DNA from: Candidatus Bathyarchaeota archaeon
GTDB taxonomy: Archaea > Thermoproteota > Bathyarchaeia > Bathyarchaeales > Bathycorpusculaceae
Direction of reading: 5' to 3'
DNA: 34,695 bases
NCBI GenBank assembly: GCA_029881805.1
Contig: JAOULW010000016.1
Span: forward strand, 1-34,695
Shown one piece after another: positions 1 through 34,695 of the stretch. How positions within the stretch are numbered: position 1 is the stretch's first letter; each line of letters begins with the position of its first letter. Made by a program: the position numbers and the translations under genes. A model generated the notes under the pieces. The model did no database searches. It was given only the letters and a program-made list of their open reading frames with translations, and was not told the origin of the DNA.

Positions 1-983
1 CCGTTCTTCTGCTCTGCATGTTTCATTAAGCTTTCAAGAAGCAACCGCTTCTCATCTGGAGCTTCACGCAACATTGTGTCCGCCAAAACAAGTTTTTCAA
101 CAGCCCCCAACTTCACCGACTTTTCAACCTCTTCAATTCCATAAGTAACATTCGTCTCTCCTTTTCCAAGTCTTCTCAAAATCTCTTCCATGATTTCTGT
201 CTCCTCAAAAATTCGCAGCTGCTTCATGGCTCTTAGAAGAACACCTGAACGTAACGCTTCATATATTCCTGCGACCCCACCGTTGTTGACGCTTTTTACG
301 TCTACAACCGATTTGGCAATGTCTGTTGCTTCATTTCTTAAGAACTTAACAAAATTATTCTTGACAAAGCCTACACCGATTATTACTATAGGTCTCTGTG
401 CCACGGACCAAATTTGGCGTAAACTATTCGACGTTTTTCTGAAATATTCTCTTGTGGCGGCGCTTCTTTTTTCGGCTTCAAGCTTACCAGGAAGCTTCAT
501 TCTTTCCTCAATTTTCACTTCAATTCCATACTGGGCCGTAGTGGCTATTGCATAGCCCTCGTCGTCTATGGCAACTATTATTATTGGTTTTTCTGATGTT
601 TTGCTGGCCCTTCTTAGTCTTTCCAGGTTATGTTTAGTCCATTCCTTCTTTACGATTGTTAGCGGCGTGTTTAGGGTGACATTAAGCGTGTGATGTGCAC
701 CTGTCGGGACTATTTCTGGCGCTTCGCAAATTGTTCCGTGAATTCTTAACTTACCCAAAAGCTTGTCCCAAGTGACCTTTTCAACTCTGACTCCTAGAAA
801 AACTGGAACTCTTTCTCCACGTTTGGGTCTCGCATATTTTCCATCAGGCTTTATTTCACGCGTTGTGTACGCGTAAACCGCGTCATCATAATAGATAATA
901 TTGTATAAGTGCCAAAAATCATCAAACACTTCAGGAACAACCTTCACAAAGCCTTTCTTCAAATTCTTTCCCAAGATTTTCAA
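1..983 (-). CDS. pelA: mRNA surveillance protein pelota (Dom34), C-terminus cut by window edge
   Basis: Reading down from the TTG at 983 gives an open frame with no stop before the window edge, so about 327 residues are visible. The start MKILGKNLKKGFVKVVPE, then DDFWHLYNII, is the classic pelota N-terminal (Sm-like) domain. The central part contains PIIIVAIDDEGYAIATT and the third domain contains KLGAVEKLVLADTML, as in eRF1/pelota family members. Known role: with an aEF1A-type GTPase, pelota binds the empty A site of stalled ribosomes and promotes their release (no-stop and no-go decay). It lacks the GGQ loop of release factors, and none is seen here. TTG is chosen because it begins exactly where family members begin. 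A TATA-like sequence on the minus strand lies at about 1047-1037. Only the last few tens of residues are missing. Confidence 0.93.
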   Translation of the reverse strand, partial: MKILGKNLKKGFVKVVPEVFDDFWHLYNIIYYDDAVYAYTTREIKPDGKYARPKRGERVPVFLGVRVEKVTWDKLLGKLRIHGTICEAPEIVPTGAHHTLNVTLNTPLTIVKKEWTKHNLERLRRASKTSEKPIIIVAIDDEGYAIATTAQYGIEVKIEERMKLPGKLEAEKRSAATREYFRKTSNSLRQIWSVAQRPIVIIGVGFVKNNFVKFLRNEATDIAKSVVDVKSVNNGGVAGIYEALRSGVLLRAMKQLRIFEETEIMEEILRRLGKGETNVTYGIEEVEKSVKLGAVEKLVLADTMLREAPDEKRLLLESLMKHAEQKN

Positions 984-1034
984 AATCTATTTGCCTCTTC
1001 CATTAATGCATAGCAATTACTAATCAATTCTCAC

Positions 1035-1053
1035 CTATTAAAAAGTGTTAAAA
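1035..1053. promoter_or_regulatory. 19-bp AT-rich promoter-like sequence, identical to one at 3986-4004
   Basis: CTATTAAAAAGTGTTAAAA occurs here and, identically and in the same orientation, at 3986-4004. It contains TATA-like octamers readable on both strands. On the minus strand it is about 50 bases ahead of the pelota TTG; on the plus strand it faces the hairpin/T-run block at 1060-1097. Which strand it serves cannot be decided from sequence alone. Confidence 0.5.
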
Positions 1054-1059
1054 ACAAAA

Positions 1060-1097
1060 GTGGAGACATCTCCTGCACAAACTCCCTTTTTCTTTTT
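1060..1097 (+). other. GTGGAG hairpin followed by T-run (block A)
   Basis: GGAG (1062-1065) and CTCC (1070-1073) can form a short stem, followed by a pyrimidine stretch ending in T5-C-T6. The block resembles 1487-1533 (shared AAAGTGGAGA, a following CTCC, an AAAC/CCC patch and a final T-run). It could be an intrinsic terminator or the end of a short RNA. Function is unknown. Confidence 0.3.
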
Positions 1098-1201
1098 TAA
1101 GTGTATAAATTGAGAAAAGACTAAGAAGATAAAATAACGCCTGTTTGTGATTAAATTTAATTCTCTATTCTGACTATCTCTATGTGGTGATTGAATTGGG
1201 T

Positions 1202-1288
1202 ATGAGAAGTGCCAAAGACAAGCCAATGACCAAGAAGGAGAGAGAGGAGAAAAGAAGGAAACGCAAAGAGAAACGCTTAAAGAAGTAA
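1202..1288 (+). CDS. 28-residue Lys/Arg-rich microprotein (hypothetical)
   Basis: This is an open frame of 28 codons from ATG 1202 to TAA, with 16 Lys or Arg residues among 28 and several Glu; the tail is built of KREE/RRKRK-type repeats. A GGTGA ribosome-binding site lies at 1186-1190. It is well placed for an in-frame TTG at 1196 (30 residues) and usable for the ATG. No membrane segment or Cys is present. The composition resembles tails of small ribosomal or nucleic-acid-binding proteins, but no family is recognised. A second Lys-rich micro-ORF with its own ribosome-binding site follows 40 bases downstream. Against it: very short, and Lys codons are easily generated in A-rich DNA. Confidence 0.4.
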   Translation: MRSAKDKPMTKKEREEKRRKRKEKRLKK

Positions 1289-1328
1289 AGGCGCATAAAA
1301 GTAAGTATTGCTTCGTGGAGATTAGTGT

Positions 1329-1394
1329 ATGCCTTCATTAGAAAAAAAGAACAAAAAAAAGAAACAAAAACATTTGGCTAAAATTGGGAAATAA
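1329..1394 (+). CDS. 21-residue Lys-rich microprotein (hypothetical)
   Basis: ATG 1329 to TAA 1394 encodes 21 residues, of which 10 are Lys. A GGAG ribosome-binding site at 1317-1320 is 8 bases ahead of the ATG, which is ideal spacing and the main reason to list it. It follows the similar Lys-rich micro-ORF at 1202-1288, so the two may be co-transcribed. Function is unknown. It may be chance in A-rich sequence. Confidence 0.3.
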   Translation: MPSLEKKNKKKKQKHLAKIGK

Positions 1395-1462
1395 TGCAAA
1401 TTTCCCAACTTATGTTTATGCTGCTTTCTTTGTTGAAAAGTGAGTGAAATCAGGAAATTATA

Positions 1463-1533
1463 GCCGGAGTGAGGTAACCTCGGTCAAAGTGGAGATGCCT
1501 CCACTTGAACCCACGCAAACCCTTCTTTTTTTT
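1463..1533 (+). ncRNA. two adjacent hairpins plus T-run; possible small RNA (block B)
   Basis: GAGG-TAA-CCTC (1471-1481) is followed by a perfect 8-bp stem, AAGTGGAG (1487-1494) with CTCCACTT (1499-1506) around an ATGC loop, and a T8 run at 1526-1533. The pattern looks like a structured transcript ending at an archaeal T-rich terminator. It does not fold as a tRNA and no RNA family is recognised. It resembles block A at 1060-1097. Confidence 0.3.
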
Positions 1534-1607
1534 GGAATTCAAATGTGGCGTGCGCTGCATAACGTTATGAACAGCTAGAGCTGACATTGTTTGCAGGGCT
1601 GTCTCCG

Positions 1608-2132
1608 ATGAGATTGCTGAAACCTGTGGGCAATTATCTTAAGAAAAAAGCCACCAAGAATTTGGTATTTGGAGTTCTGTGCCTGATTTTTTTCTTGTAT
1701 TACTGGTTACTTCTATCGAAATTCTACCTTTATATGTAGATGTTGGCAGATATGACACGTCTCGTGGCGTAGCGTTAGGCTTGCTTATTGCTAGCTCGTA
1801 CTATTTCCTCTGCATGAATATCCTAATTACAGAGCTGGTATAATTGGAGAACAAAAAGTCACCAAAACGCTTTCGCTTTGAAGCATCCAAGATTATGAGA
1901 AAAAAGGTGACTAGCGAGATTATGCCCAGAACCGCTATAGTATATATTTGTTCGTTTGTTACCAATGACACTCAAAGCAAAGTGTAGTTCAAGAACCCAA
2001 AACTCTTTCGGTAAATTATGTTGAATCTCGCTTATGCCTTTAAACACTCCATTAAATTATTCTGTCTTTGAAGCGCGAGTGGTAATCGGTTTGTTTATCT
2101 GCTTTCTCGTCTTGCTAGTAGGGTTGGTGTCC
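1608..2132 (+). pseudogene. decayed multi-pass membrane protein gene
   Basis: Hydrophobic protein-like pieces lie in order but in different frames. From ATG 1608 comes MRLLKPVGNYLKKK, then TKNLVFGVLCLIFFLYY. After a frame change near 1700 comes VLLVTSIEILPLYVDVG, then GVALGLLIASSYYF, ending at a stop near 1843. After a garbled stretch, ARVVIGLFICFLVLLVGLVS precedes TAG at 2130-2132. Three or four membrane segments broken by frameshifts and stops suggest a lost gene rather than chance. The intact first piece (43 residues, 1608-1739) could alternatively be a small membrane protein. The parent family is not recognised. Confidence 0.4.
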
Positions 2133-2214
2133 TAGTTTCTAGAATAGTGGTGCACAATAGTGGAATCAGAAACACACTAAAGTTTTAGCGCGAACAATTG
2201 AAAGAAGACAGTTT

Positions 2215-3681
2215 CTAATCATCATCAATTGGAAATAATGGTCTGGGAATGTTTTTCCATTTAAGTCGTTTTAAATCAATAGTTGCCTGTCCGAGAGCAT
2301 CTACTTCTATAAACTTTTTGGCAAAAGATCTATAGTTCGGTTCACTGTGCATTTTGAAGGTTTTGATCACAAGAATCTTTTTTCTAGAAGGCCTGATCCC
2401 ATTTCTTCGGAAAATTTCTGGGTCGACTGGATTACAAGTTTCTTCAGTAATAATAATTTCTATCCCATGCGTTTCCACCACAACTGTTCTACCCATATCC
2501 ACTTGCGCACCGCCATACAAGGGGCCCCTCGTAACGAATAGCCCATCAGAAATTGTCTTAATTTTACCAACTAGTTGAATAGGTTCTCCAGAAGTTCTGG
2601 GATCTTTCCCACCTAAACTGAGTTCTACTTCATTTCTAACTCCCGTGGCAATACATTTCTTTACTGCTTCTGGATCCCTTATAACAGCAATAGCCGCATC
2701 TTTTACTCCCTTCTTCAATAATGCGTGGAGTATCTCAGTCGAATCTTGGGTAGTTCCATCTCCAGGATTATCAGCTACGTCCGCTAGGATTACAGGGCCT
2801 CCTTCAATGGATAATGCTTCTTCAACAGCTTCCTCTGTTGAAGGCAATTTTGGAATAAATTCATGTCTCTTTTTCCAAAGTTTTTCAGAAAACTCTTGAG
2901 CGACCTCTTCTGCTAGCTTTTTCTCTTTATCAGCTACAACTATCACGCTCATCCCAGCATGTGGAATATCCGCCCAAGGAAATCCAACAGCAATATTGAT
3001 ATTAATTATCCTCGAATCTTTTTCTCTTTCAAAAACCTCATTGAATATTTCAACCAACGGTCCTGATTTGGGTGGGTTCATATACAATGTTGGTGGGAGT
3101 ATTCCGGGTTTCTCAACCGCCATTACCGGTTCTAATTCACCCTTTGCAATTTTGTATAATACTTCTGTCGCTTCTACTCCTCTTTCATAAGAATCCAAGT
3201 GTGGGTTTTCATTATTGCCGAAAATGGCATTTACAATAGCAATTAGTCTTGAACTAATATTCGCATGCATATCCAAGGTACAAACAATCGGGGTTTTCTT
3301 ACCAACTTTTCTCCTAATTTCTAATACTAATTCAACCTCAGGGTCAAAAATGTGTTCTGCCACTATTCCTCCATGAAGACACAATGCTATTCCGTCAATA
3401 TCTTTGTGGTTGTCTAAATGAGATAATATTCCATTTAGGAAGAAGTCAAAAGCTTCCTTGGTTATAGGACCAAATGGATTAGCATAGGCAACAATCGTAG
3501 GTAGTAATTCTACACCCAGTTTGTCAGCAGTATTAATCACCCCAGCTATGAAACTGCCTTTTGTTCCTCTAATTTGCTTGATAATCTCTTGACCTCTTAT
3601 TATTTGAAAATGTTCAAGAGTGTTTTTTTCTGGACAGAAAGTATTTGATTCCGTAAGGAGGGATGCTATTAGGAATTTCAT
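2215..3681 (-). CDS. M81 family metallopeptidase (MlrC / microcystinase C-like)
   Basis: The 488-residue protein begins MKFLIASLLTESNTFCPEK, the standard MlrC start (ASLLTESNTF). It carries IALCLHGGIVAEH, IVCTLDMHANIS and NNENPHLDSYERG, the conserved metal-site blocks of the M81 N-terminal (DUF1485) domain. A C-terminal domain follows with VILADVADNPGDGTT and GGAQVDMGRTVVV. Length matches the family. The founding member cleaves the linear tetrapeptide from microcystin breakdown; the natural substrate in archaea is unknown, so call it an amidohydrolase/peptidase of unknown substrate. AGGGGT sits only a few bases ahead of the ATG at 3681. It stands alone between a decayed region and PolB, and it is more A/T-rich than the neighbouring housekeeping genes; acquisition by transfer is possible but unproven. 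Confidence 0.9.
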   Translation of the reverse strand: MKFLIASLLTESNTFCPEKNTLEHFQIIRGQEIIKQIRGTKGSFIAGVINTADKLGVELLPTIVAYANPFGPITKEAFDFFLNGILSHLDNHKDIDGIALCLHGGIVAEHIFDPEVELVLEIRRKVGKKTPIVCTLDMHANISSRLIAIVNAIFGNNENPHLDSYERGVEATEVLYKIAKGELEPVMAVEKPGILPPTLYMNPPKSGPLVEIFNEVFEREKDSRIININIAVGFPWADIPHAGMSVIVVADKEKKLAEEVAQEFSEKLWKKRHEFIPKLPSTEEAVEEALSIEGGPVILADVADNPGDGTTQDSTEILHALLKKGVKDAAIAVIRDPEAVKKCIATGVRNEVELSLGGKDPRTSGEPIQLVGKIKTISDGLFVTRGPLYGGAQVDMGRTVVVETHGIEIIITEETCNPVDPEIFRRNGIRPSRKKILVIKTFKMHSEPNYRSFAKKFIEVDALGQATIDLKRLKWKNIPRPLFPIDDD

Positions 3682-3753
3682 AACCCCTGACTAACAATTC
3701 CATCTTAAATGGCTTTTCTTTTTTGGAAACATCGGCGTTCCAGAGAGCGTGCG

Positions 3754-3885
3754 CTATGTCCCAGTTCCTCGGTGCTTTCTCTTCGAGCGTTCTTCCAGTC
3801 TATTGAATCTCTCTTCTGCCTTTGCCATAGTTTCCAGACCATCTTCAATTAGCTGCTTTAGAGCTTCTTTTTCCACTACATACAT
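3754..3885 (-). CDS. 43-residue charged helical protein (hypothetical)
   Basis: From ATG 3885 to TAG 3754 reads MYVVEKEALKQLIEDGLETM, continuing with a strongly charged, probably helical segment (AKAEERFNRLEERSKRK). Heptad-like spacing of Leu, Ile and Phe suggests a short amphipathic or coiled-coil helix. AGGA lies about 14 bases ahead of the ATG, which is weak support. It is transcribed away from polB and shares the intergenic region with its promoter. No family is recognised. It may be a remnant of a longer gene. Confidence 0.35.
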   Translation of the reverse strand: MYVVEKEALKQLIEDGLETMAKAEERFNRLEERSKRKHRGTGT

Positions 3886-3985
3886 TTACATAACAAAATC
3901 CTGCTTTTGTTAATAGGACTTTTTTCCTTAACAAAAAACTCTTCAGGAAACGAAAATGAAAACCACTATTAACACGCGAAAAGAA

Positions 3986-4004
3986 CTATTAAAAAGTGTT
4001 AAAA
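3986..4004 (+). promoter_or_regulatory. TATA-type promoter of polB (second copy of the 19-bp sequence)
   Basis: CTATTAAAAAGTGTTAAAA carries a good archaeal TATA box (CTATTAAAAAG). The expected start site is about 25 bases on, near 4015-4022, leaving a leader of about 30 bases before ATG 4051. A GTGG...CCAC inverted pair (4005-4020) follows immediately, echoing the GTGGAG hairpin that follows the first copy. Confidence 0.6.
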
Positions 4005-4050
4005 GTGGCTTTTTCTCCACTATTTATTGTTTGGAAAAAAGGCGTATGTC

Positions 4051-6432
4051 ATGAGGATTACGTTTTGGCTTTTGGACATCAATTATGAGATTAAGAATAA
4101 TGCGTCTGAGATCTGGCTTTGGGGCATTGACAGTTCGGGAAAAAGAGTGCTTATTATTGATAGAAACTTTCTTCCTTATTTCTATGCTTTAGTTGAAGAT
4201 GATGTGGATCCAGCGGAATTTGTTGAGGAAATCAGAAAGCACTGTCCATTTGTTGCGAAGCTTGAGGTTGTTGAATGCAAGTTTTTTGGAAAACAAGTAA
4301 AAACCGTGAAAGTTCACTGCAAGGACCCGAATGAAATATCGAAATGCGCGAAGGTTCTTCGAAAGCTCGAAGGAGTAAAAGACTGCCTCGAAGATGACAT
4401 TCGATATTCCATGCGCTACCTAATCGACAACAAGGTTGTTCCTTGTGGGTGGCACGAGATAGACGTGACTGAAGAGGCGAACATGTTAGGTGTTCAAGTT
4501 GACAAAGTCTTTGAAGCAAAATCTTTTCCAAGACTTCTCGAAAAAGCTGAAGCTCCACAACTGAGAGTCCTGGGCTTTTCGACAATATGCTACAGCAGAG
4601 AAGGTTCACCAAAGCCTGACAGAAACCCAGTAATTATCATCTCGGTCGCAACCAATCACGGCGAAGAAAAACAGTTTTTGGTTGATGAAAACAAAAACGA
4701 CAAGCCCATCATAGAAGCTTTTATGAACTACGTTCGAAACTTCGAGCCAGACATTATTGTAGGATATGGCGTAAACGAGCAAGACTGGTCCTATCTCAAC
4801 GAAAGGTGCAAGACACTTGGATTACGATTATCTATTGACAGGGTGGAAACCGAGCCTCACACGAGTGTTTACGGTCACGTTTCAATAACCGGAAGGGCAA
4901 ACATGGACCTCTTCGACTTTGCGGACGAGTTTCCTGAGGTCAAGGTCAAGAACTTGGGGAATCTTGCAGATTATCTGGGTGTTATGAAACTTAAAAATCG
5001 CAAAATAGTTGAAGATGTGGAATTTGCAGATTATTGGGATGACAAAGAAAATCGTGAAATTCTAAAAAAGTTTTCCATGGATAACACCCGTTGCGTTATG
5101 GGCGTTGTTGAGGCGGTTTTGGATTTCGCCATGCAACTGTCGAATCTTGTGGGCTTGCCACTTGATCATGTTGGAACAGCAGCTGTCGGCTTTAGAGTTG
5201 AGTGGTTCTTGATCAAGCATGCCCAAAAAATCGGTGAACTTGTACCCAAAAGAATCGAACAACCATACAGACCATACGCAGGGGCCATAGTGCTTAATCC
5301 AGAGTCTGGGGTACATGAGAATGTTGCAGTTTTAGATTTCAAGTCTATGTATCCGAACATAATGATAACCTACAACCTTTCTCCTGATACGTACGTGCCG
5401 CCGAAAGAGTCTACACAACCGTGTGAAGTCTATGAAGCCCCAGAAGTCAAACATAGATTCAGAAAAGAACCTGCAGGGTTCTATAAGGAAGTCTTATCTT
5501 ATCTCATTAAGGTACGTGATGAGATTCGGTCAAAAATGAAGACCATGTCTCCTGATAGTGCTGATTATCGTGTTTTGGACGCTCGACAAAAGGCTGTCAA
5601 AGTGATAACCAACGCATCTTACGGATATGCTGGATGGACAGGCGCAAGATGGTACATCAAGCCGGTCGCAGAAGCAGCAACCGCTTGGGGAAGGCACACT
5701 ATTCTCAACGCGATAGAAATGGTCAAAAATGAAGGCTTGAGCGTTGTTTACGGCGACACAGATAGCATATTTGTTAAGTATGAAGCGGACAAAATCGAAA
5801 AATTATCCAGGGAAATTGAGGAAAAACTGGGTTTAGAAATCAGACCAGACAAGATTTATGTGCGAATTTTCTTTACAGAAGCCAAAAAACGCTACGCTGG
5901 GCTTCTGTCTGATGGACGGCTTGACATCGTTGGTTTGGAAGTCATCCGTGGAGATTGGGCGGCCGTAGCCAAGAAAGTACAGGAGAAGGTCTTAGAGATT
6001 GTTTTAAGGGAGCAATCCCCAAAGAAAGCCGCCAAGTTTGTGCAGGAGTTTATCTCTGAAATTAGACAAAAGCGTGTTGCCTATCGCGACCTGATTATTT
6101 GGAAGACGCTGACTAAACCAGTGGAGGACTATCAAATTAAAGCGTCACATGTAGAGGCGGCAAAAATGCTGAGGGCGAAAGGGTGGAGTCTAACAGTGGG
6201 CGACAAAGTAGGTTTCGTGGTGATTGTTGGAACAGGGCGTCTGTATGAAAGAGTCAAACCCTATATGTTCGCTACTTACGATGAAGTTGACATAGAATAC
6301 TACGTGTCCAAGCAGGTTTTGCCAGCCGCTACCAGAATTCTCGAAAGCTTTGGCGTGACTGAGGAACAATTGCTAGCATCGAAGTTGGAAGAAGCTGAAA
6401 CTAGAAAACTCACAGACTTTTTCGGAACCTAG
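4051..6432 (+). CDS. polB: family B DNA polymerase with degenerate 3'-5' exonuclease motif I
   Basis: The protein has 793 residues from ATG 4051 (MRITFWLLDINYE, the usual archaeal PolB start; an upstream in-frame TTG at 4027 would add 8 residues and is less likely). Polymerase motifs are intact: motif A DFKSMYPNIM (Asp429), motif B RQKAVKVITNASYGYAGW, and motif C YGDTDS (Asp569, Asp571). These hold the two metal-binding Asp of the palm, so synthesis should work. In the exonuclease domain the motif I FDIE is replaced by FSTI (residues 176-179), losing both acidic residues. Motif II keeps Asp245 (NEQDW) and motif III keeps Asp344 (FSMD, Phe for Tyr). Proofreading is therefore probably lost or weak. 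Known role: replicative or repair synthesis with PCNA. The gene converges on dnaG with a 4-base stop overlap. Confidence 0.96.
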   Translation: MRITFWLLDINYEIKNNASEIWLWGIDSSGKRVLIIDRNFLPYFYALVEDDVDPAEFVEEIRKHCPFVAKLEVVECKFFGKQVKTVKVHCKDPNEISKCAKVLRKLEGVKDCLEDDIRYSMRYLIDNKVVPCGWHEIDVTEEANMLGVQVDKVFEAKSFPRLLEKAEAPQLRVLGFSTICYSREGSPKPDRNPVIIISVATNHGEEKQFLVDENKNDKPIIEAFMNYVRNFEPDIIVGYGVNEQDWSYLNERCKTLGLRLSIDRVETEPHTSVYGHVSITGRANMDLFDFADEFPEVKVKNLGNLADYLGVMKLKNRKIVEDVEFADYWDDKENREILKKFSMDNTRCVMGVVEAVLDFAMQLSNLVGLPLDHVGTAAVGFRVEWFLIKHAQKIGELVPKRIEQPYRPYAGAIVLNPESGVHENVAVLDFKSMYPNIMITYNLSPDTYVPPKESTQPCEVYEAPEVKHRFRKEPAGFYKEVLSYLIKVRDEIRSKMKTMSPDSADYRVLDARQKAVKVITNASYGYAGWTGARWYIKPVAEAATAWGRHTILNAIEMVKNEGLSVVYGDTDSIFVKYEADKIEKLSREIEEKLGLEIRPDKIYVRIFFTEAKKRYAGLLSDGRLDIVGLEVIRGDWAAVAKKVQEKVLEIVLREQSPKKAAKFVQEFISEIRQKRVAYRDLIIWKTLTKPVEDYQIKASHVEAAKMLRAKGWSLTVGDKVGFVVIVGTGRLYERVKPYMFATYDEVDIEYYVSKQVLPAATRILESFGVTEEQLLASKLEEAETRKLTDFFGT

Positions 6433-7613
6433 CTCTCTGCAATGTCTGGGAAAGTCAATAATTGCACGTTCAGTGGTGGTTTGACAGCGTCTGACACACG
6501 TGAGGCAACTATGTTCTTTATTTGTTTCTCACTTGCCACATCCACTATTCTTTGTGTTATGATGCCGTCAAAGACAACAGTGTCCACTCCTTCTACTTGT
6601 TGGAGTTTTTCAGCCAACTGGTTTACTGGCAAACGCTCTATTTGCTCTAGCTTTTCGTTGAGGAGAACAGCCTCGAATGAGCCCTCTAATCCCTTTGCTG
6701 CTTGAAAGATTTCTTTTGGAACCTCTATTTTCTGCTTTTCTCTTTTCGGCTTGGATAATTCTTCGACCGGAACCCTTGTCTCTAGTGCTTCAAATATTTC
6801 TTTGCAATTTAGCTCTTCAACTTCCTTTCCGCGTGGTGCTCTTGCGATGTGTTTTACGTCTGTGACTTGCAATAGCTCTTTTAGGATCAGGTCTCCACCT
6901 CTGTCTCCGTCTAGAAAGGCTGTTGTTTCTTTTTCTTTGCATAGCTTTTTTATTGTTTCTGGAACCTTGGCACCTTCTAATGCTATGATGTTAAGTAGTC
7001 CGCAACGCATCAGGTTTATTACATCTGCTCTTCCTTCGACAACAATTATTTCTTTGGAGCTCGTAATTTCTGGTCCCGCAGATAGTTCTTCTGAGCCGTA
7101 TTTTTCGACTTTTGCGACTTTGAGTGTTTCTGCAACTTCTTTGAAGACTTCGTCTACTGAGGGCATGGATTCTATCGTCCATTTGTGGAGAATGTCTTTG
7201 GCTCTGTCGATTATCACTTTTCTTCGGGCTTCTCTGATGTCTGCGATTTTTTCAAGTGTCACTTTTGCGGCGCACGGTCCAACTCTGTTTATGCTTTCTA
7301 TGCTTGCAGCGAGTAAAGCTGTGGAAACCCTGTCGAGACTTGTTGGAATTGTTATTGTGCCTGTGGTTTTGTCTTGTTTAGAATGCAGTTCGATTTCTAT
7401 TCTTCCAATTCTGCCAGATTTCTGCAGTTCCCTGAGGTCGAGTTCTGGTCCGAACAGACCTTCTGTCTGGCCAAAAACTGCTCCTATAACGTCTGGTTTT
7501 TCTACTACTCCTTCTATTTCGAATTTGGCTTCTATTACATACTTTATGGTAAACGTCTGTGATGAACCCGTAAGCGTACACCTCCAATTTTGATTAGTTA
7601 AGGTTAGTTTCAA
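6429..7613 (-). CDS. dnaG: archaeal DnaG primase / exosome-associated Toprim protein
   Basis: The body is canonical archaeal DnaG: KYVIEAKFEIEGVVEKPDVI, GAVFGQTEGLFG, DLRELQKSGRIGRI, then a Toprim domain at about residues 190-265 with VVEGRADV and the acidic DGDRGGD, and a C-terminal domain. Known roles: oligonucleotide synthesis resembling bacterial DnaG, and in several archaea a structural partner of the RNA exosome. Start is unclear. The first standard codon is TTG 7613, almost at the expected transcript start of a TATA box at 7645-7631. A strong GGAGGTG (7585-7579 region) lies inside that frame and is followed, 7 bases on, by in-frame ACG 7571. Beginning there gives MGSSQTFTIKYVIEAKFE, close to the N-terminal length of other archaeal DnaG proteins. 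The coordinates given use the TTG. It converges on polB. Confidence 0.95.
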   Translation of the reverse strand: MKLTLTNQNWRCTLTGSSQTFTIKYVIEAKFEIEGVVEKPDVIGAVFGQTEGLFGPELDLRELQKSGRIGRIEIELHSKQDKTTGTITIPTSLDRVSTALLAASIESINRVGPCAAKVTLEKIADIREARRKVIIDRAKDILHKWTIESMPSVDEVFKEVAETLKVAKVEKYGSEELSAGPEITSSKEIIVVEGRADVINLMRCGLLNIIALEGAKVPETIKKLCKEKETTAFLDGDRGGDLILKELLQVTDVKHIARAPRGKEVEELNCKEIFEALETRVPVEELSKPKREKQKIEVPKEIFQAAKGLEGSFEAVLLNEKLEQIERLPVNQLAEKLQQVEGVDTVVFDGIITQRIVDVASEKQIKNIVASRVSDAVKPPLNVQLLTFPDIAES

Positions 7614-7630
7614 TCACGTGACGGATGAAT

Positions 7631-7645
7631 CGTGCTTTTTAATCA
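7631..7645 (-). promoter_or_regulatory. TATA box of dnaG
   Basis: Read on the minus strand, GTGATTAAAAAGCAC is a good archaeal TATA element. It predicts a transcript start near 7615, so the TTG at 7613 would be essentially leaderless, whereas the GGAGGTG site would give a leader of about 40 bases before ACG 7571. Confidence 0.5.
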
Positions 7646-7680
7646 CGAGATTACATCTTAACGTTTACTATATATTAGGC

Positions 7681-8097
7681 TTATGAATTACAAATCTTAC
7701 TCTTTAAGGTTTCCATGTAGGTGGTTAAACCTTCAACGTCTTTGACTTCTCTACCGACAAGGCTCAGGAGTTCCAGCCAAAATCTCACGTTTGCTTTTAT
7801 TCTTGCTCTTTCCAGTTGTTGTTTCAGGCGCTTTGTCCATTCCTTTCCTCGTCTGTCGAAATCAAATAGCAGGATCACCTCACTGGCGTTAGTTTTTTCT
7901 ATCTCAGAAATTACGTCTAGGAGAGACTTCCCGCCAGTTTTTGCAGTGATTATCTTCCCTTCAACAGCCAAATCCCTTAAAGTCTCAACGTCTTTCTTGC
8001 CTTCCACAATTATGGGTGTTCCCTTTGCAGTTTCTTTTGCTAGGAATTCCAAAACTTGTAGAATTTTCTCTTCCTTTTCCTTAAGGTGTGTCGACAA
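7681..8097 (-). CDS. small Toprim-domain protein (UPF0292-like)
   Basis: This 138-residue protein is a nearly bare Toprim fold. TPIIVEGKKDVETLRDL supplies the conserved Glu, and VILLFDFDRRGKEW supplies the DxD acidic pair. This is the fold of primases, topoisomerases and RNase M5; stand-alone archaeal members are annotated as UPF0292 or Toprim proteins of unknown function, possibly acting on RNA or DNA ends with Mg2+. Start is TTG 8097, with AAGGT a few bases upstream, inside the end of tyrS. The 6-base gap makes tyrS and this gene one operon. With DnaG directly downstream, two Toprim proteins sit side by side. Confidence 0.88.
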   Translation of the reverse strand: MSTHLKEKEEKILQVLEFLAKETAKGTPIIVEGKKDVETLRDLAVEGKIITAKTGGKSLLDVISEIEKTNASEVILLFDFDRRGKEWTKRLKQQLERARIKANVRFWLELLSLVGREVKDVEGLTTYMETLKSKICNS

Positions 8098-8103
8098 GAT
8101 TTT

Positions 8104-9180
8104 TTACCTTGTCACTTGAGCTTTTTTCACGGTTTCTAAGCATTCTTTTGCTTCTTTATCCGTTTCAAAATATCTTCTTACAGGCTCGAGAATTTTGGAT
8201 ATCTCTTCTGCCACTGCATTTTTCAAGTCTTGCGGGTGTAGACCGCCGCCTGCGTAGGCTTTCTCTAATTCTTGATAATTTTGGAATTCGATTGGTCCGC
8301 CGAATTTTGCCGGACGGTCTATTTTGAATGTTTTGTTTTCATGGAACACAACGTATTTGACGATTTCTAGCACTGGGTTCATTTCTACAAGTTTCTCGGG
8401 GCACCATGCCTTTCTCATTTTTTCTTTTATTTGTTTCTGCGTGTCATGGATGAATATGGCGGTCCATGGTTTTGATTTGCTCATTTTGCTTGCAATGACT
8501 TGTTCCAATTTATCCTTTGATTCGAGTTTGATCGGCTCTGCTATACCCATCAATATGTGATGATGGACTGCAACGGGCTTTTGCCAGCCCATTTTTGGAA
8601 AGATTTCTCTGGCTAGGACGTGTGCTTTTCTTTGATCCATGCCGCCGTGGGGTATGTCTGCACCTATTTCTTTTATGTCGACTCCTTGCATTGGAGCGTA
8701 GAAATACTGCGACAAGTCTAGTTTCTCGTTTTCGCTTCTGCCCATTATTGTCATACACCTTAAGCTTCTGCTGAGGGTCATGTGTTTGGAAAATCTTAAC
8801 AATTTTCTCCAATAATCGTCATTATTGTGATATAATCCAGAACCCACCACAACTTTTACTCCTCGACAGAAGAATTTGAATGCCTTCTCATAATATTTCG
8901 TTGCTGACAAGATTTTGTCCCAGTCGCCGCCAAACTTGTTGTTGATGAAACTGTGCCAATCTGCAAGGTAGGCTTGACATTGTATTCCCGTTTTCAGAAA
9001 GTCGTTTATTTTGAAGCCGGAAATGATAAAATTTCCTAAGTGTAGCAGACCAGAAATTTCAAAACCCTGATAATGCCCCGGGTGCTCGTTAGTTTCTAAG
9101 AGTTGCCTCAATTCCTCCTCTACTAGAATCTCCTCCAGTGGCGGTCTTTTGATTAATTCCATCTTTGTTTCTATGTCCAA
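8104..9180 (-). CDS. tyrS: tyrosyl-tRNA synthetase
   Basis: This 358-residue class I synthetase charges tRNA-Tyr. The ATP-binding HIGH motif is HLGN (residues 47-50, in GFEISGLLHLGNFI) and the second signature is KMSKS (232-236). GGMDQRKAHVLARE at 179-192 is the tyrosine-type helix; TrpRS would read GIDQDP, as in the separate TrpRS at 13667. Size and lack of a long C-terminal domain fit archaeal TyrRS. Start TTG 9180 yields MDIETKMELIKRP, matching the family's N-terminus better than the internal ATG at 9162. GGGGA precedes it at close spacing, directly at the 3' end of the RNA candidate upstream, with which it may be co-transcribed. The Toprim gene follows after 6 bases. Confidence 0.95.
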   Translation of the reverse strand: MDIETKMELIKRPPLEEILVEEELRQLLETNEHPGHYQGFEISGLLHLGNFIISGFKINDFLKTGIQCQAYLADWHSFINNKFGGDWDKILSATKYYEKAFKFFCRGVKVVVGSGLYHNNDDYWRKLLRFSKHMTLSRSLRCMTIMGRSENEKLDLSQYFYAPMQGVDIKEIGADIPHGGMDQRKAHVLAREIFPKMGWQKPVAVHHHILMGIAEPIKLESKDKLEQVIASKMSKSKPWTAIFIHDTQKQIKEKMRKAWCPEKLVEMNPVLEIVKYVVFHENKTFKIDRPAKFGGPIEFQNYQELEKAYAGGGLHPQDLKNAVAEEISKILEPVRRYFETDKEAKECLETVKKAQVTR

Positions 9181-9185
9181 ACTGT

Positions 9186-9490
9186 TCCCCGCCGGTCTTA
9201 AGCCCTGTATTCTACCGTTCTATGTTGAGGTGAGACTTAAAAGTTGTTTCGCGGGCTATTGTTTCCCACTTGACCTATCACTTAACTTCACAGCAGGAGC
9301 CACACGCTCCTCTAGGCTAAGCTCTCTCCGGTATGGGATGTTTTGCCCGCGCCCACCGTGTCCCATGTTTGGGTACACCCGCCATCACGAGTAACGTAAG
9401 CCTTTGTGGCTTGCGGTCTTCCGTTGGGTCCGTCTGCATGGATTTTTCGGTGGGATTCGCAGAAGGCTCGTTTGCAATCATCGCCTAAAT
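9186..9490 (-). ncRNA. rnpB: large structured RNA, candidate RNase P RNA
   Basis: This 540-base coding gap is GC-rich and full of inverted repeats: AAGCC/GGCTT (9398-9412), GTGTCCC/GGG-ACAC (9358-9378) and GGAGC/GCTCC (9296-9310). On the minus strand, AGAATACAGGGCTTA (9213-9199) resembles the conserved 3' P4 strand of RNase P RNA (AGAA..GGCTTA). GAGAGC (9326-9321) resembles its CR II/III core, and GGAAGACC resembles a degenerate CR I. A TATA-like sequence at 9519-9507 puts the 5' end near 9487; size (about 300 nt) fits. Against it: P1 pairing between the two ends was not found and CR I is poor. It does not show the SRP RNA signature. Treat the family as tentative; that it is a structured RNA is more certain. 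Confidence 0.5.
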
Positions 9491-9719
9491 AGCCAATAGT
9501 TTTCTGAAAAATTAAACATTACTATCAATACGTTCAGAATGTTATTCGGAAAAGGGTCTCTATAATGACTAGACCAGTCCCTTATATTGGAGTGTTATTG
9601 ACTTATGCCGAATCGCGATTATAGGGTTTAAGGCACGCGCCCTTTCTGACAGCATTGAGTTCTAGCTTGTGGACTTGTTATCTAGAACATACAGAATTGT
9701 TTAGGGAGATAAGGTCTCC
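9491..9719. other. intergenic stretch without recognisable gene
   Basis: It is AT-rich near 9500-9600, containing the presumed promoter of the RNA candidate. A 7-bp inverted repeat, GTTCTAG...CTAGAAC, lies near 9659-9688. No open frame with a ribosome-binding site was seen. Confidence 0.5.
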
Positions 9720-11378
9720 TTATTTCATTAGTAGTTCCAAGTCTATTTCGAATGCGGCGGTGGGATTTTCCAGCCCAAAGTTGTTTAGAACTTGCGGATG
9801 TATTTCGCCCAGAACACCTAAACACCTGTCTTTAATGCAGACTGCAGCCGATCTGCCTTCCAAGAAAGTTGGGTGTCGGGCTTCCTTAATCTGCCAATTC
9901 TTCAAAGCAAGATTGGCAAGCAAGGCTTCGCAAAGTGATTTCACTTCAGTGAAGTTAGCCATGGAATGTGATGAAACTGCAGCTACATGCAATCTTCTTT
10001 CGCACATTGCCTCTAGCTTTTTATCGACTTTTACAACATCTGAGACTTCGAAAAGCCGTTGCGGAAAACTTTCATGTTTGTTTTCGGTCAGATTGTTCAA
10101 AAGCCCCGGCAGCAATGCTTGACGCATTATGGAATATTCTGTGGAAACAGGGTTAGCAAGCCTGATGGTTTTCTCTGGTTTCATCCGCACAAATTTGTAA
10201 TGCAGACGTTCATTAGTGAGCGTGAAGTTCATCACTTCCAAAAGTCCTAAACCTATCATAATTTGTCGTGTGCTGTTCGCGAGCCTATGTGTCGGATGCT
10301 GTTCTCCGACTGTTACGGCCGCTGGTATAGTGGGCTTCAACCTATTGTAGCCGTAGCCTATGCCGACTTCCTCAACCAAATCCACCTCATGTAATATGTC
10401 GATTCTATATGCTGGGAACGAAACCTCCAAAACGCCTTTCCCCACCTTACGTGCATCCATTCTGCATTTCTGCAAGCACTTCACAGTTTCAACGTCTGAA
10501 AGCTCCAAGCCAAGCAGTCTATTTGCGTAATTCACGTTCAACTTCATCTTCTCTGGGTTTAAGTTCGGTGAGACCACTGTGCGATCCGAATACTTGACAG
10601 CGACCTTCTCTATTGTGCCGCCCATGTCCGCCAAAGCAGCGGACAGCACCTTCAAGCTGTTTTCAACAGCATCATAACTAGTGCCCGTAACGTCTAAGAA
10701 CAGGTTTCTTGTATTGGCATCTACTCGCGTCAACTCACCATTTATTATAGGCGGCATCGAAAGAACAGCGCCATCTTTGTCAATCAACAATGGGTATTTG
10801 GGCGCCCAGTCTACGAGATGGCGATATGCTGCGCCCTTTTCGTGCTTCTCCAGAATCTCTTTCAAATCCATTTTTTCATTTTTACCCAACGGGACAAACT
10901 TCGCTTTTGTAGGCTCGACTGCCGTAAACTTGAAAGGCGGTTTAATAACATCCAGGTTATGGATGCCAATAGAAGCCTTTTTCCTGTCTCTGCCGATACC
11001 CCAGTGTAGGTCTTCCTGCATCTCCATCAATTCTACAATTGAATCGTCATCAAATTTTATGTTGCGAACTACTCCTGCGAGCATGAAAGGCCTGATATTA
11101 GCAACTGCCTTGTCTATTATGAGGGTGGTCTCTGGCTCTTTGGTCACGTATGCAGGTAATCCTTTTTCTAATCCCATGAATCCTTTCAAAGTCCTAGCGA
11201 CGCCTGCATAGCTACAGAAGTCGATGCGATTTGGATTGTACTCAACCTTCACGTAATCTTCGCCTATCTCTTCAAGGTCAAAGCCGATCCAAGGCAAATG
11301 CTTAGTCATGTCCTCAATGGTGATTTTTCTACCCACGAACTTGGAGAATCTTTCTTTGTAAAGCGTAATCACTGGCAT
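9720..11378 (-). CDS. pheT: phenylalanyl-tRNA synthetase beta chain
   Basis: The 552-residue archaeal/eukaryal-type PheRS beta chain forms a heterotetramer with the alpha chain from pheS to charge tRNA-Phe. Conserved blocks include FDLEEIGEDYVKVEYNPNR, DFCSYAGVARTLKGFMG, the B5 domain region with VDLVEEVGIGYGYNRL, and ANPVSTEYSIMRQALLPGLL, with FEVSDVV in the catalytic-like domain. Start ATG 11378 is chosen because AGGAGG lies about 8 bases ahead of it. An ATG 7 codons upstream (11399) lacks such a site. The start overlaps the end of pheS by about 10 bases, so translation is coupled. It lacks the tRNA-anticodon-binding extension of bacterial PheT, as expected for archaea. Confidence 0.96.
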   Translation of the reverse strand: MPVITLYKERFSKFVGRKITIEDMTKHLPWIGFDLEEIGEDYVKVEYNPNRIDFCSYAGVARTLKGFMGLEKGLPAYVTKEPETTLIIDKAVANIRPFMLAGVVRNIKFDDDSIVELMEMQEDLHWGIGRDRKKASIGIHNLDVIKPPFKFTAVEPTKAKFVPLGKNEKMDLKEILEKHEKGAAYRHLVDWAPKYPLLIDKDGAVLSMPPIINGELTRVDANTRNLFLDVTGTSYDAVENSLKVLSAALADMGGTIEKVAVKYSDRTVVSPNLNPEKMKLNVNYANRLLGLELSDVETVKCLQKCRMDARKVGKGVLEVSFPAYRIDILHEVDLVEEVGIGYGYNRLKPTIPAAVTVGEQHPTHRLANSTRQIMIGLGLLEVMNFTLTNERLHYKFVRMKPEKTIRLANPVSTEYSIMRQALLPGLLNNLTENKHESFPQRLFEVSDVVKVDKKLEAMCERRLHVAAVSSHSMANFTEVKSLCEALLANLALKNWQIKEARHPTFLEGRSAAVCIKDRCLGVLGEIHPQVLNNFGLENPTAAFEIDLELLMK

Positions 11379-12877
11379 AGGGGTGTCCTCCTGAGCCATT
11401 CTAAACGGTTACCGTAAAGCATTCTGATGTCGTCCAAACCAAGCTCAATCATGGCAAGGCGCTCCAATCCGCCTCCCCAAGCTAGCACTGGACACTTGAT
11501 GCCCATGGGAGCAGTGACCTCCGGTCTAAATATGCCCATTCCGCAAAGTTCAATCCAACGCTTAAGTTTTGGATGGTAGACCATGGCTTGAGCTGAAGGT
11601 TCAGTGTAGGGGAAATAGCATGGCCAGAACTCTGTTTTCTTTAATCCAAATTTTGTATAGAAAGTCTTCATTGTTCCCATCAAGTCTCTGAGGGTCACGT
11701 TTTCGTCTACAACTATGCCTTCGATCTGATGAAATTCGGCTGTGTTCTTATAGGTAAGCTGCTCATTTCTGTAAACCCTGTCAACAGAAAACACTTTTAT
11801 AGGCGGCTTCTTATGCTCCGCAAGATATTTTATCGTTTCCGCTGTCGTGTGCGTCCGCAAAACAAGCCTTTTCGCTTCATCATGACTCCAGTCGTAACCC
11901 CAACCCTTAGAGCCTGTTACCCAGCCGTTTTCATGCACACTCGCGACAGAATTCACTATATTCTTCGATGGCAGTTTTCCAGTCTTAGGACTAGCCAAAT
12001 AGAAAGTGTCCATCATCTCTCTAGCCGGATGGTCTTGAGGCTGGAACAAAGCGTCGAAATTCCAAAACGCAGTTTCAACAAGTGGTCCGCGAATTTCCGT
12101 GAACCCCAATTCTAGAAAAATCTCACGAGCACGCTGAATAATCTGCTGAAGCGGATGCATCTTGCCCGGATAGACTGACGGGCCGGGAGCGGTAACATCA
12201 AATTTTATTAGCTTGACTCGTTGCCATTTTCTTGTCATTATAAGCTCTGGCGTTAATTGCGTTACTTCCTCGATAGCCTCTTTTCGCTCTCTTAACGCTG
12301 CTAGTCCAGCATCAGTAATTTCAAAGATTCTCTTGATTTTTCCCTTAATATTCAACAGTTTTCTTCTTTTCAAAACTTGTATAGCTTCTTGTTGCTCCTT
12401 ATTCAGGTCTTCAACAACTACCTGTCCTTTTTCGTTAAGGAGTCTCAGTATTCTTTCGTCTTTTCCTTCTTCCGCCCTCTCTAGCACTTGTAGAGTATTC
12501 GTTTTCGTGTCTAAAACTGCCCATTTCTTCTTTTGAATCCAACCTAAAGCTATAGGTATTGAATTCTTTTCTAAATCAGCTTCTTCAGCTACGTTTTCCA
12601 AAGAGGCTTTTCCTCTCAGTTTTTTTAATGCGCTTAATAAGCGCCTTTCTGGCAAACCTTTCTTAGCATGTGCTTTTCCTTCATCATTGAGTTTTGCTCT
12701 AGTTTTCTTTTCTTCATGGACTTTTACGAGACCCTTCTCTTGCAGTGTCAAGGCTGTTCGCATCACAGCCGCATCAGGCAATCCGCTTTCGTGTATCAAC
12801 TGTTCTACTGACGTCTTACCACCGGACTTTTCTAATGCCGATAGTGTCTTACGTTCATTGACTCTTAGATCAACCAT
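11369..12877 (-). CDS. pheS: phenylalanyl-tRNA synthetase alpha chain
   Basis: This is the 502-residue catalytic chain. The first 200 or so residues are winged-helix repeats (ALEKSGGKTSVEQLIHESGL; LLSALKKLRGKASLENVAEE) as in archaeal and eukaryotic PheRS alpha. The class II core follows: motif 1 area GFTEIRGPLVETAFWNFDAL, motif 2 VYRNEQLTYKNTAEFHQIEG, and motif 3 with AWGGGLERLAMIELG. The complete core implies full aminoacylation activity with the beta chain. ATG 12877 gives the usual MVDL start. It is the first gene of the pheS-pheT operon, and its stop lies within the first codons of pheT. Confidence 0.97.
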   Translation of the reverse strand: MVDLRVNERKTLSALEKSGGKTSVEQLIHESGLPDAAVMRTALTLQEKGLVKVHEEKKTRAKLNDEGKAHAKKGLPERRLLSALKKLRGKASLENVAEEADLEKNSIPIALGWIQKKKWAVLDTKTNTLQVLERAEEGKDERILRLLNEKGQVVVEDLNKEQQEAIQVLKRRKLLNIKGKIKRIFEITDAGLAALRERKEAIEEVTQLTPELIMTRKWQRVKLIKFDVTAPGPSVYPGKMHPLQQIIQRAREIFLELGFTEIRGPLVETAFWNFDALFQPQDHPAREMMDTFYLASPKTGKLPSKNIVNSVASVHENGWVTGSKGWGYDWSHDEAKRLVLRTHTTAETIKYLAEHKKPPIKVFSVDRVYRNEQLTYKNTAEFHQIEGIVVDENVTLRDLMGTMKTFYTKFGLKKTEFWPCYFPYTEPSAQAMVYHPKLKRWIELCGMGIFRPEVTAPMGIKCPVLAWGGGLERLAMIELGLDDIRMLYGNRLEWLRRTPLCQ

Positions 12878-13101
12878 GGTTTTTCCCTTCTCGAAGAGAA
12901 CAGACTAAATTTGGTAATGTAGTTGTTCTAGTTATAATAAAACTATGCATGTTCTTCGCTAGATTTTGTTCAGAAACACCATGCCCTTCTAAGAAAATTG
13001 GCGGGGCATCACTTCACCGCTTGCAATTATAAATGCACAAACACTATTTATGGATTATGTCCTCCCGGACACACTCATTTTTACGGATAACATTCACTCG
13101 G

Positions 13102-13560
13102 CTACAACAATCCACGATCCTTCAACATTTTCATGAAATCCTCTTTCGACGGAATAGCCGACTTACTAACAAACTCTGCAGCTATCTTGCCGGCCGCTTC
13201 TATTGCGCCTCTATACTGCATCGCTTTAAAAATAGACCCTTCCAACTTCAGCATCCTACTTAGAAACAAAGATTCCAATGATTTCCTACCTGTGGCCACC
13301 TCTATTGACAAGTCATAAGTCGGGATCTCCACTGTAAAATCCACCTTCTTTCTGGTTTCCTCAATTTCACTTGCCGGGACGTGTTTTCGCTCGACAAATT
13401 CGCCATCCACATAGGTTGAGATTATGGCGAAGGGAACATCCTTAACAACGAACAAAGTTTTCCAATTGACTCCCTTCGATTTCTCTCGATACTCCTTGTT
13501 GGCATTAATCCTTTTTCTCAATTCCTCCGAGAATTTAAGAGACTCATATTTCAGTGACAT
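13102..13560 (-). CDS. SCP2 sterol-binding-like domain protein
   Basis: The 152-residue protein matches the SCP2 (sterol carrier protein 2) fold in its C-terminal half: VDFTVEIPTYDLSIEVATGR, then LFLSRMLKLEGSIFKAMQYR, echoing the family's LEGD..KAM helix that lines a lipid-binding tunnel. The N-terminal half (KTLFVVKDVPFAIISTYVDG) forms the beta strands. In archaea such proteins are small, cytosolic and of unknown ligand; fatty acyl or isoprenoid binding is plausible but not shown. It is transcribed divergently from trpS; a minus-strand TTTTTAATG TATA element lies about 20-25 bases before ATG 13560. Confidence 0.8.
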   Translation of the reverse strand: MSLKYESLKFSEELRKRINANKEYREKSKGVNWKTLFVVKDVPFAIISTYVDGEFVERKHVPASEIEETRKKVDFTVEIPTYDLSIEVATGRKSLESLFLSRMLKLEGSIFKAMQYRGAIEAAGKIAAEFVSKSAIPSKEDFMKMLKDRGLL

Positions 13561-13666
13561 GATTGATCTCTAACATTAAAAAGCGTATTTGAAATTTATG
13601 TCCACATAAGACTTAATACGTTTTTCATGAATTAAATTAGGAACTAAGCCGCGAGGTGGAGTATGC

Positions 13667-14797
13667 TTGACCGACGAAGACCGAAATGAAATGGTTGTAA
13701 CTCCTTGGGAAGTTAGGGGCAAAGTCGACTACGAACGCCTGATTCGCGAGTTCGGCACTCAGCCCCTAACAGACGGATTACTGGAAAGAATAGTGAAACT
13801 TACCGGTGAGTTTCATCCTCAGCTTCGAAGAAAACTATTTTTTTCGCACCGCGACCTAGACACAACGCTTGATCTCTATGAAAAGGGAGTGAAATTTGTC
13901 CTATACACGGGCAGAGGGCCTTCTGGTCCGGTTCACATAGGTCACCTCATCCCATGGATCTTCACGAAATATCTACAAGATAAATTCAAAACAAGACTTT
14001 ATTTTCAGATGACAGATGACGAGAAATTTGTCATTGAAGAAGACCTGAAGCTTGAAGAGACAACTCATTTTGCATATGAGAACTCTTTGGATCTAATTGC
14101 TTTAGGCTTCAAACCAAAGGATACATACATAATTTTTGATGTGCAAGACATAGACTTGCTCTATGACATAGCGTTAGAAGCTGCGAAGCGCATAACATTC
14201 TCAACTGCAAAGGCTGCGTTCGGATTTCAAGAGAGCACAAACATCGGCTGGATTTTCTGGCCAGCCATCCAAGCAGTGCCATGCTTCATACATACGAAAC
14301 TGACTGGTGAGAAGGTTCCAGCCCTCATCCCGGCAGCCATCGATCAGGATCCATACTGGCGAATAACTCGCGACATCGCTCAGAAACTCGGATACTACAA
14401 ACCAGCCCAGATTCACTGCCGTTTTCTCAGTGGCCTTGGAATAGGCGGAAAAATGAGTGCCTCAGAACCAGAAACATCAATATTTACGACAGACCAGCCA
14501 GCTACCGTGAAACGCAAAATTTGGAATGCTTTTACGGGCGGTAAAGGAACGGCGGCAGAGCAGAGAACGACAGGCGCTGACCCAAACATCTGCACCGTAT
14601 TCCAATACTTCTATTTCCTATTCGAGGAAGACGACAAGAAGATCGCTGAAAGAGAAAGACAATGCAGAGCTGGTGAAACACTATGCGGCGAATGTAAAAC
14701 CGATTTAGCAGAAAGAATCAACGAATTTCTTTCAGAGCACCAGAAAAAACGGGAGAAAGCAAGAAATATTGTGGACAAATTCCACATAAAACGCTAG
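13667..14797 (+). CDS. trpS: tryptophanyl-tRNA synthetase
   Basis: This 376-residue class I synthetase charges tRNA-Trp. A perfect HIGH motif lies at residues 90-93 (GPVHIGHL), KMSAS at 262-266, and AIDQDPYWRITRD at 224-236 marks the TrpRS rather than TyrRS subfamily. A C-terminal Cys cluster (CRAGETLCGECK) is seen in other archaeal TrpRS proteins and may bind a metal. Start TTG 13667 is preceded by GAGGTGGAG (13653-13660), a strong ribosome-binding site. The nearby ATG at 13663 is out of frame. TATA-like ATTAAATTAG lies about 35 bases upstream. The cognate tRNA-Trp gene is in the same window at 24173. Confidence 0.97.
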   Translation: MTDEDRNEMVVTPWEVRGKVDYERLIREFGTQPLTDGLLERIVKLTGEFHPQLRRKLFFSHRDLDTTLDLYEKGVKFVLYTGRGPSGPVHIGHLIPWIFTKYLQDKFKTRLYFQMTDDEKFVIEEDLKLEETTHFAYENSLDLIALGFKPKDTYIIFDVQDIDLLYDIALEAAKRITFSTAKAAFGFQESTNIGWIFWPAIQAVPCFIHTKLTGEKVPALIPAAIDQDPYWRITRDIAQKLGYYKPAQIHCRFLSGLGIGGKMSASEPETSIFTTDQPATVKRKIWNAFTGGKGTAAEQRTTGADPNICTVFQYFYFLFEEDDKKIAERERQCRAGETLCGECKTDLAERINEFLSEHQKKREKARNIVDKFHIKR

Positions 14798-14811
14798 GAT
14801 GTGATTTGCAA

Positions 14812-14871
14812 ATGTTGGAGAAAGGGAAAGTTGATGTTATTTTATCAAAAGCCTAGAGGCTTCTTCATCCA
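14812..14871 (+). pseudogene. 5' part of the flavin reductase gene, closed by in-frame TAG
   Basis: ATG 14812 has a good ribosome-binding site (AGGATGTGAT, 14797-14806) and reads MLEKGKVDVILSKA, then TAG (14854-14856), then RLLHP directly in frame with the downstream gene. Homologues read KAYRLLHP here, so the amber codon stands where Tyr is expected (TAT or TAC to TAG, one base). Confidence 0.75.
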
Positions 14872-15375
14872 GTGTACACGGTGCTTGTCTCTTGTGTTGG
14901 TAAAACTGGGAAACCAAACTTAATTACTTTGGCGTGGGCAATGTCTACGTCGGTTAATCCGCCTTTGGTTGCTATAAGCATCGCTCCTAGACGGCATTCA
15001 TATGCTTCTATTGAAGAGGCAAAAGAGTTTGTCGTTAACATTCCAAGCATGGAGATACTGGATGCGACGCTATTCTGTGGTAGAAGAAGTGGCGAGGATC
15101 ATGACAGACTTAAGGAGACAAATCTTACGCCATTTCCATCAAGAAAAGTGAAGCCACCAACAATAAAAGAGTGCATAGCCCACCTAGAATGTAAACTCCA
15201 CAGTCAGTTTACAACTGGCGACCGCACTGTATTTGTCGGTGAAATAGTCAAAGCCTCCTCGGTCAAGGAAGCCTTCACGGATGGATACAATTTAGAAAAA
15301 GCGAAGATGACTTTTCACATTGGTGGAAACGATTTTGCCACTCTTGATCCTAAGGTTTCTACGCCTGAACTTTAG
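14872..15375 (+). CDS. flavin reductase-like FMN-binding protein (5' end interrupted by amber codon)
   Basis: From GTG 14872 the protein reads YTVLVSCVGKTGKPNLITLA, WAMSTSVNPPLVAISI, FVVNIPSME and CGRRSGEDHDR. These are the strands of the flavin reductase-like split-barrel family, which binds FMN and may pass electrons to a partner. The body (167 residues) is complete, but the expected first 20 residues (including KAxRLLHP) are encoded upstream at 14812 across an in-frame TAG. Either the gene is a recent nonsense mutant, translation restarts at GTG 14872 (GAGG lies about 12 bases upstream), or there is a sequence error. Pyrrolysine readthrough is unlikely because TAG ends several normal genes in this window. 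It lies downstream of trpS in the same direction. Confidence 0.85.
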   Translation: MYTVLVSCVGKTGKPNLITLAWAMSTSVNPPLVAISIAPRRHSYASIEEAKEFVVNIPSMEILDATLFCGRRSGEDHDRLKETNLTPFPSRKVKPPTIKECIAHLECKLHSQFTTGDRTVFVGEIVKASSVKEAFTDGYNLEKAKMTFHIGGNDFATLDPKVSTPEL

Positions 15376-15499
15376 ACATCCACCTTTTCTGAAGCAAAAA
15401 ACAAAGTCGTACTATCTAAACCTAGTATTCCACTTCGCCATTAAACCTTTTAAATCACAACATTAAATTAGCGTTAGTAAAAAATAATGTGTGACATCG

Positions 15500-16405
15500 A
15501 TGAGCGGTTATGACAGAGATACACTGGAAAAGTTTCGGCTTTCTGGAAAGATTCTCCGTGAAACTCGCGAGGAAATGAGATATCTTGTTTGCGAAAATAT
15601 GCCAATAATCGAGGTCTGCGAAAAAGCCGAGGGACTCATACGAGAAAGAGGCGGAAAACCAGCATTTCCATGCAACGTCTCGATAAACGAAGTAGCTGCG
15701 CATTACACTTCTCCCCCGAATGATAAAAGAAAGATTCCAGAAAAATCCATAGTTAAAGTCGACATTGGCGTACATGTCGACGGATACATAACAGACACAG
15801 CAGTTACGGTCTGTTTTAATCCAGAATACAAAATCCTTTCAGAAACAGCGGAACAAGCCTTGAAAGCAGCAGTAGAAAACATTCAACCTGGAATGCCCAC
15901 ATCAAAACTAGGTGCAATAATCGAAAAAATCATAAAATCTCGCGGTTTTCAACCAGTTTCAAATTTGACTGGGCATCAAGTTGGACGGTATCTTGTACAT
16001 GCTGGCACTTCCATACCCAATGTGGCGCAAATGTCTTTTTCAAGAATTAAGCTTGGCGGAGTTTATGCTATTGAACCATTTGTGACTCTTCCAAACGCTG
16101 TAGGCAGAGTTGAAAACGGTGAAGAAGTTACTATCTTTCGTTTCCTCAAGTCTCGCTCTCTTAAGAACCCACATGCAAAGCAACTTTTGAAGCACATTGA
16201 GGAGAATTTTAGAACTTTGCCCTTTGCTGAACGCTGGTTGCAAGATGTAGTACCTGATGAGCATTACCTTGAAGCCTTTAGGGAACTGTTATCATCTAAA
16301 GTTCTTATGGGCTATCCAATATTCGTCGAAGTTAGCAGAAAACCCGTGGCTCAGGCAGAACACACAGTTCTAATTGTTAAAGATGGATGTGTCGTCCTAA
16401 CTTAA
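15500..16405 (+). CDS. map: type II methionine aminopeptidase
   Basis: This enzyme removes the initiator Met from nascent proteins using two metal ions. All expected ligands are present, counted from ATG 15500: His68 (EVAAHYTSP), Asp88 and Asp99 (VDIGVHVDGYITDTAV), His159 (TGHQVGRY), Glu192 (AIEPFVTL) and Glu287 (AQAEHTVLI). The insertion between His159 and the last Glu and the length of about 301 residues are typical of archaeal/eukaryal type II. An in-frame GTG at 15491 would add three residues; the ATG is preferred as the family starts close to SGYDRDTLEKFRLSG. TATA-like TTTTAAAT lies about 50 bases upstream. It converges with the next gene with a 4-base overlap of stops. Confidence 0.96.
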   Translation: MSGYDRDTLEKFRLSGKILRETREEMRYLVCENMPIIEVCEKAEGLIRERGGKPAFPCNVSINEVAAHYTSPPNDKRKIPEKSIVKVDIGVHVDGYITDTAVTVCFNPEYKILSETAEQALKAAVENIQPGMPTSKLGAIIEKIIKSRGFQPVSNLTGHQVGRYLVHAGTSIPNVAQMSFSRIKLGGVYAIEPFVTLPNAVGRVENGEEVTIFRFLKSRSLKNPHAKQLLKHIEENFRTLPFAERWLQDVVPDEHYLEAFRELLSSKVLMGYPIFVEVSRKPVAQAEHTVLIVKDGCVVLT

Positions 16406-16812
16406 GAAGGAAATCCTTCTTTTCTTTTTCCCTTAATTTCTCTGAAAATCGCTGTTATCAACATTTTGTCGTTGCATTTTTGGCATGGTTCAACTTCCTT
16501 AAAGATGTAGTCGCCACGTTGAAACTCTCTTAAGCTTTTGAAGCCGCATTTCTTGCATTCAATCGTGGTTGTTATTGATGTGGCTTCAATTCTTAAACGT
16601 AGTATTCGGCGTCTCGTTTGAAGTAGCACATATGTAGATAGGCCTACACCCAAGAACCCTATTAACAGTAGATATCCTGCTGCTTCAGGATTTTGGGGAA
16701 ACGCGTAAAGAGCAAGAATGAGCGCAGTCAACGACAAAGCCAAAGTCACGAATATTATCATTAGCACGAATGACGAGATTTTGCTTGTTGTAGATGTTGA
16801 TGCTTTACTCAT
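16402..16812 (-). CDS. membrane protein with C-terminal zinc ribbon (hypothetical)
   Basis: The 136-residue protein has two membrane segments near its N-terminus (SFVLMIIFVTLALSLTALIL and GYLLLIGFLGVGLSTYVLL), a basic turn (QTRRRILRLR), then a cytosolic CKKCGFKS...CQKC ribbon (two CxxC pairs, about 30 residues apart) likely to bind Zn. Similar two-helix zinc-ribbon proteins are common in archaea and have no assigned function. The same-strand order with the DUF1512 gene upstream (14-base gap) suggests one transcript. The 3' end overlaps the MetAP stop. Confidence 0.8.
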   Translation of the reverse strand: MSKASTSTTSKISSFVLMIIFVTLALSLTALILALYAFPQNPEAAGYLLLIGFLGVGLSTYVLLQTRRRILRLRIEATSITTTIECKKCGFKSLREFQRGDYIFKEVEPCQKCNDKMLITAIFREIKGKRKEGFPS

Positions 16813-16825
16813 TCACGAACCTCTC

Positions 16826-17968
16826 CTACTGTCCAATCCCAATTGTATTGCCTATTCCAGCAATTATCAATTTATCTCCTTCCTTAGTTTTCTCTAGAAC
16901 AACCTGTTTTATTCTTTCGATGGCCATATCAGCAGCGTCAAAAATCTCTTTGCGCATCGGTGAAACCGCATCTCCAATATCCTCTTTGATTATCACGGCA
17001 TTTATTGGAATGCGATATTTTAGAATAGATTCTTCAATTTTAAACTGGTCAACGCCGGGGCCGCCTACTGCTGCTCCAACACCTTCAGCCAACTCGCCGA
17101 CTTCTTCACCTTCAAGCTTCATGGCAGCGTCAATCATTATTATCATGGCAATTTTTCCTTCATTTTCTTCAATAATTGTCTTAATCGCATCTCCTGTTTT
17201 GCCAACGTTTCCCCCGGGGCCCTCAGCTTTTACTACATATGCGGTGCGCCCTTCTATTGGCACGGTTGACACAACACAGTCTTTTGGAACTTTTCTCTTT
17301 TCATGTCCGTACATGAGTTTTGCCCCCACTAGCGCACCAGCGCCGTCACCTATTGGTTGACCGTAAGCGAAGGCTTTCAACGCACTGGCGTAGGCTTCTG
17401 CTTCTCTCATGACAAGCGGTAATATCATTTGAATCTGCATTATAATGTAGAGGCTTAATGTTTTCTTGCCAAGCAAATAAAAGTGCCGTATTATCTTGTA
17501 AATGTAGTTCAGCGCCATCGCCGCTTCAAGGGTATTTTCCAGATTGTTTGTTTGTGTTTCATCTGTTGCTGGCGCCATCAATTTTACTTCGTCTTTGAAA
17601 CGGGCGTCTCTGATGTCAAGTATGTGTTCAAGTTTCCAAACTACGCCCGCTGGGTCAAGGCTTTGAGGCAATAATGTAAAGTATTCCAGAAATCTATCAA
17701 CTCTTGTTGTTGGGTCTGTCTGTGGCTTTCCGATTTCCTTAATTGTTTCTATTGTGGTTTTTCGTCCTTCATCTTTTATGTATTTCAATTTATGGAGTGA
17801 GCCCTCAACTTCTCTGAGCATGACGTACATTTGAATTCTTTGTCCGTAAAATATGAAAACTATAAAGATGGCATAGAATAGTATGCTCAGAATCTGAGAG
17901 AAGGCGTCGCCTCCGGGCCACTGTAATATTTCACTTTGTAGGATGTTTATGACCGTTAATGTATCCAT
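16826..17968 (-). CDS. DUF1512 archaeal membrane-anchored protein
   Basis: The 380-residue protein begins with a hydrophobic helix (SILFYAIFIVFIFYGQRIQM) followed by a long soluble domain, and matches the archaea-specific DUF1512 layout: MLREVEGSLHKLKYIKDEGR, LDPAGVVWKLEHILDIRDAR, and a Gly-rich segment (QPIGDGAGALVGAKLMYG) ahead of a DHH/phosphatase-like alternation. Function is unknown. ATG 17968 is chosen because AAGGTGA lies 8 bases ahead; the upstream GTG 17980 overlaps that site. It is probably co-transcribed with the zinc-ribbon membrane gene. Confidence 0.85.
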   Translation of the reverse strand: MDTLTVINILQSEILQWPGGDAFSQILSILFYAIFIVFIFYGQRIQMYVMLREVEGSLHKLKYIKDEGRKTTIETIKEIGKPQTDPTTRVDRFLEYFTLLPQSLDPAGVVWKLEHILDIRDARFKDEVKLMAPATDETQTNNLENTLEAAMALNYIYKIIRHFYLLGKKTLSLYIIMQIQMILPLVMREAEAYASALKAFAYGQPIGDGAGALVGAKLMYGHEKRKVPKDCVVSTVPIEGRTAYVVKAEGPGGNVGKTGDAIKTIIEENEGKIAMIIMIDAAMKLEGEEVGELAEGVGAAVGGPGVDQFKIEESILKYRIPINAVIIKEDIGDAVSPMRKEIFDAADMAIERIKQVVLEKTKEGDKLIIAGIGNTIGIGQ

Positions 17969-18057
17969 TAATTCGCTCACCTTTCGGAAAAACTGTCAAC
18001 TCTCAGTTATAAATCTTGGGTAATTATCCCCCAAATTTTTTATTTAATTATTGAATA

Positions 18058-18175
18058 GGGCTGCCAGCTTTCCCGGTTTCGCGTGGCCTAAGACCACACT
18101 ACAGCCGGAAACGGAGCGCAGTTTAACTTCTGAGTTCGGAATGGGTTCAGGTGGATCCCGCGCCCTATGGCCGGC
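18058..18175 (-). rRNA. rrf: 5S ribosomal RNA
   Basis: Read on the minus strand, GCCGGCCATAGGGCGCGGGA is followed by CACCTGAACCCATTCCGAAC, TCAGAAGTTAA and a loop E region, ending GGGAAAGCTGGCAGCCC. This is the universal 5S core. GCCGGC (18175-18170) pairs with GCTGGC (18068-18063) as helix I, fixing the ends to within a few bases. A TATA-like AGTTTTAA (about 18202-18193) lies at the right distance upstream. No 16S or 23S gene is near, so it is an isolated 5S gene, as is usual in many archaea. Confidence 0.95.
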
Positions 18176-18191
18176 AAACCCCAGAATACAC

Positions 18192-18203
18192 GTTAAAACT
18201 ATA
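18192..18203 (-). promoter_or_regulatory. TATA box of the 5S rRNA gene
   Basis: Minus-strand ATAGTTTTAACG is centred about 23-25 bases before the 5S 5' end at 18175, the standard archaeal distance. It lies between the stop of the nucleotidyltransferase gene (18222) and the 5S gene. Confidence 0.55.
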
Positions 18204-18221
18204 CTCATTAACTTTTCGCTT

Positions 18222-19151
18222 TTAGTCTTCTTCTTTGAGTATGGCTTCCCATATTCCAAATCCGCCTACTGTTTCCGGGCGTTCAACAGGGTTATACCAT
18301 TTTTTCTTAGTGCCTACCTTGGCCCTCATTTTCCATCCGAAAGGTTTAGGTTCCCCTTCTGTTCTTTCCAGAAGGAAATCTATTTTTCCACTCAGTTCAT
18401 TTCTGTCTTCTTTTGCAATCAGTTTCGGGTCTATTTCTGCTTCTGGACCTAGTTTGTCTATTTCTGAAACGAATTTCTTTAGTTTCTTGAGGTTTGTTGT
18501 GGCTGTGTACCAGAATCCCCAGTCTTGGGCTAGCAGTTTTGCTATGTATGAAGCGTCTATGCTTTCCTTTTCGCCTTTTTCTTTTACTTCATGCGCCTTC
18601 AACAGAAGTAGGCAGTCTTTTAGGTCTTTTATGCTGAAGGCCTCCCACATCTGTATTTTCTCAAGAAGCATATCCGTAACCGAAATCGTTGGATAGTCTA
18701 ACTCGAGTCTTCCTCTGAAATTGATTGGATGATTCGCCACCAACAGTTTGTCAAAAAACACATCCACGTAAAACCAGCCCTTTGGGTGATAATATATTTG
18801 CCTTTCTGACGCGGCAGAAGAAAGAGTAGCTCTTCTTTTTGCATAGCCAAGCTTGTCGAAGAACTCCCTAATTTCTTCTCTGTGATGACGGTAGGACATG
18901 TAGTCTATATCGCTGTACTCTTGACCTTTGATTACTCCTGTTCCGATTCTTTTAAGTTTGCTGGCAAACTCTTTAAATTCTTGGCAATGCATCGCTATGC
19001 TTAATCCGCCCAAAACTCTCATGGTTATACCCTTTTCCTTTGCATTTTCAACGATGCTTCTGGCTTCAGTGAGGAAAACTTCAGTCGGAACTATTCCCTT
19101 CCATTCATTAGGTAATTTTCTTTTGATTTCTTTGTCCAATAGCCAAGCCAT
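18222..19151 (-). CDS. nucleotidyltransferase-fold protein, 309 residues
   Basis: The N-terminal third carries the polymerase-beta-like nucleotidyltransferase pattern: ITMRVLGGLSIAMHC (GG/S turn) and EYSDIDYMSYRHH (DxD metal ligands), with YYHPKGWFYVDVFFDKL supplying the probable third Asp (VDVFF). This arrangement is shared with AbiEii-type toxins and minimal nucleotidyltransferases. The remaining C-terminal half is helical (LKDCLLLLKAHEV) and unassigned. Substrate is unknown; proteins of this fold transfer NMPs to tRNA, protein or antibiotics. The metallophosphatase gene upstream on the same strand ends 12 bases before it, so they are probably one operon. Two other proteins with this fold occur at 22886 and 33238. 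Confidence 0.7.
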   Translation of the reverse strand: MAWLLDKEIKRKLPNEWKGIVPTEVFLTEARSIVENAKEKGITMRVLGGLSIAMHCQEFKEFASKLKRIGTGVIKGQEYSDIDYMSYRHHREEIREFFDKLGYAKRRATLSSAASERQIYYHPKGWFYVDVFFDKLLVANHPINFRGRLELDYPTISVTDMLLEKIQMWEAFSIKDLKDCLLLLKAHEVKEKGEKESIDASYIAKLLAQDWGFWYTATTNLKKLKKFVSEIDKLGPEAEIDPKLIAKEDRNELSGKIDFLLERTEGEPKPFGWKMRAKVGTKKKWYNPVERPETVGGFGIWEAILKEED

Positions 19152-19163
19152 TCTTACATCCTC

Positions 19164-20138
19164 CTAGCCTTCTATTCTCTGAAGCTTGGTAAGGTCATCT
19201 CCTTTGAATTCTATCAGAAAAGCCCTGATAATTCCTTCAGCATACTCACTTCCCGGGTTCACGCAGTGTGTTCTGCCGATTTTCATTGAACCTGAGGATT
19301 CGTGTATGTGGCCGTGCAATCCCAAGAATGGCTGATATTTTTCAATGAGTTTTTTTACAGCTTTTGAACCGACAGGAACCATGATGATTCTTCCGCCTTG
19401 AATGATTGGATTTAGTTCATTGTCGAGTAACGGTGCTTCATCGAGCTTTGTTTGGTATGGTGGTGCGTGAAAGTTGAATATCGCAGATTTCACGTTCTTC
19501 AGCTTAGAAATGTACTTTTCAAGTCGTTCCTCAAGTTTATCCTCATCTTCTTCGCGAGCTGTTTTCCAAGGGCTCGGATTGACCCAGCCGCAACTTATCA
19601 TCTCATGAGATTCGTCAACGTCTATGACTTCAGCTTCCCCGTTTATCACTGCCTTGTGGTCTTCGATTAATTCGTCCACTGGGAATCTATCATCGTTTCC
19701 TGGGCAGACAACGACTCTTGTTTCGTTTGAAACTTTCTTGGGAATTAAGTCGAACCATCTTTTCAGAGTCGAAACCATGAGATTATGAAAGACTTTGTCC
19801 ACTTTTTTGGGATCGTCACACATTTCCTTGTATTCTTTTTCATTTGTCAGGTGGGGATAATACCCTATTCCTTGAATGTCTTTGTATGCCTTCTCTAGAC
19901 CACTTGATTGAATGGTGTGAGTTTTGCCCATAAGGTAATAATCGTATTCCTTGTTCTCTCTTTCTACGATTGGAACAATCATTTTTCCAGTCAGGTCTCC
20001 ACCGCAGATAGCTACGTTGACCTTTAGCATGGCTGAAGCATTTAGAAATTTTATCCAAGAGCCTTCAGACCCGTGCATATCGGTGGCAAAAAGCAGCTTT
20101 GTTGCCTCGCCTTTCTTCTTTTTGAATAGAAAGCTCAA
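19164..20138 (-). CDS. calcineurin-like metallophosphoesterase
   Basis: The catalytic pattern is clear: KLLFATDMHGSE (metal Asp and His), CGGDLTG (GD), VVVCPGNDD (GND in place of GNH), FNFHAPPYQT (H) and GLHGHIHES (GHxH). These ligate a two-metal centre that hydrolyses phosphate mono- or diesters; substrate is unknown. The frame is open further upstream, but that part overlaps the permease gene on the other strand and is not protein-like. Start TTG 20138 (MSFLFKKKKGEATKLLF) is preceded by AAGGAAG and by a minus-strand TTTTAAATA TATA element at 20190-20180. ATG 20204/20201 is the alternative. It lies upstream of the nucleotidyltransferase gene, probably in the same transcript. Confidence 0.87.
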   Translation of the reverse strand: MSFLFKKKKGEATKLLFATDMHGSEGSWIKFLNASAMLKVNVAICGGDLTGKMIVPIVERENKEYDYYLMGKTHTIQSSGLEKAYKDIQGIGYYPHLTNEKEYKEMCDDPKKVDKVFHNLMVSTLKRWFDLIPKKVSNETRVVVCPGNDDRFPVDELIEDHKAVINGEAEVIDVDESHEMISCGWVNPSPWKTAREEDEDKLEERLEKYISKLKNVKSAIFNFHAPPYQTKLDEAPLLDNELNPIIQGGRIIMVPVGSKAVKKLIEKYQPFLGLHGHIHESSGSMKIGRTHCVNPGSEYAEGIIRAFLIEFKGDDLTKLQRIEG

Positions 20139-20259
20139 TCTGAGTTCTTCCTTGATTTTATGTACTTTTAAAGGTGCTGAATTATTTAAAACATATGCCA
20201 TCATGCAAAGATTTAAATCTGTACAGCTTCCAAACATGTGAGATTGGGTGCAAGATAGA

Positions 20260-21939
20260 ATGGCTTCAAGTAAAACCGGACTCTTCGCTAGAGAAGCAAC
20301 TGGTCTTGTGAGAGAAATAGGCTTCATGCTCGGCGTAATACTCATCCTTTCGCACGTTGTCGGCTTGGGTTGGCAGAAGAGAGCTTTCCAGTTCACTGGC
20401 GCAATGCCCGTTCCGAATGACCTGCTTCCCATGGGTCTTCCAGCAATGTTCTGGGCTTTCCTTTTTTGCGGCCTCATAGTGCTAATCACTGGCTATACAT
20501 CTGGTTACGTCACCGCTTCTATGCCAAGATCTGGTGGCGGCTACGTCACGATTTCAAGAGTAATTCATCCCATAGTAGGGTACATGGCTGGGTGGCTGAT
20601 GTTCCTTGCAGAAGCATTTTCCTACGGGCTTATCGGAGTCGCCTGTTTCGAAGCAATTATGATATTCTTCAACATCGCAGGATATGCCATAACTTTTGAT
20701 GCAACCATGCTTTTCGTAGGTGGTATAGTAATCGTTTGGGTATTCGCAATACTCGCTTTGTTAGGCACAAAACTTTACGGTAGACTTATGGAAGCAATGT
20801 TCTGGATCCCTGCTGCAATCACGGTAGGATTCTTCGGCATGTGGATAGCTGGCATATTGAATCCTGGAGTCACAGGTCCGCTCGCAACTGGCGTACAGCA
20901 GGTCATGGGAGCAACTCCGCAGCAGATGGTGGACTTGGCAATAGCCAATGGGATGACAGCAGAAATACCGAGTTTCTTTGATGCTTTTTCCTATGCATTA
21001 CCTGGAGCGTTCTGGGCTTACATGGGATGGTACGCAACCACTTTCGTTGCTGGTGAAGTGAAAGAGGCGAACAAGAAACTGCCGATGGTTGTGGTGTCAG
21101 CTGGACTATTGATAATGATAGTGTACCTGGCGGCTTCATCGCTTTCATCGCTGTCAGCTATCAATGTAGCTGTCACTCCTTCTGGTGGACATGACTGGAG
21201 CTTTTTCCAAGCATATTCTTGGTTAAGTTATACTGATGCAGGCAAAGCAGTGGCGGTGGCGCCTGCTATTCCTAATTTCCAGGCTGCATGGAGTACAGGA
21301 ATCGCATCTTTCATCGCGCAAGGCATGGGTTGGGGTTGGCTCTCGTGGCTTATTGCAATAGCTGGCGTGTTATGGCTTGCTAACGACATACCACCCTTCC
21401 TTCTAGTCGCTTCGAGGACCTTCTTTGCTATGTCATTTGACCGGATGTTGCCTGAAAGCTTCGCATACGTAAGCGAACGATGGCATGCTCCAGTTTGGTC
21501 AATCATAATCACTGCTGTCGCAGGAGTATTCGGATGTATAGCTGAATCAAACGTCGCTGACTTAGGATCCTACTTCGCATTTGCAGGTGTCGTTGGAACT
21601 GACATATTCGACGCGCTCTTCCTAATGTTGTTCTGCGTATCCTGTATGTTGCTTCCGCTTGAAAGAAAGGAAATCTTTGATAGGGCTGCTGTTAAGCATT
21701 CGATAGGGACAATTGTGACATTGGGATTCGTGGCTTCGATACTCTCTGGCTTCTGTCTCTTCATATTCGTAAGAGAATCACCGTGGATCTTAAATCCCTC
21801 GGGCAACGAACTGTACAGCAGTATAGGCTTCTTCCTATGCATCATACTCGGGCTGCTGCTATACATCTACCACCTGTATAGAAACACCACGCGTGGCGTA
21901 GACGTGAGAACTCTCTACCTGAGCATCCCACCAGAATAG
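20260..21939 (+). CDS. APC-superfamily amino acid permease
   Basis: The protein has about 559 residues with some 12 hydrophobic segments. The first helix region, ATGLVREIGFMLGVILILSH, and the re-entrant consensus MPRSGGGYVTISRVIHPIVG (TM2-TM3) are diagnostic of amino-acid/polyamine/organocation transporters. AGWLMFLAEAFSYGLIGVAC and EVKEANKKLPMVVV (loop before TM7) also fit. Probably imports amino acids at the cell membrane; the solute cannot be predicted. ATG 20260 is preferred over GTG 20248 because GGGTG ends 9 bases before it. A TATA element at 20209-20217 predicts transcription from about 20240. It is divergent from the metallophosphatase. Confidence 0.9.
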   Translation: MASSKTGLFAREATGLVREIGFMLGVILILSHVVGLGWQKRAFQFTGAMPVPNDLLPMGLPAMFWAFLFCGLIVLITGYTSGYVTASMPRSGGGYVTISRVIHPIVGYMAGWLMFLAEAFSYGLIGVACFEAIMIFFNIAGYAITFDATMLFVGGIVIVWVFAILALLGTKLYGRLMEAMFWIPAAITVGFFGMWIAGILNPGVTGPLATGVQQVMGATPQQMVDLAIANGMTAEIPSFFDAFSYALPGAFWAYMGWYATTFVAGEVKEANKKLPMVVVSAGLLIMIVYLAASSLSSLSAINVAVTPSGGHDWSFFQAYSWLSYTDAGKAVAVAPAIPNFQAAWSTGIASFIAQGMGWGWLSWLIAIAGVLWLANDIPPFLLVASRTFFAMSFDRMLPESFAYVSERWHAPVWSIIITAVAGVFGCIAESNVADLGSYFAFAGVVGTDIFDALFLMLFCVSCMLLPLERKEIFDRAAVKHSIGTIVTLGFVASILSGFCLFIFVRESPWILNPSGNELYSSIGFFLCIILGLLLYIYHLYRNTTRGVDVRTLYLSIPPE

Positions 21940-21988
21940 CCTTATATCCTCCCTCTTTTTATTTTTTCCATAATATTAGGTGTCATTG

Positions 21989-22882
21989 GTGTATGAACTA
22001 AGCTTCGTGAACGACCTAGTTGAGGAACGATTAGTCAAAGGAAAGTTTCGCTGGTTAGCCAACTTCAGGGAAATTCACAGAGACTTCAAAGTAGGCGAAT
22101 TCACAATTCCGATTTATGCCACGGGAGGATTGGAAGAAAAAGGGTTTTTGCTGTCCAAAGTATTTTCATTCTTGGTCACACCTAAGTATAAAGTCCATTT
22201 TCTTTTTTATACGTCCCAAGAAATAGACGTAAAATTTCTGAGAAGACTTGTGATTTCTTGTAAGAGCAAGTTCGGCACTGACGACTGGATTTTTATCGGG
22301 TTGGTTCAGAGTAAGCCTCTTGATAAGGCTGTAAAGGACGCTGTGGAAAGCATTGCAGATCCTAGAGTCGGCATAGCATCATACAGTCTCGCTTCTAAAG
22401 ATGAAGCTTCATCAAAAAACGTCCTTGGAAAAGCTCTACAAAAACAGTTGAAACTGACCGAAGCAAGGTTTGAAGCCTTTGACTTGCCAAATTATTTGAA
22501 AAGCTTTACAATAGTGTTCTTTTTAGGCACGCTACTATTAGTTGCAATGGCGTTTATTGGCAATATCACAGCAGCAATTCAACCGTTGACACTCCTGCTT
22601 ACCGCCCTTTTCTCGCTTATACTTGGATATCAAATCTACAAAACAAACTATCATGTAACCCTAACATTAAATGCCAGAGACTTTCAAATTCGAGAAGGAA
22701 AAACCGTCACTAATAGGAAATGGTCTGAATTCACAGATTTGACGATTTATATTACGCCGCGATATGAAACCCGCCTCAGACTATATTCAAAAGATAAAAC
22801 GCTGGATTTGCCTCTTTCAAGAGTCGGAATTTCCAGAAGAGACTTCTACAACACGGTTAAGCAACTTGTCAGTAGAAAATGA
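21989..22882 (+). CDS. membrane protein with two central helices (hypothetical)
   Basis: This protein of about 297 residues has a soluble N-terminal half, two adjacent membrane helices at roughly residues 171-215 (FTIVFFLGTLLLVAMAFIG; LTLLLTALFSLILGYQIY), and a C-terminal beta-rich domain (YHVTLTLNARDFQIREGK, RYETRLRLYSKDKTLDLPL) of the kind seen in membrane-linked PH-like/YcxB domains; that resemblance is inference. GTG 21989 is chosen because AGGTG at 21978-21982 is 6 bases ahead; GTG 21980 overlaps that site. The function is not recognised. It follows the permease by about 40 bases on the same strand. Confidence 0.75.
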   Translation: MYELSFVNDLVEERLVKGKFRWLANFREIHRDFKVGEFTIPIYATGGLEEKGFLLSKVFSFLVTPKYKVHFLFYTSQEIDVKFLRRLVISCKSKFGTDDWIFIGLVQSKPLDKAVKDAVESIADPRVGIASYSLASKDEASSKNVLGKALQKQLKLTEARFEAFDLPNYLKSFTIVFFLGTLLLVAMAFIGNITAAIQPLTLLLTALFSLILGYQIYKTNYHVTLTLNARDFQIREGKTVTNRKWSEFTDLTIYITPRYETRLRLYSKDKTLDLPLSRVGISRRDFYNTVKQLVSRK

Positions 22883-22885
22883 GTT

Positions 22886-24016
22886 TTACTGAATTATTGG
22901 AGTTTCGACTGCCGTATTCCACCAAGGCTTGTCCCATTTTTTGTCGATGTCTGGCAAGAATTTCAGTAGCTCTTTAACTCTTTCCACAACCGTGGCGACC
23001 TCACTTTTTCTCATCCACCTTTCGATGATCTCTGGTTTTTCCACCAAATTTTGTAGGTTCAGCGTGGCCGTCATAGCTAATTTCTTATCCTTCTCTAGGG
23101 TTTTTCGCAATCTTTCACCGTTAATTTCGTCATTTTTCTTTCCGATACTGTGATCTAGGACTATAGCACAGACATCCTTCACGTCTTTTTCTTCCATGCC
23201 TAGGACAACCATGTCTTTGGCATAATATGAATATGGCAAAATTCTGTATTCGCATTTGTTTTCCTTAAGCTCTTGTACTCTGTCTTTTGGAAAATCCATG
23301 ATGAACTGGGTTTTTGAAAGTATGAGTTTTTCCAAACCTATGGTGTAAAGGTTCTCTTTGTATTTGTCAAATTCGTCCTTAACGTCGACTTTGTGCCTCA
23401 AGTCTATACAATCGCAAAATAAGTCCAGCACCGTTATTTTTGGAAGTCCTTCTTCGGTTATGTCATTGATTGTCGTAAGTCTGTATCGTTCGCCGTGTCT
23501 CCAAGCGCTAAAGCGTCTGTCGTTTGCCGTGGCAAAAGACTTATACTGTGTTCCAAAGGCTTTGTGCATGTTTAAAAGAAGCTTGTAGAAGTCAATTCCT
23601 TGTTTTTTCGGAACTATGAAATCGGTGTCCTTTATGTCTCTTGCCAATGCTCCTCCAGCGTTCGCACTTTTGCAGTGGATTTTTACTGCAGCACCACCAA
23701 ACAACAATGACGGAATAGGTTTCTTGTTGACCTTTTTCTCAAATGCGTTAGGATACAACTCATGAAGTTTAGGTCCGTTTACAGACGCCCAAATAGTGAC
23801 CATTGCGCTTTTCATAGGAAAGTAATCTAAGTCAATGTAGGATGGAAGACCCAGATTTTCTCTGAGCTCCGCAGGATCCACGTTTGAAGTCAAAGGCAAA
23901 TCGACATCGTATACAGTTCCATCCATATCTTCGTAGAGAACGATTCTCTTCGGAGCATCAGACGCAGATTTGTTGCTCGTTGTTCTTAACCTCCACACCG
24001 AATATGCTGTCAACAT
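22886..24016 (-). CDS. nucleotidyltransferase-fold protein, 376 residues
   Basis: A polymerase-beta-like nucleotidyltransferase pattern is visible at about residues 105-135: SLLFGGAAVKIHC followed by DIKDTDFIVPKKQG (GG turn and DxD), and LDLFCDCIDLRHKV is a candidate third acidic strand. The C-terminal half is helical and charged. Overall layout resembles the 309-residue protein at 18222 but sequence similarity is low. Function is unknown. The listed start is ATG 24016. A strong GGAGG (23994-23990) lies inside the frame just after it and precedes an in-frame ACG at 23980 rather than a standard start, so the true N-terminus is uncertain. The tRNA-Trp gene is upstream on the opposite strand. 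Confidence 0.65.
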   Translation of the reverse strand: MLTAYSVWRLRTTSNKSASDAPKRIVLYEDMDGTVYDVDLPLTSNVDPAELRENLGLPSYIDLDYFPMKSAMVTIWASVNGPKLHELYPNAFEKKVNKKPIPSLLFGGAAVKIHCKSANAGGALARDIKDTDFIVPKKQGIDFYKLLLNMHKAFGTQYKSFATANDRRFSAWRHGERYRLTTINDITEEGLPKITVLDLFCDCIDLRHKVDVKDEFDKYKENLYTIGLEKLILSKTQFIMDFPKDRVQELKENKCEYRILPYSYYAKDMVVLGMEEKDVKDVCAIVLDHSIGKKNDEINGERLRKTLEKDKKLAMTATLNLQNLVEKPEIIERWMRKSEVATVVERVKELLKFLPDIDKKWDKPWWNTAVETPIIQ

Positions 24017-24127
24017 CCATCGTAAACAGTTAGGACATTTCCATAATAGAAATTGAGATAGATAAAAATTGTTCTAAACAAAGTAAACGGCCAAAGTCAG
24101 CTACTTTCAGTCAAAAGGGAATAACGC

Positions 24128-24140
24128 ATATATTTTATCC
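24128..24140 (+). promoter_or_regulatory. TATA box of the tRNA-Trp gene
   Basis: CATATATTTTATC is a strong archaeal TATA element about 35 bases ahead of the mature tRNA 5' end at 24173, implying a 5' leader of about 10 bases to be trimmed by RNase P. Confidence 0.6.
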
Positions 24141-24172
24141 CTCACAGTAAATCTAATGCCATTAGAAAAAAC

Positions 24173-24343
24173 GGGGCTGTAGTCTAGGCAGGTATGACGA
24201 CGGGCTCCAGAAAGTAGCAAACGTGTTTGCGGACCAGCTGCTTGGGATGACGAGGTTCTGGAGCGGTCAGGAGAAACCCGTAGGAGCAGCCAAGCGCTGT
24301 TTCCGGGGAAAGGTCGTCGGTTCAAATCCGGCCGGCCCCACCA
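24173..24343 (+). tRNA. tRNA-Trp (CCA anticodon) with two predicted introns and encoded CCA
   Basis: The acceptor stem GGGGCTG (24173-24179) pairs with CGGCCCC (24333-24339), discriminator A 24340, then encoded CCA. The T arm is GTCGG-TTCAAAT-CCGGC (24316-24332). The anticodon stem ACGGG (24200-24204) pairs with CCCGT (24277-24281), and the loop starts CTCCAG with anticodon CCA at 24207-24209. Intron 1: 24211-24275 (65 nt), after position 37. CTCC (24205-24208) pairs with GGAG (24270-24273), with bulges AG/A and AA/A, the splicing bulge-helix-bulge motif. Intron 2: 24282-24310 (29 nt), between positions 43 and 44. An inner helix GGAGCAGC/GCTGTTTCC, bulge GT/A, CCC pairing with GGG and bulge AA/A leave AGGTC as a normal variable loop. 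Exons are 38, 6 and 33 nt. Splicing is inferred. Confidence 0.92.
24211..24275 (+). other. tRNA-Trp intron 1 with C-box-like motif and anticodon-loop antisense
   Basis: The 65-nt intron carries ATGACGA (24247-24253, one mismatch to the C box RTGATGA) and then TTCTGGAG (24256-24263), which is perfectly complementary to CTCCAGAA of the precursor anticodon loop. GTCA (24266-24269) is a poor D'-box. In haloarchaea the tRNA-Trp intron acts as a C/D guide for 2'-O-methylation of C34. Here the base opposite C34 lies 5 bases before GTCA, as the guide rule requires, but the D' box deviates. Confidence 0.45.
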
Positions 24344-24454
24344 AATCTTATTGGAACATAAGATTGACGCTCACTAAATGTTGCTTAAGAGCAGTAAACC
24401 TGAAGCTATTCGATTCCACCGCAACATGCAGTTTTTGGGTCCAATTTTTGCCTG

Positions 24455-24571
24455 CTATGATTTGAGAACCATTGGTTTTCCGCAGCACACGAGGATTCCT
24501 TTTCCTGCCTCTAGAACTTTCACTATGTTGCCGCATATTTCGCAGACATAAACCTCTTCAACTTTAGTCAT
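24455..24571 (-). CDS. desulforedoxin-like iron protein, 38 residues
   Basis: This tiny protein reads [15 protein letters not shown], then [12 protein letters not shown]. The CxxC pair and later adjacent CC pair are the four-Cys Fe centre of desulforedoxin and of the N-terminal domain of desulfoferrodoxin (CxxCGNIVxVL...LVCCGxPM is the family signature). It is therefore a cytosolic FeS4 electron-transfer protein or a stand-alone Dx domain; no superoxide-reductase domain follows. A strong AAGGTGA lies 4 bases ahead of ATG 24571. It is divergent from the M42 aminopeptidase gene. A partner superoxide reductase is not in the window. Confidence 0.9.
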
Positions 24572-24723
24572 TTTTTCACCTTGACTTAAACTGTCGAGTT
24601 TCTAACTTATAATTTTCTAGGTAAATCCTGTATATGTTTGGAAACGATAATAAAGGAATCTTGCGCGACTGCGAAAAGCACATAAATATGAAGGTCATAA
24701 ATCTGACTTCACTGTGATGAAAA

Positions 24724-25815
24724 ATGGTGGATAAGAAGGCCATAAATCTTCTGAAAGAGATGCTTGAATCCTTTGGACCGGCAGGATTTGAGCGTGAAAC
24801 GGCGACGATTGTTAAAAAAGCTGTCAAAGCGTACGCTGATGACGTGACTGTCGACAAGTTGGGTTCAGTGATTTTCAGTCACAAGGGAACGTCAGAGCGA
24901 CCGAAAATTTTGCTGGCTGGGCACATTGATGAAGTTGGCTTCGTGGTTTCTGGGGTTGACGAAAAAACAGGCTTCTTGACCTTCAATCCTTTGGGAGGGT
25001 GGTGGGATCAGGTGCTTCTTAGTCAGCGTGTGATTGTCAGAACTGAGAAAGGAGACGTTCACGGCGTCATTTCTGCCAAGCCGCCGCATCTTTTGTCGCC
25101 TGAAGAAGCAAAAAAAGTTGTTGAAAAGAAGAATATGTACATTGACATAGGCGCAACCAGCAAGAAGGAGACGGAGCAGATGGGCGTCAAAATAGGCGAC
25201 CCCGTGGTGCCGTATTCTCTGTTTTCGACCATAAGAAATGGTAAGCTTGCGATGGGAAAGGCGTTTGATGACAGAATCGGGGCTTTCATTGCCATGGAAG
25301 TTGTTCGTAGACTTGCTGAAGGTAAGGTTAAGCATGCAAATACTGTTTATGGAGCGGCTACGGTGCAGGAAGAGGTCGGTCTTAGAGGTGCAACTACAGT
25401 GGCTCACGTTGTAGATCCAGATGTGGCTATAGCTTTGGAAGTTGACATTTCAGGTGATGTGCCTGGAGTAAGAGCCCATGAAGCTCCGAGCAGAATGGGA
25501 AAGGGTCCAACAATATGCACTTATGATACTTCTATGATTCCGAATCAGGCGTTGAAGCAATTCGTTATCAACACAGCCAAAAGGTTGAAGATTCCATTTC
25601 AGCTCTCGATAGTGTCAGCCGGGGCGACAGACGCAGGTAGAATTCACATTAGCAGGGCTGGTTGCCCAAGCATAGTCATAGGAGTTCCAACTCGACACAT
25701 ACATTCTCATGTGGGTATCTTGAGCCTGGAAGACGTGGAAAACGCAATAAAGCTGACGCTAGAACTAGTGAAACGTTTCGACAAGAAAATAGTCAACGGA
25801 TTCACAGCATTCTAA
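24724..25815 (+). CDS. M42 family aminopeptidase (TET-type)
   Basis: This 363-residue two-metal peptidase belongs to the archaeal TET family, whose members assemble into dodecameric particles that trim peptides released by the proteasome. Ligands and catalytic residues are all visible: His67 and Asp69 (LAGHIDEVGF), bridging Asp182 (KAFDDRIG), general base Glu216 with Glu217 (TVQEEVGLRGA), Asp241 (LEVDISGD) and His327 (TRHIHSHVG). Length and order match the family. ATG 24724 starts MVDKKAINLLKEMLESFGPA, as expected. A TATA-like CATAAATATG lies about 40 bases upstream. Substrate preference (acidic, basic or hydrophobic ends) cannot be told from sequence. Confidence 0.95.
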   Translation: MVDKKAINLLKEMLESFGPAGFERETATIVKKAVKAYADDVTVDKLGSVIFSHKGTSERPKILLAGHIDEVGFVVSGVDEKTGFLTFNPLGGWWDQVLLSQRVIVRTEKGDVHGVISAKPPHLLSPEEAKKVVEKKNMYIDIGATSKKETEQMGVKIGDPVVPYSLFSTIRNGKLAMGKAFDDRIGAFIAMEVVRRLAEGKVKHANTVYGAATVQEEVGLRGATTVAHVVDPDVAIALEVDISGDVPGVRAHEAPSRMGKGPTICTYDTSMIPNQALKQFVINTAKRLKIPFQLSIVSAGATDAGRIHISRAGCPSIVIGVPTRHIHSHVGILSLEDVENAIKLTLELVKRFDKKIVNGFTAF

Positions 25816-25943
25816 GAATCATCCATTTTTTCTTTATGTAGCAATTCGAATTGTTCTTGAACCTTCTCAAACAGCACATGCAAAAGATTTTAATCATAGT
25901 TATTGTATTGTGCACAAAGCTGGTTGATTGGAGAATTAAAAAT

Positions 25944-26675
25944 ATGAGTGTTGCAGTTGAAGCAGCCGACGTCGTGAAGGTCTTTGGTGAAATCCGCGCC
26001 TTAGATGGTTTGAGTTTCACTGTTGAGACTGGAGAGATTTTTGGGCTTATTGGTCCCAATGGCGCAGGAAAGACGACGGCTTTGCGCGTTGTTTCGACGC
26101 TGCTGCTGCCCACCGCAGGTAGCGTTAATGTTTTTGGTTTGGATGTTGTTGATAGGGCTTCGAATGTTAGGCAGATAATAACGTATCTTCCGGAGGAAGC
26201 TGGAGCGTATCGAAACCTTTCTGGCTGGGAATATTTGGAGTTCATGGCCAGATTTAGTGCCAAGAGTAAAGATGAGTCTCGTGGTATGATTAAGGAAGCA
26301 GCCGAGATCACCGGTTTGGGTGAACGCCTGAAGGACAAGACTAAAGGCTACAGTAAGGGAATGAAACGAAGGCTTCTGGTTGCAAGAGCCTTGATGAACA
26401 AGCCTAGGCTGTCAGTTTTGGATGAACCCACCAGCGGATTGGATGTTTTGCATGCGTACCACGTTAGAGACATCATTAAACGGTACGTGAAAGAACACGA
26501 CGTGACCGTTTTGCTTTCAAGTCATAACATGCTTGAAGTTGAGCATTTATGCGATAGAGTTGCCTTGCTGAATAAGGGTAAAATCGTTGCTCTGGGAAAT
26601 CCGCAAGAGTTGAAAGAAAAATATGAAAGTGCAAACCTAGAAGAGGTCTTCGCAAAGGTGGTCAAGCTTGCTTAA
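25944..26675 (+). CDS. ABC transporter ATP-binding protein
   Basis: The 243-residue ATPase subunit has Walker A GPNGAGKTT (37-45), signature YSKGMKRR (136-143, replacing LSGGQ as usual in ABC-2 exporters), Walker B LSVLDEPTSGLD (156-167) and the H-loop His194 (LLSSHNM). The frame is open upstream to 25851, but ATG 25944 is chosen because GGAG sits at suitable spacing and homologues begin just before VEAADVVKVFG. It overlaps by 8 bases with the permease gene that follows; the pair forms an ABC-2 type exporter. The exported substrate (lipid, drug, ion or peptide) cannot be inferred. Confidence 0.95.
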   Translation: MSVAVEAADVVKVFGEIRALDGLSFTVETGEIFGLIGPNGAGKTTALRVVSTLLLPTAGSVNVFGLDVVDRASNVRQIITYLPEEAGAYRNLSGWEYLEFMARFSAKSKDESRGMIKEAAEITGLGERLKDKTKGYSKGMKRRLLVARALMNKPRLSVLDEPTSGLDVLHAYHVRDIIKRYVKEHDVTVLLSSHNMLEVEHLCDRVALLNKGKIVALGNPQELKEKYESANLEEVFAKVVKLA

Positions 26676-27957
26676 AGGCTTTGGGAACTTTTTAATGAAG
26701 GAACTTAAGGAGCTGATTAGGGACCCAAAAATACTGTTGGGCATGATAGTCGTTCCTTTGATAATGTTTCCTGTGCTCGGCGGAGTGATGAGCTATTCGG
26801 TGCAGTCTGCCCAAGAAAGGGCTCAGAGAGCCACTTTGTTAGTGGTGAACAATGATGAAGGAAATTGGTCAGATTTTCTAATAAATTTTCTTAATGTGAG
26901 TGCCAGAATTTCTGTTGAGAGCAATATAGTGCTAGACAATGATACGGCTATGGAATTGCTGGCTGAGTACAACTCTACGCAGTTGTTGGAAATCCCGATG
27001 GGCTTTGGTGAGAACATGATTGAGCACGTCAATGTCAATCCAAATGTGACGGCGGCGGTGAAGTTTTACGGTGTTTTCGTGGGAGTGAGTATCTTTGAAA
27101 ATATGGGTTCGCCGATTGACAGATTCGTGTATGATTTTAACAGGTTGCTGGCTCCTGATGTTTTGAAGGCTGAAAAGTCCACGATAATTAAGGGTGAGAT
27201 TATATCGGGCGTTGATCCTGCTACGCTTTCTAGCATACTTTTTTCGCAGACGATTGCCCTGCCAATCACTATAATGATTTTGCTAACTTATTCTATACAG
27301 ATAGCAGCGACGTCTGTGGCTATGGAAAAAGAGGAGAAAACCTTGGAGACGTTGTTGACTCTGCCTATGGATCGTCTTTCGATTCTCGCGGGGAAATTGT
27401 CGGGGTCGATTTTTGTTGCGGGCGTTGGAGCTTTGGCTTATATGATTGGTTATAACTACATGCTTGGAGCTGTCACATCTGCGATTCCTGCTGAGGCGGG
27501 CATAGATTTGGCTGCTTTGGGGCTTGTTCCTTCGCTTCTTGGTTATCTGCTTTTGGGAATATCGCTTTTCGTGGCTTTGCTTTCAGCCTTAGCCTTAGCG
27601 GTGATTCTATCTGCGTTTGCAGAGGATGTTAGAGGCGCCCAATCTCTTGTCGGTTTTATCTATCCTTTGATATTTCTTCCGTCGTTTGCTTTGATGTACG
27701 TGGATATTGGCACTTTGCCTTTTGCATTTAAAATTGTTCTTTATGCTATTCCTTTCAGTCATCCGACTATAGCGTCCAGAGCCGTGATTATGGGTGATTA
27801 CTTGACTGCTGCCTTCGGAATCGTTTATGTTTCTGCTTTCACAATCGGTGTTATGTATGCTGCGTCGAGGTTTTTTGCAACCGAGAAGATACTGACGGCA
27901 AAGCTGAAGTTTAAGGGTTTAAGAAGACGCAGAAAAACACCTGTGGAAGAGTTTTAG
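26668..27957 (+). CDS. ABC-2 type exporter permease
   Basis: The 429-residue membrane subunit has an N-terminal helix (PKILLGMIVVPLIMFPVLGG), an extracytoplasmic domain of about 150 residues, then a run of five or so helices including VAMEKEEKTLETLLTLPMDR, the cytosolic coupling-helix signature of ABC-2 permeases (EKEEKTLE.LL..P). The NatB/YhaP-like topology suggests export. TTG 26668 overlaps the ATPase stop by 8 bases, giving translational coupling; ATG 26695 is an alternative. The C-terminus is basic (KFKGLRRRRK), consistent with a cytosolic end. It pairs with the preceding ATPase. Confidence 0.93.
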   Translation: MLKGFGNFLMKELKELIRDPKILLGMIVVPLIMFPVLGGVMSYSVQSAQERAQRATLLVVNNDEGNWSDFLINFLNVSARISVESNIVLDNDTAMELLAEYNSTQLLEIPMGFGENMIEHVNVNPNVTAAVKFYGVFVGVSIFENMGSPIDRFVYDFNRLLAPDVLKAEKSTIIKGEIISGVDPATLSSILFSQTIALPITIMILLTYSIQIAATSVAMEKEEKTLETLLTLPMDRLSILAGKLSGSIFVAGVGALAYMIGYNYMLGAVTSAIPAEAGIDLAALGLVPSLLGYLLLGISLFVALLSALALAVILSAFAEDVRGAQSLVGFIYPLIFLPSFALMYVDIGTLPFAFKIVLYAIPFSHPTIASRAVIMGDYLTAAFGIVYVSAFTIGVMYAASRFFATEKILTAKLKFKGLRRRRKTPVEEF

Positions 27958-27998
27958 CAAAGCTTTTTACCATAAACAAGTAAACTTGTCTTCGGTGT

Positions 27999-29108
27999 TT
28001 GAAATTGGGAATTCAACAAATTGAAGTGTACAAGGTTATTTTGCGCAACAAGGAACCTTTCAGAATCGCTCGTGGAGCGAGCACTGAAAGCGAAAATGTG
28101 GTTGTAAAGGTGGTAACTGACTATGGCGTGATCGGATGGGGTGAGGCTTCTCCGTCGAAAAGTGTGACTAACGAGACTCCAGCAACTGTTATCAAGACTC
28201 TTGCCAAGATTGCTCCGAAGCTTATTGGTTTGTGTCCGTTGAGAATCGAGCAGGATGTGGAAATAATGGATTCTCTTGTGAAGGAAAATCCTGCGGCGAA
28301 GGCAGCCATAGACATAGCGTTGCACGACATTTTGGGAAAGACTGCTCGTAAACCGCTTTTCATGGTTATGGGTGGCTACCGCACAGAGGTCTTGACGGAC
28401 TTGACTTTGGGCATAAAGTCTCCTAAAGAGATGGCTAAGGACGCTGTTAAAGCCGTTAAGAAAGGGTTTAAGGCTCTAAAAGTGAAGGTTGGCATTGACC
28501 CGGTTGAAGACGTTGAGCGTGTGAGGCTTATCCGCGAATCAGTGGGCAGTAAAATACAGATGAGAATTGATGCAAACCAGGGGTGGACGCCGCCGCAAGC
28601 CATAGAAGCCCTCGGCAAAATGAAGAAATTTAATGTTCAATTTGCTGAGCAGCCAGTTCCAGCAGAAAACCTGAAAGGCTTGATAAAAGTTAGGAAGAAC
28701 TCGCCGATACCTGTGATGGCTGACGAAAGTGTTCACTCGCCTGAAGACGCCATACGCTTGATACAAGCAGAAGCCGTGGACTTCATGAACATAAAGTTGA
28801 TGAAAAGCGGAGGAATATTGAAAGGAAGAAAAATTGCGGCCATCGCAGAAGCCGCAGGAATACCATGCATGATCGGGTGCATGGGTGAATCGGGAATCGG
28901 CATAGCTGCAGGTTCTCACTTGGCAGCGGCAGCTAAGAACATTCAATACGCGGACTTGGACTCTGACCTCTTATTAAAAGACAGGCTTGTGACGAAAGGT
29001 GGTACAAAAGTCAAGGATTCGATGAGAATATTTCCGAGGCAACATGGGCTAGGCATAATGGGGCTGGACGAAAAGCTTCTTGGAAAGCCTTTAAAGATTT
29101 ACAAGTAA
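27999..29108 (+). CDS. dipeptide epimerase (enolase superfamily)
   Basis: The 369-residue protein belongs to the muconate-lactonizing/dipeptide epimerase branch. The catalytic bases are Lys161 and Lys163 in ALKVKVG and Lys266 in NIKLMKSGG; Mg2+ ligands are Asp191 (DANQGW), Glu217 (FAEQPV) and Asp242 (ADES). The C-terminal YADLDSDLL (about 317-325) supplies the DxD that binds the dipeptide amino group in Ala-Glu-type epimerases, which is why this name is preferred over o-succinylbenzoate synthase or muconate cycloisomerase. It racemises the alpha carbon of one residue in a dipeptide; exact specificity is not predictable. Start is TTG 27999 (MKLGIQQIEV); TTG 28005 is possible. It follows the ABC genes and precedes glpX. 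Confidence 0.88.
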   Translation: MKLGIQQIEVYKVILRNKEPFRIARGASTESENVVVKVVTDYGVIGWGEASPSKSVTNETPATVIKTLAKIAPKLIGLCPLRIEQDVEIMDSLVKENPAAKAAIDIALHDILGKTARKPLFMVMGGYRTEVLTDLTLGIKSPKEMAKDAVKAVKKGFKALKVKVGIDPVEDVERVRLIRESVGSKIQMRIDANQGWTPPQAIEALGKMKKFNVQFAEQPVPAENLKGLIKVRKNSPIPVMADESVHSPEDAIRLIQAEAVDFMNIKLMKSGGILKGRKIAAIAEAAGIPCMIGCMGESGIGIAAGSHLAAAAKNIQYADLDSDLLLKDRLVTKGGTKVKDSMRIFPRQHGLGIMGLDEKLLGKPLKIYK

Positions 29109-29142
29109 CCAAGTAAATTAGCAAACGTGGAAGGTGTTTGTT

Positions 29143-30129
29143 TTGGTTTCTCTTAGGGGTTTGGCGCCTTCGCTTACCAGAATCACAGTTGCTGCTGCCG
29201 TTGGAGCTGCCTTGCACATAGGTCAGGGTGATTCTAATTTGGTGGATGCTAAGGCTGTCGAGTTTTCTAGGGCTACGTTGGCTCAGACGGATGTTGAGGG
29301 CGAGGTGATCTCGTGTGAAGGGCCTAAGGATGATGCGCCTTCTTTTGGGATTAGGGAAAAGGTTGGGACTGGTAGGGGTCCGAAGGTCGAGTTTGTCGTG
29401 GACCCTGTTGACGGCACGACTGCGGCTTCCAAAGGCATAAAAGACGCTATTTCTGCTCTTGCTTGCGCGCCTGCTGGTTGTTTTCAAGTGCTTCCTGATG
29501 ATGGATATTATTTCAAGGTGGCGACTGATTACCATTCGATGGGTAAGATCTCGTTGGACATGTCTGTTGAGGAAATCGTGCGCGTTGTTGCCAAGGAAAA
29601 GGATTTGCCTCTGGAAAACTTCACGGTAATAATGCTGGAGCGTGACAGGCACACGGAGATTCTTAAAAGTCTTAGGATGCTGGGCGTTCGGATTATTTTG
29701 ATTCCTGACGGCGACATTGCGGCGGCTGTTGCCACGTGTATTCCTGATTCTGGCGTTGATCTTCTTTTGGGTGCGGGTGCTGGGCCGGAAGCTACCATAG
29801 CAGCGACAGCTGTGAAATGTTTGGGTGGCACGATGCTTGTGAGGGTTTGGAAGGGCGAGAAAGATGATCCTGTGAGGCTTGATAGGCTTGAGATGGAGGA
29901 GATTGACGTGAACAAGACCTATTGTGAGAATGAGCTGGCCAAGGGTAACGAGTTGGTTTTTGCGGCTTCCGGCGTCACAAAAGGGGAATTGCTGGATGGT
30001 GTGCGGTTCATTCCGAATGGAGCCGTTGTGAGTTCGATTTGTATGCGTTTGCCAAGTGGGACCGTGGAGAAGTCGGAGACGACTTTGCATTTTAGGGGGC
30101 ATCCGGTTTACAGGAAGTTTTTGCCTTGA
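29143..30129 (+). CDS. glpX: class II fructose-1,6-bisphosphatase (GlpX family)
   Basis: The 328-residue protein matches GlpX: VISCEGPKDDAPSFGIREKVG (the family's CEGEID.AP block), VEFVVDPVDGTTAASKG (metal-binding DPxDGTT of the inositol-phosphatase superfamily), AAAVATCIPDSGVDLLLGAG with GPEATIAA, VTKGELLDGV, and a C-terminal CMRLPSGTVEK. It should hydrolyse fructose-1,6-bisphosphate (possibly also sedoheptulose bisphosphate) in gluconeogenesis with Mn2+/Mg2+. GlpX is mainly bacterial; most archaea use FBPase IV or V, so transfer is possible. TTG 29143 has GGAAGGTG 6 bases ahead; GTG 29134 overlaps that site. The gene has a strong G+T bias on the coding strand, shared with the next genes. 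Confidence 0.88.
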   Translation: MVSLRGLAPSLTRITVAAAVGAALHIGQGDSNLVDAKAVEFSRATLAQTDVEGEVISCEGPKDDAPSFGIREKVGTGRGPKVEFVVDPVDGTTAASKGIKDAISALACAPAGCFQVLPDDGYYFKVATDYHSMGKISLDMSVEEIVRVVAKEKDLPLENFTVIMLERDRHTEILKSLRMLGVRIILIPDGDIAAAVATCIPDSGVDLLLGAGAGPEATIAATAVKCLGGTMLVRVWKGEKDDPVRLDRLEMEEIDVNKTYCENELAKGNELVFAASGVTKGELLDGVRFIPNGAVVSSICMRLPSGTVEKSETTLHFRGHPVYRKFLP

Positions 30130-30163
30130 GTGTTTTTTTGGGGTCTGGTACGTGGTTTGGTAA

Positions 30164-30174
30164 CTTTTAAATGT
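30164..30174 (+). promoter_or_regulatory. TATA box of the AbrB-like operon
   Basis: CTTTTAAATGT lies about 32-42 bases before ATG 30206, predicting a start site near 30195 and a very short leader. It marks a new transcript separate from glpX. Confidence 0.5.
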
Positions 30175-30205
30175 TTTTAGTTGTTTTTTGTTGTTTGTGG
30201 TTGTT

Positions 30206-30367
30206 ATGGAGAAGTTTGTGGCTAGGGTCTTTAAGGGTGGTAAGGTTACGGTTCCTAAGCGTTTGAGGGATTTGTTCGGTGTTGAGGATGGTGATTATGT
30301 TCGTTTGGTTTTGGTTGAGGTTATGAAGAAGGGCGATGGGGGTTGGGTTAGGAGGAAGGTTGACTGA
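30206..30367 (+). CDS. AbrB/SpoVT-type DNA-binding protein, 53 residues
   Basis: The protein starts MEKFVARVFKGGKVTVPKRL, then RDLFGVEDGDYVRLVLVEV: the swapped-hairpin AbrB/MazE DNA-binding fold (KVTVPK.lR..lgv..GD.v.l). It is short, with only a basic tail (KKGDGGWVRRKVD), and presumably dimerises to bind operator DNA. Members act as transition-state regulators or as antitoxins. The stop overlaps the next start (TGATG at 30365-30369), so it is translationally coupled to a Cys-rich protein that is not a known toxin. It is probably the regulator of its own three-gene operon. Confidence 0.85.
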   Translation: MEKFVARVFKGGKVTVPKRLRDLFGVEDGDYVRLVLVEVMKKGDGGWVRRKVD

Positions 30368-30933
30368 TGAGTGCTTTGAAGCATGGGCTTTTTAGTAGGG
30401 GTTTTATGCTTTGTGACAGGTGCGCTTTGAATGTTAAGTGTGAGCGTTTCAAACCAGGAGAGCGGTGTTTGTTGGAGCGGAAGGCTTTTGATAAAGTTGT
30501 TTCGGAGTTGGTGGAGGAGTTTGATTTGGACAGTGTTGCTGACCGGATTTTGGTTGAGCGCACTGCGATGTATTTGATTCGTATTGCGCGGGCTGAAGCG
30601 TACGAGTCTGCGGTGGGGGTTTCGGAGAAGTCGGTTTTGTGGGGCGCGTACATTAGCCGGTTGGACAACACGCTTAGAGGTTTGCTCAATGATTTAGCCG
30701 TGACTAGGCTGAGGCGCAAGAGGCTGGATAAAGACGAAGCCTTGCTCGTGAGCGTTGACGACGTGCTTAAAAAGTTTGCAGAGAAGGAGGCAACGTTGAG
30801 AAAAGGTGAGCGTGTGTCGAAGCGTCGGGCTGCGTTGGTTCCGAGAGAAGCCTTGTTGCGGAGTTGGAGGAGAGAGTGTACTCGGCTGAGGTTGAGCGGC
30901 AGAAGGGCGAGAAGCGTTGGTGAAGAAGAGTAA
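30367..30933 (+). CDS. Cys-cluster protein of the AbrB operon (hypothetical)
   Basis: This 188-residue protein of unknown function starts with a compact Cys cluster, CDRCALNVKCERFKPGERC (residues about 16-34; CxxC, C, C), likely a metal or Fe-S site. A helical middle follows (DKVVSELVEEFDLD, RILVERTAMYLIRIARAEAY, ISRLDNTLRGLLNDLA), with an Arg-rich tail. Helix-rich proteins with such N-terminal Cys clusters occur in archaeal mobile regions, and a terminase-small-subunit-like or nucleic-acid-binding role is conceivable, but no terminase large subunit is nearby. It is coupled to the AbrB gene by an ATGA overlap and overlaps the next gene by about 14 bases. Codon use is strongly G/T-ending at first and shifts to balanced after about 30680. 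Confidence 0.7.
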   Translation: MSALKHGLFSRGFMLCDRCALNVKCERFKPGERCLLERKAFDKVVSELVEEFDLDSVADRILVERTAMYLIRIARAEAYESAVGVSEKSVLWGAYISRLDNTLRGLLNDLAVTRLRRKRLDKDEALLVSVDDVLKKFAEKEATLRKGERVSKRRAALVPREALLRSWRRECTRLRLSGRRARSVGEEE

Positions 30934-31552
30934 AAGGAAGTTTCCCAAGAGCGTGTTGGAGCCGTTGATGGACATGTGCGAGTTGGACAGCGAGTATACT
31001 GAGGAGTCGGCGACAGAGCTGTTCAAGTGGTATTTGAGTTTGATGGATAAGTTTGCCGATTACTTCTTTAAGGGGGAATGGCCAAAGAAGTATGATTACG
31101 AGTACGCTACGACTTTTACTGACGAAGATTTAGAGTTTCTCTATGGTCATGATAGGGACGCTTATGAAAGGTTTGAAACCGTTTGCCTCAAGAAAAACAT
31201 AAGTCTAGAAGGGTTCCTAGGACACTTCGGAATGTATTGGACCAGACAGGCTTTTTATGAAAAGTTTGTCAAGCCAGAGCTTAAACCTGTTTTAGAGGCT
31301 TTTGAAAGATTTAGCGGCGATGAAGATGCTAGAGACGTGCTAAACGAGCTGAAGAAAGAGTTCAGCGACATGTACTTGATTCACCTCAGCTTAACCGACA
31401 TAGCTGAACATCAACCCTTGGACAAAGCGAAAGATCTGCTGGTCGCAAGAATGCTGGAGTTGATACACACGGAAGAAGACTTTGGCGACTGCGGCAATTA
31501 TGCGTGTGAGCTTACACGAGAAGGGCTGAAAGAAACAAGCGACAAAACGTGA
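30920..31552 (+). CDS. acidic protein of unknown function, third gene of the AbrB operon
   Basis: The protein has about 210 residues from GTG 30920 (TTG 30917 also possible): MKKSKRKFPKSVLEPLMDMC, then a largely acidic, alpha-helical body rich in aromatic residues (FKWYLSLMDKFADYFFKGEW, FLYGHDRDAYERFETVC, FGMYWTRQAFYEKF). No membrane segment, no recognised catalytic motif and no toxin signature were seen. The acidic body contrasts with the Arg-rich tail of the preceding protein, whose gene it overlaps, which suggests but does not show that they interact. Confidence 0.7.
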   Translation: MKKSKRKFPKSVLEPLMDMCELDSEYTEESATELFKWYLSLMDKFADYFFKGEWPKKYDYEYATTFTDEDLEFLYGHDRDAYERFETVCLKKNISLEGFLGHFGMYWTRQAFYEKFVKPELKPVLEAFERFSGDEDARDVLNELKKEFSDMYLIHLSLTDIAEHQPLDKAKDLLVARMLELIHTEEDFGDCGNYACELTREGLKETSDKT

Positions 31553-31587
31553 ATGCCTAAACATGGTTCTTCGGTTTTGCAAAACAA

Positions 31588-31675
31588 GTTTTTGACCGTT
31601 CCAGAAAGGTCGCTCGTTATGGAAGCTGAAAATATACATATGTAGGCTAAGTGGGGCAGTGTGGTTGGCGCAGCT
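31588..31675 (-). pseudogene. remnant of a second DUF457 gene 3' end
   Basis: Minus-strand translation gives TTLPHLAYICIFSASITSDL then SGTVKNL. This aligns without gaps to the C-terminus of the intact gene at 32457 (SLILPHLAYISLFLPSIIID then LSRALKSI). DNA similarity is also visible, including a shared ATATGTAGGCTA. It abuts the stop of the dockerin-like gene, so a partial duplication or an insertion has occurred here. Confidence 0.65.
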
Positions 31676-32339
31676 ACGGTTGTTTCTTGTTTTTGATCGC
31701 GTAAAACCCTGCTGCTCCCAGAAGGCTTAGCGTGGCAACTATCGTTCCAATTGGAACTTCAGGGATGACGTTGGGGTTAAAATGATTACATTTGAATCCT
31801 CCGCCGGCAAGCAGCGTCCACTTTCCGAAAGCAGATATTATATCCCGTACATCAACAAAGTCATCATGGTTGACGTCGGCTAGTGGATTCCATCTAGGAT
31901 GCTCCGGATAAGAGCCGTAGGCTTTTATAATCTCGAAAATGTCTTTCAAGTCACTTTCACCGTCGCCGTTTATGTCCCAGAATCCCGTGGCTCTTGCAGA
32001 AACAGCGTAGTTTCCTTCTGATTCCGCGATGATTGTTCCCACGTACGCTGGGGTCGCCGTGTCAGCCAACACTATAGAGAGATCATGCCATTCTGCGACG
32101 GAAATGTCGGCTGGATCGTATACAATAACCTGAGTGACTGTGATAATCTGATTTTGGTCAATGGCGTCGACTTTGACGTAAATGTCTACAGTTTCTCCAA
32201 TCAGATATTCTTCCTTTCCATTGAAGATGCTGAAGGATCCCGTAGATGTACCCGCCATAACCAACGGAACAGCTAGAAACAGCGTGCATAACAAGACTAA
32301 AGTGGCTGGTTTGAGAGTTGTGAATCTGAGCATTGTCAT
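31674..32339 (-). CDS. secreted dockerin-like surface protein with C-terminal anchor
   Basis: The 221-residue protein has a signal peptide (LVLLCTLFLAVPLVMAG), a beta-sandwich-like domain (KEEYLIGETVDIYVKVDA), two dockerin-type Ca2+ loops (DINGDGESDLKDIFEIIKAY and DVNHDDFVDVRDIISAFGKW), and a C-terminal IPEVPIGTIVATLSLLGAAG followed by KNKK. The end is like the archaeal PEF-CTERM sorting signal, recognised by an archaeosortase, which cleaves and anchors the protein at the cell surface. Dockerins usually bind cohesins; none is in the window, so the Ca2+ domain may be structural. ATG 32339 or 32333. Confidence 0.8.
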   Translation of the reverse strand: MTMLRFTTLKPATLVLLCTLFLAVPLVMAGTSTGSFSIFNGKEEYLIGETVDIYVKVDAIDQNQIITVTQVIVYDPADISVAEWHDLSIVLADTATPAYVGTIIAESEGNYAVSARATGFWDINGDGESDLKDIFEIIKAYGSYPEHPRWNPLADVNHDDFVDVRDIISAFGKWTLLAGGGFKCNHFNPNVIPEVPIGTIVATLSLLGAAGFYAIKNKKQP

Positions 32340-32456
32340 CCCGGAATTATTACGATGATTTCATTGGATATAAGTATAAATGGATAATTAGTATAGAAAA
32401 GTTTCAAAAAGTTCTTTTATTCTATATTGTAATGTTTGGCGCGCTTGTCGGATGAA

Positions 32457-33098
32457 TCAAATGCTTTTTAATGCTCTAGAGAGGTCGATGATTATGGACG
32501 GCAAGAACAAGGATATGTAGGCTAGATGTGGCAGTATTAGCGAAGTGGGCACACTTAGTGGAAAGCTTAGGAATGTTGGCAGTAACACGGTGAATGTTGG
32601 TATTGACAGAAGTAGGTTCATGTTGTGTGGTTGGAAGAATTTGGCTGCGTCCTTGGTTATAACCATGATCGCTATTGATGCGAGGAATGTTGTCCATTCT
32701 AGTGCTATGTTTGTGGGGCTGAATATGCTCATGTTTGTTCCGTATTGCTGTGTTGTTAAAGGCCATAATAGCTGGACTTGGCCCGCAGCGATGTAGTCGC
32801 CTATCAGGAAATGCTGAATCAACGCGATGAAGTATGGTATTGCCCTTTTGCGATAGATTGCGAAGAAAGGAATGAAAACTATCAATGCTGTTATTATTGA
32901 GTGTGCTGGTCCTCTATGCTGGACAAATGGTATCAGTATGTCTATGTCGGGGATCACGGACAGCATGAGAACAATGGGAATGTTAAGGTTTGTTTTCAGT
33001 ATTTTTGCTGTTGCTTTGCTTGAGATGTATCCTATTGCGAAGTGGCCGACTGCGAACGATTTGTTTTCCTCCAGCTTAGCTAGAAGCGAGTCATCCAT
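32457..33098 (-). CDS. membrane-bound metal-dependent hydrolase-like protein (DUF457/YdjM)
   Basis: The 213-residue multi-pass protein has the family's His/Asp pattern: SFAVGHFAIGYISSK, LSVIPDIDILIPFVQHRGPA and HSIITALIVFIPFF (PDxD...HRG.tHS), then ALIQHFLIGDYI. About five membrane segments follow, as in DUF457/LexA-binding inner-membrane hydrolases of unknown substrate. ATG 33098 begins MDDSLLAKLEENKSFAVGH. A degenerate second copy of its 3' end is found at 31588-31675. Confidence 0.85.
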   Translation of the reverse strand: MDDSLLAKLEENKSFAVGHFAIGYISSKATAKILKTNLNIPIVLMLSVIPDIDILIPFVQHRGPAHSIITALIVFIPFFAIYRKRAIPYFIALIQHFLIGDYIAAGQVQLLWPLTTQQYGTNMSIFSPTNIALEWTTFLASIAIMVITKDAAKFFQPHNMNLLLSIPTFTVLLPTFLSFPLSVPTSLILPHLAYISLFLPSIIIDLSRALKSI

Positions 33099-33237
33099 CT
33101 AATAAGTTTATACTCCATGCTGGTAGTCGCACAGTCGCCAGTTCTTTTGTGCTGGCAGAATGACTGTTGACGTTCAGATCGTTCGGTTGAAAATGTTGTG
33201 CGAATATTCTTTAGGCGTCTTTTTTGTATTTACGTAC

Positions 33238-33738
33238 ATGCGTAGTGCGATTGAGCCGAAGGTCATTCAGGTGTTGAGGATAGTAACTGGAAAGTTGAAG
33301 GGTAAGAATGTCAGTTGGGTTTTGATTGGAAGCACCAGCCTGGCTTTGCAGGGAGTGGACATTAAACCGAAAGATGTGGACATTTTGACAAGCAAGGGAG
33401 GCGCGTTCGAAATTGGTGAGCTGCTGAAAGAGTATGAAGTTGAGCCAGTGCGGCTTAAGAAGTCTGAGCTGTTCGAGTCGTTTTTTGGAGAATTTAACGT
33501 TAACGGGATAGAAGTCGAGGTTATGGGGGACATGAAAGAAAAAGTCTGTGATAAATGGGTTTCACTGTCTAGTAGGTTAGTGTGTCCAAAAATCGTGGAA
33601 ATAGAAGGAATGAGAATACCTGTTTCTTCTCTTCTTGAGCAGCAAAAGTCGTATGAGCAGCTGGGAAGAAGGAAAGATCCTGTTCGCGTCAGAAAAATAA
33701 ATGAGGCGTTGCGAAGAGCAGAAGAGAATGTTGATTGA
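33238..33738 (+). CDS. small nucleotidyltransferase-fold protein
   Basis: From ATG 33238 the protein has 166 residues: KNVSWVLIGSTSLALQGVDI and KPKDVDILTSK form the GS turn and DxD of minimal polymerase-beta-like nucleotidyltransferases, and VNGIEVEVMGD gives the third acidic strand. The C-terminal part is helical and basic (LGRRKDPVRVRKINEALRRA). The open frame extends to 33160, but that stretch is not family-like and has a TATA-like region inside. Substrate is unknown. No HEPN partner is adjacent, so it is not an obvious MNT/HEPN toxin-antitoxin pair. Confidence 0.75.
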   Translation: MRSAIEPKVIQVLRIVTGKLKGKNVSWVLIGSTSLALQGVDIKPKDVDILTSKGGAFEIGELLKEYEVEPVRLKKSELFESFFGEFNVNGIEVEVMGDMKEKVCDKWVSLSSRLVCPKIVEIEGMRIPVSSLLEQQKSYEQLGRRKDPVRVRKINEALRRAEENVD

Positions 33739-33913
33739 GCGCAGTTAGCTTGGACGTGTTTTCGCAGGGATTAGTTGAACAGAAGTTGATTAGGACTTAG
33801 TATTTGTGGTATAGTTTGTTGGATTTTGATGTTGTTATTACCTGTATTTGTGTTCTGAAGGTTGATAATAATGTTTATTAAGACTTATTATTCACTACAA
33901 AGCCGTGATTTAA

Positions 33914-34366
33914 ATGTCTATGCAAAAAGTCCCTACTGGAATAGTTCTAGGCATTGCGGTTACAGCGATAGTCATAAGTGTTTTAGCCACTAGTTTGTTG
34001 TCGAATTATCAGAGAATTACGAACAACGGAAATGTGGAAGCAGTAGGAGTAGGAGTATATTGGGACAATCATTGCACTGACAATGTTACGTCGATTGATT
34101 GGGGTTTTCTGGAGCCTGGAGCAGTAACCAATAGAACCGTTTACATAAAGAATAGCGGCAATGTGCCTGCAATGCTTAACATGACTACAGCAGATTGGAG
34201 CCCAAACGAGGCTTATGGTAATATAACTTTGAGCTGGAATCGTGAAGGTTACTTGTTAGATTCTGGGCTTGTGGTTCAGATGGTTTTGACTCTTTCTGTG
34301 TCCTCAGAGATTGCCGGAGTCGCAAGTTTCAGCTTTGACATAATAATAACTGGGACAGAGCTTTAA
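33914..34366 (+). CDS. secreted or membrane-anchored surface protein (hypothetical)
   Basis: The 150-residue protein has an N-terminal membrane anchor (GIVLGIAVTAIVISVLATSL) and an extracytoplasmic beta domain with NVEAVGVGVYWDNHC, DWGFLEPGAVTNRTVYIKNSG and NVPAMLNMTTADWSP. Several Asn-x-Ser/Thr sites could be N-glycosylated. The layout resembles archaeal class III-pilin-like or TasA/camelysin-like surface proteins; function is not known. The start is ATG 33914 (second Met at 33920), preceded by ATTTAA rather than a ribosome-binding site, suggesting a short leader. Confidence 0.75.
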   Translation: MSMQKVPTGIVLGIAVTAIVISVLATSLLSNYQRITNNGNVEAVGVGVYWDNHCTDNVTSIDWGFLEPGAVTNRTVYIKNSGNVPAMLNMTTADWSPNEAYGNITLSWNREGYLLDSGLVVQMVLTLSVSSEIAGVASFSFDIIITGTEL

Positions 34367-34468
34367 TTACCCTATTTTATTTCCGTGTTTGCGAGTAGAA
34401 GTAGACTTTTGGACGTATAGTACTTCTTCTACTTTATTCATGTATGAGGGTCGTTTTTTATTGAAAAT

Positions 34469-34675
34469 TTACATGGGTTGAAATATGCGCATGACGACGG
34501 TGATCATGAAGCCTATTCCTAGTCCGAGCGAGACTAGTCTTAGGCGTTTTTTTTCTATTACAATGTTTCTGGAGTATTCGGTTGATGAGGTGAGTAGTTC
34601 AGATGTTATTAAGAGGATTATTGCAGTGACGGCAAGCCAGAGGCTTATGTCTGACATTGATAGTGGGAAATTCAT
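34469..34675 (-). CDS. small two-helix membrane protein (hypothetical)
   Basis: The 68-residue protein has one membrane segment (LWLAVTAIILLITSELL), a short charged loop (IVIEKKRLR) and a second segment (LVSLGLGIGFMITVVM). Many archaea have such small proteins as subunits or regulators of larger membrane systems. ATG 34675 overlaps an upstream TGA (ATGA), suggesting coupling with a gene beyond the window edge; ATG 34657 is the alternative. No family is recognised. Confidence 0.65.
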   Translation of the reverse strand: MNFPLSMSDISLWLAVTAIILLITSELLTSSTEYSRNIVIEKKRLRLVSLGLGIGFMITVVMRIFQPM

Positions 34676-34695
34676 TTATTGTCAGCCTCATACGG
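34672..34695 (-). CDS. possible 3' end of an upstream gene, cut by window edge
   Basis: Minus-strand codons read PYEADNK then TGA, with the TGA overlapping the next ATG (ATGA). This is the usual junction of coupled archaeal genes, but only seven codons are visible, so it is tentative. Confidence 0.3.
   Translation of the reverse strand, partial: PYEADNK

Follow-up and report, generated by a model that had tools for sequence, protein, structure and literature searches.

Archaeal tRNA genes with several introns of the bulge-helix-bulge (BHB) type are known from Thermoproteales, from Caldiarchaeum and from the Asgard Atabeyarchaeia and Freyarchaeia, where multiple introns reportedly occur in over half of the tRNA genes (PMC11291895). 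The stated maximum per archaeal tRNA gene is three introns (PMC8450103, PMC4033280, PMC3293823), close introns requiring sequential removal have been described with tRNAscan-SE 2.0 (PMC8450103), and the two-subunit type of splicing endonuclease cuts relaxed motifs (PMC4033280). Two genes come closest to the one analysed here: Caldiarchaeum tRNA-Thr(GGU), which has one intron at 24/25 and another at 45/46 (PMC3293823), and tRNA-Trp of the euryarchaeon Haloferax, whose 37/38 intron of ~65 nt nests a box C/D sRNA that guides modification of C34 and U39 (PMC4090602).

We analysed a tRNA-Trp gene in a window of 34,695 nt (the whole stretch of bathyarchaeal DNA), which forms contig 15 in an assembly of 2.2 Mb with 100% completeness and 2.63% contamination. 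The Bathyarchaeia gene is of the same kind as the multi-intron tRNAs above but adds a 6-nt exon, a CCC with three partners and, in some relatives, as many as four introns, one above the stated maximum. Like the Haloferax gene it has a 37/38 intron of ~65 nt with guides for positions 34 and 39; unlike it, the intron shows only internal D'/C' boxes, position 39 is a C, and a second intron follows 6 nt on. The Caldiarchaeum gene also has two introns in another archaeon, one of them near the variable loop, but it encodes another tRNA and its introns lie far apart.

All features of the gene are on the forward strand, and re-reading the sequence confirmed every coordinate that the earlier note on this DNA had given for it. 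Exon 1 (24173-24210) comprises the acceptor 5' strand, the D arm and nucleotides 27-37, with the anticodon CCA at 24207-24209. It is followed by intron 1 (37/38; 65 nt, 24211-24275), by exon 2 (nucleotides 38-43, ACCCGU; 24276-24281), by intron 2 (43/44; 29 nt, 24282-24310) and by exon 3 (24311-24343) with the variable loop AGGUC, the T arm, the acceptor 3' strand and an encoded CCA. Removal of both introns yields a standard tRNA that ARAGORN reads as tRNA-Trp(cca) of 77 nt including CCA. Loci were fetched where found among 100 relatives and split into exons and introns; nearly all of those parsed gave a spliced product of 74 nt plus CCA that was read as tRNA-Trp. Exon 2 is ACCCGU in 66 of 67 distinct relatives, and in the exception (ACCUGU) exon 1 and the guide are changed to match. 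Before intron removal, ARAGORN in its default mode detected nothing in the window, and when introns were permitted it mis-spliced the locus with a single 90-nt intron; Rfam gave a tRNA family match over 24173-24340 (37.7 bits). ARAGORN, one of the two tRNA gene finders applied (the other being Rfam), thus overlooks or mis-splices the gene, a caution for annotation, since tRNA-Trp may seem absent from Bathyarchaeia genomes. The two-intron reading with a 6-nt middle exon proposed in the earlier note has the support of homologues with an empty site, of covariation, of the occurrence of one type of Trp gene only and of the endonuclease complement. As a whole, we consider it very probable that this is a functional tRNA-Trp(CCA) gene with two protein-spliced introns that are removed sequentially, and with guide pairing while intron 1 is present.

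Intron 1 had been described as the common intron after nucleotide 37. Its position, kept in every parsed relative, and its BHB were upheld, but it is not just an ordinary intron, as it carries a box C/D-type guide. Set against the standard geometry, a 4-bp helix flanked by 3-nt bulges at both ends, the intron fits: once intron 2 is taken out, the window precursor is predicted to fold best with the anticodon stem, the CUCC/GGAG helix and the AAA 3' bulge. As this fold has an internal loop on its 5' side, the motif is slightly relaxed. Within the intron, the common order across 85 distinct sequences is a guide ACGGGUUUG, a box D', a box C' and a second guide ending in UUCUGGAGC. The window copy has the D' guide ACGUGUUUG (approximately 24220-24228), which pairs with AA|ACCCGU with one G-to-U mismatch facing C41; the second gene copy of the same genome has no mismatch. 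The guide is ACGGGUUUG in most relatives, and all loci with ACGGGUUUG (51) or ACGGGUUUA (6) perfectly match both the target and the ACGGG of exon 1. The box D'-like CGGA (approximately 24229-24233; CGGA in 49, CUGA in 34 and CCGA in 2 of the 85 introns) and the box C'-like AUGACGA (approximately 24247-24254; AUGA(A/C)GA in most of the 85) are close matches to CUGA and RUGAUGA. The second, conserved guide, GGUUCUGGAGCG (12 nt, 24254-24266), is complementary to GCUCCAGAA, that is, to nucleotides 31-37 plus the start of the intron.

The D' guide covaries with its target: ACAGGUUU occurs with AAACCUGU and an exon-1 ACAGG in L093, ACGGGUAU with AUACCCGU in L092, and AUGGGUAU with AUACCCAU in L113-L115. 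Moreover, C39 lies opposite the fifth nucleotide upstream of D', and C34 lies at the matching distance from box D, whose position is predicted from the standard 12-nt spacing. Among the 85 introns we found neither a RUGAUGA at the intron start nor a CUGA near the end where expected; just downstream of the second guide, at the place of the D box, lies a GUCA that is not consensus. Because the terminal C and D boxes are unrecognisable we term the element C/D-type rather than a full member, and Rfam gave no sRNA family match at the locus. The missing terminal boxes would also fit a reading in which the complementarities of intron 1 (ACGGGUUU/AAACCCGU and UUCUGGAG/CUCCAGAA) are precursor folding elements and not methylation guides, and in the predicted folds of some precursors they do form long helices. 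We hold this to be possible but rather unlikely, as the spacing from the D' and C' boxes brings the fifth guide nucleotide to face C39 and C34, and it is positions 39 and 34 that are guided in Haloferax (PMC4090602). As a methylation guide, the element would pair across both exon-intron 1 junctions while the intron is present and may direct 2'-O-methylation of C34 and C39.

At intron 2, the GGG at 24305-24307 pairs with C41-C39 of exon 2 to form a central helix, and an inner hairpin (GGAGCAGC/GCUGUUUCC, 24283-24304) follows, in whose helix GGAGCAGC/GCTGTTTCC one U is bulged. The GGG sits six to four bases before the 3' cut in all 67 distinct occupied sites. The earlier note had proposed BHB geometry at both junctions; the CTCC/GGAG, CCC/GGG and GGAGCAGC/GCTGTTTCC helices are present, but intron 2 has no evident outer helix, since inspection beyond the 3' bulge for a full hBHBh' gave no convincing pairing of 34-37 with 45-48. 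The motif, with its central helix and a 3-nt bulge (GU|A) at the 5' cut, is thus better named a relaxed HBh' than a full BHB. The outermost pair is indeed an A38.G mismatch in the window copy, as had been noted, and it is A-U in 41 of the 67 relatives, among them the second copy of the same genome (base opposite A38: U 41, G 22, C 4).

The comparison across related genomes that the earlier note had suggested supports the predicted motif far beyond chance, in that the inner stem covaries and the GGG of the central helix is invariant. In the four bulge-proximal pairs of the hairpin both sides change across relatives with 98% of cells paired. Over 50 distinct trimmed sequences, the proposed structure had 94.5% paired cells, compared with 87.0 +/- 0.7 when shuffled, and 45 cells with double changes in the inner stem, compared with 14.4 +/- 4.8 in shuffles; slid control structures paired only 12-61% of cells. 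The folding program prefers a 2-nt bulge register for the window copy. We read the bulge as the 3-nt GU|A because the first inner pair switches from G-C to A-U. Since AGG occurs at both junctions of intron 2, the sequence alone permits any position from 43/44 to 46/47, and only the splice motif discriminates among them, which fixes the position at 43/44. By inspection, junctions 44/45 and 45/46 were rejected for poorer pairing of the central helices; 46/47, also allowed by the AGG repeat, was set aside as well, the inspection having worked through 44/45 and 45/46.

The CCC of exon 2 is shared, as the earlier note had recognised, between the anticodon stem and intron 2, and these uses of C39-C41 are mutually exclusive; the guide of intron 1 adds to the anticodon stem and the intron-2 GGG, which gives the CCC three competing partners. 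Because both splice motifs require C39-C41, sequential removal is expected. In folds of the window precursor, intron-2 pairing reached -65.0 kcal/mol and the anticodon stem -60.5 kcal/mol (a difference of 4.5), and intron-2 pairing was favoured in 53 of 54 distinct precursors by a median of 4 kcal/mol. The exclusive use of C39-C41 and these predicted energies suggest that the order of splicing may matter, as had been supposed, and that intron 2 likely leaves first, followed by intron 1. With intron 2 gone, the window copy folds best into the intron-1 BHB, but the same is true of only 5 of the 54 precursors; in others different folds win, for example the guide-target duplex. An argument for the order from energies alone is thus weak, and we rejected the view that loss of intron 2 is by itself enough for the intron-1 BHB to form, which by folding energy holds for the window copy and fails in most relatives.

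The same two introns could also be removed with intron 1 first, while the anticodon stem holds its BHB, or in free order. In a few relatives the anticodon-stem pairing of C39-C41 does come within ~1 kcal/mol of the intron-2 pairing, and folding of the precursor minus intron 1 still yields the intron-2 motif; the preference for intron-2 pairing in all but one of the full precursors nevertheless makes this alternative unlikely in our judgement. With intron 2 leaving first, an (alpha-beta)2-type endonuclease would cut the relaxed motif at 43/44, formed by C39-C41/GGG, with the bulge GU|A and the 3' cut AA|A. The endonuclease would then cut the BHB at 37/38, with the anticodon stem as the outer helix and CUCC/GGAG as the central helix, and a ligase would join exons of 38, 6 and 33 nt. 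A more elaborate version, in which the CCC passes from the guide (at C39) to the intron-2 motif and on to the anticodon stem, a sequential switch that would enforce methylation, removal of intron 2 and removal of intron 1 in this order, and in which the four-intron, five-exon gene of sister lineages would be the most intron-rich tRNA gene reported, is put forward only tentatively, and we rate it as less probable than its contrary.

That the 29-nt insertion between nucleotides 43 and 44 is an intron, as had been claimed, is strongly supported by precise empty sites in relatives, joined as CCCGT|AGGTC. Exact empty sites of the form AAACCCGT|AGGTC occur in many of them (e.g., L094, L096, L097, L098, L102 and L104), including members of the window's own order and family; the site is also empty in L113-L115, where exon 2 is ACCCAT. 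The segment is a stable hairpin in folding and adjoins the variable loop, so it might be pictured as retained in a long variable arm of a type-II-like tRNA-Trp. This is highly improbable given the exact empty sites, the invariant GGG complementary to an anticodon-stem strand, the AA at the 3' end of the segment in 59 of the 67 distinct occupied sites and a length that varies from 27 to 45 nt among relatives. In addition, tRNA-Trp is otherwise a tRNA with a short variable loop.

The earlier note had named a second intact tRNA-Trp gene as the finding that would speak against it. A search with the window gene did reveal a second copy in the assembly (contig C35, 360-530), but this copy, 93% identical to the window gene, carries the same two introns. 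As its upstream gene fragment is ~75% identical to the window neighbour, it is either a diverged duplicate or a contig from a close relative; two tRNA-Trp copies are also present in one related genome (G004). A search with the spliced sequence found no intronless tRNA-Trp in this assembly or in six relatives, five of them single-contig, and the 41 Rfam tRNA matches of the assembly have other anticodons wherever these are readable. Although the assembly contains two copies, it is scarcely credible that the gene is a decayed pseudogene with tRNA-Trp supplied by another gene, as the exons are intact in the two copies, each of which also has the two introns and the shared promoter element, as the searches of the assembly yielded no third Trp gene, and as the architecture is maintained across a large clade. 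The promoter element is a TATA-box-like sequence, GCATATATTTTAT, upstream of the mature 5' end (24119-24140) and conserved in the second copy; among 90 distinct upstream regions from relatives, 75 have TATA-like words between -62 and -28, compared with 1 of 44 control stretches.

The genome encodes two EndA paralogues (ORFs L131 and L132). One retains the catalytic GPGIEHAP motif, with crenarchaeal catalytic subunits as the nearest PDB entries (2cv8, 3p1z and 3ajv), and the other has no catalytic histidine, which is the complement of one catalytic and one non-catalytic EndA expected of an (alpha-beta)2 endonuclease, the two-subunit type that cuts relaxed motifs.

The two-intron gene pattern matched 60 stretches in a GTDB-based genome set, nearly all labelled Bathyarchaeota, Bathyarchaeum or Bathycorpusculum; the remaining matches were an MCG-6 archaeon, a Nitrososphaerota-labelled bin, an uncultured archaeon and Ca. 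Hecatella. Across 257 genomes of the class, the occupied 43/44 pattern was present in 88, a few of these matches being other tRNAs, and the empty sites were dispersed over several families. The tRNA-Trp genes of relatives carry extra introns in the D loop, at 25/26 and at 28/29. Those at 28/29 have a GACG/CGUU central helix in 15 of 15 cases, and by inspection a CUAG/CU(A/G)G helix fits the D-loop intron; cutting it there restores D arms such as GTCTAGCCAGGGATGAC, known from intron-free relatives. D-loop and 28/29 introns occur together in 21 genomes. Comparison with the 43/44 survey and the parsed loci showed that 13 of these 21 (13 of the 257 class genomes) carry four introns in tRNA-Trp, namely in the D loop and at 28/29, 37/38 and 43/44. 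The carriers include single-contig assemblies (G072, G087 and G093), one of which matches a record titled chromosome (CP070820), and the four-intron gene is present in the record of Ca. Bathyarchaeum tardum. Ten distinct four-intron genes were parsed (L089 on G081:C5, L086, L090, L099, L101, L105, L155, L161, L176 and L182), each of which gives a 74-nt tRNA-Trp plus CCA.

A literature search of the main texts of openly accessible papers found no four-intron tRNA gene, and a search of the same scope found nothing relevant on tRNA introns of Bathyarchaeota or Bathyarchaeia. Because archaeal tRNAs with several introns, relaxed splice motifs and stepwise intron removal are already known, the window gene alone is a new example of these; the family is set apart by its shared CCC, by the guide and by the relatives that have four introns. 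If spliced as predicted, the family forms a natural series in which a single tRNA has from one to four introns within one archaeal class, in which intron gain and loss, splicing order and endonuclease tolerance would be directly testable. The common CCC turns the order of splicing from a guess into a testable necessity, and makes the gene a good natural case for fixed-order splicing of one RNA.

Several minor observations accompany these results. The 25/26 intron was seen in the tRNA-Trp of L068 (G021:C33) and L110 (G076:C21); the first of these genomes, G021, is from the same family as the window and has introns at 37/38 and 43/44 besides. Another genome, G024, has one tRNA-Trp without intron 2 (L100, C44:4993) and one with it (L116, C29:5819), and is possibly a mixed bin. 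The window also contains a 5S rRNA gene (18059-18178 on the reverse strand, 72.6 bits), and no other rRNA family matched in it. Elsewhere in the assembly lie a tRNA-Met(CAU)-like gene that probably has an intron at 45/46 (L033, C13:48604-48707) and a tRNA-Lys(CUU) whose 5' anticodon strand contains an odd insertion (L121, C10:13854-13956). Finally, similar stem introns located after AACCCGT, at about 43/44, were found in other tRNAs (G098:C6:27434-27489, G095:C128:16610-16665, G189:C112:13481-13536 and G068:C27:27533-27588), which suggests possible movement of introns between tRNAs.
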